Assembly: GCF_016863395.1 (NCBI RefSeq)
Contig: NZ_BOOU01000036.1
Span: 62,001-126,000, forward strand
Length of the DNA stretch: 64,000 nt
Direction: 5' to 3'
DNA from: Sphaerisporangium rufum
GTDB taxonomy: Bacteria; Actinomycetota; Actinomycetes; Streptosporangiales; Streptosporangiaceae
Part shown: positions 1 to 64,000 of the stretch, piece by piece
How positions within the stretch are numbered: position 1 is the first letter of the stretch
Layout: each line of letters starts with the position of its first letter
Made by a program: the position numbers and the translations under genes
The notes under the pieces: generated by a model
The model's database searches: none
Told to the model about the DNA's origin: nothing
Seen by the model: only the letters and a program-made list of their open reading frames with translations

Positions 1-235
1 CATCGGCCGGGAGACGGACGAGCCGGTCGCGCGGTGTCAGCAGGAAGACCTTGGGCGAGAGCCGGTCCATGTCGCCGCCCCGGCCGAAGACCAGGCCGGC
101 GGCGAAGTCGACGAACTGCTTGGCCACGTCGTCCCCGACCCCGGTCAGGTCCATGACCACCGGGATTCCGGTCCGGAAGTAATGGCCGACGTAGATCGCC
201 TCGTTGTAGTCGGTCGGGCACAGGGTTTTGATCAC
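1..235 (-). CDS. SepF-like cell-division protein, 3' part cut by window edge
   Basis: The first 78 codons are visible; the C-terminus lies outside the window. The protein opens VIKTLCPTDYNEAIYVG and continues with a DLTG strand, a VDFAAGLVFG helix and a KVFLLTP strand. This is the pattern of the SepF (DUF552) domain, which tethers FtsZ to the membrane and polymerises at the septum. The GTG start at 235 has GGGGGAG about 8 nt upstream. The protein begins directly at the SepF core, with no sign of the N-terminal amphipathic helix plus linker of canonical SepF, so it is probably one of the shorter actinobacterial SepF-like paralogues rather than the dcw-cluster copy. No division gene is next to it. 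Confidence 0.75.
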   Translation of the reverse strand, partial: MIKTLCPTDYNEAIYVGHYFRTGIPVVMDLTGVGDDVAKQFVDFAAGLVFGRGGDMDRLSPKVFLLTPRDRLVRLPAD

Positions 236-300
236 CGGTCCAGTCTCCCCCGCGCGCCGGAGCCGTCAAGGCCCCGGCCGGTGACGGCCATGCGATAGGG

Positions 301-342
301 CCTCGCGTGTCCCGTGGCGTGACGACCACGGGACACGCGAGG
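301..342. terminator. Strong hairpin terminator after the S8 protease gene
   Basis: A perfect 17-bp inverted repeat (301-317 with 326-342) flanks an 8-nt loop, 20 bp beyond the protease stop codon. It lies between two leftward genes, so it probably ends protease transcription and insulates the sepF-like gene. Confidence 0.8.
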
Positions 343-362
343 CACCGGTCGCGAGCGGCGGC

Positions 363-3300
363 CTACTTCAGCGCGTAGGCCCGGGTGATCGTCTGGGTGG
401 TGGAACCTCCCTTGTCGTCATAGGCGGTGACCCGCAGCGACACGTAGCCGTTGGTCTGGCCCAGCGCGGGGTGCGTCAGCTGGGCGTGGAAGCGGCCGGT
501 CGCCGGCTTGGTGACCGTGGCCGACCGCCAGGTGGTGCCGTCGTCCACCGACCACTCGACGTTGGTCCAGGTGACCACCGGCGGGGTGGCCACCGTGGCG
601 TGCGCGGCCGCCCGCACGTCGAACTCGAAGGACTGCCCGGCGGCGGCCCGGTTGAGCACGTCGAGCGGCAGGTCGTAGGTGAGCAGCGTGGCCGGCTGCA
701 CGGTGCAGGCCGGGCCGAAGTTGCAGGTGTACCCGGCGGGCGTCCCGGACGGGGACACCGAGTTGAACCGGCTGCCGGTCGTCACCCGGGAGGACAAGGT
801 CCGGTCGCTGGTGTCCACCGCGTCCAGCTGGTACTGGGCGCTCCCGGCGGGCACCGTGAAGGAGCGGGGCGCCCGGCCCTGCGCGGTGAGCTGCTGCCCG
901 CCCACGGTCAGCTTGGGTGTGGCGGTGACCGCGCTCAGATCGCTGAAGTGCCGCGGGTCGGAGTCCAGCCACTGCTCGGCCGGCACGAACCGGTCGCCGT
1001 CCCGGCACATCGCGCACGGCACGGACACCGGGTAGCCGCTCGGCACGTTGGCCGCGCCTGGAACGAGCGGCGCCTTGAACCACCGTTCGGTCCGGGTCGT
1101 CTCGGTGAACCGGTCGGTGGAGTGCAGCAGCAGGCTCTCGCTGGTGATCGAACGGGCCCAGGTCACCCGGCTGTCGATCGGGCCGAAGTACTCGGTGCGG
1201 GTGAGCGGCAGCCGCAGCGGCCCGCCGTAGGGGATGTCACCCGGCTGCTCGGTGGTGGCGGAGACGCCGTACTCCCAGCCGTAGGTGTCCGGCTTATCGG
1301 CGTGGTAGGAGACGTCCAGCTTGGTCAGCGCGCTGGTGGTCACCTGGCGCGGCGCCGAGGGGATCTGCCCGCGCTCGTCGAAGCGCAGGTGGTAGGCGAC
1401 GTCCGGCCCGCTGTAGGGCTGCAGCCGCACCGAAACCGGCCCGGCGGCCACCGCGGAGCGCAGCGCGCGCCCCTCGGCCACGGTCAGGCCGAATCGGTGG
1501 AACGCCGGCGACCCGGCGGGCACCCGCGCCCGGCCCCCGGTGACGTCGAGGTAGCCGATGAGGCCGGCGGCGCCACGGTTCCCGGCCGCCCGGGCCGCGT
1601 TGTCCATCTGAAGTGCCGCCGTAACGTAGGGCGTGGCGCCGGTGCCGGCCGGCACGGCGACCAGGACGAGCTTGCCGGTCACGTCCAGGTTCTGGAAGTC
1701 GGCGTCGGTGCCCTGCCCGGCGAAGACGACCGGGTAGCTCGTCACGGCGGTCAGCGCGCCGCGCAGCGACTCGGGGTCGTAGGCCGGGTGCAGGGTGAGC
1801 GAACCGGCGGTGGCGCTCGTCAGCACCTGCGGGTACATGTTCCACTGGTGCGACAGGCGCAGGGTGCCCGCGGAGACCGACGAGACCGGGGTGACGAAGA
1901 GGTCCTGCCCCGCCCCGGCGCCGCCGTACACCGACACCGGGCTGGTCCGGTCGGTGAACGTGCGCACGTACCAGGCGGTGCCCGGCCCTTCGGCCGCGGG
2001 CGTCATGACCGGCCGGATGGACGTGGTGGTTCGGGCGTCCAGGGTGACGGTGCGGTCCGCGTCCAGGGTGACCTTCTGCACCACCCAGCTGTTGCGGTTG
2101 CTCAGCTGCCACTCCGGGGCCACCCCGATGACCTCGTAGTCGCCCGCCGGGAGCGGGACCGGCTCGTGCGCGCCGGTGTAGTCGAGCTTGAGCGTGTAGT
2201 AGGCGGCGGGGTTGAACGGGTCCTCGGCGCTGTTGCCGCGCTTCAGCGGGATCATGTAAACGATCGGCTCGCCCTGGTAATTGGGCACGAACTCCTTGGT
2301 CCCGTAGGAGTTGATCATGGAGACCGTGAGCTCGTGGGTGGCCGGGCCGGTGTAGTAGCTGAACGGCGTGACCAGCTGGACGCCACCGGCGCCGGTCGCG
2401 GTGATCCAGCCGCCGTAGGCGCCCACCGCGCCGAGCCGCGGGTCGATCGTGAGGTTCACCGCCGCGGTGCCGCGCGCGGGGACGGTGACGCTCGTCGCGG
2501 CGAGCTGGACCGCGCCGGTGGGCGCGGGGTTGCCGCTCCAGCCCTTGGTGATCGGGGCGAGGGTGAGGGTGACCGGCTGGTCACCGGTGTTGCGATAGGT
2601 GATCGGGCGGGTCACCGGCGCGCTGCCGGGCCGGCCGAAGTCGACGACCGAGGTGGCGAAGACCTGCTGGGTGACCGCGCGGGCGACGTCCACCCGGCCG
2701 CTGCCCTGCTCGAACCAGGTGTGGTCGGCGTTGCGCCGCGCGGTCGAGGTGAGCGCGTCCCGCAGCTGCGGCGCGGTCCAGTCGGCATGCTGCTGCGCCA
2801 GCAGGGCCGCCGCGCCGGCCACGTGCGGGGTGGCCATCGAGGTGCCGCTGTTCTGGGTGTACTGGTCGGCGCCCGGGACCGCCGGCACGGTGGAGTCGGC
2901 GGAGCGGGCGGCGACGATGTCCACGCCGGGCGCGACGATGTTGGGCTTGACCGCCGCGTCGCCGAGGCGCGGGCCCTTGCTGGAGAAGGCGGCCAGCGTC
3001 GTGCCGGTGTCCTTGTCCACCGCGCCCACGGCCAGGGCCTGGTCGGCGGCGGCGGGCACGTTGATGGTGAGCCGCTGGGAGTCGTTGCCCGCGGCGGTGA
3101 CGAACAGCGTGCCGTAGGTCGCGGTGAGCTGGTTCAGCGCCTCGCTCATCGGGTCGGTGCCGTCGCCGCAGCAGCCGCCGAGGCTCATGTTGACCACGTC
3201 GGCGCCCTGCTCGGCGGCCCACTGCATGCCGGCGATGGCCCAGGACCAGTCCCCGTTGCCGTCGTCGCCGAGGACCTTGCCCACCAGCAGCGAGGCCGCG

Positions 3301-4211
3301 GGGGCCACGCCCTTGTACTTGCCGCCGGACGCCGCGCCGGTGCCGGCGATGGTGGAGGCGACATGGGTGCCGTGGCCGACCTTGTCGGTCGTCGTGGCGG
3401 AGTCGGAGAAGTTCTGGGTGGCCGCGATCCGGCCCGCGAGATCGGGGTGCGCGGCGTCGATGCCGGAATCCAGCACCGCGACCTTGACGCCCGCGCCGTC
3501 CAGCCCGCGCTGCCAGGCGGTGGGCGCGCCGATCAGCGGGACGCTCTTGTCCAGCGACATCCTGACCCGGCGGTCCAGCCAGACCTTCTCGATGCCGGTG
3601 GCGCCGCCGGCGGTGAGCTTCTTCGCGCCGTCGCCGGCCAGCCCGGTCCAGAACGCCTTGGTGTCCTTGGCGGCGACGCGCACCGCCGCACCGTTGATCG
3701 CGGTCAGCGACCGGACGTTCCCGGTGCCCGGCAGCGCGTCGGCGGTCTTCGCCGCGGCGGCCGCCTTGGCGCCGTAGTCGATGATCAGCGGGATGGCGGC
3801 GGTGCGTCCGTCCCGGGCGAGGGTGTCCACGTCGAACAGTTCCTCGTCCAGCGTTCCCGCGGCGACCAGCGGCGCGGCGTCGGACGGCAGGACCAGGTGG
3901 CCGCCGTCCCTGCTGGGCAGGGTGAGGAAGGTGACGGGGGCGCCGCCCGGGCGGGGGGCCGGCTTGATGGTCGTCGCCGGGGCGCCCTTGCCGGTCGGGG
4001 TGTAGACGACGACGTCACCCGTGATCAGGGTGAGGGTGACCGGGGATTGGCCGCCGGGCGCGGAAGGCGCCGTCGAGGCGGGCGGCGGGGCGGCGGGCAG
4101 TGCGGCCGGGCCGGAGAGTGCGGAGCTGGGTGTTGCGGTGAGGGTCAGTGCGAGCGTCAAGCTTGATAAACCCGATAAACCCGCGGCTAAGCGGGCGCGC
4201 GACTGCGACAA
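363..4211 (-). CDS. Secreted subtilisin-family (S8) serine protease, 1282 aa
   Basis: Exported serine endopeptidase. The TTG start at 4211 is chosen because GAGGAAAGG lies 6 nt upstream and a signal peptide follows at once: SQSRAR, a hydrophobic stretch and an SSA-type cleavage region near residue 30. Upstream ATGs would bury the signal under a basic N-terminus. The catalytic triad is Asp248 (VLDSGID), His280 (GHGTH) and Ser458 (NSGTSMATPH). A propeptide-like region covers roughly residues 45-215. A protease-associated domain is likely around residues 850-960, followed by beta-sandwich-like modules. At about 1280 residues it is a large multi-domain S8 protease of the kind common in soil actinomycetes. 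It is monocistronic, with a terminator behind it. Confidence 0.92.
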   Translation of the reverse strand: MSQSRARLAAGLSGLSSLTLALTLTATPSSALSGPAALPAAPPPASTAPSAPGGQSPVTLTLITGDVVVYTPTGKGAPATTIKPAPRPGGAPVTFLTLPSRDGGHLVLPSDAAPLVAAGTLDEELFDVDTLARDGRTAAIPLIIDYGAKAAAAAKTADALPGTGNVRSLTAINGAAVRVAAKDTKAFWTGLAGDGAKKLTAGGATGIEKVWLDRRVRMSLDKSVPLIGAPTAWQRGLDGAGVKVAVLDSGIDAAHPDLAGRIAATQNFSDSATTTDKVGHGTHVASTIAGTGAASGGKYKGVAPAASLLVGKVLGDDGNGDWSWAIAGMQWAAEQGADVVNMSLGGCCGDGTDPMSEALNQLTATYGTLFVTAAGNDSQRLTINVPAAADQALAVGAVDKDTGTTLAAFSSKGPRLGDAAVKPNIVAPGVDIVAARSADSTVPAVPGADQYTQNSGTSMATPHVAGAAALLAQQHADWTAPQLRDALTSTARRNADHTWFEQGSGRVDVARAVTQQVFATSVVDFGRPGSAPVTRPITYRNTGDQPVTLTLAPITKGWSGNPAPTGAVQLAATSVTVPARGTAAVNLTIDPRLGAVGAYGGWITATGAGGVQLVTPFSYYTGPATHELTVSMINSYGTKEFVPNYQGEPIVYMIPLKRGNSAEDPFNPAAYYTLKLDYTGAHEPVPLPAGDYEVIGVAPEWQLSNRNSWVVQKVTLDADRTVTLDARTTTSIRPVMTPAAEGPGTAWYVRTFTDRTSPVSVYGGAGAGQDLFVTPVSSVSAGTLRLSHQWNMYPQVLTSATAGSLTLHPAYDPESLRGALTAVTSYPVVFAGQGTDADFQNLDVTGKLVLVAVPAGTGATPYVTAALQMDNAARAAGNRGAAGLIGYLDVTGGRARVPAGSPAFHRFGLTVAEGRALRSAVAAGPVSVRLQPYSGPDVAYHLRFDERGQIPSAPRQVTTSALTKLDVSYHADKPDTYGWEYGVSATTEQPGDIPYGGPLRLPLTRTEYFGPIDSRVTWARSITSESLLLHSTDRFTETTRTERWFKAPLVPGAANVPSGYPVSVPCAMCRDGDRFVPAEQWLDSDPRHFSDLSAVTATPKLTVGGQQLTAQGRAPRSFTVPAGSAQYQLDAVDTSDRTLSSRVTTGSRFNSVSPSGTPAGYTCNFGPACTVQPATLLTYDLPLDVLNRAAAGQSFEFDVRAAAHATVATPPVVTWTNVEWSVDDGTTWRSATVTKPATGRFHAQLTHPALGQTNGYVSLRVTAYDDKGGSTTQTITRAYALK

Positions 4212-4492
4212 GTCATCCCTTTCCTCGGTGGTCCCGGCGACGGAGCGCCGGAGGGAGATCTCCCAGCCGCATGATCGCTTTTTCTTGATCTTCTGTCTGC
4301 GCCGGGCAATGGTGACATTCATCGCACCTCGGACGGCGACCATCGCCGTACGGTGCGCCACACCCGCATTTCCCGGACGCGGTGCGACACCCGGCCCGGA
4401 TCCAGGCAGAGCCCCAAGATCGGGCGGAGGCGCGTCCGGTCCCGTAGCCTGACGGCCGTCCCTCCGATCAGCCGCCGACCCAGGAGGTCGCA

Positions 4493-5116
4493 GTGCGCGT
4501 CGCCATCCCGCTGTTCGACCGGTTCACCGCGCTGGACGCCGTGGGGCCGTACGAGGTGCTCAAGTTCCTGCCCGGCGCCGAGGTCGTGTTCGTGGCCGCC
4601 GAACCCGGGCCGGTGCGGGACATGGACGGATGGCTGACCCTGGCGGCGACGGCCGCGTTCGCCGACGTCGACTCCTGCGACGTGCTGCTGGTGCCGGGCG
4701 GGCCGGGCGCCCGGGCCCTGCTGGCGGACGAACCGCTGCTCGGCTGGATCCGCCGGATGCACGAGGCCAGCACCTGGACGACGTCGGTGTGCACCGGGGC
4801 GCTGCTGCTCGGCGCGGCCGGCCTGCTCGACGGGCTGGCGGCCACCACCCACTGGGGCGCCACGGACGTGCTGGAGTCGTTCGGCGCCACCTACACGCCC
4901 GAGCGGGTGGTGTTCCAAGGCAAGATCGTGACGGCGGCCGGCGTCTCCGCCGGCATCGACATGGCGCTCGCGCTGGCGGACCGGCTGGCCGGTCCGACGG
5001 TGGCGCAGGCCGTGCAACTCGTCATCGAGTACGACCCGCGGCCGCCGTTCGACTCCGGTTCGCCCGCCAAGGCGCCCCAGGAGGTCAGGGACCTGGTCGC
5101 CCGCGGGCTCCGCTGA
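4493..5116 (+). CDS. DJ-1/PfpI family protein (isonitrile hydratase-like)
   Basis: A 207-residue protein of the class I glutamine amidotransferase-like DJ-1/PfpI superfamily. The N-terminus MRVAIPLFDRFTALDAVGP and the nucleophile elbow SVCTGA (Cys100) match the isonitrile-hydratase/ThiJ-like branch, including the LLVPGG strand before it and the THWGA segment after it. The GTG start at 4493 has AGGAGG 6 nt upstream. It diverges from the S8 protease and converges with the RNA methylase. It lacks the AraC-type C-terminal HTH found in longer relatives, so it should be an enzyme rather than a regulator. The substrate cannot be told from sequence. Confidence 0.8.
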   Translation: MRVAIPLFDRFTALDAVGPYEVLKFLPGAEVVFVAAEPGPVRDMDGWLTLAATAAFADVDSCDVLLVPGGPGARALLADEPLLGWIRRMHEASTWTTSVCTGALLLGAAGLLDGLAATTHWGATDVLESFGATYTPERVVFQGKIVTAAGVSAGIDMALALADRLAGPTVAQAVQLVIEYDPRPPFDSGSPAKAPQEVRDLVARGLR

Positions 5117-5152
5117 GGACGGTGCTGCGCCCCCGGCGGAGCCCGCGAGGGA

Positions 5153-6214
5153 TCACCGGCGGGGCACCAGCCGCACCAGGTACGACAGGGCGCCGGAGAC
5201 GCGCACCTGGTGCATCTCGACCGGGTCCAGGCCGTGCCGGATGGCGGTGGCCAGGCCGGCGGGGTCGGGGACCAGCACCACGGCCTGCCCGCCTGGGGCG
5301 AGCACCCGGACGAGCTCCGCCCACCAGCGCGACAGCGACCCGCCGAGCAGGCCGCGCCCGCCGACCTGGCCGCCCCACGGCGGGTTGCACACGATCCGGT
5401 CGGCGGCGCCGGCCGGCAGCGGCAGCCGCCCGGCGTCGCCGGGCCGGAACGTGACGCCCGGCAGGCCCGCCGCGTTGGCCCGGGCCGCCCGCAGCGCCGC
5501 CGGATCGGCGTCGAAGCCGGACAGCCGGGCCGCCGGGCCGGCGAGGGCGGCCTCGATCAAAATCGTGCCGGCCCCGCAGCATGGGTCGACCACCAGGTGA
5601 CCCGGCCCGATGCCGGCCAGCCGGGCCATCGCGGCGGCGACCGGCGGGTGGAGGGTGCCGGGGATGGTGTGCCGCTTGTAGCCGCGCCGGTGCAGCGGCC
5701 GGTCGGCCGTCCGGACCATCAGCGACGCCTGTTCCCCGTCCAGGACGACCCGCCAGGCCAGGCAGCCGGCCGGCGGTACGGAGCCGTGCCGGCGCGAGTG
5801 ATAGGCCACGCCGAGCCGGCGGGCGAGCTCCTCGCCGACGGCGTCCTCGACGTCGTACCGGTTGAAGTCGCGCCGGCCGAGGAACGACGCCGAGACCTCG
5901 ATCCCGGCGCCCGCGGCGCGGGCGGCGCCGCCTCCGGCGTCCGGCGTTCCGGTCAGGTCGGCGGCGGCCGCCAGGCCGGCGAGGCCGGCGACCTCGCGCC
6001 GGGCCGTCCCGATGTCAGGCGACCGGGCGGCCAGCAGGAACAGGTCGTCCGCGGTCCTCGGTACCGCCGCCGGCCGCGCCGGGCCGTCCGCGCGGAAGCG
6101 GACCTCCCGGTGGGCGAGCCGGGTGACCACCCCGAGCCGGAGCTGCAGGATCTCGTCGGCGAGGACCGCCTCCAGCCCGCGTACGCACCGCGCCACCAGG
6201 CGCGCCGCCGTCAC
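5153..6214 (-). CDS. Putative RNA N2-guanine methyltransferase (UPF0020/THUMP type)
   Basis: A 353-residue SAM-dependent RNA methylase. The C-terminal half has the UPF0020 Rossmann domain: DPCCGAGT (about residue 211) for SAM binding, and the catalytic NPPW tetrad at Asn277-Trp280, typical of amino-methyltransferases acting on guanine N2 in tRNA or rRNA (Trm14/TrmN/RlmL families). The N-terminal half resembles a THUMP-containing RNA-binding region. The GTG start at 6214 has no clear Shine-Dalgarno. It converges with the DJ-1 gene, with a 36-bp gap. The target nucleotide is not predictable from this sequence. Confidence 0.72.
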   Translation of the reverse strand: MTAARLVARCVRGLEAVLADEILQLRLGVVTRLAHREVRFRADGPARPAAVPRTADDLFLLAARSPDIGTARREVAGLAGLAAAADLTGTPDAGGGAARAAGAGIEVSASFLGRRDFNRYDVEDAVGEELARRLGVAYHSRRHGSVPPAGCLAWRVVLDGEQASLMVRTADRPLHRRGYKRHTIPGTLHPPVAAAMARLAGIGPGHLVVDPCCGAGTILIEAALAGPAARLSGFDADPAALRAARANAAGLPGVTFRPGDAGRLPLPAGAADRIVCNPPWGGQVGGRGLLGGSLSRWWAELVRVLAPGGQAVVLVPDPAGLATAIRHGLDPVEMHQVRVSGALSYLVRLVPRR

Positions 6215-6498
6215 GGGACGGCGAGGCGGCCGGGACGCGGTGCGGTGAGAAAACGTGCGCGAGCGCGCAACATGTCGGTTCTTCTCCCACGTCGAAGCCC
6301 GGGACGGCGCAACGCCGCCCCGCCTCGTCGGCGTCGGGGGTTCCTCGCCTCGCCGACGGCGGGCTCAACGTCGGTAGAAGAACTTCATGTCCGGGATGTT
6401 ACTAGATCCGCCCGTCGCCGCGATCCGGTGGGGAGAGCGGGGGCGCGCGAAGCCCGGCGGCCGCCGGGCGCGCCCGATTCGTGCCGCCCGCCTGCCCC

Positions 6499-6804
6499 TC
6501 AGGAGGCGTCGAGGACGGCGGCGGGTTCGGCGTCCGGGGAGACGACGGCCAGCCGCGACTCCAGCAGTGACTCCGCCGCCAGGTGCCCGGCGAGCTCGTC
6601 CAGGGTGGCGGCACACCGGACGTTCGACAGCCCGCGCTGGAGCAGTGCACGGGAGACCCCGTGCCGGCGGACGGCGTACCAGCCGCCGCCGACGGCGTCG
6701 GACACCAGCCAGTGCTTGCCGTAGGTCTCCCGCAGGTGCGTGATGGACGCGGGCATGGGCTCACCCGCGCCGATCGTCGAAGGGCGGCCGAGCGTGTCGA
6801 ACAT
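6499..6804 (-). CDS. Conserved-looking hypothetical protein, 101 aa
   Basis: I do not recognise this gene. It has coding-like composition and a plausible start: ATG at 6804 with AGGAG about 12 nt upstream. The product is a small soluble protein. Its middle section (ETYGKHWLVSDAVGGGWYAVRR) looks like a compact beta-rich fold reminiscent of short actinomycete proteins of unknown function that sit near GntR-type regulators. There is no signal peptide, membrane segment or metal motif. It is alone on its strand between the RNA methylase and the rightward GntR gene. Confidence 0.5.
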   Translation of the reverse strand: MFDTLGRPSTIGAGEPMPASITHLRETYGKHWLVSDAVGGGWYAVRRHGVSRALLQRGLSNVRCAATLDELAGHLAAESLLESRLAVVSPDAEPAAVLDAS

Positions 6805-7546
6805 CCACGTGGAGGCTCCTGTCCGTGGCGGGTGCTGCGCGAAAGGACGTGCCGAGGCCGGCCTGGCGCACGCGCCGGATCGGCCGGAAGAGCGTGGAAA
6901 GGGTGCTCGGGACCATGGCCGGGCGGCATGGACCGCCGGCTCACTTGGGCCACGCCTGGCAGGCTAGTCCACGGGGCGCGCGCGGGCAATCACTTAGTGT
7001 GATTGCGCATGGACGCGGATCCGGCGCGGCCGGGGTTCCACCCGGACGGCCGATCCAGAGCGCCGCCGGCACCCGGTCCGCGTCCCTCGCCGGCCGGGAC
7101 GGGCACGCTCCGTCATCGACCACTGCCCGGTTCCGGCTGCGGAGACCGGCGGACGGTCCCTTTCCCCAAGGCCAGCTTCTTGTTACCCGGCCCCACCGGT
7201 CGGGTCTACCGGCCCCGGCCCGCCGGGCGGGCCTTCGGGGCGCGGACGGCGGGCCGTCCGGCGGGCCGGGTAGCCATGAAATGCCCAAGTAGCGCCATTT
7301 GCCGGGTTCTCCAGGGGTCGTCGCCACCCATCTTCCGGCCGCCGTCCGATCGAGCGGGCGGCGCCGCCCCGGCGGACGGGACCGGTCCACCGTAACGGAT
7401 GGCCCTAAACCTCGCGGGGATCGCCACACGGGCACGATTCGCACAAAAGAAGCACGGGACCAACCCTGGTATCTGTGCGATCGTGGACAACGTGGGGCAA
7501 GTTCTCTGGAGACGCGGATCGCGTTGGTGACTGAGGGTGATGGAGC
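6805..7546. other. 742-bp gap without a convincing gene
   Basis: No reading frame here has protein-like composition; the frames encode Pro/Arg/Gly-rich nonsense. The notable element is a perfect inverted repeat GCAATCAC-N5-GTGATTGC at 6986-7006. A TAGTGT hexamer (6995-7000) overlaps it, with an ATG 8 nt further on. The right-hand end, roughly 7390-7546, is less GC-rich and probably holds the GntR promoter. Confidence 0.5.
6986..7006. promoter_or_regulatory. Perfect 8+8 inverted repeat, candidate operator
   Basis: The arms GCAATCAC and GTGATTGC flank TTAGT. The right part contains a -10-like TAGTGT. It sits in the divergent gap between the 101-aa gene (leftward) and the GntR gene (rightward), so it could be a GntR operator. 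This is inference only. Confidence 0.4.
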
Positions 7547-8299
7547 GTGATGGAGTCCCCGGTACCGCCCGAACCCCCGATCTATCGCCGCATCGCGGAG
7601 AGCCTGCGCCAGGCCATCCTGGCCGGTGACCTCCGCGACGGCGACCGCCTGCCGGGCGAGAACGCCCTGATGGCGGAGTACGGCGTCGCCCGGGCGACGG
7701 CCCGGCAGGCGCTGGGCGTGCTCATCAACGAAGGGCTCGCGGTGCCCCGGCGCGGCTCGGGAGTCTACGTGCGGCGGTTCCGCCCGATCCGCCGGCACGG
7801 TCCCCGGCGGCTGTCGCGCGAGCAATGGGGCCGCGGCCGGGCCATCTGGGACTCCGACACGACCGGCCGCCCGTACACCGTCGACGAGCTGACCGTCGCC
7901 CGCGAGTCCGCGTCCGCCGAGGTGGCCCGGGTGCTCGGCTGCGAAGAGGTGTGGGTGCGCCGCCGCCGCTACTCGGTGGACGGCCGGCCGGTGCAGCTCG
8001 CGGCCTCGCACTTCCCGGCCGAACTGGTGGCCGACACCCCGATCACCCGGCCGGACACCGGGCCGGGCGGCGTGTACGCCCGGCTGCGCGAGCTGGGGCA
8101 CGGCCCGGCGCACTTCACCGAGGAGGTGCGCGCCCGGATGCCCTCCCCGCGGGAGGCGGCCCGGCTCGGCCTGCCCGCCGGCAACCCGGTGATCCTGGTG
8201 TGCCGCTCGGCCTACACCGCCGACGGCCGGACCGTGGAGCTGAACGAGATGATCATGGATGCCGCGTCCTACGTCCTCCAGTACGACTTCGACGCCTGA
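7547..8299 (+). CDS. GntR-family (HutC subfamily) transcriptional regulator
   Basis: A 250-residue one-component regulator. Residues 10-75 form the GntR winged helix: YRRIAESLRQAI, GDRLPGENALMAEYGV, the recognition helix ATARQALGVL, then the wing GSGVYV. Residues about 90-245 are a UTRA ligand domain of the HutC type. The start is either GTG 7547 or ATG 7550; the purine-rich GGTGATGGAG stretch directly upstream suits either. A 74-aa Trp-rich protein follows on the same strand 114 bp later, an arrangement I associate with many GntR paralogues in Streptosporangiales (from memory). The effector is unknown. Confidence 0.88.
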   Translation: MMESPVPPEPPIYRRIAESLRQAILAGDLRDGDRLPGENALMAEYGVARATARQALGVLINEGLAVPRRGSGVYVRRFRPIRRHGPRRLSREQWGRGRAIWDSDTTGRPYTVDELTVARESASAEVARVLGCEEVWVRRRRYSVDGRPVQLAASHFPAELVADTPITRPDTGPGGVYARLRELGHGPAHFTEEVRARMPSPREAARLGLPAGNPVILVCRSAYTADGRTVELNEMIMDAASYVLQYDFDA

Positions 8300-8413
8300 G
8301 CACCGCGCGCCCGGCACGTTAGGTGGACCTGTCCACCCCGAACATTGATTTCTCTAGAGATGTCCCGCAACGTGAGGGTGAAAGGTACAAACCGGCCGGG
8401 GAGGGTGGACGGG

Positions 8414-8638
8414 ATGTCGTTCGACCGGCACCTCGCCGAAATCGCCCGGGAGTTCCCCGAGTGGACCATCTGGCGCAGCGACGCGGGGCGCTGGTGGGCC
8501 ACCCGCCACCGCCTGCTCACCGAACACGAGCGGGACGCGGGCTGCGCGATGACGATCGACGCCGACGATCCGGACGGGCTGCGTGAAAGGCTGCTCGAGC
8601 AGCGCGCGTGCCTGCCCGAGACCGAACCGGACCGCTGA
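8414..8638 (+). CDS. Small Trp-rich protein paired with GntR regulator, 74 aa
   Basis: A small soluble protein starting MSFDRHLAEIA. It carries WTIWRSDAGRWWATR, an aromatic and basic cluster, and then a helical tail ending LLEQRACLPE. The ATG at 8414 is preferred over the earlier in-frame ATG at 8345 because GGGGAGGGTGG lies just before it. The size and W-x2-WRS-x3-RWWATR signature match a recurrent family of short actinomycete proteins of unknown function. It may be a partner of the upstream GntR regulator, which is inference from position only. Confidence 0.65.
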   Translation: MSFDRHLAEIAREFPEWTIWRSDAGRWWATRHRLLTEHERDAGCAMTIDADDPDGLRERLLEQRACLPETEPDR

Positions 8639-8662
8639 TCGCGACCGGCCGGCGGCGGCGGC

Positions 8663-8701
8663 GCGGAAATCTCTGACCCGATCGGGGGCGGAGATTTCCG
8701 C
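8663..8701. terminator. Bidirectional hairpin terminator
   Basis: Perfect 11-bp arms (8663-8673 and 8691-8701, GCGGAAATCTC and its complement) enclose a loop that itself contains CCCGATCGGG. It lies 25 bp after the stop of the 74-aa gene. Confidence 0.65.
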
Positions 8702-8746
8702 CGGGCGCCCGGCGGCGGCCGGCCGGCGTGCCCTACCGGCCGGCCC

Positions 8747-8862
8747 CGCGCGACGGACCCTGGGTCCGGCGGTCGCGCGCGCGGCGGACCCTGGTCCGGC
8801 GGTCGCGCGCGCGGCGGACCCTGGTCCGGCGGCCCGTCGCACCGCGGACCTGGTCCGGCGGC
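8747..8862. repeat. Four tandem copies of a ~30-bp GC-rich repeat with internal palindrome
   Basis: Copies begin near 8747, 8774, 8804 and 8834. Each contains CGGACC(C)TGGTCCG, a small palindrome, flanked by GCGCGCG-type spacers. The two middle copies are nearly identical over 30 bp, and the outer copies are diverged. Confidence 0.8.
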
Positions 8863-8963
8863 CCGTCGCGGTCGCGGCGCCACGGTCACGACGCCACGGT
8901 CACGACGCCGCGGTCAGGACCTCGGGTCGCTCCCGCTCGCCGCGATCCCGCCAGGACGCGGGG

Positions 8964-10451
8964 TCAGCGGTGCCCGGTGCCGGCCGGGCCGCCGGGGTGC
9001 TCGGGCGGCGCGCCGAAGCGCACCCGGGTGTCGTCGAAGAAGCCGCGCACCACCGGCTCGTCGTCCTGCGGGCCGGGCGCGGCCGGCGTGCCGAGCAGGT
9101 GGGCCAGCGAGGCGCCGTCCCGGGGCCGCACCTCCACCGTGTCCTGACCGGTGTCCTGCGCCGCATCCGGACCGGTGCCCGGTACCGGGTCCCGCGGTGC
9201 GTCCTGCGGCCCGGCGGAGCCCGCCTCGCCGTGCGCCTCGCCATGCGCCTCACCATGCGCCTCGCCGTGCGGCGCCTCGGCGTGCGCGGTCACCACCCGG
9301 TCGGCCGGCCCCGGGTGACCGGCGCCGGCCGGACCGTCCGGGTACCCGTCCTCGGCCCGGTCCGGCGCGCCGTCCCGCGGGCCGGCGGTGCCGTCCGCCG
9401 GGGAGTCCGCGGCGCCGCGAACCGGGGCGCCCGGCGCGCCGGAGCCGCCCGGGCCATCGGCGCGGTCGCCGGGCCCACCGTCCCGGCCCGCCGGCGGCAG
9501 CGCGTCCAGCGGCTCGGCGGCGGGCAACCCGCGCGGCCCGCCATCCGCCGGCCCGCCCTCGTCGTCCAGCACCACCCGCACCGAGTCCAGCTCCCCGGCG
9601 GCCGGGCCCGCACCGGACGGCGGAAGCGGCGGGAACTCCGGGCGCGGCGGCAGCGCGGCGGCAGCGTCCGGCAGCGGTCCGGCGACCCCCTCGCGGTCCA
9701 GCAGGTCGCCCAGGACCGAGCTCATCTCGCCGAGCCGCCGCATGACCTCGGCGTGCGTGTCGGTCAGGAAGGTCACCCGGCGGCCGGTGTGCTCGTCCAG
9801 CGACGTGGCGCGGTGCTCGGCGGTGGCCAGCAGGTCACCGGCCTCGGCCCGGGCGGCCTTCAGCGTCGAATCCGCCTCGGCCCGGGCGGCGGCGACCGTC
9901 TCCTCCGCCTCCTGCCGGGCCGTGGTCAAAGCACGGTCGGCCTCGGCGCGGGCGTCGCGCAACGTCTCGTCGGCCTCCGCCCGCGCGGTGCCCAGGGTCT
10001 CCTCCGCGTCCGCGCCGGCCTGGGCGAGCAGCCGCTCGGCGGCGTCCGTCGCCTCGTGCACCCGCCGCTCGGCCTCCTCCTGGGCCGCCGACAGGATGCG
10101 TTCGGACTCCACCCGGGCCTCCTCGCGCAGCCGGGTCGCCTCGGCCTCCGCGCTCTGCCGCTTGGCCAGGGCCTCCTCGTCGGCGAGCTTCAGGATGGCG
10201 CTCAGCCGCTCGCCGAGCTCGTCGTAGTCCTGCGGGGCCTCGGCCAGGCGACGCCGGGCCTCGGAGAGCTCGATACGGCCCTGCTCGGCCTGGTCGATGG
10301 CCCGCGCCAGCCGTTCCTCCAGGTCACGGATCTGGTTGCGGGTGCGCGACATGTGCTCGTGGACCTGGCGGCGGCTGTATCCCCGCATCACGACCTCGAA
10401 GCCGAGGTCCTCGTGCATCATGTCGGGAAAGCTGTCGTGCTGGTTCGTCAT
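8964..10451 (-). CDS. DivIVA-like coiled-coil cytoskeletal protein with acidic Pro/Gly-rich tail
   Basis: A 495-residue protein. Residues about 12-60 resemble a DivIVA N-terminal segment (GFEVVMRGYSRRQVHEHM), which binds curved membrane. A long heptad coiled coil follows, to about residue 255, with regular AEADETLRDARAEAD-type repeats, as in the actinobacterial Scy/FilP polar-growth scaffolds. The C-terminal 240 residues are disordered, rich in Gly, Pro and Asp, and include four tandem HGEA units (DNA about 9219-9270). The ATG at 10451 is chosen because the DivIVA motif starts soon after. It probably organises the cell envelope or chromosome at poles, although none of the canonical division genes adjoins it. 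It diverges from the carbonic anhydrase gene. Confidence 0.78.
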   Translation of the reverse strand: MTNQHDSFPDMMHEDLGFEVVMRGYSRRQVHEHMSRTRNQIRDLEERLARAIDQAEQGRIELSEARRRLAEAPQDYDELGERLSAILKLADEEALAKRQSAEAEATRLREEARVESERILSAAQEEAERRVHEATDAAERLLAQAGADAEETLGTARAEADETLRDARAEADRALTTARQEAEETVAAARAEADSTLKAARAEAGDLLATAEHRATSLDEHTGRRVTFLTDTHAEVMRRLGEMSSVLGDLLDREGVAGPLPDAAAALPPRPEFPPLPPSGAGPAAGELDSVRVVLDDEGGPADGGPRGLPAAEPLDALPPAGRDGGPGDRADGPGGSGAPGAPVRGAADSPADGTAGPRDGAPDRAEDGYPDGPAGAGHPGPADRVVTAHAEAPHGEAHGEAHGEAHGEAGSAGPQDAPRDPVPGTGPDAAQDTGQDTVEVRPRDGASLAHLLGTPAAPGPQDDEPVVRGFFDDTRVRFGAPPEHPGGPAGTGHR

Positions 10452-10607
10452 GGCTGAGCCCTGGGGGTCTGGTATGCGAGTGGGGGTTCTGCTTTGGGGG
10501 CAAGACGTCAGGACACGACTTTCCTGCCATCTGCCCAAGTCCGCAACCCGAACCACCGACCGGTTCCGTTCCCGGCCGCCCGGCGTACCCGTGCGATCAT
10601 GGCGGGT

Positions 10608-11153
10608 ATGAGCGAGCCGGCCGTCCCCTACCTCGCCGCGCTGGACAGCGGCGCCCCGTCCATCCATCCCGAGGCGTACGTGGCGCCGTCCGCCGTGGTG
10701 GTGGGACGGGTGCGGCTCGCCCGGGCGGCCAGCGTCTGGTACGGCTCGGTGCTGCGCGGCGACGACGAGGCGATCGAGGTCGGCGAGGAGTGCAACGTGC
10801 AGGACCTGTGCTGCCTGCACGCCGATCCCGGGCTGCCGGTGGTGCTGGAGCCCCGGGTGAGCCTCGGCCACCGGGCGGTCGTGCACGGCGCGCACGTGGA
10901 GGGCGGCGCGCTGGTCGGCATCGGTGCCGTGGTGCTGAACGGCGCCCGGATCGGCGCCGGATCGCTGGTCGCGGCCGGCTGCGTGGTGGCGCCGGGCCGG
11001 CGGATCCCGGCCGGAGTGCTGGTCGCCGGCGTGCCCGGGAAGATCGTCCGGGAGCTGACCGACGACGACCGGGCGGTCTTCGCCGCCACCCCGGACAACT
11101 ACGTCGCCAAGGCGGCCCGCCACCGCGCCGCGCGTCCCCTGGCCGGCGGCTGA
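10608..11153 (+). CDS. Gamma-class carbonic anhydrase family protein
   Basis: A 181-residue left-handed beta-helix protein built of hexapeptide repeats, with a short C-terminal helix. The three zinc ligands of gamma carbonic anhydrases are in place: His71 (CLHAD), His88 and His93 (GHRAVVHG), with the usual five-residue spacing. It belongs to the short CamH/YrdA-like branch without the acidic loop, so CO2 hydration is plausible but many relatives are inactive. The start at 10608 is favoured over 10599 because a GATCAT hexamer sits 7 nt upstream, as in leaderless genes here. The next gene follows after 63 bp. Confidence 0.82.
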   Translation: MSEPAVPYLAALDSGAPSIHPEAYVAPSAVVVGRVRLARAASVWYGSVLRGDDEAIEVGEECNVQDLCCLHADPGLPVVLEPRVSLGHRAVVHGAHVEGGALVGIGAVVLNGARIGAGSLVAAGCVVAPGRRIPAGVLVAGVPGKIVRELTDDDRAVFAATPDNYVAKAARHRAARPLAGG

Positions 11154-11216
11154 CGGGAGGGCGGCCGCCGCGGCGGGCCCGCGGGCGGGCCGGGCGCCCG
11201 CAGTAGCATGGCGGCC

Positions 11217-12560
11217 GTGCCGTGGGACCCGTTCGACGCGATCGAGGGGGACACCCGTGCCATGGTCACCGATCCTCGGTGGGCCGAGGTGCCCGCCGGC
11301 ACCCAGGTACAGGCGATGGCGGCCCGCCTGCTGGCCACCGCGGACGGCGGCTGCTGGTTGTACGGCGCGCACGCCCGCTGGTACCGCCACGACCGGGCCG
11401 ACGGGCGGTGGCACCTGTCCGCGCCGCCCGCCTCCCCGGAGGTCCGAGCGGCGGCCCGGCCGGCCCATCCGGCGCCGGTGATCCCCGAGGAGTTGCTGCC
11501 GGCGGCGGCCGACTTCGCCCGCGAGCGCGGCTCCACGCAGGCGTTCGTCGGCCCGGACGTGCCGGAGAGCGTCGTCGAGGGGGTCCGCGAGCTGCTGGAC
11601 CGGCAGCGCGCCGCGAAGGAGGAGCACCCGTTCGTCGTCGGGCCGTTGCGGGAGCTGTTCTACTCCGACGTGACCGCCGGGGTGGCGGCGGTGTGGGGCA
11701 CCGTCATGTGGTGCTCCTACGCGCCGGCGTTCGACGGCAACGAGGTGCTGCTGTCGATGTTCGGCGAGTTCCTGGCCCGGCCGCTGCCGGGGGACGACTG
11801 GGTGCGCTGGCTGCCGCCGACCTCGCTGGACGCCCTGGTGGCGCTGTATCACGAGCAGCTGTGCCGCCGGGCGCAGGGGGCCGCGCTGCGGCTGGCCGGG
11901 CTGGTCGCCGACACCGCCCGGGCGCTGCTGCCCGACCCGCGTTTCGCGCCGCGCGCGCACGCGCTGATCTCCATGATCGAGCCGCTGCGGGCCCGCCCGT
12001 GGCTGGACCATCCGGCGTGGGACGCCGCCGCGATCCGCCAGGCATGGCTGGAGCGCTGCCCGGCCCGGTTGAGAAGCGCGGTGCTGTTCGAGACCTCGCC
12101 CGGCGACCATTTCCGGCACTCGCTGTACGACCTGGTGGAAGCGCTGTCGTATCTGGCCGGCCGCGGCGCCGACCCGCGGGCGGTGGCCGCCTCGCTGCTC
12201 GCCGCGGACGTGGCGGGCGTGGCGCCGCAGGCCGCGGCGCGACTGTACCCGTGGCTGGACGCCGAACTGCGCCAGACGTACTACGTGGCCCTCTCCCGGC
12301 CCGGGCATCCGCTACGGGACTGCTGGCCGCGCGAGGGGGAGCCGCCGGATCCGGTCCGGCCGCCGGACCGGGCCTCGGCGGCGGCGGTGCTCGGCGCCGG
12401 CTACGCCACCGGGCTCGCCTGGTGCCGGCTGGCCGGCGTCGAGCCGCCGGCGCGCGGGTTCCCGGTGTCCGCCGCCACGGTGAGCTGCCTGATGCACGAG
12501 CGGGACGATCCGCGACCGGCCGTCCCGGAGTCACCAGGGGAATCGCTCCGTCACTCCTGA
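11217..12560 (+). CDS. Unrecognised actinomycete protein, 447 aa
   Basis: I do not recognise a family. The GTG start at 11217 is chosen because TAGCAT (11204-11209) lies exactly 7 nt upstream, matching the leaderless pattern elsewhere. The N-terminus MPWDPFDAIEGDT is followed by a small domain with W-Y-R-H motifs (GGCWLYGAHARWYRHD). A long mostly helical, Leu/Ala-rich body follows, containing a Trp-rich segment (DDWVRWLPPTSLDALVALYH). There is no signal peptide, TM segment or obvious catalytic signature. It is probably a soluble cytoplasmic protein. It may be co-transcribed with the carbonic anhydrase gene, although its own promoter looks likely. Confidence 0.6.
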   Translation: MPWDPFDAIEGDTRAMVTDPRWAEVPAGTQVQAMAARLLATADGGCWLYGAHARWYRHDRADGRWHLSAPPASPEVRAAARPAHPAPVIPEELLPAAADFARERGSTQAFVGPDVPESVVEGVRELLDRQRAAKEEHPFVVGPLRELFYSDVTAGVAAVWGTVMWCSYAPAFDGNEVLLSMFGEFLARPLPGDDWVRWLPPTSLDALVALYHEQLCRRAQGAALRLAGLVADTARALLPDPRFAPRAHALISMIEPLRARPWLDHPAWDAAAIRQAWLERCPARLRSAVLFETSPGDHFRHSLYDLVEALSYLAGRGADPRAVAASLLAADVAGVAPQAAARLYPWLDAELRQTYYVALSRPGHPLRDCWPREGEPPDPVRPPDRASAAAVLGAGYATGLAWCRLAGVEPPARGFPVSAATVSCLMHERDDPRPAVPESPGESLRHS

Positions 12561-12791
12561 GCCGCCGCCCCTGGTCAAAACGTCATTTCCCGCTATTTCA
12601 TACTTACTCCGCGTATATCATTCCCCGCCCCCCTATCTGGGCTTTTGACGGAATTGTGATCTTCAATCCCGGGAAATGGTTCCAGGTGGACAGGACCGAG
12701 GGCGCCGAATGGTCCCGATGGGCCATGTCGCCCAAAGGGACGCCCCCGTAACCTCGAAGAGGGTGTGGGCTGCGGAAGGAAGGACGACGCG

Positions 12792-12953
12792 GTGGGGCAC
12801 GACAACCTGGACTCGCGGGTCCATGACCGTGTCGCGTTGGACGAGATCGCGCTCTACGCGGAGGTGCTGAGCGCCGTTGCCGCCAGTGAGCGACAGCTGA
12901 CCATGGATGAGCTCGACAACGCGCTCGGACTACGGACTTCGGTGAGTCACTGA
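12792..12953 (+). CDS. Small acidic protein, 53 aa
   Basis: A short gene with strong signals: the GTG at 12792 has GGAAGGAAGGA 7 nt upstream, and a canonical terminator follows 16 bp after the stop. The product (VGHDNLDSRVHDRVALDEI, ending MDELDNALGL) is acidic and helical. It resembles widespread short actinomycete proteins with an E-I-x-L-Y-x-E-x2 helix and an L-T-x-x-E-L/I-D-x2-L-G-L tail. No function is known to me. The AT-richer 12575-12690 stretch upstream probably holds its promoter, with TTGACG at 12645-12650. Confidence 0.68.
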   Translation: MGHDNLDSRVHDRVALDEIALYAEVLSAVAASERQLTMDELDNALGLRTSVSH

Positions 12954-12969
12954 AGGAACTCGCAGACCG

Positions 12970-13003
12970 GTCCCGGACTCCCCCCGGAGTTCGGGACGGT
13001 TTT
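12970..13003 (+). terminator. Intrinsic terminator of the 53-aa gene
   Basis: A 12-bp stem (12970-12981 with 12986-12997, one G-T pair) closes a CCCC loop and is followed by GGTTTTG. It is one of the few hairpins here with a proper T run. Confidence 0.88.
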
Positions 13004-13070
13004 GTGTGGAGAACGAGTGCGCCGTCCGGCCGGGACTAGTCCGGGCGGACCGCGCCGACCCGGACATCCG

Positions 13071-13352
13071 CTACGACCGCACTAGCCTCGCGATGGCCGC
13101 CGAGGCCTCCTTGACCTTCTCCTCCGCCTCCGGGCCGCCGGCGTTGATGGCGTCGGTCACGCAGTGGCCGATGTGGTCCTCCAGCAGGCCGAGAGCCACC
13201 GCCTGCAGGGCCCGGGTGGCCGCCGACACCTGGGTGAGGACATCGATGCAGTAGGAGTCTTCCTCCACCATGCGCTGCAGGCCCCGGATCTGGCCTTCGA
13301 TCCGCCGCAGGCGGGTCAGGTAGGCCTGTTTGTCGCCGCTGTACCCATGCAT
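13071..13352 (-). CDS. csoR: CsoR-family copper-sensing repressor
   Basis: A 93-residue all-helical metal-sensing repressor. The start MHGYSGDKQAYL at 13352 leads into the family core RLRRIEGQIRGLQRM. The Cu(I) ligands Cys35 (SYC), His60 and Cys64 (DHIGHC) follow the C-H-C pattern that separates CsoR from RcnR and CstR. An ATACC-N7-GGTAT dyad lies 10-26 bp upstream, which fits autoregulation. No copper ATPase or chaperone gene is in view, so its copper-export targets would be elsewhere. It is followed leftward by intergenic DNA; the glycosyltransferase gene upstream is on the same strand. Confidence 0.88.
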   Translation of the reverse strand: MHGYSGDKQAYLTRLRRIEGQIRGLQRMVEEDSYCIDVLTQVSAATRALQAVALGLLEDHIGHCVTDAINAGGPEAEEKVKEASAAIARLVRS

Positions 13353-13361
13353 GCGGCCAGA

Positions 13362-13378
13362 ATACCTGTTCGGGGTAT
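13362..13378. promoter_or_regulatory. CsoR operator-like dyad
   Basis: On the minus strand the site reads GATACCCCGAACAGGTATT: ATACC/GGTAT half-sites around a GC-rich centre, immediately before the csoR start. The shape is close to known CsoR operators (GTATCC/TACCCC arms). Confidence 0.6.
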
Positions 13379-13402
13379 CAGCCGGGGATCGCATCGCGCA
13401 CC

Positions 13403-14500
13403 TCATCGCCGCTCCGCCCGGCGACCGGCCCGAAGCTCCTCGATCAGCGCCTCCCAGTGGCCCGCGACGACCGGGGCGGCGTGCCCGGCGGCCGCCTGCA
13501 GCGCGCCGGCCGCCAGCACCATCCGGCGCCGCTCGTCGTCGATCAGGCCGAGGAGCGCCGAGGCGTACGCCGTCACCTCGTCCTCACCGCGCGGCACCAG
13601 CACGCTGTCGCGCCCCGGCGTCACGAACTCGGCCGGGCCACGCGGGCCGTCGAAGCCCACCACCGGAACTCCGCAGGCCAGCGCCTCCAGCAACGCCATG
13701 CCTGGCGACTCGCCCTGCCCGGTCACCGCCACCATCGACGCCTTGGCGAACTCACCCGGCAGGTCGGAGGTGGTTCCCATGAAGTAGACGTTGTTGTGCA
13801 TGTCGAGCCGGCCGACCAGCGCGCGCAGCCGCTTCTCCTCCGGCCCGCCGCCGTACAGGCGCAGCCGCCAGTCGGGGCGCTTGTCGGCGGCGACGGCGAA
13901 GGCCCGCACCAGCACGTCGAACGACCGGCCCGGCAGCCACCGCCCGCCGGCCGCGACGATCCGGTTGTCCATCCGGGATCGCGGCCACGGCTCGGGGGCC
14001 AGCGCGTCCGGCACGACGCGCACCGGCGGCGCCTCCGGCCCGGCCAGCAGCCGGGTGAAGTCGTCGGCCGCGCTCGGGGTGGCGGCGAACACCGCGTCCA
14101 TCTTGGGGTAGAAGCGCCGCACCGGCGCGGGCACCTGCGGGCGGGACCACTCGCGGGCGATGCGCAGCGTCTCGCGTGGAACGTGCCGGGCCGCCTGCAC
14201 GCCGAGCCCGGCCCGGGTGGTGACCAGCACGTCGGCGCGCATTCCGCGCAGCGTGCGCCACAGCGCCATCTCGGTGCGCATCTGCCCGCGCGGCAGCAGA
14301 TGGCGGGCGTCCGGCCGGGCGTCGACCAGCCAGCGCAGCGAGACGCGCGGATCCACCGGGAAGAACGGCGTCTCGCGCACCCGGCGGACGCTGATGACCT
14401 CCACCTCGTGCCGGGCGGCGAGTTCCGCCGCCAGGTTCAGCACCGCCCGGGTGTCACCCCGCATCCCGTACGCGGACGCCACCAGGAAGCAGATCTTCAT
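13403..14500 (-). CDS. GT4-type glycosyltransferase, 365 aa
   Basis: A GT-B retaining glycosyltransferase. The N-terminal Rossmann half starts MKICFLVASAYGMRGDTRAV. The C-terminal half has VRVVPDALAP, a GGRWLPGRSFDVLV segment, the LRLYGGGPEEKRLRALV strand-helix, and a GESPGMALLEALACGVPVV nucleotide-sugar loop with the family's Glu pair. The start at 14500 overlaps the upstream gene by 4 nt (ATGA), and GAGGTGG lies before it, so the two genes are translationally coupled. It likely adds sugars to a wall or capsule polymer; acceptor and donor are unknown. Confidence 0.85.
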   Translation of the reverse strand: MKICFLVASAYGMRGDTRAVLNLAAELAARHEVEVISVRRVRETPFFPVDPRVSLRWLVDARPDARHLLPRGQMRTEMALWRTLRGMRADVLVTTRAGLGVQAARHVPRETLRIAREWSRPQVPAPVRRFYPKMDAVFAATPSAADDFTRLLAGPEAPPVRVVPDALAPEPWPRSRMDNRIVAAGGRWLPGRSFDVLVRAFAVAADKRPDWRLRLYGGGPEEKRLRALVGRLDMHNNVYFMGTTSDLPGEFAKASMVAVTGQGESPGMALLEALACGVPVVGFDGPRGPAEFVTPGRDSVLVPRGEDEVTAYASALLGLIDDERRRMVLAAGALQAAAGHAAPVVAGHWEALIEELRAGRRAERR

Positions 14501-15318
14501 CCGCCCACCTCGAGGCGGAGCTCGTCGTCCGCGGTGTAGCAGGGGCGGACCGGAACGCCGTCGACCTCGGCGTCGGGATAGTGCACCCGGCGCCGCTTGC
14601 CGTCCACGTCGTCGATGCGGGCGCCGAGCGGCAAAGGGGTGTCCAGGCCGTCCACCTGCAGCGACGGGGCCCATAGCCCTTCTGAGTCGGGGGCGGCGTC
14701 GATCACGTCGCACAGCGACAGCGCGGCGTGGAACCGCACCCCGGACACGGTGGCCGCCGCGGTGACCGCCACCTCCGGCCCGCCCGGCCCGGCCGGCCGG
14801 CACAGCGCCAGCCGAGCCGGCCGGGGCGCGTCGTCGTCGGCGAAGCCGGTGTAGGCGAGCAGCCCGGTCACCTCGAACCGGCCCTCGCGGAACCACACCG
14901 CGCGGACGTCGGCCGCCGGCGCGGCCTGGGTCACCCGCACCGCCAGGAAGCCGTTGAGCGTGCGGTAGGCCCGATAGGCGAGGGTGCGCCGGCCCAGCGC
15001 GTAGGCGTCCAGCCGGTCGAGCGAGAAGCCGGGGTCCACGCACTGCAGCCGGGTGCGCGCCGCGGAACGTTCCGGGCCGTCCCGTTGCAGGTAGGCGTCC
15101 CAGCGCCCGGGCCCCAGCCCGAGCGGCGCGAGCGACACCGCCATCGAGGCGTCGCTCGCCTCCGCGCCCGGGCCGCCCAGCGCCACCGCCCGCTCCGTAC
15201 CGGTGCCCCGCTGCCGCAGGACCAGCCGGGAACCCTCCCCCAAGGGCTCGTCGATCGCCAGCCGGAGCGAGAGGACATCGGCCAGTGTGACCTCGGCATC
15301 GGTAACGACGACGCGCAC
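14497..15318 (-). CDS. Beta-rich accessory protein coupled to the glycosyltransferase
   Basis: A 273-residue soluble protein of no named family. It is beta-strand-rich, with a central DAYALGRRTLAYRAYRTLNGFLAVRV segment. That segment resembles the C-terminal accessory regions I know from actinomycete glycosyl- and glycerophosphotransferases of wall teichoic acid or capsule assembly (inference). It overlaps the glycosyltransferase by 4 nt and must be translated with it, so a joint role in glycan synthesis is the best guess. The start MRVVVTDAEVTLADV at 15318 is the first GTG of the frame; no strong ribosome site is evident. Confidence 0.6.
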   Translation of the reverse strand: MRVVVTDAEVTLADVLSLRLAIDEPLGEGSRLVLRQRGTGTERAVALGGPGAEASDASMAVSLAPLGLGPGRWDAYLQRDGPERSAARTRLQCVDPGFSLDRLDAYALGRRTLAYRAYRTLNGFLAVRVTQAAPAADVRAVWFREGRFEVTGLLAYTGFADDDAPRPARLALCRPAGPGGPEVAVTAAATVSGVRFHAALSLCDVIDAAPDSEGLWAPSLQVDGLDTPLPLGARIDDVDGKRRRVHYPDAEVDGVPVRPCYTADDELRLEVGG

Positions 15319-15393
15319 CGCGCCCCCTCCCCGTCGAATGAGCCCCGCGACGTTGAGGTTACCGTTATTTAGCTGATATGTGGAGAAAGGTTT

Positions 15394-17553
15394 TCAGGCA
15401 GTCTTTCCGGCCTCCGCGGGCTGCCCCTTGACCGAGGTGACCAGCAGCTGCGCCACGTCCACGACCTCCAGCGACTCCTTGGCCTGGCCGCCGTTCTTCT
15501 TCTCGTTGATCGCGTCACCCAGCATGACGAGACAGAACGGGCAGGCGGTGGAGACGCGGTCCGGATCGGTGGTCAGCGCCTCGTCCACCCGCTCGGTGTT
15601 GATGCGCTTGCCGATGCGCTCCTCCATCCACATCCGCGCGCCACCGGCGCCGCAGCAGAAGCCGCGGTCCTTGCAGCGGTGCATCTCCTGGGTTTGGACG
15701 CCGGGCACCTTGGCCATGATGTCGCGCGGCTGCGCGTACACCTTGTTGTGCCGGCCGAGGAAGCACGGGTCGTGGTAGGTGATCTTCTCCTCGATCGGGG
15801 TGATCGGGGTGAGCCGCCCCTCCTCCACCAGCCTGGCCAGCAGCTGGGTGTGGTGCACCACCTCGAACATGCCTCCGAGCTGCGGATACTCGTTGGCCAG
15901 GGTGTTGAAGCAGTGCGGGCAGGTGGCGACGATCTTCTTGACGCCCGCGTCGTTCAGCGTCTCGATGTTCTGCTGGGCGAGCATGTTGAACAGGAACTCC
16001 ATGCCCAGCCGGCGCGCCGGGTCACCGCTGCAGGCCTCCATCGGGCCGAGCACCGCGAACTTCACGCCCGCGATGTGCAGCAGTTCGGCGACCGCCTTGG
16101 TGGTGCGCTTGGCCCGGTCCTCCAGCGCGCCGGCGCAGCCGACCCAGAAGAGGTATTCGAGGTCGTCCGGCGCCTTGTCCTCGATGACCTGGACCTCGAT
16201 CGGGTCGACCTCGCGGGAGGCCAGTTCCTCGATCCACTCGGCCCGCTTCATCTCCGGCAGGCCCCACGGGTTGCCCTTGTTCTCCAGATTCTTCAGCATG
16301 ACGCCGGCCTCGGACGGGAAGCTCGACTCGATCATCACCTGGTAGCGGCGCATGTCCATGATGTGGTCGATGTGCTCGATGTCGACCGGGCACTGCTCGA
16401 CGCACGCGCCGCAGTTGGTGCACGACCACAGCACGTCGGGGTGGATGACGCCGTCCTCGCCCACCAGCGGCTTGCCGGCCAGCGCCAGCACGTCCTCGGG
16501 CAGCTTGGCCCGCTCCTCCTCGCTCGCCATCAGGTAGGGCGCGATGGCGAAGGCGTGGTCGCGCTGGTCGAGGATGAGCATCTTGGGCGACAGCGGCTTG
16601 TCGGTGTTCCACGCCGGGCACTGCGACTGGCAGCGGCCGCACTCGGTGCAGGTGTAGAAGTCCAGGAAGCCCTTCCAGGAGGTGTCCTCCACCTTGCCCC
16701 GGCCGAACACGTCGGTGTCGGGATCGGCCTCCTCGAAGTCGAGCACCTTGCCGTTGCTGCGCATCTCCGGCACCGCGCCGAGACCGTCCGGCCGGCGGGA
16801 GAACAGCACGTTCATCGGCGCGGTGAAGATGTGCAGGTGCTTGGAGTGCACCACGATCACCAGGAAGACCAGCATGACGCCGATGTGCAGCAGCAGCCCG
16901 ACCGGCTCCAGCACCTCGTTGGCCGAGGTGCCGAGCGGGCGCAGCAGCGCGGCCGCGGCCTGCGAGCCGAAGGCGCCGGTGCGGTAGGGGAAGTTGCCGG
17001 TGTTGATCGCCGCGCCGCGGAACAGGAACAGCGTCCAGATGACGTTGAAGATCATGAAAAGGATCAGCCAGGCGCCGCCGAGGTGCGAGCCGGAGAACCG
17101 GGAGTCGCGGCCCAGCTTCTTCGGCGAGTTGCGGACCCGGATGGCGGCGAAGGCGATCAGGCCGGCCAGGCAGGCCAGCGCGATGAAGTCCTGGAGGAAG
17201 CCGAGCACCGGCCAGGTGCCGACCAGCGGGATGTGGAAGTCGGGACGCCCGGTGACCGCCCCCTGGATCAGCGCGCCGTACGCCTCCAGGTAGACCGTCG
17301 CCAGGATGACGAACGCCCAGAACACCACGAAGTGCGCGACGCCCGAGGGCGTCCACTTCAGCAGCTTCTTCTGGGCGAACACCTCGACCAGCTGGGCCTT
17401 CAACTCGGCGCCCGCGTGCGTCCTGGCGTACTCCAGGCGTTCGGGGGCGGGCTGGCCGCTGGTGGCCAGCCGGTGGAGCCACGACACGCGGCGGGCGGCG
17501 AGCGCGAGCGCCACCGCGGTCATCAACAGCCCGATGATCGCTACTAGGAGCAC
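15394..17553 (-). CDS. etfD: EtfD-like membrane iron-sulfur oxidoreductase
   Basis: A 719-residue protein related to mycobacterial Rv0338c/EtfD, which passes electrons from acyl-CoA dehydrogenases through EtfBA to menaquinone. The N-terminal ~260 residues hold about five to six membrane helices of the NarI-like type. Two 4Fe-4S motifs follow (CTECGRCQSQCP and CTNCGACVEQCP). Then come two CCG domains: one with ACSGDPARR and CPHCFNTL, the other with DPCFLGRHN, CCGAGG and a CPFC near the C-terminus. The GTG at 17553 has GGAGGACCC before it. It is monocistronic here; the partner etfBA genes are not in the window. The role in fatty-acid oxidation is inferred from the mycobacterial orthologue. Confidence 0.88.
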   Translation of the reverse strand: MLLVAIIGLLMTAVALALAARRVSWLHRLATSGQPAPERLEYARTHAGAELKAQLVEVFAQKKLLKWTPSGVAHFVVFWAFVILATVYLEAYGALIQGAVTGRPDFHIPLVGTWPVLGFLQDFIALACLAGLIAFAAIRVRNSPKKLGRDSRFSGSHLGGAWLILFMIFNVIWTLFLFRGAAINTGNFPYRTGAFGSQAAAALLRPLGTSANEVLEPVGLLLHIGVMLVFLVIVVHSKHLHIFTAPMNVLFSRRPDGLGAVPEMRSNGKVLDFEEADPDTDVFGRGKVEDTSWKGFLDFYTCTECGRCQSQCPAWNTDKPLSPKMLILDQRDHAFAIAPYLMASEEERAKLPEDVLALAGKPLVGEDGVIHPDVLWSCTNCGACVEQCPVDIEHIDHIMDMRRYQVMIESSFPSEAGVMLKNLENKGNPWGLPEMKRAEWIEELASREVDPIEVQVIEDKAPDDLEYLFWVGCAGALEDRAKRTTKAVAELLHIAGVKFAVLGPMEACSGDPARRLGMEFLFNMLAQQNIETLNDAGVKKIVATCPHCFNTLANEYPQLGGMFEVVHHTQLLARLVEEGRLTPITPIEEKITYHDPCFLGRHNKVYAQPRDIMAKVPGVQTQEMHRCKDRGFCCGAGGARMWMEERIGKRINTERVDEALTTDPDRVSTACPFCLVMLGDAINEKKNGGQAKESLEVVDVAQLLVTSVKGQPAEAGKTA

Positions 17554-17715
17554 GGGTCCTCCAAACTACGGCGTTGCCCGCCAGCGTAGACATGCCGGTC
17601 ATCCGCGGGTGCGATGAGGCCGCCTCGAATACTACCCATCGGTAACATACTTGCCCGCACCCGTTGCCGTATCGCGACCCGCCGACCGGCCGGCACCGGG
17701 ACCGGCGACCGCCGA

Positions 17716-18333
17716 TCAGGCCGGCGCCGCCCCCTCCTCGCCCAGGTAACGCTGGATCGTCGGTGCCAGCAGGTCCACCAGCTCCTCGACGTCCGCGGAG
17801 GCCAGCGGCTCCAGGCGCAGCACGTAGCGCAGCAGCACCACGCCGAACATCTGGGCGAACGCCACCTCCATCCGCACCGGCGGGATGCCGAGCCCCGCCA
17901 CCACGCGGTCCAGCACCGCCCGGGTGAGGAACTCGCGGATCATCACCCCGAACTGCTCGTTGGTCATCGCGCTGCGCATCACCGCGATGATCGACTCGCG
18001 GGCCGCCGGGTCGGCCGTCATCGTCAGCAGGAAGCGGACCAGCCGCCGGCCGATCTCCTCCCGCGGCCCCGCCAGGATCAGCGGGATCGCCTGGTCGGGA
18101 TCCACCGGCAACCGCAACGCGGCGACGAAGATGCCCTCCTTGGTGGCGAAATAGTGGTGCACGAGAGCCGGATCCACCCCGGCCTCGCGGGCGATGCCCC
18201 GGACCGTGGCCTTGTCGAAGCCCTTCGCGGCGAAGATCTTGCGGGCCGCGGCGATGATCTCGCCCCGGGTGTCGGCGGAGCCGGGACGGCGCCCCGGGCG
18301 CCGCCGCCCGGCCGGCGCGCTCTGGTCGGTCAT
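17716..18333 (-). CDS. TetR-family transcriptional regulator
   Basis: A 205-residue TetR repressor. A basic N-terminal arm ([15 protein letters not shown]) precedes the HTH: IIAAARKIFAAKGFDKATVRGIAREAGVDPALVHHYFATKEGIF. The C-terminal ligand domain begins around residue 85 and looks like the TetR_C_16-type domain common in actinomycetes (AIPLILAGPREEIGRRLVRF). It lies 13 bp after the sugar-isomerase-like gene on the same strand, so the two are probably co-transcribed. The ligand is unknown. Confidence 0.88.
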   Translation of the reverse strand: MTDQSAPAGRRRPGRRPGSADTRGEIIAAARKIFAAKGFDKATVRGIAREAGVDPALVHHYFATKEGIFVAALRLPVDPDQAIPLILAGPREEIGRRLVRFLLTMTADPAARESIIAVMRSAMTNEQFGVMIREFLTRAVLDRVVAGLGIPPVRMEVAFAQMFGVVLLRYVLRLEPLASADVEELVDLLAPTIQRYLGEEGAAPA

Positions 18334-18346
18334 GGAGTCGATTCGA

Positions 18347-19162
18347 TCACGTCGTGGAGGAGGCGGCGAAGTGCAGGCGCGCGAACGCCAGGCCTTCGGC
18401 CAGGTCGTCGATCCGCTCGGTGCGCCCGGCGGCCTTGCGGGTGTTGACCTCCAGCACGATCAGCCCGCCGTACCCGGTGGAGGCCAGCCGCTCCAGCATG
18501 CGCGCGCACGGTTGGTTGCCCCGGCCGGGCACCAGGTGCTCGTCCTTGTTGGTGGTGCCCACGCCGTCGGCCAGGTGCAGGTGCGCCAGCCGGTCACCGA
18601 GCTTCTCCGCCATCTCCAGCGCGTCCGACCCCGACACCGCGGTGTGCGACAGGTCCAGGGTGACCTGCGGGTAGTCCTGGTCCACCGGATCCCAGCCCGG
18701 GGAGTACGGCACCACCTCGGTACCGCGGGCCCGCAGCGGGAACATGTTCTCCACCGCGAAGATCACATCGGTCTCGTCCCGCATCCGGGCCAGGCCGATC
18801 TCGAAGTCGCGGGCGTAGTCGCGCTGCCAGCGGAACGGCGGGTGCACCACGACGGTCTCGGCGCCGAGCCGCTCGGCCGCCTTGCGCGCGCGGACCAGCT
18901 TGGCCCAGGGGTCGCGGCCCCACACCCGCTGGGTGACGAGGAGGCAGGGGGCGTGCACGGCCAGCACCGGGAGCTGGTAGTGGTCGACCAGCCGCTCCAG
19001 CACGTCGATGTCCTGGCTGACCGGGTCGGCGCCCACCATCACCTCGACGCCGTCGTAGCCCAGCCGCGCGGCCAGCTCGAAGGCGTCCGGAGTGCGCTCC
19101 GGATACACCGACGCGGTGGACAACGCGATCTTGGCGTTCGGGACTCGGATGACGTCGGTCAC
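18347..19162 (-). CDS. Xylose-isomerase-like TIM-barrel protein (sugar phosphate isomerase/epimerase family)
   Basis: A 271-residue AP_endonuc_2-type TIM barrel. Typical strand ends are visible: [61 protein letters not shown] and VLEVNTR. The Glu/His/Asp ligands of the divalent-metal site are present (VEN, DLSH, HLAD, LEVN). The GTG at 19162 is chosen because TAGGCT (19170-19175) is 7 nt upstream, suggesting a leaderless message; a longer start would add an unstructured tail. The substrate is unknown. TetR follows 13 bp later, perhaps regulating it. Confidence 0.8.
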
Positions 19163-19281
19163 AACTGCCAGCCTAAGCCGGGTCGCGTCCTGGTGGCGCG
19201 GCGCTGCCCCGCCCACCGCCGAGTTCCGCCGCCGGGTTCCGCGGCGCCGGGCGCCGTCCGCGCTGGTCTAGCGTGTGTCCC

Positions 19282-19980
19282 ATGCCGCGGATCGTCGACG
19301 GGGCCATCCCGAGCCCGAACATCTGGAACTCGCCCCGCACCTACGAGGTGGAGAACCGCGCGGTCGACCCGGACGGCGCCGCGGACGCCGCCATCCGCGA
19401 GATCCGCCCGTGGACGGGCGCCTTCCTGCTGGACATCGGCTGCGGCACCGGATTCCACCTCCCCGCCTACGCCGCCGAGGCGGCCCGCGTCCTGGGCGTG
19501 GAGCCGCACCCGGGCCTGGCCCGGCTCGCGGCCGAACGCTGCCGCGGCCTGCCCGCCGTCGAGGTCCGCACCGCCGCCGCCCAGGCGCTGCCGGTGCCGG
19601 ACTCCTCGGTCGACGTGGCGATCGCCCGGTGGGCGTACTTCTTCGGGCCCGGCTGCGAGCCCGGGCTGCGCGAGCTGTCCCGGGTGGTGCGGCGGGGCGG
19701 CGCCGCCTTCGTCATCGACATCGACGCCGCCCGCGGGCCGTTCGGCGGGTGGTTCACCCGTACGGTGCCCGGCTACTCGGCCGCCGCGGTCGAGGCGTTC
19801 TGGTCGCGCCAGGGCTGGCGGCGCCGCGATCTCGACCTGCGCATGGTGTTCGACTCCCGAGCGGACCTCGCCTCGGTGCTGCGCATCGAGTTCGCGCCCG
19901 CCGTCGCCGAGGAGGCCATCGCCGCGACACCGGGCCTGGAGATCGCCTACCCCAACGTGCTGCGCTGGCGCGAGTTCTGA
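19282..19980 (+). CDS. SAM-dependent class I methyltransferase
   Basis: A 232-residue Methyltransf_11-type enzyme. Motif I is FLLDIGCGTGFHLPAYA, motif II ends LGVEPHP, motif post-II has AAAQALPVPDSSVDVAIARWAYFF, and a GGAAFVIDID strand follows. The start ATG 19282 is set by TAGCGT (19269-19274) 7 nt upstream; the earlier in-frame GTG at 19273 lies inside that promoter element. It diverges from the isomerase-TetR pair. The substrate is unknown, and a small-molecule target is likely given the lack of RNA or DNA-binding parts. Confidence 0.83.
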   Translation: MPRIVDGAIPSPNIWNSPRTYEVENRAVDPDGAADAAIREIRPWTGAFLLDIGCGTGFHLPAYAAEAARVLGVEPHPGLARLAAERCRGLPAVEVRTAAAQALPVPDSSVDVAIARWAYFFGPGCEPGLRELSRVVRRGGAAFVIDIDAARGPFGGWFTRTVPGYSAAAVEAFWSRQGWRRRDLDLRMVFDSRADLASVLRIEFAPAVAEEAIAATPGLEIAYPNVLRWREF

Positions 19981-20001
19981 CCCGCCGCGGGATGCCGGCG
20001 C

Positions 20002-20033
20002 TTGACCTTGACGTTGACGTCAACATCTACCGT
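20002..20033 (+). promoter_or_regulatory. MerR-type promoter with palindrome in an over-long spacer
   Basis: TTGACC (20002-20007) and TACCGT (20028-20033) are separated by 20 bp. A perfect 12-bp palindrome GTTGACGTCAAC (20013-20024) lies between them. Long spacers with a central dyad are the hallmark of MerR-activated promoters. The merR-thioredoxin pair starts 22 bp downstream. Confidence 0.72.
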
Positions 20034-20054
20034 GCGTCTGGAGGAGGAGGCCGG

Positions 20055-20435
20055 ATGCGGATCGGAGAGCTGGCCAGGCTGGCAGGGGTGAGCACCCGGG
20101 CGGTGCGCTACTACGAGCAGCAGGGCCTGATCTCGTCCCGGCGCTCGGCCAACGGGTACCGGGAGTACGACGAGGCCGACCTCCGGCTGGTCACCGAGAT
20201 CAGATCGCTGGTCACCGTGGGGTTCACCCTGCGCGACGCCCGGCCGTTCGTGGAGTGCCTGCGCGCCGGGCACGAGACGGGCGGGTCGTGCCCGGAGTCG
20301 GTGGCGGTCTACCGCCGCAAGCTCGGGGAGATCGACGAGCAGATCCGCGCCCTGCTCGACCGGCGCGCCGAGGTGGCCGCACAGCTGGCCGAGGCGTGCC
20401 CGGGATGCACGTTGACGAGAGAGGACCCCCGATGA
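20055..20435 (+). CDS. MerR-family transcriptional regulator, first gene of a thioredoxin operon
   Basis: A 126-residue MerR protein. The winged HTH is canonical (MRIGELARLAGVSTRAVRYYEQQGLI, then SANGYREYDEADLRLV), followed by the dimerising helix QIRALLDRRAEVAAQL. Cysteines occur in GGSCPES and in a C-terminal CPGC (Cys115, Cys118), so thiol or metal sensing is plausible. GGAGGAGG precedes the ATG at 20055. Its stop overlaps the thioredoxin start by 4 nt (ATGA), and the promoter upstream has the MerR-type long spacer, so it probably activates its own operon. Confidence 0.88.
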   Translation: MRIGELARLAGVSTRAVRYYEQQGLISSRRSANGYREYDEADLRLVTEIRSLVTVGFTLRDARPFVECLRAGHETGGSCPESVAVYRRKLGEIDEQIRALLDRRAEVAAQLAEACPGCTLTREDPR

Positions 20436-20746
20436 TCACGCTGACCGCGGAGAACTTCGCCGACGTGGTGCTGCGGAGCGACAAGCCCGTGCTGGTCGAC
20501 TTCTGGACCGAGTGGTGCCCGCCCTGCCGGATGGTGGCGCCGGTGCTGGAGGAGATCGCCGGCGAGTACGCCGACCGGCTCACCGTCGCCAAGCTCAACG
20601 CCGAGGACCACCCGGAGATCGCCGCCCGCTACGGGGTGATGGGCTTTCCGACCCTGAACCTGTACCGCGACGGCGAGGTGGTGCGCCAGATCATCGGCGC
20701 CAAGCCCAAGCGGCTGCTGCTGGCCGAACTGGACGGCGGGTTCTGA
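20432..20746 (+). CDS. Thioredoxin with WCPPC active site
   Basis: A 104-residue thioredoxin fold: MITLTAENFADVVL, the active site WCPPC (Cys29, Cys32), VAKLNAEDHPEIAARYGV, and the cis-Pro loop GFPTLNLY. The active site is Cys-Pro-Pro-Cys rather than the usual Cys-Gly-Pro-Cys, which should change its redox potential and is common in stress-specific thioredoxins. It is translationally coupled to the MerR regulator, suggesting induction by thiol-reactive or metal stress rather than housekeeping. Confidence 0.9.
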   Translation: MITLTAENFADVVLRSDKPVLVDFWTEWCPPCRMVAPVLEEIAGEYADRLTVAKLNAEDHPEIAARYGVMGFPTLNLYRDGEVVRQIIGAKPKRLLLAELDGGF

Positions 20747-20760
20747 CGGCGGCGCACCGC

Positions 20761-20819
20761 GTTCGCCGATGCCGCGTTCGCCGATGCCGCGTTCGCCGAT
20801 GCCGCGTTCGTCGCACCGC
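20761..20819. repeat. Tandem 15-bp repeat before radA
   Basis: GTTCGCCGATGCCGC occurs three times in tandem (20761, 20776, 20791), followed by a degenerate fourth copy (20806-20819). It ends 20 bp before the radA -10 hexamer TAGCGT (20839-20844). Confidence 0.9.
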
Positions 20820-20850
20820 GTTTGTCGGCGCCGGCCGATAGCGTGCCGCC

Positions 20851-22284
20851 ATGACCAAGACGCAGAAGGCCGGTTACCGCTGCGCCGAGTGCGGCTGGCG
20901 CACCGCCAAGTGGGTCGGCCGCTGCGGCGAGTGCCAGGCATGGGGCACGGTCGACGAGGAGGGCGCCCGCGCCGGGGTGCACGTCGTCCAGGGCGGCGCG
21001 GTCAGCGCGCCGGCGCTGCCCATCGCCCAGGTGAAGGCGGAGATCGCCCGGGCCCGCACCACCGGGGTGGGCGAGCTGGACCGGGTGCTCGGCGGCGGGC
21101 TGGTGCCCGGCGCGGTGGTGCTGCTGGCCGGCGAGCCCGGCATCGGCAAGTCCACCCTGCTGCTGGAGGCCGCCGCCAGCATGGCCCGGTACGAGACGGT
21201 GCTCTACATCACCGGCGAGGAGTCCGCCTCCCAGGTGCGGCTGCGCGCCGACCGCATCGGAGCCGTCCAGGACGAGCTGTACCTGGCGGCGGAGACCGAG
21301 CTGTCGGCCCTGGTGAGCCATGTGGAGAAGGTCCAGCCGCGGTTGCTGGTGGTCGACTCGGTGCAGACCATCGGCTCCGCGCAGGGCACCGGGGTGCCCG
21401 GCGGGGTCACCCAGGTGCGCGAGGTCACCGGCAACCTCGTCCGGCTGGCCAAGGAGCGCGGCATCTCCACCGTCCTGGTCGGCCACGTGACCAAGGACGG
21501 CACGATCGCCGGCCCGCGCACCATGGAGCACCTGGTCGACGTGGTGCTGCACTTCGAGGGCGACCGCCACTCGCGGCTGCGCATGGTCCGCTGCGTCAAG
21601 AACCGCTTCGGGCCGACCGACGAGGTGGGCTGCTTCGACCTCAACGAGCGCGGCATCCACGGGCTGTCCGACCCGAGCGGCCTGTTCGTGTCCCGGCGCT
21701 CGGAGCCGGTCTCCGGCACCTGCGTCACCGTCACGGTGGAGGGCACCCGGCCCATCCCGGCCGAGGTGCAGGCGCTGGTCGGGCCGACCGAGGCCCAGCA
21801 GCCCCGCCGGTCGTCCTCCGGGCTCGACCCGTTCCGGGTCACCATGATCCTCGCGGTGCTGGAGCGCCGGCTGAACGCCCGGCTGAGCGGCTGCGACGTC
21901 TTCACCGCCACCGTCGGCGGCATCCGGCTGGCCGACCCGGCGGTCGATCTCGCCGTCATGCTCGCCGTGGCCAGCGCGGCCGGCGACCGCCCGCTGCCGC
22001 CGGGGCTGGTCGTGCTCGGCGAGGTCGGCCTGGCCGGCGAGCTGCGCCCGGTGCGCGACGTGCGCCGCCGGGTCGCCGAGGCCGCCCGGCTCGGCTTCAC
22101 CCACGCCCTGGTGCCCGCCGGCTCGCTGGAGGAGGGCGCCGGCCCGCCGCCGGGCGCCGCCGGGGCGGCCGGCCGGCAGCCGGTGCCGGTGGAGCGACCG
22201 CCGCTGCGCACCACCGCCTTCTCCCGCGGCTTCGAGGTCACCGAGGCGGAGAACGTCTGGGACGCCCTCACCCACGTCACCTGA
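20851..22284 (+). CDS. radA: DNA repair protein RadA (branch migration ATPase)
   Basis: A 477-residue RadA/Sms. A zinc finger [18 protein letters not shown] comes at residues 8-30, a RecA-type ATPase with Walker [10 protein letters not shown] at residues 94-102, the RadA-specific KNRFG motif at residues 250-254, and a C-terminal Lon-like domain. RadA processes recombination intermediates. The ATG at 20851 is 6 nt after TAGCGT (20839-20844). The downstream disA start is 67 bp away. The radA-disA order is widely conserved, and RadA is reported to restrain DisA activity in bacilli and mycobacteria. Confidence 0.97.
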
Positions 22285-22351
22285 CCGCTCCTCCGGCCCG
22301 GGGCGGCCGGTCGCCGGTAAACTGGAGCCGTCTGCGACCACCGGGGGCCAT

Positions 22352-23440
22352 GTGGCGAACAACACGAAGGGGATCGACGAGCGGCGACGGGCCACCCTTG
22401 CCACGCTCGCCCCCGGAACCGAGCTGCGGGACGGGCTGGAGCGCATCCTGCGCGGCCACACCGGCGCGCTGATCGTGCTCGGCTACAACGGCACGGTGCG
22501 CGAGGTCTGCACCGGCGGCTTCCAGCTCGACGTCGAGTTCTCCGCCACCCGGCTGCGCGAGCTCGCCAAGATGGACGGGGCCATCGTGGTCGACCTCGCG
22601 GCGCACAAGATCGTCCGGGCCGCGGTGCATCTGGTGCCCGACTCGTCGATCCCCACCAACGAGTCCGGCACCCGGCACCGCACCGCCCAGCGGGTGGCCC
22701 TGCAGACCGGCTTCCCGGTCATCTCGATCAGCAAGTCCATGCGGATCATCGCCCTCTACCTGGACGGCGTGCGGTACGTCATGGAGGAGTCGGCGGCCAT
22801 CCTGTCCAAGGCCAACCAGGCGCTGGCCACCCTGGAGCGGTACAAGATGCGGCTGGACGAGGTGTCCGGCACGCTGTCCGCCCTGGAGATCGAGGATCTG
22901 GTCACCGTTCGGGACGTCGCGGTGGTGGTGCAGCGGCTGGAGATGGTGCGCCGCATCTCCGGCGAGATCGAGGGATACGTCGCGGAGCTCGGCACCGACG
23001 GGCGCCTGCTGTCGCTGCAGCTCACCGAGCTGGTGGGCGGGGTCGAGGAGGACCGCGACCTGATCATGCGCGACTACCTGCCGGCCGAGGCCGGCCGCCG
23101 GGCCCGCCGGCGCGGCGAGGCGCTCGCCGAGCTGGGCGGGCTGTCCGCGGCCGACCTGCTCGACCTGACCGCGGTCGCGCACGTCCTCGGGCACGACGGC
23201 TCGGAGTCCCTGGAGACGCCGGTGAGCCCGCGCGGCTTCCGGCTGCTCGCCAAGGTGCCCCGGCTGCCCGCCAGCGTGGTGGACCGGCTGGTCGACCACT
23301 TCGGCGGCCTGCAGAAGCTGCTGGCCGCCAGCACCGACGACCTGCAGTCGGTGGGCGGCGTCGGCGAGTCGCGGGCGCGCAGCGTGCGCGAGGGCCTGTC
23401 CCGGCTGGCCGAGGCCTCCATCCTCGAACGCTACGTCTGA
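22352..23440 (+). CDS. disA: DNA integrity scanning protein DisA, diadenylate cyclase
   Basis: A 362-residue cyclase that makes c-di-AMP from two ATP while scanning DNA. The DAC domain (about 1-150) has the catalytic DGA at Asp75-Ala77 and RHRT at residues 108-111. A helical linker follows. The C-terminus has the helix-hairpin-helix region ([22 protein letters not shown]). The GTG start at 22352 follows ATG-less GGGGGCCAT. A TAAACT hexamer at about 22317 could be its own promoter. Actinomycetes usually have DisA as the sole c-di-AMP synthase, so this gene likely supplies the ligand for the riboswitch at 33183-33344. Confidence 0.96.
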
Positions 23441-23467
23441 GCCGGCCGCAGCGGCGCGCCGGCCGGC

Positions 23468-24121
23468 TCACCGCAGGTGGAAGACCACCTCGGGGCTCGC
23501 CAGCCCGCCCAGGCGCGCCCTGGCCACGTAGGTGCCCGCCCGGGCGCGGGGCCGGGCGGCCCGGCAGTCGGGCGCGGACCGGCGGCGGTCCCAGTCGATC
23601 TGCTGCACGTAGGGCACGCCGCGCCGCAGCCGGCGCACCCGGGTGCCGTCGCCGCTCAGGCAGTCCGCCGTCGACCACACCCGGTCGTCGCCGGAGGTGA
23701 TCCGCACCTCCACCGCGCGCGGTCCTACGTCGACCGCGCACTCGGCGCGGCCGACGTTGACGACGGTGAGCAGGAAACCGGAGCCGGCGCGGGCCGGGTG
23801 GATCTTCGCGTCGCGGTGCAGGCTCAGCACCAGGTCGGCGTCGGCACAGGCGCCGGACGGCGGGACGCCGGGCGCCGCGGCGCCGGGGACCGGCGGGCGC
23901 CCGGACGGCGCGGGCGGGCGCGCCGGACCGGCGCTCGGCGAGGCGTGCGGGCTCCGGGAGGTCTCCGGACGCGGCCGGTCCCGCGAGCCGGACGCGCTCG
24001 TGCAGGCCCACGCGACCACGGCGACCACGACCAGGGCGCCGGTGAGCACCGACACCCGGCGCCGCCAGTAGACGTCCGGGCCCTCTACTCCGACATCACC
24101 ACGGAACGTGTCCGGATCCAT
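23468..24121 (-). CDS. Single-pass membrane protein with extracytoplasmic Pro-rich linker and beta domain
   Basis: A 217-residue protein of unknown function. A short cytoplasmic start (MDPDTFRGDVG) precedes one TM helix at about residues 25-42 (VLTGALVVVAVVAWACT). A Ser/Pro/Gly linker of about 60 residues follows. The C-terminal beta-rich domain has four cysteines (ACADADL, RAECAVD, ADCLSGD, PDCRAA), possibly two disulfides outside the cell. The ATG at 24121 is the first that gives a sensible N-terminus. It converges with disA, with a 27-bp gap, and diverges from mutY. Its fold may resemble DUF4232-like or immunoglobulin-like wall proteins, at low confidence. Confidence 0.65.
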   Translation of the reverse strand: MDPDTFRGDVGVEGPDVYWRRRVSVLTGALVVVAVVAWACTSASGSRDRPRPETSRSPHASPSAGPARPPAPSGRPPVPGAAAPGVPPSGACADADLVLSLHRDAKIHPARAGSGFLLTVVNVGRAECAVDVGPRAVEVRITSGDDRVWSTADCLSGDGTRVRRLRRGVPYVQQIDWDRRRSAPDCRAARPRARAGTYVARARLGGLASPEVVFHLR

Positions 24122-24335
24122 ACGTACAGTATGGAGAGTCGCGATACTGCGAGCGTGCCGACCCGCCGAGCAGGCGATCCCGGCCACCGGAACGTACCTG
24201 GCATTCACCAACGCATCACCCGGCCTTGGCTTTGGCCGTGACCGTGACCGTGGCCGGGCCACCCGCGCGCCGGGCGGCCGGTCGTCCGCCGGTTCCGGTG
24301 CGGGCCGGGCGGCGGCCGCCGATAGGCTCCAGGAC

Positions 24336-25229
24336 GTGGCGACCGAACACCGTCCCGGGACGGCGGGCACCGGGCTGCACACCCCCATCCTCGACTGGTA
24401 CGCGGCCAACGCCCGCGACCTGCCCTGGCGGGCTCCGGACGCCGGGCCGTGGGGCATCCTGGTCAGCGAGATCATGCTGCAGCAGACCCCGGTCGCCCGG
24501 GTGCTGCCGGTCTGGCGCGACTGGATGGCCCGCTGGCCCACCCCCGCCGCGCTGGCCGCCGAACCGCCCGGCGAGGCGGTGCGCCACTGGGGGCGGCTGG
24601 GCTACCCGCGCCGGGCGCTGAACCTGCACGCCTGCGCCCGGGCGATCACCGCCGAGCACGGCGGGCGGGTACCGGCGGGCCACGACGAGCTGCGCGCGCT
24701 GCCCGGCGTCGGCGAGTACACGGCCGCCGCCGTGGCGAGCTTCGCCTTCGGCGCACGGCACGCCGTACTCGACACCAACGTGCGCCGGGTGCTGGCCAGG
24801 GCCGTGCGCGGCGAGGAGTTCCCGCCGAAGGCCACCACCGCGATCGAGCGCAGGCTCGCCGAGTCGCTCATCCCGCCGGTGGACGCGCCCCGGTGGGCGG
24901 TGGCGGTGATGGAGCTGGGCGCGCTGGTCTGCACCGCCCGCACCCCCCGGTGCGCCGGATGCCCGATCGCGGCCGGCTGCGCCTGGCGGCTGGCCGGGCA
25001 ACCGGCCTACGACGGCCCGGAGCGGCGCGGGCAGGCCTACGCGGGCACCGATCGGCAGTGCCGAGGCCGGCTGCTGGCCGTGCTGCGCGACGCGCCCGGC
25101 GCGGTGCCCAAGGCCGCCCTGGACGCCGTCTGGGCCGACGCCACGCAGCGCGAGCGCGCCCTGGACGGGCTGGTCGCCGACGGCCTCGCCGAGGCGCTGG
25201 CGGACGGCACCTACCGGCTGCCCGGCTGA
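24336..25229 (+). CDS. mutY: A/G-specific adenine glycosylase MutY
   Basis: A 297-residue base-excision enzyme that removes A opposite 8-oxoG. The conserved EIMLQQTPVARVLPVW, the helix-hairpin-helix LPGVGEYTAAAVASFAF, the catalytic Asp146 (VLDTNVRR) and the 4Fe-4S ligands C-x6-C-x2-C-x5-C (CTARTPRCAGCPIAAGC) are all present. The C-terminus lacks the full NUDIX-like 8-oxoG domain of E. coli MutY, as in other compact actinobacterial forms. The GTG 24336 is set by TAGGCT (24323-24328) 7 nt upstream. It is a single gene. Confidence 0.93.
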   Translation: MATEHRPGTAGTGLHTPILDWYAANARDLPWRAPDAGPWGILVSEIMLQQTPVARVLPVWRDWMARWPTPAALAAEPPGEAVRHWGRLGYPRRALNLHACARAITAEHGGRVPAGHDELRALPGVGEYTAAAVASFAFGARHAVLDTNVRRVLARAVRGEEFPPKATTAIERRLAESLIPPVDAPRWAVAVMELGALVCTARTPRCAGCPIAAGCAWRLAGQPAYDGPERRGQAYAGTDRQCRGRLLAVLRDAPGAVPKAALDAVWADATQRERALDGLVADGLAEALADGTYRLPG

Positions 25230-25280
25230 CCCGGGCCGGCATCGCGCAGGTCCGTGATCGGGTGAGGTCGGGAACTCGGA

Positions 25281-26225
25281 TCAGGCGGCGAGCTTGAGGC
25301 CCAGGGCGGTGAGGTTGCGGCGGGTCCAGTCCAGCTCGTCGGCCAGGGTGGCGACCAGGGCGGCCGGGCCCTTGCCCTTGGCCGGGGCGGCCAGGCCGTG
25401 CGCCTCGACCTCGATGAGGGCCCCGCCGATCGGCGGGCCGGACAGGATCGCGGCGAGGGTGTCGGTGAGGATCGACTCGGTGGCCGGGGCCTCGCCGGAG
25501 TGGTTGTGCACGTGGCCCAGCTTGACCACCGAGGCGCCGGCGGCGGCCACCCGGCGCAGCGCCGGCCCGGGCTCCTCGACCCCGCAGGTCAGGTGGCAGG
25601 CGTCCAGGCAGACGCCGAGATACTCCGAATCGATGCCGCACACCCGCTCCACCGCCTGCTCGGTGGTCTCCAGCACGCAGCCGGGCCACGGCTGGAAGCC
25701 GACCCTGATCGTCTTGCCGGTGACGCTGTGCAGGCCGCGCAGCTCGCGGGAGAGCCGGTCCAGCCGGCGGGACGCGATCGCGTGCAGGTCGGCCGGCCAG
25801 TCGCGCCGCCAGCCGATCGGGATGGTGGAGACGCTGCCGTTGTGCACGTCGTCCGGCAGCAGGTAGGCGAGGATCTTCGCCAGCGACATGGTGTAGCGGT
25901 AGCGCTCCGGCTTGGCCCAGTCGGGGCCGGGGCTGTCCTGCCCCATGCCGCGCCCGCCGGCACCGTTGAGGCTGACGACCTCCAGGCCCCGTTCCTCCAG
26001 GGAACGGCGCAGCCGGACCAGCTCGATGCGGTCGGCGATGAGGTGGTCGGCCACCGCGGGGGCCAGCCAAAGGCCGATCCCGAGCCGGTCCACCCCGAGC
26101 CTGCGGCGCACCGGGACGGCGTACCGGGTGAGATGGGCGATCAGGTTCTCCAGATCCTCCGCGGGGTGGACGCCCGTGTTGTAGGACAGGTGGACGAGCG
26201 TGCCGTCCTCGTGACACAGCCGCAT
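25281..26225 (-). CDS. EboE-like TIM-barrel protein
   Basis: A 314-residue xylose-isomerase-like barrel. The start MRLCHEDGTLVHLSYNTGVHPAEDLENL, the GLWLAPAVADHL strand, EVVSLNGAG and a YLLPDDVHNGSVSTIPIGW stretch match what I recall of EboE, a metabolite-traffic protein of the ebo cluster. Metal-ligand-like acidic and His positions occur in DACHLTCGVEEP and KLGHVHNH. GGGGAGG precedes the ATG at 26225. EboA/B/C partners are not next to it, so here it stands alone; function and even assignment to EboE proper are uncertain. Confidence 0.6.
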   Translation of the reverse strand: MRLCHEDGTLVHLSYNTGVHPAEDLENLIAHLTRYAVPVRRRLGVDRLGIGLWLAPAVADHLIADRIELVRLRRSLEERGLEVVSLNGAGGRGMGQDSPGPDWAKPERYRYTMSLAKILAYLLPDDVHNGSVSTIPIGWRRDWPADLHAIASRRLDRLSRELRGLHSVTGKTIRVGFQPWPGCVLETTEQAVERVCGIDSEYLGVCLDACHLTCGVEEPGPALRRVAAAGASVVKLGHVHNHSGEAPATESILTDTLAAILSGPPIGGALIEVEAHGLAAPAKGKGPAALVATLADELDWTRRNLTALGLKLAA

Positions 26226-26596
26226 ATGGGTGCCTCCCCAGGCGAAGTCTCAGACCTCATCGCTTGCCGGTCCCGTCGTGGCCGCGTGCGGCGCAGGACC
26301 GGTTCCAGCCCGGCATCGGCCGGGCCCGCACGAGTCTTCCGGGCGGGCGGCGGTGTCCGCGTCATCTCGGCGGCCGACATCTCGCTACACCGGCGGGAGG
26401 ATCCCGGGCGGTGCCCGTCGTACTCGTTGTACTTGTGCGTCACTCGGCGAAGCGTGAACCGCCTCGCTCTACGGAGTGTAGTACTACCTTCGGTGGTGTC
26501 ATAGCGAATCGGCCGGATGTGATCGCAGAGATACCGAAGGCCCCCCGTGAGATGCCTCACGGGGGGCCTTGCGGGGTCGCTTTCGCGACGTGATCG
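26226..26596. other. 371-bp gap between EboE-like gene and clpC
   Basis: Contains the clpC terminator at 26537-26570 and a short palindrome GTAGTACTAC at 26478-26487, the latter in the likely promoter region of the leftward EboE-like gene. No gene is seen. Confidence 0.6.
26537..26570 (-). terminator. clpC terminator hairpin
   Basis: A perfect 15-bp stem (26537-26551 with 26556-26570, AAGGCCCCCCGTGAG and complement) with an ATGC loop, 27 bp after the clpC stop. Confidence 0.85.
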
Positions 26597-29140
<2,544 letters not shown>

Positions 29141-29299
29141 GTCGTCGCTCCTCACAGAGCGGTCAGGCAGCTCGGGATATCCGGGCCCGCCGCATCCGCA
29201 TGCTAGCCCCGACCGGCGACCGCTCAATACAGGAGACGTTCCCCGGGAGCAGGGCGTTCACCCTCCATCCAACTACCGATGAGGGCTCCGGTGTTCCCG

Positions 29300-29316
29300 C
29301 TACGCCGCAAGCGAAC
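29300..29316 (-). promoter_or_regulatory. Candidate ClgR box upstream of clpC
   Basis: On the minus strand GTTCGCTTGCGGCGTAG resembles the ClgR consensus GTTCGC-N5-GCGAAC; the second half-site is imperfect. ClgR activates clpC and clpP genes in actinobacteria. The site lies 160 bp before the start codon. Confidence 0.4.
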
Positions 29317-29390
29317 GACGTTTACTCAGGGCGAATTCTCCGACCGTCCCCGACCGCCCCGGAACGATCAGCACCGAAAACGCGATCATG

Positions 29391-29431
29391 CGGCTATGGC
29401 GGCGATTGGTCACCGTTCGCCGCCATAGCCG
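29391..29431 (-). terminator. lsr2 terminator
   Basis: A perfect 14-bp stem (29391-29404 with 29418-29431) and a 13-nt loop, 19 bp after the lsr2 stop. On the minus strand it is followed within 10 nt by TTTT. Confidence 0.8.
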
Positions 29432-29450
29432 GGCGATCGCAAAGAGCCCG

Positions 29451-29783
29451 TCAGTGTGCCGCTTCGTACTGCTCGACCACGGAGGAGGCAATACGGCCGC
29501 GCTCGCTGACCGGGATGCCGTTCGACTTCGCCCAGGCCCGGATCTCCGAGCTCTTTTCACGGGACGGACGCTGCCCGCCACCGCGCTTGCGCCCCCGGGA
29601 GGAGGCACTCTCGGCCCGCCGGGCACTGGACACGAAAGAGGACAGCGCCTCGCGGAGCCGCTTGGCGTTTTCCTCGCTCAGATCAATCTCGTAGGCGGAG
29701 CCATCAAGCGCGAAGGTGACAGTCTGATTGGCCTCGCCGCCATCGAGGTCGTCGATGAGTATCTTCTGGATCTGCGTGGCCAT
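29451..29783 (-). CDS. lsr2: Lsr2 nucleoid-associated xenogeneic silencer
   Basis: A 110-residue H-NS-like protein. The N-terminal dimerisation domain (MATQIQKILIDDLDGGEA, then FALDGSAYEIDLSEENAKRLREAL) is joined by a basic linker to the C-terminal DNA-binding domain IRAWAKSNGIPVSERGRI. The RGR triplet there enters the AT-rich minor groove. The ATG at 29783 gives exactly this domain layout; longer frames are not supported. Actinomycetes often carry two Lsr2 paralogues; the location next to clpC suggests the primary one (inference). Confidence 0.96.
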   Translation of the reverse strand: MATQIQKILIDDLDGGEANQTVTFALDGSAYEIDLSEENAKRLREALSSFVSSARRAESASSRGRKRGGGQRPSREKSSEIRAWAKSNGIPVSERGRIASSVVEQYEAAH

Positions 29784-29896
29784 CCGGCAATCCTTTCGCA
29801 GAGCATTGTTCGTTTCGCCAGCTAAACATATACCCGGCGACCCCGCCTGACAATTCAACGGGCCAGTGGATTGCGCCGCGCCGCGGATCGGCCGGC

Positions 29897-30046
29897 TCAG
29901 TCGGAAGCGGTCTCGGCCGACTTCTCGGAAGACCGTGCCTCCTGGCGCCTGCTCGCCGCCTCGGAACGCACCAGCTTCACGATCGCGAAGACCACCACCG
30001 CGGTCACAACGACGGGTGGTATCAACGCGGACAATACATCGTTCAT
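29897..30046 (-). CDS. 49-aa single-pass membrane peptide upstream of lsr2
   Basis: A short gene. The ATG at 30046 has GGGGAGAGG 5 nt upstream. The product MNDVLSALIPPVVVTAVVVF continues to one TM helix (about residues 8-26), then a charged Arg/Glu-rich cytoplasmic tail (VRSEAASRRQEARSSEKSAE). It lies 113 bp upstream of lsr2 on the same strand. The clean ribosome site and the classic positive-inside layout support a real gene. Function is unknown. Confidence 0.65.
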   Translation of the reverse strand: MNDVLSALIPPVVVTAVVVFAIVKLVRSEAASRRQEARSSEKSAETASD

Positions 30047-30466
30047 TGATCCTCTCCCCACGCGGGGGCGGCATTCAGGGTCGCCCCCGCCGATAATTGT
30101 CACACGGGACCCGCTCCCCTCGCGCCCCGGCCGCCGGATCGGGCCGGTGCGCGGCCGTCCAGGCCCCTGCCCGAGGTCAGCAGGGGTCGTCTGCCGTTCC
30201 ATCACGGCCGGGCAAGGACCGTTCCAGAGCATTCCGCGTCTCTCAAGCCGCCTTACCGGATGGCCCGGGAAAGCTGATCCGGCGTAAACATCCGGCGGGG
30301 CGCCCCAGCGGGTCCGAACGCCGGAAAAGCCGCTCCCATCGGGATTCCCGCGTCGAACCGGACCCGCGGCCGCGCGCCACCCGAGGCCCGATCCCCGGAT
30401 CCGCCGAGGAGCTTTTGCATGCCGGACACGGCGAAGGCGCCACCAGGAGCGGTCCGGTGCGTGAAT

Positions 30467-30495
30467 ATTCCGCACGCGGGCGCCGCGTGCGGAAT
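30467..30495. repeat. Perfect 13-bp inverted repeat with 3-nt loop
   Basis: ATTCCGCACGCGG and its exact complement flank GCG. It is 420 bp from the nearest gene and has no T run on either side. Confidence 0.85.
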
Positions 30496-30791
30496 GCGGC
30501 GCATAGTAAGACGGCATACGCATCGGAGCGGGCGCGGGCCGATCGCCCGGCCCCGCCCCGGCGGGCGGTCGCGCATCGGCGCCTTCCGGACGCGGACCTC
30601 ATCATGAACGAGAAATCGCCGCGGCGCCGACGTTTCCGTAAGATCGGCCCCCGATGATTCTCTTGCCGCTTACCCGGCGGCCGCGCGGGAGTCCGCGGGC
30701 GAGGCGGCCTTCGCGGACCGTCCCGCGCGCGCCCCGCCGGGGACGGGGGTCCGCCCCTGCGGGCGGGGGCGGGAACGGGCGATGGAACGCC

Positions 30792-30826
30792 GAACGGGGC
30801 CGGAGGACACGCCTCCGGCCCCGTTC
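30792..30826 (-). terminator. Terminator of the RDD membrane protein gene
   Basis: A perfect 15-bp stem (30792-30806 with 30812-30826, GAACGGGGCCGGAGG and complement) with a 5-nt loop, 12 bp after the stop. Confidence 0.82.
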
Positions 30827-30838
30827 CGGGCGCCGCGC

Positions 30839-32128
30839 CTACTTCGTCTTGACGACGACCGTACCGGCGACCTTGTCGTGCAGAGCCTGCTGGAGGGGCT
30901 TGTCCCAGAGCAGCCACAGCACGTTCACCAGGGTGAAGATGCCGACCACGTACCCGAGGACCGGGACCCAGCGCAGGAACTGCGGGCCCCACAGCACGCC
31001 GGCGCGCTTGCCCGCCACGTCGGTGCCGAGGCCGCTCGCGTCCAGCACGCCGCCGACCCGGACCACCTTGATGCCCATGGCGATCTTGCCGACCGTCTGG
31101 CCGCGCTGCTTGAGCATCAGGAACTCGTAGAGGAAGAAGATGACGCCGAGCAGCAGCGCGGTGATCAGCCCGGCGAGGAAGACCCCGCCACCGGCGTCGA
31201 TGGCCCCGGTGGTCGGGTCGAAGCTCGGCGCGGTGACGATGATCCCGGTGAGGATCGCGGTCAGGATCGCGGCGGGGATGGCGAGGATCACGCTGTCGAT
31301 CAGCCGGGCCACCAGGCGCTGCCACCACTCGGCGAGCGGCGCGGGCGCGCCGGGCGGCTGGGCGCCGGCCGCGCCGTAGGCCGGCTGGCCGTAACCCTGC
31401 TGCGGGTACCCCGGCTGCTGGCCGTACTGCGGCTGGCCGTAACCACCGGTCTGGCCGTACTGCTGCTGGCCGTAACCCTGCTGCCCGTACTGCTGCTGGC
31501 CGTACTGCTGCTGGTCGTAGCCGGGCTGCTGGCCGTACTGCTGGCCCTGCTGCCCGTAGCCCTGCTGGTCGTAGCCGGGCTGCTGGCCCTGCTGGCCGTG
31601 CTGGCCATAGCCCTGCTGCTGGCCGTACTGCTGCTGGCCGTAACCACCGGCCTGACCGCCGGCCTCCTGGCCGTAGCCCTGCTGACCGTAGGACTGCTGC
31701 TGGCCGTAGCCCTGCTGGCCCTGCTGGTCGTAGCCGGGCTGCTGGCCCTGCTGGGCCTGCTGGCCATAGCCCTGCTGCTGGCCGTACTGCTGCTGGCCGT
31801 AACCACCGGCCTGGCCCCCGGCCTCCTGGCCGTAGCCCTGCTGACCGTAGGACTGCTGCTGGCCGTAGCCCTGCTGGTCCTGCTGGCCGTAGCCCTGCCC
31901 GGGCTGCTGGCCCTGCTGCGGGTAGCCCTGTCCGTAGGAGCCGGTGCCGCCCTGGCCGTACTGGGGCCTGCTCTGCTCCGACGTCGGCTGGGGGCGGTGG
32001 ACGACCGTCCGCTCCGGGTCGCTGCCCGGAGCGGGATGATCGCCGGCGTGCTGTCCATATTGCGGAGATCCCGGGGGCGGGTTGCCCTCCGGCTCATCGC
32101 GTGGGTACGGCGGCTGTCCGGTGCTCAC
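30839..32128 (-). CDS. RDD-family membrane protein with long prion-like Gln/Gly/Tyr-rich N-terminus
   Basis: A 429-residue protein. Residues about 40-255 are low complexity with 25 YGQ motifs, built on a duplicated unit of roughly 50 residues ([17 protein letters not shown] occurs twice). From about residue 265 an RDD domain follows: [19 protein letters not shown], two to three TM helices, and the conserved [14 protein letters not shown] loop. The GTG at 32128 has AGGTGA 6 nt upstream. RDD proteins are poorly understood membrane proteins, some acting in ion transport. Actinomycete RDD proteins often have Pro/Gly-rich cytoplasmic heads, but this YGQ density is extreme and resembles eukaryotic FUS-type domains. 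Confidence 0.88.
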
Positions 32129-32217
32129 CGTGTCACCTCACTTCGGCTGCGCATGCGGTACATGTCATGACACACATGCTGTGGTGCTGCCCAACGTAGC
32201 GACAGTGGGATCAACAG

Positions 32218-32790
32218 TCACCTTTCCCTTCTGTCAACCCCGTCGTCGGACGGCGGCCGCAGATGGAGGAGCATGCGCGTGTTGCCCAGGGTGTTCGGCT
32301 TGACGTGCTCCAGCTCCAGGAACTCGGCGACGCCCTCATCGTAGGAGGCGAGCAGCTCGGCGTACACCTCCGGCGAGACCGGCGTGCCGTTGAGCGGCAC
32401 GAAACCGTGCCGCGCGAAGAAGTCGACCTCGAAGGTGAGGCAGAAGACCCGCCGCAGGCCGAGCTCCCGGGCCGTCGCCAGCAGGGCCTCGACGATGCGG
32501 TGCCCGATGCCGAGACCGCGCCGCTCGGCGTCGACCGCGACGGTGCGGATCTCCGCCAGGTCCTCCCACAACACGTGCAGCGCGCCGCAGCCGACCACCT
32601 GGCCGTCGCACTCGGCGACCCAGAACTCCTGCACGTCCTCGTAGAGCGTGACGGTGGCCTTGCGCAGCAGGCGCGGCCCGTCACCGGAATAGGCGTCCAC
32701 CAGCCGCCGGATGGTGGGCACGTCGGTCGTGCGGGCCCGCCGGACGGCGAGGGCCCTGTCCGCGGGGACCGGCGAGACGACCTGCTCCAT
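32218..32790 (-). CDS. ArgA-like amino-acid N-acetyltransferase (GNAT)
   Basis: A 190-residue GNAT enzyme of the stand-alone N-acetylglutamate synthase type (like mycobacterial Rv2747/ArgA). The acetyl-CoA loop is AVDAERRGLGIGHRIVEALL. Preceding strands are ECDGQVVGCGALHVLWEDLAEIRTV, then RRVFCLTFEVDFFARHGFVPL, all typical of that subfamily. The predicted reaction is acetyl-CoA plus L-glutamate to N-acetylglutamate, the first step of arginine synthesis. The ATG at 32790 is set by TACGCT (32798-32803) 7 nt upstream. There is no arg gene nearby. The gene symbol is withheld because substrate is inferred only from similarity. Confidence 0.8.
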   Translation of the reverse strand: MEQVVSPVPADRALAVRRARTTDVPTIRRLVDAYSGDGPRLLRKATVTLYEDVQEFWVAECDGQVVGCGALHVLWEDLAEIRTVAVDAERRGLGIGHRIVEALLATARELGLRRVFCLTFEVDFFARHGFVPLNGTPVSPEVYAELLASYDEGVAEFLELEHVKPNTLGNTRMLLHLRPPSDDGVDRRER

Positions 32791-33182
32791 GACCGGCAGC
32801 GTAGCCGTCGCCCGAGCACACCATGCCGCCAGGTAAAGTTGATCGGCAATATCGGTCGACCCCTAATTGCTCGACCGCCCATCGCACTCCCCCGGCGCCG
32901 CCGACCGGCCGGCTCCACCGTGAAAACAGCCATCTTTCAGGATGTTTCATGATCTGAGGGACGCAGCCACCACCGGGTGCGAACCACGGCCCGGTCATGC
33001 CCCGGCAAAGCCGGTGCGGACCGGCGCCCCCCGGCGACACAGCGTGATCACTTCGTGATGCGGTGGTTGTGAAACCTCAACAGAATCCGCAGTTCTGGTT
33101 GAGCACGAACCAGGACTGCACTAATGTCCAGCGTCAATGTCGGCCATCGTGCGGCGGTGGCCGATCCGCCTAATCCCGGCCG
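32791..33182. other. Gap upstream of the c-di-AMP riboswitch
   Basis: About 390 bp with no gene. It holds the GNAT promoter at its left end (TACGCT 32798-32803) and the hydrolase promoter (33099-33127) at its right end. Confidence 0.6.
33095..33127 (+). promoter_or_regulatory. Sigma-70-type promoter of the NlpC/P60 gene with a dyad on the -35
   Basis: TTGAGC (33099-33104), a 17-bp spacer and TAATGT (33122-33127) predict transcription from about 33134, ahead of the riboswitch. CTGGTT (33095-33100) and AACCAG (33108-33113) form an inverted repeat across the -35, a candidate repressor or activator site. Confidence 0.6.
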
Positions 33183-33344
33183 TGTCCCCGCACGCCGGGA
33201 ACCGGGGACCCACCGGTGGCCGCGGCTCGCCCGCGCACCACCGCCCCTGGGGTGAATCCGAGAGGGAGGCGTCACGATCTCCGTGACCGAACGCGCTCGG
33301 TAGGGCTACTCCGGCCCGAACCCGTCAGCTAACCCGGTAGGCGT
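33183..33344 (+). ncRNA. ydaO-type c-di-AMP riboswitch
   Basis: The leader carries the diagnostic blocks of the ydaO-yuaA RNA: GGGAACCGGGGACC near 33197, TGGGGTGAATCCGAG at 33249-33263, and the nearly invariant CCGAACCCGTCAGCTAACCC at 33316-33335, ending GGTAGGCG at 33337. The ribosome site (AAGGAG, GAGGAG, 33347-33357) follows at once, so ligand folding can reach either transcription or translation. The class is a c-di-AMP off-switch and in actinomycetes often precedes cell-wall hydrolases. I recognised it by motif recall, not by covariance search. Confidence 0.88.
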
Positions 33345-33364
33345 TCAAGGAGAGGAGCACATCG

Positions 33365-34441
33365 GTGCAGGCTAGGCGTACGCCTGGAGAGATCTCGGGA
33401 CGGCCCCCCCGCGGCGTCGCACGGACCCCGCGTGCCCGGCTCGCCGGCGCGGCCGGCGGCGCCCGGCGCGTCGCCCGCCGTCTCACCCTGGTGACCGTCG
33501 CGCTGACCGCGGTGGCCGTCGGGGCACCGGTGGGGTCGGCGGCCGCCGAGCCCAAGCCCGGCCTGAACAAGCTCAAGACCCAGGTCGAGGATCTCTACAA
33601 CGAGATCGAGTCGCTGACCGAGCAGTACAACGGTCAGCGGGAGCGTCTCGCCCAGGTCCGGCGCTCGGCCGAGTTGGCCAAGAAGACGCTCGCCCGCAGC
33701 GAGACCGATCTGGCGGAGAAGCGCCGCAAGGCCGGCATGTACGCCCAGGACGCCTACATGACCGGCGGCCTCGGCTCCTCCCTGGCCCTCGCCATGTCCG
33801 CCGACCCGTCCCGCTACCTCGACCAGGCCGCCACGACCTACACCATGGAGATGCAGCAGGGCCAGGAGGTCTCCCAGATCAGCCAGGCGATGGAGACCGC
33901 CAGGCGGGCCAAGGAGAGCGCCCGGGCCCGTGAGGCCGAGGTGCAGAAGCTCGTCAGCGACCTCGGCGCCCAGCGCGACAAGATCCGCAAGGCGATCGGC
34001 CGTACCGAGACGAGCCTGTTCCGCCAGGCGCGCGCCAAGGTCGGCGGCTTCGGGCGCGCCACCCGGGTCGCCATTCCCATCCCCGGCGATGGCAAGGCGG
34101 CCGAGGCGACCAAGTGGGCGCTCACCCAGCAGCTCAAACCATACGTCTGGGGCGCCGAGGGCCCCAACACTTTCGACTGCTCGGGCCTGGTCATGTGGGC
34201 CTACCAGAAGGTGGGCATCAGCCTGCCGCACTACACCGGCGACCAGTGGACCGCGGGCACGCACGTGTCCCGGGACGACATGCGTCCCGGTGATCTGGTC
34301 TTCTTCCACAGCGACCTGCACCACGTCGGCATCTACATCGGTGGCGGGCTGATGGTGCACGCGCCGCACACCGGTGACGTGGTGCGGGTGGCGCCGATCG
34401 GCAACCGCCCGTTCGCCGGCGCGGTGCGCATCGCCGACTGA
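33365..34441 (+). CDS. Secreted NlpC/P60 peptidoglycan endopeptidase (RipA-like)
   Basis: A 358-residue cell-wall hydrolase. The GTG at 33365 has GAGGAG 7 nt upstream. A long basic signal sequence (to about residue 60, VALTAVAVGAPVGSAAA) precedes a coiled-coil hairpin (about 70-235, with the heptads QVEDLYNEIESLTEQYNGQR) that likely autoinhibits. The C-terminal NlpC/P60 domain has catalytic Cys272 (FDCSG), His320 (HHVGIY) and a third polar residue His332 (MVHAPH). It cleaves D-Glu-mDAP bonds in the stem peptide, by analogy with RipA. Control by the upstream c-di-AMP riboswitch couples wall remodelling to second-messenger level. Confidence 0.93.
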   Translation: MQARRTPGEISGRPPRGVARTPRARLAGAAGGARRVARRLTLVTVALTAVAVGAPVGSAAAEPKPGLNKLKTQVEDLYNEIESLTEQYNGQRERLAQVRRSAELAKKTLARSETDLAEKRRKAGMYAQDAYMTGGLGSSLALAMSADPSRYLDQAATTYTMEMQQGQEVSQISQAMETARRAKESARAREAEVQKLVSDLGAQRDKIRKAIGRTETSLFRQARAKVGGFGRATRVAIPIPGDGKAAEATKWALTQQLKPYVWGAEGPNTFDCSGLVMWAYQKVGISLPHYTGDQWTAGTHVSRDDMRPGDLVFFHSDLHHVGIYIGGGLMVHAPHTGDVVRVAPIGNRPFAGAVRIAD

Positions 34442-34577
34442 CGGGCGCGCATGACCGAGCCCCGGCGGGGGCCGGATGTCCGGGCCGCCGGGGTGGTCAC
34501 CCCGCCTTTCCGCGGAGCCAGGGCGCGCCGGACCGCCCGGAGCGTCCGGCTCCGGCGGCGGGCGCGCCCTGAGCGCG

Positions 34578-34826
34578 TCAGATGAGCCTGCGGCGCGCCG
34601 CCCAGGCCACCGCCTCGATGGCGGTGGCGACGCCGATGCGGTCGCAGATGCCGCGCAGCCGGCGCCGCACCGTACGCCCGCTCACGTCCAACCGCCGGCC
34701 CACCCGGTCGACGGTCACGCCCTTGGCCAGTTCGGCGAGCAAGAGAAGATCATCATCACTCAGTCCCACACCGTCTGATCCCGTGGGAATGCCATTCCCA
34801 CGGGAAACCAGATCCGGATACGCCAT
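34578..34826 (-). CDS. Small LuxR-type HTH protein without a receiver, 82 aa
   Basis: The product is little more than a GerE/LuxR DNA-binding domain: LSDDDLLLLAELAKGVTVDRVGRRLDVSGRTVRRRLRGI, with the recognition helix VSGRTVRRRL. The N-terminal 20 residues are short and polar (MAYPDLVSRGNGIP). There is no receiver, PAS or TPR partner. The ATG at 34826 has GGGGGAGG upstream. It could be a stand-alone regulator or a competitor of full-length LuxR proteins. It converges with the NlpC/P60 gene. Confidence 0.8.
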   Translation of the reverse strand: MAYPDLVSRGNGIPTGSDGVGLSDDDLLLLAELAKGVTVDRVGRRLDVSGRTVRRRLRGICDRIGVATAIEAVAWAARRRLI

Positions 34827-35336
34827 CGGGTGTCCTCCCCCACGACGAACTCGGCAACATACTGGAATGCTTCAGCCCGCCCGTGACGAACGGTAAACGC
34901 CACGTTGAAAGGTCGTCAAGCGTTGGGGACGTCAGGCGATGGGTTTGGGTTTGACATACCTAGCCATATGTGAACTACTCATGACATGTATCCGGGCCAG
35001 GGCCTGTGGAGTGTCGCCATGAGGACATCCCCGGCCACCGCCCGGCCATCGCTCGCGGCATGATGTCCCTGGTGGAGCCAGGTGGACCGGCCGCCATCGC
35101 GCCGCACCGCACCGGCCCCACCGCCGATCTCCGCGCCGGAATACCGGCAAATGTCAGATCACTTTCCTGATTATTGGTGAACAGCCGATGCGCGGGCGGC
35201 ATGCAACGTAGATCCGATTTGTCATGATCCCTCGCGCCACCGGTCCGCCGGATTTCCGCATCGACCGCGACGGCGTCCACGATATGGGATAGGACCGTGC
35301 CCGGCCGGCGGTGCGTCGGCCGGGCGGGCACCGGCG
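34827..35336. other. 510-bp gap between the LuxR-type gene and coaX
   Basis: No gene-like frame. The right end has a hairpin (35299-35307 with 35317-35325) that should end coaX transcription. A lower-GC stretch at 34930-34990 includes TTGACA (34951-34956), without a clear -10 partner. Confidence 0.55.
35299..35325 (-). terminator. coaX terminator hairpin
   Basis: A 9-bp GC stem GCCCGGCCG/CGGCCGGGC with a 9-nt loop, 12 bp after the coaX stop. Confidence 0.6.
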
Positions 35337-36119
35337 TCAGCCGGCGTTGCGATGGTAGATGAGCCGCAGGCCGATGAGGGTGAGCCAGGGCTCCTGCACG
35401 TCGATGGAGCGTGCCTCACCGGCGACCGGTGAGGCCAGCGAGCCGGTGGCCACCACCGTGACGTCGTCGGGATCGTCGGCCAGCTCGGCCGCCATCCGCT
35501 CCACGATGCCGTCCACCTGGCCGGCGAAGCCGTAGATGATGCCCGCCTGGAGCGCCTCGACGGTGTTCTTGGCGATCACCGACCGGGGCCGGACCAGCTC
35601 GACCTTGTGCAGCTGGGCACCGGCCGCCGCCAGCGCGTCCACCGAGATCTCTATGCCGGGCGCGGTGACCGCGCCGACGTACTCGCCCTTGGCCGAGACG
35701 GCGTCGAACGACGTCGCGGTGCCGAAGTCGACGATCACGCACGGCCCGCCGTACAGGTGGATGGCGGCCAGCGCGTTCACCACCCGGTCGCTGCCCACCT
35801 CCTTGGGATTGTCCATCCGCACCGGCACCCCGGTGCGCACCCCGGGCTCCACGATGACGGCGGGGACGTCCCCGTAATACCGGCGGCACATCTCCCGCAT
35901 CTCGTTCAGCACCGACGGCACCGTGGAGCACAGCGCGATGCCGCTGACGTCGGTGCCCTTGAGCAGCGGGCTCTGGCCGAGCAGGCCCTGCAGGACCACC
36001 GCGATCTCGTCGGCGGTGCGCCGCGCGTCGGTGGCGAGGCGCCAGTGCTCGATGACCTCCTCGCCCTCGAACAGGCCGAGCACCGTGTGCGTGTTGCCGA
36101 CGTCGATCGTGAGCAGCAT
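35337..36119 (-). CDS. coaX: Type III pantothenate kinase
   Basis: A 260-residue enzyme of the ASKHA fold that phosphorylates pantothenate, the first step of CoA synthesis. The phosphate loops DVGNTHTVLG at the N-terminus and DFGTATSFDAV in the middle are clear, as are GSDRVVNALAA and PGIEISVDALA. The ATG at 36119 shares one base with the nadB-nadC stop (TGATG), so translation is coupled. Type III kinases are not inhibited by CoA. With panC in the same run, two CoA-pathway steps are co-regulated with NAD synthesis. Confidence 0.95.
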   Translation of the reverse strand: MLLTIDVGNTHTVLGLFEGEEVIEHWRLATDARRTADEIAVVLQGLLGQSPLLKGTDVSGIALCSTVPSVLNEMREMCRRYYGDVPAVIVEPGVRTGVPVRMDNPKEVGSDRVVNALAAIHLYGGPCVIVDFGTATSFDAVSAKGEYVGAVTAPGIEISVDALAAAGAQLHKVELVRPRSVIAKNTVEALQAGIIYGFAGQVDGIVERMAAELADDPDDVTVVATGSLASPVAGEARSIDVQEPWLTLIGLRLIYHRNAG

Positions 36120-38665
36120 CAAGCCCCCCGAAGGTCCAGAGCGATGTCGAGCGCGGGCGCGGAATGGGTCAGCGCGCCCACAGCAAGGTAGTCAACACCG
36201 GTTCGGGCCACATCACGAGCCGATTCCAGGGTGAGACCGCCGCTGGCCTCCAGCCGGGCGCGCCCGGCCACCAGGCGGACCGCCTCGGCCAACTCGGCGA
36301 CGGTGAAGTTGTCCAGCAGGATCTCCTCGGCGCCCTCGGCGAGCACCGGCTCGATCTGGTCGATCCGGTCCACCTCCACCTCGATCGGCAGCCCGGGGTG
36401 GGCCTGGCGCACCGCCCGGAACGCCTCGGCGACCCCGCCGGCCGCCACGACGTGGTTGTCCTTGATCAGGGCGGCGTCGGACAGCGACATCCGGTGGTTG
36501 GTCCCGCCGCCGCAGCGCACCGCGTACTTCTCCAGCGCCCGCAGGCCGGGCAGCGTCTTGCGGCTGTCCCGGACGCGCGCGCCGGTGCCGGCGATCGCCT
36601 GGACCCAGCGGTCGGTGAGGCTGGCGACCCCGGACAGGTGGGTGAGCAGGTTGAGCGCCGTGCGCTCGGCGGTCAGCAGGTCGCGCACCGGCCCGGTGAC
36701 GGTCATCAGCACGTCGCCGCGCCGGACGCGCTCGCCGTCCTTGACCGGGCGGTCGGCGGTGAGCCGGCCCGCCGAGCAGATCGCGAACACGGCCTCGGCG
36801 ACCGCCAGCCCGGCCACCACGCCGTCCGCCCGTGCCACCACGTCGGCGGCGGCGACCTGGCCGGCCGGGACGGTGGCGCTCGTGGTCACGTCGCCGTCGG
36901 CGGTGACATCCTCGGCCAGCGCCACGCCGGCCAGGGCCAGGACCGCCGCCGGATCCAGCCCGGCTCCGGCCAGCTCCGCCTCGACCCGCTGCGGGAGCCG
37001 GGCCGCGCCCTGCTCCTCGTGCCGCCGGTAGTTCATGGTCAGTCCCTTCTCGGTCAGGGTCAGGTCGAGGTGCCCGGACCACCAGGCATCATCGCGGGCC
37101 GGGAAATCCTCCCGCCAGTGCGACCCGCGGGTCTCCTCGCGGGCCGCGGCGGCGGTGACGAGCGCGGTGGCCACGGTGAGCAGGTTGGTGGCCTCCCAGG
37201 ACTCGGTGCACGGCTGGACGGCGACCGGGGTCCACCGGGCGTCCAGCAGCCCGGCGGTGACCTCGGCCAGGCTGCGCCCGCTGCGGAGCACGCCCGCGCC
37301 GGCGCTCATCCGGGCCTGAACGCGCGGGCGCACCCGGGGGTCGGCCAGGCCGGTGGCCCGGCCGTCGGTAACCGGCTCGCCGGGCGCGGGCCGGGCGGCG
37401 GCCAGCGCGGCGGCGATGCGCTCGGCGAAGACCAGGCCTTCCAGCAGCGAGTTGGACGCCAGGCGGTTGGCGCCGTGCACGCCGGTGCAGGCCACCTCGC
37501 CGCACGCGTACAGCCCCGGCACGCTGGTACGCCCGTGCCGGTCGGTGCGGACGCCGCCGCTGGCGTAGTGCGCGGCCGGCGCGACCGGGATGGGTTCGCG
37601 CACCGGGTCGATGCCGTGCTCGCGGCAGATGGCGTGGATCGTGGGGAACCGGGAGCGCCACTTGTCCGCGCCGAAGTGCCGGGCGTCCAGGAAGACGTGC
37701 TCGGCCCCGGTCTCCAGCATCCGCCGCATGATCGCCTTGGCGACCACGTCCCGCGGGGCGAGCTCGGCCAACTCGTGCGTGCCGAGCATGAAGCGCTCGC
37801 CCGCCCCGTCCACCAGGTAGGCGCCCTCGCCGCGCACCGCCTCGGAGATCAGCGGCTGCTGGCCGGTGGAGTCGCCGCCGAGCCACAGCACGGTCGGGTG
37901 GAACTGGACGAACTCCAGGTCGCGGACGACCGCGCCGGCGCGCAGCGCGAGGGCGACCCCGTCGCCGGTGGAGACCGCGGGGTTGGTGGTCGCCGCGTAC
38001 ACCTGGCCCATGCCGCCGGTGGCGAGCACGACCGCGCCGGCCCGGACGGCTCCCACGCCGTCGCGGGCGCCCTCGCCCATGACGTGCAGGGTGACGCCGC
38101 AGGCGGCCCCGGCGGCGTCGGTGAGCAGGTCGAGCACCAGGGCGTGCTCGATGACCTCGATCCGGCCGCGCGCCACCTCCGCCCGTACCGCCTCGATCAG
38201 CGCGCGCTGCACCTCGGCGCCGGTGGCGTCGCCGCCGGCGTGCACGATGCGGTCGCGTCGGTGGCCGCCCTCCCGGGTGAGCTGGAGCCCGCCGTCCGGC
38301 CCCCGGTCGAAGCGGGCGCCCCGGCCGATCAGCCGGCCGAGCGCGGCCGGGCCCTCGGTGACCAGGGTGCGCACCGCCGCCTCGTCGCACAGGCCGACGC
38401 CGGCGACGAGCGTGTCGCCGAGATGGTCGGCGGGGGAATCGGCGGAGTCGAGCACCGCGGCGATGCCGCCCTGCGCCCAGCGGGTGGACCCGGCGGACAG
38501 CACGTCCTTGGTGACCACCAGGACGCGTGCGTCCGGGACGAGCTCGGTGTAGCGCAGGGCGACGGTGAGCCCGGCGACGCCGGAACCGACCACGACGACG
38601 TCGGCGTGCCCGGTCCAGCCGGGGTCCGGTGCGGTCAGCCGCCGGGGGATGGGCGGGTGGGTCAT
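36119..38665 (-). CDS. NadB-NadC fusion: L-aspartate oxidase plus quinolinate phosphoribosyltransferase
   Basis: One uninterrupted 848-codon frame covers two consecutive NAD steps. Residues 1-543 are L-aspartate oxidase: GSGVAGLTVAL for FAD, STRWAQGGIAAV, EGGHRRDRIVHAGGDATG, ANRLASNSLLEGLVFA. Residues 544-848 are NadC: TALNLLTHLSGVASLTDRW, RDSRKTLPGLRALEKYAV and IKDNHV. At Met544 (ATG 37036) GAAGGGA lies upstream, so NadC might also be made alone. The start ATG 38665 has AAGGGAG. No quinolinate synthase (nadA) is here. coaX overlaps the 3' end by one base. I withhold a single symbol (nadB/nadC). Confidence 0.9.
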   Translation of the reverse strand: MTHPPIPRRLTAPDPGWTGHADVVVVGSGVAGLTVALRYTELVPDARVLVVTKDVLSAGSTRWAQGGIAAVLDSADSPADHLGDTLVAGVGLCDEAAVRTLVTEGPAALGRLIGRGARFDRGPDGGLQLTREGGHRRDRIVHAGGDATGAEVQRALIEAVRAEVARGRIEVIEHALVLDLLTDAAGAACGVTLHVMGEGARDGVGAVRAGAVVLATGGMGQVYAATTNPAVSTGDGVALALRAGAVVRDLEFVQFHPTVLWLGGDSTGQQPLISEAVRGEGAYLVDGAGERFMLGTHELAELAPRDVVAKAIMRRMLETGAEHVFLDARHFGADKWRSRFPTIHAICREHGIDPVREPIPVAPAAHYASGGVRTDRHGRTSVPGLYACGEVACTGVHGANRLASNSLLEGLVFAERIAAALAAARPAPGEPVTDGRATGLADPRVRPRVQARMSAGAGVLRSGRSLAEVTAGLLDARWTPVAVQPCTESWEATNLLTVATALVTAAAAREETRGSHWREDFPARDDAWWSGHLDLTLTEKGLTMNYRRHEEQGAARLPQRVEAELAGAGLDPAAVLALAGVALAEDVTADGDVTTSATVPAGQVAAADVVARADGVVAGLAVAEAVFAICSAGRLTADRPVKDGERVRRGDVLMTVTGPVRDLLTAERTALNLLTHLSGVASLTDRWVQAIAGTGARVRDSRKTLPGLRALEKYAVRCGGGTNHRMSLSDAALIKDNHVVAAGGVAEAFRAVRQAHPGLPIEVEVDRIDQIEPVLAEGAEEILLDNFTVAELAEAVRLVAGRARLEASGGLTLESARDVARTGVDYLAVGALTHSAPALDIALDLRGA

Positions 38666-38681
38666 GGGGCGCTCCCTTATT

Positions 38682-38696
38682 TCGTCAATATGACGA
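38682..38696. promoter_or_regulatory. Operator-like inverted repeat ahead of nadB-nadC
   Basis: TCGTCA-ATA-TGACGA is a perfect dyad, 17 bp upstream of the start, inside a low-GC patch that must be the promoter. By position it is a candidate NrtR- or similar NAD-responsive site. Confidence 0.55.
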
Positions 38697-38746
38697 TAAA
38701 GCATGGCCGGGAGTGTCCTCACCGCGGGTGCCCCCCGCGATCGCCG

Positions 38747-39616
38747 TCAGGTCAGGCTCACCTCGACATTGTCGATCAGCCGGGTGCCGCCCACCCGGGC
38801 CGCCACCGCCAGCACGGCCGGCCCGCGGTGACCGGCGGCCACCGGGGTGAACGTGGCGGGGTCGGCCAGCGTCAGGTAGTCCAGGACCAGCGGCGGATCG
38901 GCGCGCGCCGCCCGGTCCAGCACCTCCCCCGCCGCCCGCAGCACCTCCTGCGGGCGGTGGTGCCCGGCACCGGCGCGCAGCGCGGCCGACAGGGCCAGGG
39001 CCGTCCCCCGGTCGGCGGCCGACAGGTAGCGGTTGCGGCTGGACATCGCCAGGCCGTCCGGCTCGCGCAGCGTGGCGCCGGCGACGATCTCTACCGGGAC
39101 GTCCAGGTCGGCGACCATGCGGCGGATCAGCGCCAGCTGCTGGGCGTCCTTGCGGCCGAACACCGCGACGTCCGGGCGGACGAGGTTGAACAGCTTCAGC
39201 ACCACGGTGAGGACGCCGTCGAAGTGGCCGGGACGGAAGGCGCCCTCGGCCACCGTGCCCATCTCACCGGCCGCGACGCTCACCTGCCGATCCGGCAGGT
39301 ACATCGCCTCGACGGCCGGGGCGAACACCAGCCCGGCGCCCTCGGCGGCGCACACCGCGAGATCTGCGTCGAAGGTCCGGGGATAGCGCGAATAGTCTTC
39401 GGCCGGGCCGAACTGCAGCGGGTTGACGAAGATGCTCACCGCGACGTGCCGGGCGTGCTCGCGGGCCAGCCTGATCAGCGAGCGGTGCCCCTCGTGCAGG
39501 GCCCCCATGGTCGGCACCAGGGCCAGCGTTCCCCCCGGCGGCCCGCCGGTCCCGACGCCCAGGGCCGTCCGGGCCGCGTCCAGTTCGGCACGGTCTCCGG
39601 CGACGATCACGTCCAC
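38747..39616 (-). CDS. panC: Pantoate-beta-alanine ligase
   Basis: A 289-residue enzyme joining pantoate and beta-alanine with ATP to make pantothenate. The HxGH-type nucleotidyl site is in [65 protein letters not shown] and the KMSKS-like SSRNRYL loop follow in order. The GTG at 39616 has GGGAGGG upstream. It is second in the run DUF2520-panC-nadB/C-coaX. panB and panD are not in view. Confidence 0.96.
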
Positions 39617-39707
39617 GCCTGTCCCTCCCGGCTGCTGTCGGCCCGCGCCGGCCGCGCGGGGCGCGCCCCACGCTAGTGCGCCCGCCCCGCCGCCGCACCG
39701 GGCGGGA

Positions 39708-40598
39708 TCAGGTCCAGGAATTGCCGCCGAGGGCGTCCAGGAGACGTTCGGCGGCCTCCGGCTTGAGCAGGCCGGCGGCGAGCGCGCGGTCGGCGGTGAG
39801 CCGGGCCAGGGCCACGTAGGCGTCGGCCGCCTCCGGGGCGGCGAGGATGAGCGCGTCGACGTGCTTGCGCACCGTGCCGGCGTCGCCGCGCACGACCGGG
39901 CCGGTGAGCCCGGCCAGGCCCAGCCGCAGGGCGTTGTCCAGCGACGCGCCGAGCAGCGGGCCCAGCATGCGCCCGGGATGGTCCACGCCGATCTTCTTCA
40001 GCAGCTCCTGGGACTCGGCGATCAGCGTGACCATGTGGTTCGCCGCCTGGGCGAGCGCCGCGTGGTAGAGCGGGCGGTCGGGGTCGGCGATCCACACCGG
40101 CTCGCCGCCCATCTCGATCACCAGCGCCTCGGCGACCGGCCGCAGCTGCTCGGGTGCGGTCACCCCGAACGAGCAGCCGCCGATGCGGCGCAGATCGTCG
40201 TCGCGCCCGGTGAAGGTCATCACCGGGTGCAGCGCGAAGGGGATCGCGCCCCGGCCCACCGCCGCGTCCAGCACGGCCAGGCCGTACGCGCCGCTGGTGT
40301 GCGCGAGCATCTTGCCCCGCAGGTCCACGCCGGCGGCGGCGAGCCCGGCCACCAGGCCGGGGAGCACGTCGTCCGGCACGGTGAGGAGCACCAGCTCGGC
40401 GCGGCGGATCACCTCGTCGGGCGGGGAGAGGGACACGCCGAGCCGCTCGGCGGCCCGCCGGCCGGAGGCGTCGGACACCCCGGCCGCGGCCACGACGCGG
40501 TGACCGGCCTGCGCGAGCGCGGCGCCGAGGGCGGATCCCACCCGTCCGGCGCCGAGCACCCCGACCGCCAGGCGCCCGGGGCGGTCGCTTGTCTCCAT
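39708..40598 (-). CDS. Rossmann-like/DUF2520 protein upstream of panC
   Basis: A 296-residue protein. An N-terminal NAD(P)-type Rossmann fold ([22 protein letters not shown]) is followed by the helical DUF2520 domain ([10 protein letters not shown], then [18 protein letters not shown]). The layout imitates ketopantoate reductase and 6-phosphogluconate dehydrogenase. Orthologues such as mycobacterial Rv3603c sit next to panC, so a role in pantothenate synthesis is plausible but unproven to my knowledge. The ATG at 40598 is the first in frame. A 91-bp gap separates it from panC. Confidence 0.82.
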
Positions 40599-40796
40599 CG
40601 CCTACCGTCCACTTTCGACGAAACACACTCGCCCGACCAGCGTAACGGCCGCCGGTCAGGGACCGCCGCGCCGCTCCGGCAGGCTCTCGCACGACGGCCG
40701 AACCCGGCAAGCGTGCGTTTCTACATATAAGCCATAAGCCCTCAGCCTGCGGCGCTCGGCGGTGGCCGGCCGCCGGCCTTGGTAACGTCCCATGCC

Positions 40797-41765
40797 GTGT
40801 GGATGACCTGGCGGGAGGCCATGCGCCGTGCCCTGTACGGCGAGAACGGTTTCTACCTCCGGGAGCGCCCCCGCGGCCATTTCCGCACCTCGGTGAGCGC
40901 CACCCCGGCGTTCGGCCGGGCGGTGCTGCGCCTGCTGACCACGGTGGACGACACGCTCGGCCGCCCGGCCCGGCTCGACCTGGTGGACGTCGGCTCGGGG
41001 GACGGCTCGCTGCTCACCCAGGTGCTGCACGCCGCCGCCGGCACCCCGGCGGCCGGCCGGCTCCACCCGGTGGCGGTGGACCTGTCGCCCCGCCCCGCGG
41101 ACCTGGACCCGGCCGTCACCTGGTCGGCCACCCTGCCCGAGTCGATCACCGGGCTGGTGGTCGCCAACGAGTGGCTGGACAACATCCCGCTGGACGTGGT
41201 GGAGGCCGCTCCCTGCGGGCCACGGGTGGTGCTGGTCGACCCGGCGACCGGCGCCGAACGGCTGGGCGGCCCGCCGGACGAGGCGGACGCGCGCTGGCTC
41301 GCCCGGTGGTGGCCGCTCGGCGCCACCGGCCGGCGCGCCGAGGTCGGCCGGCCGCGCGACGCGGCCTGGGCCGCGGTGATCCGGCGGCTGGCGGGCGGCC
41401 TGGCGGTGGCCGCCGACTACGCGCACGCGGCGGGCGGGCGGCCGCCCGGCGGCACCCTGGCGGGTTACCGGGACGGTGCCCGCGTCCCGGCCGTGCCGGA
41501 CGGGTCGTGCGACATCACCGCGCACGTCGCGCTGGACGCCTGCGCGGCGGCCGGCGAGCGGGCCGGGGCGACGGCCACCACGCTGCGCACCCAGCGGGAC
41601 GCGTTACGCGAGCTGGGCGTCGTCGGCGCCCGGCCACCGCTGGCCCTGGCCGGCACCGACCCGGGCGGCTACCTCCGGGCGCTGGCCCGGGCGGGCGAGG
41701 ACGCCGAGCTGATCGACCCGGCCGGCCTCGGCGGGTTCGGCTGGCTCAGCCAGTGGCGGCGCTGA
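40797..41765 (+). CDS. MidA-family (NDUFAF7-like) SAM-dependent methyltransferase
   Basis: A 322-residue methyltransferase of the PF02636 type. The N-terminal GENGFYLRERPRGHFRTSVS and TPAFGRAVLRLL mirror the family's Y-Y/F-T-A-P-E-x-S-x-x-F-G-x-x region. SAM motif I is DLVDVGSGDGSLL. The signature strand is VVANEWLDNIPLDVVE. NDUFAF7, the human member, dimethylates an arginine of NDUFS2. The GTG 40797 is set by TAACGT (40783-40788) 8 nt upstream. Its 3' end overlaps the convergent P450 gene by 20 bp. The NuoD paralogue at 45600 is the obvious candidate substrate. Confidence 0.78.
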   Translation: MWMTWREAMRRALYGENGFYLRERPRGHFRTSVSATPAFGRAVLRLLTTVDDTLGRPARLDLVDVGSGDGSLLTQVLHAAAGTPAAGRLHPVAVDLSPRPADLDPAVTWSATLPESITGLVVANEWLDNIPLDVVEAAPCGPRVVLVDPATGAERLGGPPDEADARWLARWWPLGATGRRAEVGRPRDAAWAAVIRRLAGGLAVAADYAHAAGGRPPGGTLAGYRDGARVPAVPDGSCDITAHVALDACAAAGERAGATATTLRTQRDALRELGVVGARPPLALAGTDPGGYLRALARAGEDAELIDPAGLGGFGWLSQWRR

Positions 41766-42975
41766 CCGCCGGCCGCCCGGTGGCCACCTTGAGCGAGGTG
41801 AGCCCGCGGATGACGTAGTTCGGCGCCCAGGACGGCTCCTCGACGAGCTCCATCTCCGGGGCGGCCCGCAGCAGCGCCCCGAACGACTCGATCAGCTCGA
41901 TCCGGGCCAGCGGCGCCCCCAGGCAGTAATGGATGCCCGCACCGAAAGAGATGTGCGGATTGTCCACCCGGCCAAGATCCAGCCGGTCCGGCTCGGCGAA
42001 GACCTCCGGGTCGCGGTTCGCCGAGCCGAACAGCAGCGCCACCTCCGCGCCCCGCGGGACGCGCACGCCACCGATCTCCACGTCCTCGAACACCCAGCGC
42101 TCGAAGAGCTGCAACGGCGTGTCCCAGCGCATCAGCTCCTCGACGGCCCGGGGCAGCAGCGCCGGGTCCGCGCGCAGCCGGGCCAGCTCGCCGGGGTTGC
42201 GGAACAGCGACCACCAGCCGTTGCCGGTCACGTTCACCGTCGCCTCGTGGCCGGCGTTGAGCAGCAGGACGCAGGTGCCGACCAGCTCGTCCTCGGTCAG
42301 CCGGTCCCCCTCGTCCACCACCCGGGCCAGCGCGCTGATCAGGTCGTCGCCCGGCTCGCGGCGGCGCTCGGCGGCCAGGGACCGCAGGTAGCCGGCGAAC
42401 TCCTCGGCGGCCCGGGCCGCCCGGTGCTGCGTCTCGACCGGCGGGTTGAGCTCATACATGCCGCAGATGTCCGCCGACCAGGGCCGCAGCAGGTGGCGGT
42501 CGGCCGGCGGGATGCCGAGCATCTCGGCGATCACCGTCACCGGCAGCGGCTCGGCCACCTCGGCGATCAGGTCGCCGCCGCCGCGGGCGACGAACGCGTC
42601 CACCAGGCCGCCGGCGATGCGGCGCACCCGGGGCCGCAGCTCCTCGACCATGCGCGGGGTGAACGCCCGGGACACCAGGCGGCGCAGCCGGGTGTGCACC
42701 GGCGGCTCCACGTCCAGCATGCCGGCCCGGGTCACCCGCCAGAACGGCTCCTGGAAGGCCGGCTCGGGCTCGCGGCCGAACTCCTCGTGCGTGGCGACGT
42801 GCAGGTAGGAGCGGCCGAGCCGCCGGTCGCGCAGCGCCGCGTTGACGTCGCGGTGCCGGGCGACCAGCCACTGCCCGGTCGGCTCGAAGAAGCTCACCGG
42901 CGCGCTGTCACGCAGCTCCCGGTAGGCGTCGTAGGGATGGGCGACGAACTCCGGACTCCACGGGTCGAAAACCAC
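41746..42975 (-). CDS. Cytochrome P450
   Basis: A 409-residue soluble bacterial (class I) P450. The I-helix oxygen-binding motif is NAGHEATVN, the K-helix ExxR is EELMR, and the heme loop SFGAGIHYCLGAPLARIE has the thiolate Cys351. The GTG 42975 lies 6 nt after TACCAT (42982-42987), suggesting its own leaderless promoter, although terC ends only 48 bp upstream on the same strand. No ferredoxin or reductase gene is adjacent and no biosynthetic cluster surrounds it, so the substrate is open. Confidence 0.95.
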   Translation of the reverse strand: MVFDPWSPEFVAHPYDAYRELRDSAPVSFFEPTGQWLVARHRDVNAALRDRRLGRSYLHVATHEEFGREPEPAFQEPFWRVTRAGMLDVEPPVHTRLRRLVSRAFTPRMVEELRPRVRRIAGGLVDAFVARGGGDLIAEVAEPLPVTVIAEMLGIPPADRHLLRPWSADICGMYELNPPVETQHRAARAAEEFAGYLRSLAAERRREPGDDLISALARVVDEGDRLTEDELVGTCVLLLNAGHEATVNVTGNGWWSLFRNPGELARLRADPALLPRAVEELMRWDTPLQLFERWVFEDVEIGGVRVPRGAEVALLFGSANRDPEVFAEPDRLDLGRVDNPHISFGAGIHYCLGAPLARIELIESFGALLRAAPEMELVEEPSWAPNYVIRGLTSLKVATGRPAVSAATG

Positions 42976-43023
42976 CAGACCATGGTAAACACCCCGGTGG
43001 CCGCCCGGGGCGGCCCCGGCGGA

Positions 43024-43899
43024 TCAGGACTTCGGCGCGGCCCCGGCCCCGGACCCGGGCTCGGTCTCGGCCCTGACCTCGGGCCGGGCCTCGGACCGGG
43101 CCTCGGGCCTGGACCCGGGCTCGGTCTCGGACGTGGCCTCGGACCCGGGCTCCGACTCGTAACGCTCGTGCAGCTGGACCGGCCGCTGCCGGCCGGCCTT
43201 GCGGCGGGACCGGATGTTCAGCAGCTCGACGCCGAGCGCGAAGGCCATCGAGAAGTAGATGTAGCCCTTGGCGATGTGCTGCTCGAAGCCCTCGGCGATC
43301 AGCACCACCCCGATCAGCACCAGGAAGGCCAGCGCCAGCATCTTGATGCTGGGGTGCCGCTCGACGAACTCGCTGATGGGCTTGGCCGCGACCAGCATCA
43401 CCCCGACCGCGACGACCACCGCGGCGATCATCACGCCGATCTCGTCCACCATGCCGACCGCGGTGATCACCGAGTCCAGCGAGAACACCACGTCCAGCAG
43501 CATGATCTGCACCAGCACCCCGGTGAAGGACACCGCGGCCGCCTTGCCGCCGGAGTGACCCGACCCGCCCTCCAGGCTGTCGCCGATCTCGAAGGCGCTC
43601 TTGCCCAGCAGGAACAGCCCGCCGAGGATCAGGATCAGGTCACGCCCGGATATCTCCTGCCCGAGCACCTCGAACAGCGGCGCGGTCAGCCGGATCACCC
43701 ACGACAGCGCGAGCAGCAGGGCCAGCCGGCTCACCAGGGCCAGCGCCAGGCCCAGCTTGCGGGCCTTGTCCCGCTGCTCGGCGGGCAGCTTCCCGCTCAG
43801 GATCGAGATGAAGATGATGTTGTCGATGCCGAGGACGATCTCAAGTGCGACCAGGGTGAGAAACCCGATCCAGATCTGCGGGTCTGCCACCCATGCCAT
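43024..43899 (-). CDS. TerC-family integral membrane protein with repetitive acidic tail
   Basis: A 291-residue protein with about seven TM helices. The TerC hallmarks are EIVLGIDNIIFISIL (acidic-Asn helix) and the second copy MLLDVVFSLDSVITAVGM. TerC proteins export or handle metals, notably manganese, and are named for tellurite resistance. The ATG 43899 has GGAGG 8 nt upstream; an earlier GTG or ATG would add a Pro/Arg stretch. The last ~50 residues are low complexity (EPGSEATSETEPGSRPEARS), absent from typical TerC. No yybP-ykoY riboswitch is visible upstream. Confidence 0.9.
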   Translation of the reverse strand: MAWVADPQIWIGFLTLVALEIVLGIDNIIFISILSGKLPAEQRDKARKLGLALALVSRLALLLALSWVIRLTAPLFEVLGQEISGRDLILILGGLFLLGKSAFEIGDSLEGGSGHSGGKAAAVSFTGVLVQIMLLDVVFSLDSVITAVGMVDEIGVMIAAVVVAVGVMLVAAKPISEFVERHPSIKMLALAFLVLIGVVLIAEGFEQHIAKGYIYFSMAFALGVELLNIRSRRKAGRQRPVQLHERYESEPGSEATSETEPGSRPEARSEARPEVRAETEPGSGAGAAPKS

Positions 43900-44046
43900 C
43901 GCTGTTCCTCCGGAGATCGTGAAGGCCCCACCCGCCCGGCGCGGGTAGGGCATGCCACCTCAACGCTCCAGGGGGCGGCAAAGTTCGCGACCCGCCGCGA
44001 AGATTTACCCGTTTCGGAAGGTTGCGCCGGCGCCGGGCCGGTGGGT

Positions 44047-44052
44047 TATAGT
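44047..44052 (+). promoter_or_regulatory. -10 element of the SAM-IV riboswitch transcript
   Basis: TATAGT lies 8-10 nt before the 5' end of the predicted riboswitch, which places transcription start at about 44060. No clear -35 is seen. Confidence 0.6.
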
Positions 44053-44059
44053 CCCGGTA

Positions 44060-44178
44060 GGTCATGAGTGCCAGCGTCAAGCCCCGGCTCGCTGGCCGGC
44101 AACCCTCGCGCTCGCGGCGGGGTGCCCCGGGTGAGGACCAGGTCCGGCACGAGGTGTGCCGGACAAGCGCGGGCTCCG
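44060..44178 (+). ncRNA. SAM-IV riboswitch
   Basis: The leader contains the strongly conserved SAM-IV core: GGTCATGAGTGCCAGCGTCA (from 44060), AGCCCCGGCTCGCTGGCCGG (44080-44099) and CAACCCTC (44100-44107). A variable stem then precedes GGGGTGCCCCGGGTGAGGAC (44119-44138) and a 3' pseudoknot stem CCGGCACGAGGTGTGCCGG (44144-44162). SAM-IV is an actinobacterial SAM-sensing off-switch upstream of sulfur genes. The downstream SD (AGGAGG, 44211-44216) is preceded by CCTC, which could sequester it. Identified by motif recall, without a covariance search. Confidence 0.88.
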
Positions 44179-44222
44179 TCACCTAACGCCATGCCGGGGT
44201 CCCATGACCTCAGGAGGCAGGC

Positions 44223-45581
44223 GTGTCCGTGCTCACCGTCCTTGCGGCCCAGTCCCCCGCGACTTCCGGCGCCGCCGTTCCGGCCGGCGGCCGGGCCGCG
44301 CCCTCGGCGCCGTCCGGCGGCGCGGCCGCCGTTCCCGCGGTGCTCGGCGCCGACCTGGAGGTGCCCGTCAAGGGCGGCCGGCTGGTCCGGTACGCCAACC
44401 TGGACTACGCGGCGAGCGCCCCCTGCCTGGCACCGGTGCGCGACGCGGTGACCGCCGCGCTGCCGGCCTACTCCAGCGTGCACCGGGGCGCCGGGTACGC
44501 CTCGCAGCTCACCACGGCGCGCTACGAGCAGGCCAGGCACACCGTGCGGTCCTTCGTCGGCGCCCGGCCCGGGGACGCCGTCGTGTTCACCCGCAACACC
44601 ACCGACGCGGCCAACCTGCTGGCCAGGTGCCTGCCCGCGGGCACCACCGTCGTGGTCTTCGAGACCGAGCACCACGCCGCCCTGCTGCCCTGGCCGGACG
44701 CGGTGCGGCTCGCGCCGCCGGAGTTCCCGGGCGAGGCGGTCCGCGCCGCGGACGAGACCCTCGCCGCCATCGACGGGCCGAAGCTGCTGGTCGTCACCGC
44801 CGCCTCCAACGTCACCGGCGAGCTGTGGCCGATCGCCGCGCTGACCCACATCGCGCACCGGCACGGCGCCCGCGTCCTGGTGGACGCCGCGCAGCTCGTC
44901 CCGCACCGCCGGCTGAACCTGACCGCGCTGGACCTGGACTACGTGATGTTCTCCGGTCACAAGCTGTACGCCCCGTTCGGGGCGGGCGCGCTGGTGGGCC
45001 GGGCCGACTGGCTGGCCGAGGCCGAGCCCTACCTGCACGGCGGCGGCGCGTCCACGGCCGTCACCGGCGGTGCCGGACAGGGGCGGCCGCCGGCCGTCGA
45101 GTGGAGCGCCGACCCCGAGCAGCGGCACGAGGCCGGCACGCCGAACGTGCTGGGCGCCATCGCGCTGGCCGCCGCGTGCGACGCCCTGTCGGCGACCGGC
45201 TGGATCGGGCCGATGCGGGAGGAGGAGCGGCTGCTGGGGCTGCTCCGCGACGGCCTGGCCGGCATCGAGGGGGTCCACGAGCTGTCGCTGTGGGGCCCCG
45301 GCCACCCGCGCGTCGGCATCGTGTCCTTCGTGGTGACCGGCTGGACGGCCCGGCGGGTCGCCGAGACGCTGTCGGCCGAGTACGGCATCGGCGTGCGGGA
45401 CGGCAGGTTCTGCGCCCATCCGTTCGTCCGGCACCTGCTGGACGGCATCGGGCACACCGCGGCCGGCGACTGCGCGGACGGCACGGCGGGCGCCGTCCGC
45501 GCGTCCATCGGCATCGGGACCACCGAGGAGCACGTCCGCCGGCTGGTCGCCGCGGTCGCGGATCTCGCCGCGCGCCGCTGA
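44223..45581 (+). CDS. Class V aminotransferase, cysteine desulfurase-like, under SAM control
   Basis: A 452-residue PLP enzyme. A disordered Ala/Pro-rich head (about 1-50) precedes the fold: NLDYAASAPCLAPV, FTRNTTDAANLLARCL, ETEHHAALLPW, VTAASNVTGELWP, VDAAQLVPHR, and the PLP Lys247 in SGHKLYAPFGAG. These match the CsdA/SufS-like branch (group II). The canonical group II active-site Cys loop (RxGxHCA) reads RDGRFCAHP here, so a Cys is present. The GTG at 44223 has AGGAGG upstream. Its placement after a SAM-IV riboswitch predicts a role in sulfur or methionine metabolism. Confidence 0.85.
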   Translation: MSVLTVLAAQSPATSGAAVPAGGRAAPSAPSGGAAAVPAVLGADLEVPVKGGRLVRYANLDYAASAPCLAPVRDAVTAALPAYSSVHRGAGYASQLTTARYEQARHTVRSFVGARPGDAVVFTRNTTDAANLLARCLPAGTTVVVFETEHHAALLPWPDAVRLAPPEFPGEAVRAADETLAAIDGPKLLVVTAASNVTGELWPIAALTHIAHRHGARVLVDAAQLVPHRRLNLTALDLDYVMFSGHKLYAPFGAGALVGRADWLAEAEPYLHGGGASTAVTGGAGQGRPPAVEWSADPEQRHEAGTPNVLGAIALAAACDALSATGWIGPMREEERLLGLLRDGLAGIEGVHELSLWGPGHPRVGIVSFVVTGWTARRVAETLSAEYGIGVRDGRFCAHPFVRHLLDGIGHTAAGDCADGTAGAVRASIGIGTTEEHVRRLVAAVADLAARR

Positions 45582-45599
45582 CATGGCAGCATGGGCGGC

Positions 45600-46778
45600 A
45601 TGACCGAACCTCCCGCCGCGGCCCGCCCGGGGCGCACCGAGCGCACGGTGGGCATGGGGGCCGGCGCCAAGGAGCTCGCCGCCGAGGACGTGATCCTCAA
45701 CATCGGGCCGCAGCACCCGTCGACGCACGGCGTGCTGCGGCTGCGGCTGGCGCTGGCCGGCGAGCGCGTCGAGGCCGCCGAACCGATCATCGGCTACATG
45801 CACCGCGGCGCGGAGAAGCTCTTCGAGGTGCGCGACTACCGGCAGATCATCGTGCTGGCCAACCGGCACGACTGGCTGTCGGCCTTCGCCAATGAGCTCG
45901 GCGTGGTGCTCGCGGTCGAGCGCATGCTCGGCATGGAGGTGCCGGTGCGGGCGGTGTGGGCGCGGACGCTGCTCGCCGAGCTGAACCGGGTGCTCAGCCA
46001 CCTGATGTTCCTCGGCGCCTACCCGATGGAGCTCGGCGCGGTCACCCCGGGCCTGGCCGCGCTCCGCGCCCGCGAGACGCTGCAGGCGGTGCTGGAGGAG
46101 GTCTCCGGCGGCCGGCTGCATTACATGTTCAACCGGGTGGGCGGGCTGAAGGAGGACCTGCCGGACGGCTGGCCGGCGCGGACCGCCGCCGCCGTCGGCG
46201 AGGTGCGCCGCGGACTGCCCGACCTGGAGCGGCTCATCCTCGACAACGAGCTCTTCCTGGCCCGCACCAAGGGCATCGGCGTGCTCGACCCCGAGACGGT
46301 CATGCAGTACGGGGTGAGCGGCCCGATCGCCCGGGCCTCCGGCGTCGATCTGGACCTGCGCCGCGACGAACCGTACCTGGCCTACGGCGAGCTGCCGGTC
46401 CGGGTGGTCACCCGGACGGCCGGCGACTGCCACGCCCGGTTCGAGGTGCTGCTCGAACAGGTCAAGGTGTCGCTGGACCTGGCCGACGCCTGCCTGGCGC
46501 GGCTGCGGTCGCTGCCGCCGGGGCCGATCGGCCAGCGGCTGCCCAAGGTGCTGAAGGTGCCCGAGGGCCACACCTACGCCTGGACGGAGAACCCGCTCGG
46601 CCTGAACGGGTACTACCTGGTGTCCCGGGGCGAGAAGACCCCGTGGCGGCTCAAGCTGCGCAGCGCGTCGTACAGCAACGTCCAGGTGCTGCGCGAGATG
46701 CTGCCCGGGGCGCTCGTCGCCGACCTGGTGGCGATCCTCGGCTCGATGTTCTTCGTCGTGGGCGACATCGACCGGTGA
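45600..46778 (+). CDS. Stand-alone NuoD (complex I 49-kDa subunit) paralogue
   Basis: A 392-residue protein with the full NuoD fold ([65 protein letters not shown]-terminal FFVVGDIDR) but outside any nuo operon. His68-Arg69-Gly (YMHRGAEKL) replaces the HTG I recall in canonical actinobacterial NuoD. The quinone-site Tyr of RMDY is Trp92 (NRHDW). ATG 45600 is preferred because CAGCAT is 7 nt upstream. It lies 18 bp after the aminotransferase and could be co-transcribed. In Streptomyces a similar paralogue is called nuoD2 (from memory). Function is unknown; loss of the Tyr argues against normal quinone reduction. Confidence 0.88.
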
Positions 46779-47093
46779 CCGACAGCCCGAGCACCCGCTG
46801 ACCTGGGACGACGCGACGAGATCCGTCCGGCTGGTTTAACCGGCCGCCTCCGGCGCAGAAGACCGGTGTAAAGGGACAGGGGTTGATGAAAAGGGTGGCT
46901 CCTTGCAGCGCGAGGCCCGGCTTCGGCCGGGCCTCGCGGGTTTCGGCCGCCGCCCCGGCCACCTGACCGCCACCTCGTACCCACGCCCGCGCCGCGTCCT
47001 TGACCGCGCCTCATCCTTGTGGGCCGCGCCGCGTGCTTGGCCGCGCTCCACCCTTGACGGCCGCGCCTCGTCCCGGCGCCGCACCTGGTGACC
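46779..47093. other. 315-bp convergent gap
   Basis: Contains the terminator at 46909-46938 and otherwise no gene-like frame. Confidence 0.6.
46909..46938 (+). terminator. Terminator after the NuoD paralogue
   Basis: A perfect 13-bp stem (46909-46921 with 46926-46938) and a TTCG tetraloop, followed by GGTTT. Confidence 0.82.
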
Positions 47094-47549
47094 TCAGGCG
47101 CGGGCCTCGTCGTCCGGGTCGCGCGGCACCCGGCAGCAGTGCTCCAGGAACAACGCCGCGCACACCAGCGCGACGCACGCCACCAGCGAGCCGCCGGCCA
47201 GGAAGAGGTCGCGCCGCGGAGTGTCCTGGTCGAACAGCGGCAGCACGTAGAGCACGAACCCGGCGAAGATCCCGGCCAGCGCCGCCCCCACGTACGCGGA
47301 CGCCTTTGCCAGCGCGGCCAGCCGGGCCACCGCGAGCGGCTCCACCGGCTCGGTGCCCGGCCGGCGCTGGATGCGCGCCCGCGTCGCCCACCCGCTGTAG
47401 GCCTCGCCGACGGCGAGCAGCAGCAGCGTCGGGATGGCCGTCCACGGCACGGTGGGCAGGTCGGAGTAGACCTGCTGCAACACCGCCCAGGTCACGGCCG
47501 CGAACCCGGCCAGCAGCAGAACGAGCACGCCGGGCCGGCTCGGTGTCAC
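47094..47549 (-). CDS. DUF3180 membrane protein
   Basis: A 151-residue protein with four TM helices in the DUF3180 layout: PGVLVLLLAGFAAVTWAVL, WTAIPTLLLLAVGEAY, a pair around YVGAALAGIFAGFVLYVLPLF, and LVACVALVCAALFLEHCCRVP, with the RPGT-x-P-x2-P-L-A-V-A-R-L loop between. The GTG start at 47549 has GAAGGAGG 7 nt upstream; the longer frame start lacks that. The gene follows folK in nearly all actinomycetes I know, but its function is not established. Confidence 0.85.
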   Translation of the reverse strand: MTPSRPGVLVLLLAGFAAVTWAVLQQVYSDLPTVPWTAIPTLLLLAVGEAYSGWATRARIQRRPGTEPVEPLAVARLAALAKASAYVGAALAGIFAGFVLYVLPLFDQDTPRRDLFLAGGSLVACVALVCAALFLEHCCRVPRDPDDEARA

Positions 47550-47677
47550 GTCGGAACCTCCTTCTCGTGCCGTGCCCGTCGCTGTCGGCTCGGCACCCCC
47601 ACTCTGCTCCATCGCCGGCCGTGCCGCGCCGGCGGGCCGCCGCCCGCCCGGTCACCGGCATCTCCCGGCCGGAGACG

Positions 47678-48184
47678 TCAGCCGGGCGGCTGCAGGGCCA
47701 GGTCGGCGCGCAGGCGCACCCCGCTCTGGTCGAGGTCGGCGAGCAGCCCGGCCACCGAACCGCGGCCGGGCAGCACCGCACCCGGATCGGCCTGTGCCCA
47801 CGGGACCAGCACGAACGCCCGCTCGTGCGCCAGCGGGTGCGGCAGGGTCAGCTCGGGATCGTCGGACATCAGGTCACCGACCATGATCACATCGACGTCC
47901 AGGGTGCGCGGGCCCCACGGCTCCTCGCGCACCCGCCCGAACGCGGTCTCCACCCCGAGCGCGCGCTCGAGGATGGCCCGCGGGCCGAGCGTCATGGTCC
48001 GGCCGACCACCACCGCGTTGAAGTAGGCCCGCTGATCCGGCGGGCCGCCCACCGGATCGGTCTCGTACACCGGGGACAGGGCCACGAACTCCAGGCCGGG
48101 CGCGTCGAAGAGCGCGTCGACCGCGCCCTGCAGCGTGTCGAAGCGGCGGCCGATGTTGCTGCCGAGCGCCAGAACGACCTTCAT
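47678..48184 (-). CDS. folK: 6-hydroxymethyl-7,8-dihydropterin pyrophosphokinase
   Basis: A 168-residue HPPK that transfers pyrophosphate from ATP to the pterin. The N-terminal ALGSNIG, the SPVYETDPVGGP loop, the Y-F-N-A-V strand and the ATP/Mg site WGPRTLDVDVIMVG, then LPHPLAHERAFVLVP, are canonical. The ATG at 48184 overlaps folB by 4 nt. It is the penultimate gene of the folate run. Confidence 0.95.
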   Translation of the reverse strand: MKVVLALGSNIGRRFDTLQGAVDALFDAPGLEFVALSPVYETDPVGGPPDQRAYFNAVVVGRTMTLGPRAILERALGVETAFGRVREEPWGPRTLDVDVIMVGDLMSDDPELTLPHPLAHERAFVLVPWAQADPGAVLPGRGSVAGLLADLDQSGVRLRADLALQPPG

Positions 48185-48546
48185 CGCCTCCGCCTCCTCA
48201 CCGTCACCACCACGTCGTCGAACGGGACCGGGATGGGCGCGGCCGGCTTGTGCACCCGCACCTCGGCCTCCTCGACCAGCCCGCCCGCCAGGCACTCGTC
48301 GGCCAGCCGCCCGGCCAGCGTCTCGATCAGGGCGACCGGCTCGCCCTCGACCACCCGGGCGAGCCGGACCGCCAGCTCGCCGTAGTCGACCGTCCGGCCC
48401 AGGTCGTCGGCGGCGGCGGCCGGCGCGGTGTCCAGACGCAGCGTGACGTCGACCACGAACTCCTGCCCGAGCTCCCGCTCGGCGGGCAGGAAGCCGTGCC
48501 GGCCGCGGGCGCGCAGCCCGACCAGGCTGATCGTGTCGGTGCTCAT
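48181..48546 (-). CDS. folB: Dihydroneopterin aldolase
   Basis: A 121-residue aldolase. GLRARGRHGFLPAERELGQEFVVDV is the family signature, with the catalytic Glu (AERE) and a later Lys in EVRVHKPAAPIP. DYGELAVRLARVVEGEPVALIETLA is conserved. It splits the side chain of dihydroneopterin. The start ATG is at 48546, 7 nt after the NTF2-like gene stop, and folK overlaps its end by 4 nt. Confidence 0.95.
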   Translation of the reverse strand: MSTDTISLVGLRARGRHGFLPAERELGQEFVVDVTLRLDTAPAAAADDLGRTVDYGELAVRLARVVEGEPVALIETLAGRLADECLAGGLVEEAEVRVHKPAAPIPVPFDDVVVTVRRRRR

Positions 48547-48553
48547 CGCCCGG

Positions 48554-48991
48554 TCACTCCTCGGTCTCCTCCTCGTCGTCGTCCCCCTGCAGCACCGGGG
48601 AGCCGTGGTAGAACCACAGCCGCCAGCCCTCCGCGACCCGCACGAAGGTGTGCGTCGCGACCACCCGGCCGGCGGCGAACGTGGCCTCCTCGCTGTCGGC
48701 CGCGGTGAGGATGTTCTCCACGCAGGTCAGCACCGCCACGTCGCCGACCACCGTGGTGCGCACGTCGGTGAGCACGAACTGGATGTACGGCGTGTTCGCC
48801 ATGATCAGTGCCCAGGAGCGCAGTACCTCGGCCCGCCCGCTGAGCATCGGCCAGCCCGGGTGGACGCAGGTGGCCACCCGGTTCGGCGTCTCCTCCGCCC
48901 AGATCTCGGTCATCCGGTCCAGATCGCCGCTCTCGATCGAGTTGTAGAACGCCTCGTTGAGCTTCTCGATCTCGGCCGCCGTCGTGCTCAT
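48554..48991 (-). CDS. NTF2-like (SnoaL-like) protein inside the folate operon
   Basis: A 145-residue cone-shaped NTF2 fold: MSTTAAEIEKLNEAFYNSIESGDLDRMTEIW, the WALIMANTPYIQFVLTD middle, and the C-terminal strands VVATHTFVRVAEGWRLWFYHGSP. The ATG at 48991 has GGAGGAG before it and overlaps the folP stop by 4 nt. It is a constant companion of actinobacterial folate genes; its function is not known to me. The acidic DDDEEETEE tail is notable. Confidence 0.85.
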   Translation of the reverse strand: MSTTAAEIEKLNEAFYNSIESGDLDRMTEIWAEETPNRVATCVHPGWPMLSGRAEVLRSWALIMANTPYIQFVLTDVRTTVVGDVAVLTCVENILTAADSEEATFAAGRVVATHTFVRVAEGWRLWFYHGSPVLQGDDDEEETEE

Positions 48992-49845
48992 CGGGGCTCC
49001 TCCGCCTCCTGCCAGGCCGCCGCCACGCGCACCGCGTCGGCGTTGGAACGCACATGGTGGACCCGCACGCACCAGGCGCCGGCCCGCGCGGCGAGCGCGG
49101 TCACCGCCAGGGTGGCGTCATCACAACCGTCGAACGGCCGTGGCCCGCCGTCCGGGCCGGCCAGCAGCCGGCCGAGGAACCTCTTGCGCGACGCGCCGAT
49201 GATGATGGGACGCCCGAGCTCGGCGAGCCGCGGCATCCCGGCCAGCAGCGCCCAGTTGTGCTCGGCGCCCTTGGCGAAGCCGAGACCGGGATCGATCACG
49301 ACGTGGTCCTCGGCCACCCCTTCGGCCAGCACCGAGTCGACCCGCTTGCGCAGCTCCTCGGCGACCTCGGTCACCACGTCGGAGTAGACCGCCCGGCGGT
49401 CCATCTCGTGGCTGTGGCCGCGCCAGTGCATGACCACGTACGGCACGCCGGCCGCGGCCACCACCCGCGGCATCGCCGGGTCGGCCAGCCCGCCGCTGAC
49501 GTCGTTGACCAGCCGCGCGCCCGCCACGACCGCGGCCTCGGCGACCTCGGCCCGCATGGTGTCCACGCTGACCGGCACCCCCGCGGCGGCCAGCGCCCGG
49601 ATGACCGGGACGACCCGGCGCAGCTCCTCGTCCGGCGGCACCCGGACGGCGCCCGGCCGGGTGGACTCGCCGCCCACGTCGACCAGGTCGGCGCCCTGCG
49701 CCACCAGGTCGAGCCCGTGGCGCACCGCCGCCTCCGGGTCGAACCACCGGCCACCGTCGGAGAAGGAGTCGGGCGTGACATTGACCACGCCCATGACCAG
49801 GCAACGGCCCTCGTCGGGCAGGCCCGGCACCGTCGGTGTGGTCAT
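48988..49845 (-). CDS. folP: Dihydropteroate synthase
   Basis: A 285-residue TIM barrel that condenses DHPPP with pABA; the sulfonamide target. VMGVVNVTPDSFSDGG, DVGGESTRPGAV, PVSVDTMRAEVA, NDVSGG, DPGLGFAKG and GASRKRFLG all match. The ATG at 49845 is 7 nt after TAGGCT (49853-49858), so the gene seems to have its own leaderless promoter within the folate run. Confidence 0.96.
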   Translation of the reverse strand: MTTPTVPGLPDEGRCLVMGVVNVTPDSFSDGGRWFDPEAAVRHGLDLVAQGADLVDVGGESTRPGAVRVPPDEELRRVVPVIRALAAAGVPVSVDTMRAEVAEAAVVAGARLVNDVSGGLADPAMPRVVAAAGVPYVVMHWRGHSHEMDRRAVYSDVVTEVAEELRKRVDSVLAEGVAEDHVVIDPGLGFAKGAEHNWALLAGMPRLAELGRPIIIGASRKRFLGRLLAGPDGGPRPFDGCDDATLAVTALAARAGAWCVRVHHVRSNADAVRVAAAWQEAEEPR

Positions 49846-49990
49846 GGGGTCAAGCCTAGGCGCTACCCCGTGGCGCTCCGCGCCATGGGCCCGGCTTGTG
49901 GATAACGAATAGGATCCGCCCGGCCGGTCCGCATGCGGGGCCGGCGGGCCGGCCCGGCCGCCGCGACGCCCGGGCCGGGCGGGCCGGGGA

Positions 49991-50578
49991 TCAGTGGTGC
50001 CCGAGGATGAGGGCCATCGCTTCGGCGCGGGTCCGGTCGCTGTTGCGGAAATCGCCGCGCACCGCGGAGGTGATGGTCTTGGCGCCCGGCTTGCGCACCC
50101 CGCGCATGGTCATGCACAGGTGCTCGGCCTCGATGACCACGATGACCCCGCGCGGGGCCAGCACGGCCATCAGCGCGTCGGCGACCTGCGAGGTCATCCG
50201 CTCCTGGACCTGCGGGCGGCGGGCGTAGACGTCGACCAGCCGGGCCAGCTTGGACAGCCCGGTGATCTGGCCCTTCTCGTTCGGGATGTAGCCGACGTGC
50301 GCGACACCGTGGAACGGGACGAGATGGTGCTCGCAGGTGGAGAACACCTCGATGTCCTTCACCAGCACCATCTCGTCGTGGTCGGCGTCGAAAACGGTGG
50401 TCAGCACGTCCTCGGGCGTCTGCCCGAGGCCGGCGAACTGTTCGGCGTAGGCCCGGGCCACCCGGGCCGGGGTCGCGCGCAGGCCGTCGCGGTCCGGATC
50501 TTCGCCGATGGCGAGCAGGATCTCCCGCACCGCCTTCTCGATCCGGTCCGCGTCGACCTTCAGGGGTGTGACGCTCAA
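49991..50578 (-). CDS. folE: GTP cyclohydrolase I
   Basis: A 195-residue enzyme making dihydroneopterin triphosphate, first step of folate synthesis. The zinc-site Cys-His pair is in [13 protein letters not shown], and the second Cys in [33 protein letters not shown] is conserved. The start is TTG at 50578, with GAGG about 10 nt upstream; no ATG or GTG would give the right N-terminus. It begins four bases past the ftsH stop, so ftsH and folE are coupled. Confidence 0.95.
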
Positions 50579-50582
50579 CGCG

Positions 50583-52625
<2,043 letters not shown>

Positions 52626-52745
52626 CCGATGCGGAACCCCTGCGGGCCCGTCCCTTCCTGAAACGGCCTGATGCCCCGGGCGGACCCGGGGTTAGCGGCA
52701 TCCCTAACCGCTCCCTCAACTGCGACTGCCCGGAGGCAGCAACGC

Positions 52746-52765
52746 ACCTTCGGACACCCGAAGGT
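52746..52765. terminator. Hairpin in the hpt-ftsH gap
   Basis: ACCTTCGG and CCGAAGGT flank a 4-nt loop. It lies 120 bp upstream of ftsH and 140 bp after hpt; it could terminate hpt or act in the ftsH leader. Confidence 0.5.
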
Positions 52766-52908
52766 ACACCGGGCCGCCGCGCAGGGTCACTGCCCCGGCG
52801 GCACCGGGTTTGTTCTACCAACGTACGTCAGCCTGCCCGGTGTTCCCCACCTGGAGACCCGATAAGGACCGATCTTCGAGGCCACCGAGCCGGGAATTCG
52901 CTGAGGGC

Positions 52909-53466
52909 TTACTCGCCGCCGTAGACATGCGGGGCGAGGGTGCCGATGAAGGGCAGGTTCCGGTAACGCTCCGCGAAGTCCAGCCCGTAACCGATCACGA
53001 ATTCATTGGGGATGTCGAAACCGACATATTTCACATCGATCGGCACCTTGACCGCATCGGGCTTGCGGAGCAGGGTGCAGATCTCCACCGAGGCCGCGTC
53101 GCGCGACCGCAGGTTGTGGATCAGCCACGACAGCGTCAGCCCGGAGTCGATGATGTCCTCCACCACCAGCACGTGCCGGCCGGCGATGTCGGTGTCCAGG
53201 TCCTTGAGGGTGCGCACCACCCCGGACGACCTGGTGCCCGCGCCGTAGGACGAGACGGCCATCCAGTCCATCTGCACGTCGATGTGCAGCGCGCGCGCCA
53301 GGTCGGCCATGACCATGACCGCCCCCTTGAGCACCCCGACGATGAGGAGGTTCTTGCCCGCGTAGTCGGTGTCTATCCGGCCGGCGAGCTCCCTGATCTT
53401 CGCCTGGAGTTCTTCCTCGGGGATGAGGACCTTCTCGAGGTCGTTGCCCATGTCGGCTGCGTCCAC
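52909..53466 (-). CDS. hpt: Hypoxanthine phosphoribosyltransferase
   Basis: A 185-residue purine-salvage enzyme. The PRPP-binding motif VVEDIIDSGLTLSWL is diagnostic; LLIVGVLKGAVMVMADLAR, SSYGAGTRSSGVVR and FIGTLAPHVY follow family order. GTG 53466 is chosen over ATG 53451 because AAGGA lies 8 nt upstream. It begins 13 bp after tilS, as in most bacteria. Confidence 0.95.
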   Translation of the reverse strand: MDAADMGNDLEKVLIPEEELQAKIRELAGRIDTDYAGKNLLIVGVLKGAVMVMADLARALHIDVQMDWMAVSSYGAGTRSSGVVRTLKDLDTDIAGRHVLVVEDIIDSGLTLSWLIHNLRSRDAASVEICTLLRKPDAVKVPIDVKYVGFDIPNEFVIGYGLDFAERYRNLPFIGTLAPHVYGGE

Positions 53467-53479
53467 CTGGGGGTTTCCT

Positions 53480-54622
53480 TCATGTGAGGGTGCTGGCGAA
53501 TATCAGGGTGCCATACCGCCTCACCACGGCCACCCCCCCGGGTAGCTCCACGCGGCGCTGCCCGTGCCAGGCGGTGACCAGCCGGTCCGCCTGCTCGATG
53601 TGCACCGCGGCGAGCGCGGACGCCTCCGCGCCCGCCGCCAGCGCCGCCCGGCGGATCACCCGGCGGCGCACCGCGCCGGGCAGCACGGCCAGCCGCTCCA
53701 CCGCCAGCCCGTGGCCGGTCCCGGCCGCCCCGGCGCCCGCCGTCCCGGTTTCCGGCGCCTTGGTATCCGCCGGCCCGGCATGCAGGGCCTCGGTGTCCGT
53801 CGCATCGGTGTCCGTCGCCTTAGTGTCCGCCGGCCCGGTGTCCGCCGGCCCGATGTCCGCCGGCCCGGTGTCCGCCGGCCCGGGGTGCAGGGCCTCGGTG
53901 TACGCCGCCTCGGCCCACGCGTCCAGGGCGTCGGCGTCGTCCCGGCACAGCGCCGCGGTGCGGGCGAGCGCCTCGGTGACGCCGGGGCCGAGCGCCCGCT
54001 GGAGCGCCGGCAGCACGTCGCGCCGGACCCGCACCCGGGTGAAGGCCCGGTCGGCGTTGTGCGGGTCCTCCCAGGGCCGCAGGCCGAGCGCCGCGCACGC
54101 CGCCCGGGTGCTCTCCCGGCCGGCGCCGAGCAGCGGACGCCGGTAGACGCCGGCCGCCGCGGGCATGCCGGCCAGCGACCGGGTGCCGCTGCCGCGGGCC
54201 AGCCGCAGCAGCACGGTCTCGGCCTGGTCGTCCCGGGTGTGCCCGAGCAGCACCGCGACGGCGCCGAGCCGCCCGGCGGCGGCGCCCAGCGCGGCGTACC
54301 GGGCGTCCCGGGCGGCCGCCTCCGGGCCGCCGGCCCGGCCCACCGTGACCGTCAGCGCCTCGGCGGGCGAAAGGCCGAACGACGCGGCGAGCGCGGCGAC
54401 CTCGCGGGCCCGCGCCGCCGACCCCTCCTGCAGGCCGTGGTCGACGGTGAGCAAACCGGCCCGCAGGCCCAGGCGGGGGGCGACGAACCCCAGACAGGCG
54501 GCCAGCGCCAGCGAGTCGCTCCCGCCGCTGCACGCGGCGAGCACCAGGCCGCCCGGCGGCAGGTCGGCCAGCGCGAGCCGCAGCGCGCGGCGGATCTCGG
54601 CGACGGCGGGATGCGGGCCCAT
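53480..54622 (-). CDS. tilS: tRNA(Ile)-lysidine synthetase with repeat insertion
   Basis: A 380-residue N-type ATP pyrophosphatase that modifies C34 of the minor tRNA-Ile. The PP-loop SGGSDS is at residues 32-37, with DHGLQEGS and [17 protein letters not shown] later. ATG 54622 is 6 nt after CACACT. Between about residues 235 and 295 there is a low-complexity insertion of GPADT-type pentapeptides (DNA about 53740-53890), then the usual C-terminal helix region. The insertion should form a disordered loop. Confidence 0.92.
53800..53890. repeat. 15-bp tandem repeats within tilS
   Basis: GTGTCCGCCGGCCCG-type units repeat at least four times (53826-53884), encoding [10 protein letters not shown] on the minus strand, with diverged copies to either side. 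Confidence 0.88.
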
Positions 54623-54869
54623 GCCCCAAGTGTGCCGCCCCGCCGGGGCCGGGCCGGTCCGGCGCTCCCGGAACCCGGCCCTGTCCTCCAAGGAGCGCCC
54701 GGCGAGACCGCCTTATCCGGGGCGGTCCGGGGGTGCCCGCTGGAGACGTCTGCGCACGACCCGCCCGGCGGAAGGCGGTCCCTGAGCGACGTGCCCGCTG
54801 GAGGCGTCTTCGCTGGGACCCGCCCGCCGGAGGCCGCCCTGAAGGGGACGTGCCCGTGGACCCGGCCGG

Positions 54870-56045
54870 TCAGGCGCCGCCGGACGGGGGCCCCCCGGGG
54901 GCGTCCGTGCCGTCGACGCCGCTCGTACCGCTCGTACCGTTCGAGCCGTGCGAGCCGTTCGAGTCGCTCACCGGCGGGAGTTCGGGGGCTCGGACGACGC
55001 GGGAGATCCACCGTTCCGGGTTCTTGATCTCCTCGTGGTCCGGCAGCGTCGTCGGCGAGCCCCAGACGCGGTTGAACCCGTCGATGCCCACCTCGTCCAC
55101 GACCTTGCGGACGAACGCCGACCCCTCGGCGTACTGCTTCATCTTCAAATCGATGCCGAGCAGGCGCCGCAGCGTGCGGTCGAACCGGGAACCGCCCTCG
55201 CGGCGGTGCTGGAACTTGGCCCGGATGTCGGCCACCGACGGCACCACCGACGGGCCGACCGCGTCCATGACGTAGTCGCCGTGCCCCTCGACCAGCGTCA
55301 TCACCGCGGTGAGCCGGTCGAGGATCTCCTTCTGCTCGGGAGTCTGGATGGCGTCGATCAGGTTGCCCTGGCCGCCCTTGATCGCGTCGGCCACCGCGTC
55401 GGACGCGGCGCGCAGGCGCTCCAGCATGGTGCCGAGATCGAGGTCGGAGGCGAGCAGGAACTCGGTCATCTGGCCGCGGACGTACTCGCGCAGCCACGGG
55501 ACCCCGGTGAACTGCACCCGGTGGGTCTCCTCGTGGAGGCAGACCCACAGCCGGAAGTCGCGCGGGCTGACCCGCAGCTCGCGCTCGGTGTGCACGATGT
55601 TGGGCGCGACCAGGGTGAGCCGGCCGGTGGGCGCCCGCCCGCTCGGGTCCGGCGGCAGGAACAGCTCGTACTGGCCGAGCACGCGGCTGGCGAGGAAGGC
55701 CAGCACCGCCCCGACCTCGACCCCGGTCACCCGGGAGCCGACGGCGCCCACGATGGCCGGGATCTGGTCCCGCCGGGCGTTCACCCGATCGGTGAGCGGC
55801 TCCAGGACGACCCGGAACCCCTCTACGTTGGCGCGGATCCAACCCGGACGGTCGACCACGGTGGCCTCCTCCGGCTCGGCGGCGCCGTCGATCCGCGCGA
55901 ACTCCTGCACGTGCCCTTCCGCTTCGCGGGAGAGCCGGCGGAGCTCGCCGACGGCATGTCTGGCCTCTTCCCGGCTGACCTGAGGTCCGGGCCGGACGAG
56001 GCGGACGCCGGTGGAAACGGCGAGGTCCCAGTCGATCACCTGCAT
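54870..56045 (-). CDS. DUF2342 zinc-dependent metalloprotease
   Basis: A 391-residue predicted hydrolase. The zinc motif HEETH is at residues 171-175, with a third acidic or His ligand likely in LVEGHGDYV (about 265). GRLTLVAPNIVHTERELRV and FQHRREGGSRFDRTLRRLLGIDLK are family-conserved. The C-terminus is Ser/Gly-rich. ATG 56045 is 7 nt after TACGGT (56053-56058). In some actinomycetes the F420-associated version sits near cofactor genes. The substrate is unknown. Confidence 0.85.
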   Translation of the reverse strand: MQVIDWDLAVSTGVRLVRPGPQVSREEARHAVGELRRLSREAEGHVQEFARIDGAAEPEEATVVDRPGWIRANVEGFRVVLEPLTDRVNARRDQIPAIVGAVGSRVTGVEVGAVLAFLASRVLGQYELFLPPDPSGRAPTGRLTLVAPNIVHTERELRVSPRDFRLWVCLHEETHRVQFTGVPWLREYVRGQMTEFLLASDLDLGTMLERLRAASDAVADAIKGGQGNLIDAIQTPEQKEILDRLTAVMTLVEGHGDYVMDAVGPSVVPSVADIRAKFQHRREGGSRFDRTLRRLLGIDLKMKQYAEGSAFVRKVVDEVGIDGFNRVWGSPTTLPDHEEIKNPERWISRVVRAPELPPVSDSNGSHGSNGTSGTSGVDGTDAPGGPPSGGA

Positions 56046-56073
56046 GTTCACCACCGTACGTCGTGGGACGAGC

Positions 56074-57471
56074 TCATGGGCACCCGCATGTGGCGACCAG
56101 TGCCGCCAGCCGGTCCAGCGCCCGTACCGCGCCCTGCGGGTCCTGGACGTCGTCGGCCATGAAGGCGAAGGAGACCACCCGGCCGTCGGCCGTCCTGGCC
56201 AGGCCGGTGAGGGTGTTCACGCCGTTGAGCGTGCCCGTTTTGGCGCGCACCACGCCCGCCGCAGGTTTTGTCGGGTCTTTGTCATATCTGCCACCGAGCG
56301 TGCCGGTGAATCCGGCCACCGGCAGGCCGCTGATCGCCGCGCGCAGCCGGGGCCGGCCGGGGGAGGCGGCCAGCGCCACCATGCGGGCCAGCGCCATCGG
56401 GCTGATCCGGTTGCGGGTCGACAGGCCGCTGCCGTCGTTCAGCGAGACGCCCCGCCCCACCCCGAGGTCGCGCAGCACGGCCTCGGTGGCCCGCGCCCCG
56501 CCGGTGAAGCCGGCCGGCCGGCCCTCCTTGATCGCGATCTGGTGGGCCAGCGCCTCGGCGAGGTCGTTGTCGCTCTCGGTCAGCATGTGCTCGACCAGCT
56601 CGTACACCGGCGGCGACGCGACCCGGGCGATCTCCCGCGCGCCCGCCGGAGCCTTCGCCCGGGCGGGCGACCGGCCCACCTTGACGCCGTCGCGGGCGAG
56701 CAGGGACGCGAACGCCGCCGCCGCCGACCGCGACGGGTCGGCCTGCCGGGCCGAGCGTCCGGGGTGCTCGCGGCCCTCGTCGATCATCAGCGCGGTGACC
56801 GGGGCCACGCTGCCCTCGGGGATGTAGCCGGGCTTCCAGCCGGGCGCGGTCCGCGGCCCGGAGAACAGCGAATCGTCGTAGCCCAGCCGCACCGAGGTGA
56901 CGCCCGAGGCGCGCAGCGCCCGCGCGGTGCGGGCCGCCAGCGTGGCCAGCGACGCCCGCCGCGGATAGCCGTCCGCCCTGGCCTTGGGGCCGGCCAAGGT
57001 CGGGTCGCCGCCGCCGACCAGCACGATCATGCCGGACTTGGCGAGGACGACCCGGGTGGCGAGCTTGGCGTCCGGGCCCAGCGAGGTGAGCGCGGCGACC
57101 GCGGTCGCGACCTTGGTGGTGGAGGCGGGAGTGATCGCGGCGTCGGCCCGGGCGCCGAACAGCACCTCGCCGCTCGCCGCGTCCACGACCACGCCGCCGA
57201 CGTCGCCGCCGAGCGCCGGGTCCTTCATCGCCCGGCCCAGCCGGCCGGCCAGGCTGCCCTTCCCGGGCACCGGCCCGCCGCCGCCCGGTGCCAGCACCGG
57301 CCCGGCGGTCGCCACCGCGACCTGGACCGGCGCGGGGGCGGCGGTCGCGGCGGGCGGCACCGGCGCCGGCCGGTCCAGCCCGCCGGACAGCAGGTGCGCC
57401 CCGGCGGCGCAGACGAACACCTGGAGCAGGGCGAGCGTCCCCACCGCGGCCAGGCGTTCTCGACGGACCAC
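56074..57471 (-). CDS. dacB: D-Ala-D-Ala carboxypeptidase/endopeptidase (S13, PBP4 type)
   Basis: A 465-residue periplasmic-type PBP. A signal anchor (about 8-29, AAVGTLALLQVFVCAAGAHL) and Pro/Ala linker precede the catalytic motifs: Ser117-Thr-Thr-Lys120 (SxxK), SDN (TESDNDLAEAL) and KTG (AKTGTLNGVNT). The large insertion of class C PBPs lies between the first two. GTG 57471 follows GGGGAAGGGG. It is the first gene of the long leftward run and 28 bp from the metalloprotease. Confidence 0.93.
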   Translation of the reverse strand: MVRRERLAAVGTLALLQVFVCAAGAHLLSGGLDRPAPVPPAATAAPAPVQVAVATAGPVLAPGGGGPVPGKGSLAGRLGRAMKDPALGGDVGGVVVDAASGEVLFGARADAAITPASTTKVATAVAALTSLGPDAKLATRVVLAKSGMIVLVGGGDPTLAGPKARADGYPRRASLATLAARTARALRASGVTSVRLGYDDSLFSGPRTAPGWKPGYIPEGSVAPVTALMIDEGREHPGRSARQADPSRSAAAAFASLLARDGVKVGRSPARAKAPAGAREIARVASPPVYELVEHMLTESDNDLAEALAHQIAIKEGRPAGFTGGARATEAVLRDLGVGRGVSLNDGSGLSTRNRISPMALARMVALAASPGRPRLRAAISGLPVAGFTGTLGGRYDKDPTKPAAGVVRAKTGTLNGVNTLTGLARTADGRVVSFAFMADDVQDPQGAVRALDRLAALVATCGCP

Positions 57472-57569
57472 CGCACCGACCCCTTCCCCTGATGCGTCAT
57501 CCTGGATAGACGCCTACGAGACATTAATGCCCTACCGGGATGCCCGGTGGCCTGAGCGGAGGAACCGCA

Positions 57570-58097
57570 GTGGAGTTCGACGTTGTCGTTGAGATCCCGA
57601 AAGGACAACGCAACAAGTACGAGGTGGATCATGTGAGCGGGCGCATCCGGCTGGACCGGATGCTCTTCACCTCCACGCAGTACCCCGCCGACTACGGTTT
57701 CATCGAGAACACCCTGGGCGAGGACGGCGACCCGCTGGACGCTCTGGTGCTCCTGCAGGAGCCGACCTTCCCCGGCTGCCTGATCAGTTGCCGAGCGGTC
57801 GGCATGTTCCGGATGACCGACGAGAAGGGCGGCGACGACAAGGTCCTGTGCGTGCCCGCCACCGACCCGCGGATGGAGCACATCCGCGACATCCACCACG
57901 TCCCGGAGTTCGACCGGCTGGAGATCCAGCACTTCTTCGAGGTCTACAAGGATCTGGAGCCCGGCAAGTCGGTCGAGGGGGCGAACTGGGTGGGCCGGGT
58001 CGAGGCGGAGCTGGAGATCCATCGGTCGATCAAGCGCCACCTCGACCAGGTGGCCGAGGCGGTGGAGCGCTCCGGAGAACCCGGCACCGCCCACTGA
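57570..58097 (+). CDS. ppa: Inorganic pyrophosphatase (family I)
   Basis: A 175-residue soluble pyrophosphatase. The substrate-binding [13 protein letters not shown], the strand [11 protein letters not shown] and the Mg-binding [10 protein letters not shown] lead into a [12 protein letters not shown] segment. GTG 57570 has GGAGG 7 nt upstream. It drives biosynthetic reactions by hydrolysing PPi. It diverges from dacB. Confidence 0.97.
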
Positions 58098-58150
58098 TCA
58101 CGCGTTCGGGGTGCGGCCGGGTCCGGTGGCCCGGCCGGCCGGCCGCGCGC

Positions 58151-58292
58151 CCGGGCGCGATGACCACCCCTGACCGGCGGCCGGGTGGGGTGACGCGTCC
58201 GGGCACGATGACCACCCTGCGTACCGGCCGGACCGGGCACGGGGCGTCCTGGCACGATGACCGGCCCTTGCCGGCGGGCGGCCGGTCAGGCG
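58151..58292. repeat. Three tandem copies of a ~48-bp repeat
   Basis: Copies begin at 58151, 58199 and 58248 with CCGGGC(G/A)CGATGACC and end in GCGT. Divergence is about 20-30 percent. It lies between the convergent ppa and sigma-like genes. Confidence 0.75.
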
Positions 58293-58302
58293 TTCGTGGC
58301 GC

Positions 58303-60015
58303 TCAGCCGCTCGGAGCGGCGCCGGCCGCCGGGTCCGCCGGCGCGGGTGCGGCGGGCGCCGCGGGCGCGGATGCGGGCGGTGCCGCGGGCGCGGCCGGGG
58401 CAGATGTGGCAGATGTGACGGCGGGCGCCGGACGGACCGGGGCAGAGGTGGCGGGCGCCGGACGGGCCGGGCCGGGGGCGGCGGACGCGCCGCCGGCCGT
58501 CCCGTCCCGGTTCGGGCGCGGCCGGGGCGCCTCAGCCGCGGATCGCCGCCCCTGGTGGCGGACGTGCCGGGCCGCCGGCGGCGCGGCGGCGTCCCGGGTG
58601 CGCGACGGGCACGGCGTCGGGACCGGGCGGTGCTGGTGGCTCGGCGTCGGCACCGGCCCGGCGGACGGGACGGCGCTCGGCCCGGGAGCCGGGCCGGACG
58701 GCGGGACGGGCGGCGGGGCGGGCGGCACGGTGACCGGCGGGGCCGGTGGGACCGTCGGGGCCGTCGGGGCCGCCGGCGGCGGGGTCACCGGGGCGGACGT
58801 GGGCGACGGCACCTGGCGGGGCACCGGAACGCCGGCGGTCGGTGCCGGCGCCCGCACCGGAGGCGCCGGACGGGCGGGCACCGCCGCACCGGGGAAGGGC
58901 CCCTGGCGGAGCGCGGCCACCGGCCGCACCACACCGGTGGGCGCCGCGGGCGGCGTGCGGGACGGGGTCCCGGCGGGCGGGGTGACCGCGGGCGGAGCCG
59001 TCACCTCGGGCACGGCGGACGCGGGTGCGCCGGGCGAGGCCGGCGCGGGCACCGCCCGGTAGGCGGTCGGGGACAGGTCGTCCCGCGCACCGCGCACCTG
59101 CAGGAAGAGCACTACCGCTCCCACGATGATCGCCATCGCCGCCACCGCGCCCGCAAGCGCCTGAGGCCGGCGGCCACCCCCTTTGGTCTGGCGGGCGGGG
59201 AACCCGTCCGGGCCGAGCAGCCCGGTACGCCGGGCGACGAACCGCCGGTAGGGGACGAGCTCGGGGTCGATGAAGCAGCTCATGACCCGGACCCGCAGGG
59301 TCTCGGGCAGGCCGGTGTCGGGGGCGTGCTGGAAGACCTTGGCCACCGACACCTGGCGTTCCCGGTGCGGGGCGCAGATCTCGCACCCGTCGAGGTGATC
59401 AAGCAGCCGGTCGCGCGTCTCGGTGTCCGGCGGGCCGGGACGGCCGCCGGCGAGCTCGGCGACCTGCGGGCACTCGTGCGGGGTGCGGCGGGCCAGGACC
59501 TGGACGGTGACCAGGTCCTGCAGCCGGTCGCAGGCGGACCGGCAGCGCGCCGCCACCTCCTCGGCGGTGTCGCCGAGCACGTCCGGCAGGTCCTCCTCGG
59601 CGATGGCGTGCCGGGTGAGCAGGTCGAGGACCTCGCGCTCGTCGGCGGGCAGCCCGGCCAGGGCGTGCACCGCGACCCGCCCGGCGCCGCCCGGCCCGTC
59701 CGGCGGCGCCCCGGCCGGCGCGTCGGGCTCGTCGGGCTCGTCGGGCTCGTCGAGCGGGACGGCCGCGCGCCTGCGCTCGCATTCGCCGCGGGCCAGCGCG
59801 TAGAGCCAGGCCCGCAACCGCGCGGGGTCGGCCAGCGCGTGGACGTGCGCCTCGGCGGCGATCAGGGTGTCGCGGAGCACGACCTGCGCGGCGTCGGAAC
59901 TGCGCAGCCGTGCCCAGGCGTACCGGTAGACCCCTTCGGCGTAGGAGTCGTAGAGGGCAGCGAGGGCACCAGGGTCTCGGGCTCGGAGTGCCTCGACCAG
60001 GACGCTGTCATTCAT
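58303..60015 (-). CDS. ECF sigma-like protein fused to zinc-binding anti-sigma motif, TM helix and Pro/Ala-rich tail
   Basis: A 570-residue chimera. Residues 1-80 resemble sigma region 2 (LRARDPGALAALYDSYAEGVYRYAWARL). Residues about 120-175 resemble region 4 (LPADEREVLDLLTRHAIAEEDL). A ZAS-type motif H207-x3-C211-x2-C214 (HLDGCEIC) follows, then a TM helix at about 286-306 (AVAAMAIIVGAVVLFLQV). The remaining 260 residues are Pro/Ala/Thr-rich and should lie outside. ATG 60015 is 7 nt after TACTGT (60023-60028). The layout suggests a self-inhibited, membrane-held sigma factor, or a degenerate regulator. Confidence 0.75.
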   Translation of the reverse strand: MNDSVLVEALRARDPGALAALYDSYAEGVYRYAWARLRSSDAAQVVLRDTLIAAEAHVHALADPARLRAWLYALARGECERRRAAVPLDEPDEPDEPDAPAGAPPDGPGGAGRVAVHALAGLPADEREVLDLLTRHAIAEEDLPDVLGDTAEEVAARCRSACDRLQDLVTVQVLARRTPHECPQVAELAGGRPGPPDTETRDRLLDHLDGCEICAPHRERQVSVAKVFQHAPDTGLPETLRVRVMSCFIDPELVPYRRFVARRTGLLGPDGFPARQTKGGGRRPQALAGAVAAMAIIVGAVVLFLQVRGARDDLSPTAYRAVPAPASPGAPASAVPEVTAPPAVTPPAGTPSRTPPAAPTGVVRPVAALRQGPFPGAAVPARPAPPVRAPAPTAGVPVPRQVPSPTSAPVTPPPAAPTAPTVPPAPPVTVPPAPPPVPPSGPAPGPSAVPSAGPVPTPSHQHRPVPTPCPSRTRDAAAPPAARHVRHQGRRSAAEAPRPRPNRDGTAGGASAAPGPARPAPATSAPVRPAPAVTSATSAPAAPAAPPASAPAAPAAPAPADPAAGAAPSG

Positions 60016-60568
60016 ATAACCGACAGTAAAGGATTGGTAACTGTTCGCTCCAGCGTTTCCGGCCGATGACCTCCGTTGTATTAATACCGTAACGAAAGTC
60101 AGCAACATTGCCCGGAGCTGATGGCCGGTTAAATATTAACTAAAGTGGGACATATCCGCATGAGGCGGCCCGGTCGACGGGAAGCCCAGGTGGCAGCATA
60201 CGTCCGGCCTGCCGGTTTCGCGGGTTTCGGTCGGCGGATCGAGCCGCCCGGCACTCGCCACAAAGGCCGACGTTTCCCATTAGACGGCTATCACTCCGGC
60301 GAAATTCGCGAAAAATCCGGCCGTCCGCGGTTTTTCGGCCCGACAGCCTGCGCTGCCCGGCCGGCCCGCGGACCGGCCCCGCGAACCGGCCCCGCCGAGC
60401 CACCCGCCCGCCGATCCCGCGCAGACGCCCGTACGCCGATCCCGCCCAGACGCCCCGTACGCCGATCCCGCCCAGACGCCCCGTACGCCGATCCCGCGCA
60501 GACGCCCGAGCGCCGATCCAGCCGGACGCCCGCCTGCGGCCCGCCCGGACGCCGCCCTCCCGTCCTGC
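60016..60568. other. 553-bp gap with AT-rich block and GC-rich tandem repeats
   Basis: The left part (60016-60160) is unusually AT-rich and holds GTTAA-ATA-TTAAC (60128-60140) plus the sigma-like gene's promoter. The right part carries the 26-bp repeats. No gene is seen. Confidence 0.65.
60405..60535. repeat. 26-bp tandem repeat
   Basis: GTACGCCGATCCCGCCCAGA-CGCCCC starts at 60431, 60457 and 60483, with diverged copies before and after, about five in all. Confidence 0.85.
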
Positions 60569-61669
60569 TCAGACGACCAGCAGGCCCGCCTCGGCACAGC
60601 CCCGCTCCAGCGCGGCCACTCCGAACGCCTCGACCGGGCCCAGCGCACCGGCGCCCGGCCGGTCCGGCCCGGCCGCCGTCACGGCGCCCCAGGCCAGGAT
60701 GGCCGCGGTGAACTCGTACGGATCACCGCCGTGCAACTCCACCCCCGCCAGCCGGCGGCCCGCCCCGTCGTAGGCCTCGGCCACCACCTGGGTCACGATC
60801 GGGCCGGCGGCGACCGGCGGCCGGCCGCGGCGACCGGCGCGGACCACCCGGTCGGCCGCCGCCTCGGTGAGCCGCCGGGCGCCCGGCACCGCCGCCACGA
60901 ACGGCGTCGCCCGCGACAGCGCGGCCGCCGCCCGGGTCAGGTTCCCCAGCCAGCCGAGGTAGACGTTCACCTCCCGCAGCCCGGCGTGCGTGCGCGGCAG
61001 CGCGAAGTGCTCGGAGGCGCCCACCGACAGCCCGGGCCGGCGCCGGCCGTCCACCTCGAAGACGCGGGTGCGCCCGTACTCGTGGCGGATGCGGCCCTGG
61101 CGGAAGCCGTACATCGGCTCAAGGATCATCCCGAGCGCGGAGGCCCGGGTGCCGGCGCTCGCCCGGCGGGCCATGTCTCCGGTCAGGAAGTACCCGACGT
61201 CCACCCGCACCGCGTCCGGGCCGGCCTCGCGCAGCGCCAGCTCCGCGGCGAGGTTCCCCGGCACGTAGTCGTGCCCGAAGGCGGTGACCAGGCTCGCGCC
61301 CGCGGCGGCCGCGGCCGGGCCGTACCGCTGGAATACCCGGCGGATGAACGTGGGCTCGCCGGTGGAGTCGAGGTAGACGCCGCCGCCCTCGATCGCGGCG
61401 GTCACCGCGGGCTCGCCCCAGCGGGCGAACGGGCCCACCGTGGAGATCAGCACGGTGCCCGGCTCCACCAGCCGGCGGACGCCGGCCGGCCGGTCGACGT
61501 CGGCGACGGCGGTGGGCAGTTCGACCGGCAGCGACGCCGCCAGCGCCGCCAGCCGGTCCGGATCGCGCCCGGCCAGCACCGGCCGGGCGCCGCGGGCGAG
61601 CAGCGCCTCCGCGGTGAGCCGGCCGGTGTATCCGGTGGCGCCGAACAGGACGATGCGCGCGGAGGTCAT
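60569..61669 (-). CDS. Saccharopine-dehydrogenase-like NAD(P)-binding oxidoreductase
   Basis: A 366-residue protein of the saccharopine dehydrogenase/trans-acting enoyl-reductase superfamily. The Rossmann motif IVLFGATGYTGRLTAEALLARG, GRDPDRLAALA, LISTVGPFARWGEPAV and VYLDSTGEPTFIR lead into an HDYVPGNLAAELAL segment. In mycobacteria, related proteins act in lipid (phthiocerol) biosynthesis, but this relative's substrate is unknown. ATG 61669 is 6 nt after TACGGT (61676-61681). Confidence 0.85.
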   Translation of the reverse strand: MTSARIVLFGATGYTGRLTAEALLARGARPVLAGRDPDRLAALAASLPVELPTAVADVDRPAGVRRLVEPGTVLISTVGPFARWGEPAVTAAIEGGGVYLDSTGEPTFIRRVFQRYGPAAAAAGASLVTAFGHDYVPGNLAAELALREAGPDAVRVDVGYFLTGDMARRASAGTRASALGMILEPMYGFRQGRIRHEYGRTRVFEVDGRRRPGLSVGASEHFALPRTHAGLREVNVYLGWLGNLTRAAAALSRATPFVAAVPGARRLTEAAADRVVRAGRRGRPPVAAGPIVTQVVAEAYDGAGRRLAGVELHGGDPYEFTAAILAWGAVTAAGPDRPGAGALGPVEAFGVAALERGCAEAGLLVV

Positions 61670-61754
61670 ACGATCACCGTAACCCGCGGGTCGATACATG
61701 ATCCATCGGGGTGCGCCCGGCCGCGGCCGGTGCTGGTGCCGGACGGCTCCGGGC

Positions 61755-62576
61755 TCACTGCCGCCGGTCGCCGGGCATCGCCTGCGACCCGCGATCGCGG
61801 GCGAACGGCGGCGTCCGCGGTCGGGCGGTGCTGGGCGGCAGCGCGCCGCTCAGCGCCAGCTCCTCGTACGGCCGGGCGCTGGAACCCCAGGTGCGCGCCG
61901 CGATGTCCGCGCGCGCCACCGGACCGGCACCGGCCAGGTTCTCCACGGTCAGCACGAACCGGCGCGGCCGGCCCGCGCGCACGTCGTCCACGTAGGTGGT
62001 GGCGCCGCCGATCAGCCGGCCCGCCCGGTCGCGCAGCAGCGCGGTCACCACCAGGCTGGTCGCCGCCTTCTGGTAGGGATTGGCCACCGACCCGGCGACC
62101 AGGTAGGAGCCGTTGCCGAGCTTCTCGGTGCTGGTCGCGGTCACCGGGAAGGGCACGAACGCCGAGGGGACCCGGGCCGCCTGCCGCCACTGCGCCGGGC
62201 GGTAGGTCACCTTGACCTGGGCCGGCCGGACCGACGCCGTCGCCTGCCCGGTGAACTTGAGCGACCCGCCCGGCGGCACCGCGTCCAGCGGCTGCTCCAT
62301 CCGGACGACCTCCTTGCCGGCGGCGTCCCGGCCCACCATGGTGGCGGCGACGTTCTCGGCGAAGTGCCAGCGGTTGGGGTTGGCCAGCACCCCAGCCCAG
62401 CTCACCACGTAGCCTCCGGTGCCCTGGGCCACCGAGGAGACCTGCTCGCGGACCACCAGCGGCTTGAGCGCCCCCTGGTCGTGCTGCCGGTCGCCGCCGC
62501 ACCCGGCGAGGAGCACACCGGTCGCCGTCCCGATCCCGATCAGGACGGCCGTCGTCTTTCGGCTACGCTGCGTCAC
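61755..62576 (-). CDS. Secreted lipoprotein, 273 aa
   Basis: A lipid-anchored protein. The signal peptide (MTQRSRKTTAVLIGIGTATG) ends in a lipobox LLAGC with Cys26. The mature part is beta-rich, with two Ig/FxLYD-like repeats: SWAGVLANPNRWHFAENVAATM, then VAGSVANPYQKAATSLVVTALL, each followed by a V-P-P-G or R-A-G-R motif. GTG 62576 is 6 nt after TATGAC (62583-62588). FxLYD-type lipoproteins are wall or transport accessory proteins; no partner is evident here. Confidence 0.82.
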   Translation of the reverse strand: MTQRSRKTTAVLIGIGTATGVLLAGCGGDRQHDQGALKPLVVREQVSSVAQGTGGYVVSWAGVLANPNRWHFAENVAATMVGRDAAGKEVVRMEQPLDAVPPGGSLKFTGQATASVRPAQVKVTYRPAQWRQAARVPSAFVPFPVTATSTEKLGNGSYLVAGSVANPYQKAATSLVVTALLRDRAGRLIGGATTYVDDVRAGRPRRFVLTVENLAGAGPVARADIAARTWGSSARPYEELALSGALPPSTARPRTPPFARDRGSQAMPGDRRQ

Positions 62577-62689
62577 AAGGCCGTCATAGCCCGCCCGGCC
62601 GGGCCCGATCCCGCGACACGCGTGCCCGCGGCGAAGTCTTTAACCCCGTCTGGACCGCACCCGGCCCGCCGGCCGCCGAACCGCCGCGG

Positions 62690-64000
62690 TCAGCGCGGGC
62701 GGGCCACCCGGGCCTCGTCCCACACCGGGCGGGGCGTCTCACGCACCCGCCCGTCGGCGCCGAAGACCAGGAAGCGGTCGAACCCGGCGGCGAACCACCG
62801 GTCGTGGGTGACCGCGACCACGGTGCCCTCGAAGCGGTCCAGGCCGTCCTGCAGGGCCTCCGCGCTGGCCAGGTCGAGGTTGTCGGTGGGCTCGTCCAGC
62901 AGCAGCATCGTCGCGCCGGACAGCTCCAGCAGCAGGATCTGCAACCGGGCCTGCTGGCCGCCCGACAGCGTCTCGAACCGCTGCTCGGCGACCCCACCGG
63001 CCAGCTCGTATCGGTCCAGCGCCTTCATGGCCTCGTTCTTCAGCCGCGCGTGCTCGGTCATGACGATCTCGCACGGCGTGCGGCCGCGCAGCTCGGGCCG
63101 CGCGTGGGTCTGGGCGAAGTGGCCGGGGACGACCCGGGCGCCCAGCCGGCCCGTCCCGGCGTGCCGGACGTCCTCCCCGGCGAGCAGCCGCAGGAAGTGG
63201 GACTTGCCCGAGCCGTTGGAGCCGAGCACCGCGACCCGCTCGCCGTACCAGATCTCCAGGTCGAACGGCCGCATCAGGCCGGTCAGCTCCAGGCCCTCGC
63301 AGATGACCGCCCGCCGGCCGGTGCGCCCGCCGCGCAGCCGCATGCTGATCGCCTGGTCGCGGGGCGCCTCCTCCGGCGGCCCGGCCTCCTCGAACCGGCG
63401 CAGCCGCGTCTGCGCCGCGTGGTAGGCCGACGACATGCCGTCGTTGTAGGTGGCCTTCTGCTTCAGCATGACGACCAGGCGCCGCAGCTTGGCGTGCTCC
63501 TCGTCCCAGCGGCGGCGCAGCTCCTCCAGCCGCTCGTTGCGCTCCCGCCTGGCCTGCGCGTAAGTCGTGAAGCCGCCGCCGTGCACCCACACGCCGCCCG
63601 ACTCGACGGTGACGATGCGGTCGGCGGCGTTGGCCAGCAGCTGCCGGTCGTGCGAGACCAGCAGGACGGTCTTCGGGGTGTCGCGCAGCGCCTGCTCCAG
63701 CCACTCCTTGCCCGGAACGTCCAGGTAGTTGTCCGGCTCGTCCAGCAGCAGCGTCTGGTCGGGGCCGCGCAGCAGCGCCTCCAGCACCAGCCGCTTCTGC
63801 TCGCCGCCGGACAGCGTGTTCACCTCGCGGTACTTGACGTTGTCGTAGGGCGCGCCGAGCGCGGCGACGGTGCAGGTGTCCCAGAGCACCTCGATCTCGT
63901 AGCCGCCGGCGTCGGTGTAGTCGGTGATCGCCTGGGCGTACCGCATCTGGGTCTTCTCGTCGTCGCGCTCCATCATGGCGAGCTCGGCCGCCTCCAGCCG
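62690..64000 (-). CDS. ABC-F ATPase, N-terminus beyond the window
   Basis: At least 436 codons of a soluble ABC-F protein; the 5' end is cut off at 64000. The visible part includes the first signature and Walker B (LSGGEQKRLVLEALL, LLLDEPDNYLDVP), a long charged linker (RRERNERLEELRRRWDEEHAK), and the second cassette with Walker A LGSNGSGKS, LSGGQQARLQILLLE and LLLDEPTDNLDLAS. ABC-F proteins act on ribosomes, either as translation factors or antibiotic-resistance proteins. Which one cannot be told without the full linker. Confidence 0.92.
   Translation of the reverse strand, partial: RLEAAELAMMERDDEKTQMRYAQAITDYTDAGGYEIEVLWDTCTVAALGAPYDNVKYREVNTLSGGEQKRLVLEALLRGPDQTLLLDEPDNYLDVPGKEWLEQALRDTPKTVLLVSHDRQLLANAADRIVTVESGGVWVHGGGFTTYAQARRERNERLEELRRRWDEEHAKLRRLVVMLKQKATYNDGMSSAYHAAQTRLRRFEEAGPPEEAPRDQAISMRLRGGRTGRRAVICEGLELTGLMRPFDLEIWYGERVAVLGSNGSGKSHFLRLLAGEDVRHAGTGRLGARVVPGHFAQTHARPELRGRTPCEIVMTEHARLKNEAMKALDRYELAGGVAEQRFETLSGGQQARLQILLLELSGATMLLLDEPTDNLDLASAEALQDGLDRFEGTVVAVTHDRWFAAGFDRFLVFGADGRVRETPRPVWDEARVARPR

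Follow-up and report, generated by a model that had tools for sequence, protein, structure and literature searches.

The analysed window, a stretch of 64,000 nucleotides from the genome of Sphaerisporangium rufum, carries a c-di-AMP riboswitch of the ydaO/yuaA class directly ahead of a gene for a predicted RipC-like wall hydrolase. Judged by its sequence, the riboswitch is true and well conserved, and the arrangement is ordinary for Actinobacteria. The element is quite probably a translational OFF switch of this known class. The gene of the c-di-AMP synthase DisA is located in the same window; its proximity looks like a matter of conserved gene order.

Riboswitch aptamer and probable promoter

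The leader region and the gene that follows it comprise these features:

33099–33127, + strand: probable promoter (TTGAGC, 17 nt, TAATGT), conserved in the genus
33157–33359, + strand: c-di-AMP (ydaO/yuaA) riboswitch aptamer, 203 nt (RF00379, Rfam)
33365–34441, + strand: predicted secreted NlpC/P60 endopeptidase, RipC-like, 358 aa (domain, profile and model matches)

A cmscan search of the whole window gave an RF00379 match at 33157–33359 on the + strand with a score of 67.7 bits (E 1.5e-13); the gathering score of the family is 38, and the alignment spans the full model (1–134). The length of 203 nt is due to long inserts in the peripheral loops, and the conserved core of the family, GGGGUGAAUCC and CCCGAACCCGUCAGCUAACC, is intact in the cmscan alignment. 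The aptamer ends 5 nt ahead of the GTG start codon of the hydrolase gene at 33365. The initial annotation, made from the letters of the sequence, had placed a ydaO-type riboswitch with its conserved blocks directly upstream of the hydrolase, and the covariance match bears out both points; the element was right, and the start given for it, 33183, falls within the aptamer, 26 nt from its 5′ end. Its statement that ydaO RNAs turn genes off at high c-di-AMP agrees with the membership of the aptamer in a known OFF class. For the window copy, binding of c-di-AMP and the OFF logic would hold by analogy with other species.

The score of 67.7 bits is the lowest among the five RF00379 copies of the S. 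rufum genome, as might be the case for a non-functional relic. However, it is far over the cut-off, the core is conserved, the genome encodes DisA, and the orthologous hydrolase gene is preceded by an aptamer in the other ten genomes of the genus too; a relic is hardly credible.

The probable promoter is located upstream of the aptamer. TTGAGC is found in 9/10 genus sequences and TARTGT, at 17 nt spacing, in 10/10 (the window counted); the −10 element TAATGT agrees with the TAnnnT motif reported for S. lividans (PMC8079986). A sigma-70 consensus scan found nothing, despite this conserved pair.

The window contains one further riboswitch of another class:

44060–44175, + strand: SAM-IV riboswitch, 104.8 bits (cmscan, window)

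The gene after it (44223–45581) is closest to SufS-family cysteine desulfurases, with a score below the cut-off; the pairing of SAM-IV with a SufS-family gene is likewise listed for S. lividans (PMC8079986).

The NlpC/P60 hydrolase

The hydrolase contains an NLPC_P60 domain (PF00877, E 1.1e-28) at residues 258–348. The motifs FDCSGL, HHVGIY and VHAP are present in this domain, at what we take to be the positions of the family's catalytic Cys, His and His, which is in line with the catalytic Cys-His-His noted in the initial annotation. A hydrophobic stretch at about residues 40–60 resembles, by eye, a signal peptide. The NCBIfam models rank in the order RipC (143.9 bits), DIP1281 (108.1) and RipA (95.8); the protein is near the cut-off of none of these three, missing those of RipC (NF038345, 425) and RipA (NF033741, 625). 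Among solved structures, the M. tuberculosis chain of 8idc matches best in sequence (E 3.9e-27, residues 243–347); according to the entry title, 8idc is an FtsEX/RipC complex.

The AlphaFold model of the hydrolase, built from 16 sequences, has a mean pLDDT of 67.8. It comprises two long helices (67–132 and 148–225) with a short helix between them, followed by the catalytic domain; the modelled architecture thus suggests a two-helix coiled coil and a catalytic domain. In fold, 8idc comes first once more (E 1.2e-10), though with low TM-scores of 0.33/0.38; C. glutamicum Cg1735 comes next, and RipA catalytic modules rank lower. With RipC first among both profiles and solved structures, the predicted enzyme can be described as RipC-like, and is not called RipC. 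Of the earlier term 'RipA-like endopeptidase', the NlpC/P60 endopeptidase part stands, but RipC outranks RipA and neither cut-off is reached. Dependence of the hydrolase on FtsEX would be a guess.

Proposed pseudoknot and Shine–Dalgarno sequence

Three short motifs at the end of the leader form the putative switching region:

33309–33312, + strand: CUCC in the loop of a GGG..CCC hairpin, 5′ strand of the putative pseudoknot (sequence; class test in relatives)
33349–33352, + strand: GGAG immediately after P1, the putative pseudoknot's 3′ strand (4 bp; sequence; relatives)
33354–33357, + strand: Shine–Dalgarno (SD) sequence GGAG (sequence; relatives)

The SD sequence is located 7 nt ahead of the start codon and 1 nt (A) past the pseudoknot strand. 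The putative pseudoknot of the window has 4 bp only, with mismatched flanks, and the CUCC is able to pair with either GGAG. In the proposed mechanism, c-di-AMP is synthesised by DisA and, when it is abundant, the aptamer RNA would fold round the ligand, stabilising a pseudoknot in which CUCC 33309–33312 pairs with GGAG 33349–33352. Abutting the SD sequence at 33354–33357, the pseudoknot would keep the ribosome off the hydrolase start and block translation; a drop in c-di-AMP would open it, and the RipC-like endopeptidase would be made. Both the control of translation rather than termination at the hydrolase gene and the cause that would lower c-di-AMP are points that we infer.

The geometry was compared in copies from loci L001–L182, which comprise most of the riboswitch places among the matches listed, plus disA loci, and do not all bear riboswitches. 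The row-finding pattern gave 111, then 123 and finally 148 rows; one false row was removed, leaving 147. No row came from 15 of the 182 loci; eight of these are disA loci, and the rest include true riboswitches (e.g. L057/L182, Rfam-positive). A scorable start and SD sequence are present in 132/147 parsed copies, including that of the window, with 15 rows lacking them; a small number of the 132 starts were wrongly assigned and belong to the short-ORF group described below. A CTG start at the proper SD spacing was chosen by the scoring in 32/132 rows (L001, L003 and orthologues); these are candidate starts.

Of the 132 copies, 52 have an SD sequence that overlaps the pseudoknot strand, 77 have one at most 10 nt from it and 3 have one at a greater distance; the pseudoknot–SD geometry fits in 129 of these scored copies, which were parsed from among the matches listed. 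Because the strand and the SD sequence were each selected as the top-scoring candidate, and GGAG can act as either, some of the overlap in copies with a CUCC loop arises automatically. Cleaner evidence for this geometry comes from the UUCC class, whose GGAAG strand is usually followed immediately by a separate GGAG serving as the SD sequence. UUCC loops carry GGAAG in 53/63 copies, over 16 protein clusters, and CUCC loops carry GGAG in 58/71 copies, over 25 clusters; both classes occur inside the largest cluster. The outer pair is Watson–Crick in 63/141 copies (shuffle mean 39.2, sd 4.8, maximum of 2000 shuffles 56) and, after collapsing to distinct cluster-and-base combinations, in 34/83. The loop–tail helix score is 14.39 vs 13.30 for swapped partners (sd 0.18, maximum of 200 swaps 13.81). 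When 146 loop-to-tail segments were aligned with MAFFT, column covariation picked out no single helix in the G-rich tail.

Translation or termination

The distance from CTAAC to the start has a median of 32.5 nt in the 132 copies (5–95% range 27–38 nt), and a T run of at least five is found in one of them. A second set comprises 104 copies among the matches listed, mostly non-actinobacterial as judged by the titles of 80/118 records among those matches. The median there is 111 nt, as obtained with an exact pattern and crude ORF calling and with a CTAAC count that starts 3 nt later than in the 132-copy set; the distance exceeds 60 nt in 72 copies, and 17 have a terminator-like site. In the actinobacterial layout, a terminator would hardly fit, and the pseudoknot is set against the SD sequence. 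Four Paenibacillus loci (L199, L218, L246 and L264) have an SD-like pseudoknot strand with a start 21–30 nt on, which means that this translational arrangement may extend beyond Actinobacteria.

A switch acting by transcription termination, non-canonical or via Rho, has been proposed for S. coelicolor rpfA. There, transcription is reported to terminate prematurely in response to c-di-AMP, and the rpfA transcript rises five-fold in a disA mutant of S. venezuelae (PMC10117811); in C. glutamicum, the transcript falls from the presence of the riboswitch alone, according to PMC9960051. On the other hand, no terminator-like site was found in 32850–33700 of the window, and the central 90% of CTAAC-to-start distances leaves little space for one. 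In C. glutamicum, moreover, c-di-AMP altered the reporter protein and not the transcript (PMC9960051), and the Streptomyces case was found to be Rho-independent by St-Onge et al., as cited in the same paper. Termination at the S. rufum hydrolase gene is accordingly judged unlikely, and translational control is the preferred reading.

Genomic context of disA and radA

Upstream of the riboswitch, the window encodes:

20851–22284, + strand: radA (TIGR00416, over the cut-off)
22352–23440, + strand: disA, diadenylate cyclase (NF010009; DAC, linker and HHH domains)
26597–29227, − strand: Clp-type ATPase, a long gene in the interval between disA and the hydrolase gene (nlpC), under every NCBIfam cut-off

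The identification of DisA at 22352–23440 in the initial annotation is confirmed by the NCBIfam profile (509.1 bits vs a cut-off of 201) and by the DGA and RHR motifs; RadA passes TIGR00416 with 504.5 vs 403.05. The gap between radA and disA is 67 nt. The end of disA is 9.7 kb from the aptamer, close to the 10 kb estimated earlier. The interval also includes mutY.

The initial annotation read this closeness as a circuit in which DNA damage, or inhibition of DisA by RadA, would lower c-di-AMP and raise wall cutting. A dedicated local circuit of this kind would suit the retained radA–disA pair and the 15 family genomes (S. rufum included) in which disA and the riboswitch, or its gene, are on the same contig and strand, 9.7–17.7 kb apart; in the remaining DisA-bearing family genomes they are on different contigs or on opposite strands (G026). 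RadA inhibits DisA. In B. subtilis, DisA activity is reported to be lost on DNA damage (PMC6547438, PMC11653572), and in Streptomyces, c-di-AMP is described as tied chiefly to ionic osmotic stress (PMC10117811, PMC11481543).

However, the order radA–disA–mutY..nlpC is kept in 7/7 family genomes compared (one has mutY inverted, another an insertion), which is what plain synteny would give; coaX adjoins nlpC in the four of these whose compared stretch extends that far. The eighth genome compared, G041, belongs to another family and keeps radA–disA–mutY and part of the Clp gene, with no close nlpC found behind them. In G026, the closest nlpC homologue is found beyond the other end of disA, about 10 kb away and on the opposite strand, and an Rfam search detected no riboswitch in its leader. 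The distance from disA to the listed riboswitches exceeds 100 kb in G043, G051 and G057, although they share one contig. S. rufum itself has four further RF00379 copies on other contigs, before genes for an NlpC/P60 enzyme, a CHAP enzyme and a protein without a family above the cut-off, and before a short-ORF leader; a single diffusible messenger would act on all of them. The dedicated circuit is therefore decidedly improbable. From the gene orders compared, the proximity of disA looks like synteny, and a shared messenger explains riboswitch placement best.

Distribution of the riboswitch and the cyclase

Among 60 genomes, including that of S. rufum, 48 have both riboswitch and DisA, 10 have neither, and each is present alone in one (Fisher 1.6e-9, with related species that share ancestry counted as independent, as also in the phylum sample below). 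The exceptions are G020, with four riboswitch copies and no DAC domain found, and G058, with DisA and no riboswitch. A DAC-domain search of 13 genomes (S. rufum, the 11 without a DisA match and G058) found the domain only in S. rufum and G058. In a sample of the phylum, the domain is present in 78/79 riboswitch genomes vs 290/396 genomes overall (P 2.8e-11), the lists being compared by eye and the riboswitch search having stricter filters that lose weak matches. The exception, G331, has two riboswitches and no DAC match; this genome is 88% complete. It is thus supported that riboswitch presence follows cyclase genes across genomes. This co-occurrence and the aptamer class point to c-di-AMP as the predicted ligand of the window aptamer.

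In G021, which has no DAC domain, a 22.6-bit RF00379 match below the cut-off (L332, 1407–1244, − strand; E 0.18 / 0.017) has most of GUCAGCUAACC deleted. Since it is located directly before the closest hydrolase homologue, on the same strand, it is probably a decayed riboswitch. Rfam searches of the leaders of the closest hydrolase homologues found no aptamer trace in the DAC-less G012, G023 and G024, and no riboswitch in the DisA-bearing G014 and, as mentioned, G026.

Ten genera of family f1 (G012, G016–G018, G021, G023, G024, G028, G031 and G033) have neither a DAC domain nor an above-threshold riboswitch, an apparent loss of c-di-AMP signalling. In G020, all four riboswitches are located on the 54-kb contig C101 (L185–L187), at 6846–7035, 26029–26177, 30439–30586 and 42967–43110; the G+C content and tetranucleotide profile of this contig are like those of two other contigs of the same genome. 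Horizontal gain of the riboswitches or recent loss of disA are the alternatives offered for this state.

A sister riboswitch with a short ORF

One of the other copies in the S. rufum genome has a different layout:

G000:C24:4061-4192 (S. rufum genome, outside the window; loci L002, L318): sister c-di-AMP riboswitch

Its orthologues are loci L011, L013, L030, L087, L124, L132, L136, L140, L144 and L145. In 11/11 genus genomes, this riboswitch is followed at the usual distance by a short ORF and by no long one; the ORF has 14 codons in 8/10 distinct sequences, 11 in one and 29 in one, and that of the eleventh genome (G008) is identical to that of G006. The real gene starts about 300 nt further on, and its product has a conserved SYFWDD block. 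This product has nothing above the cut-off in Pfam or NCBIfam and no PDB sequence match, and its AlphaFold model is unusable (pLDDT 39.6).

The stop of the short ORF (TAA, TAG or TGA) is 10–12 nt before a CGCCG-loop-CGGCG hairpin in 9/10 distinct sequences; in 9/10, the hairpin loop UCAGAAG is complementary over 7 nt to CUUCUGA just ahead of the gene. In S. rufum, the loop is CAGGUAG and pairing with the pre-gene block is lost. The TCTTCTGATGAAAGAT block (at most one mismatch) is present at the sister locus in the other ten genus genomes, one of which has a second match elsewhere; the only match in the S. rufum genome, on the same terms, lies away from the sister locus. A kissing-loop search gave 7–8 nt in 8/9 genus rows, a length within the single-sequence shuffle range (maximum 7–8 of 60 shuffles); the S. 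rufum row matched over 5 nt, in a different position, and no match at the pre-gene block turned up in four rows from other genera. The codon test of the short ORF is weak, with 54 synonymous vs 190 non-synonymous differences (127/98/143 by codon position). Among the 147 rows, parsed from among the matches listed, 22 have no SD-proximal start that opens 80 codons; ten of these belong to the short-ORF group, four lie ahead of genes of the same family in other genera and two lie ahead of another gene.

One tentative reading is that c-di-AMP gates a leader peptide, whose translation would open or close the gene through long-range pairing or Rho access. Jointly with it, and just as tentatively, the riboswitches of the genus may come in two wirings, most setting the SD sequence against the pseudoknot and the sister copy gating the short ORF. 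Our confidence in the relay was lowered slightly because S. rufum has no loop complementarity. No description of such a relay on the c-di-AMP riboswitch class was found, by title or abstract, in the literature searched. Riboswitches combined with a uORF are known for B12 (PMC11260477) and, together with Rho, for the Mg2+ box of M. tuberculosis (PMC12810186, which makes no mention of c-di-AMP).

Comparison with known systems

The published actinobacterial theme, that c-di-AMP restrains wall hydrolases, is here extended to the S. rufum lineage. The pseudoknot–SD contact in relatives bears on the unsettled question of translation (C. glutamicum) vs termination (Streptomyces rpfA), and the sister riboswitch could show how a translation switch also changes transcript levels. 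A literature search for c-di-AMP riboswitch together with Shine–Dalgarno in Actinobacteria found no paper.

The cg2402/nlpC riboswitch of C. glutamicum probably acts, according to PMC9960051, as a translational OFF switch; c-di-AMP lowered the reporter protein there and left the transcript unchanged. As in the window, a ydaO-type aptamer precedes an NlpC/P60 gene, no terminator is found and disA is present in the genome; a GGAG/CUCC pseudoknot was proposed there as well (PMC9960051). In contrast to the window case, which is known from sequence alone, nlpC of C. glutamicum heads a seven-gene operon and the link is reporter-tested.

Streptomyces genomes likewise have several ydaO riboswitches on secreted wall enzymes (PMC10117811, PMC8079986, PMC11481543), two species being reported with six and seven riboswitch-bearing hydrolase genes; blocking of the ribosome-binding site was suggested already by Haiser 2009 and Block 2010 (cited in PMC8079986). 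Streptomyces rpfA differs in the reported termination response and in encoding another enzyme class than NlpC/P60. The ydaO/kimA riboswitch of B. subtilis belongs to the same aptamer class, RF00379, and the solved ydaO structure contains a pseudoknot (PMC5393176), but a terminator and a potassium importer are found there (PMC9960051). M. tuberculosis RipC, as seen in the FtsEX/RipC complex 8idc, differs by the profile score far below the RipC cut-off and the low TM-scores of the window hydrolase, yet it is the best match in both sequence and fold and has the same composition, a coiled coil plus an NlpC/P60 domain.
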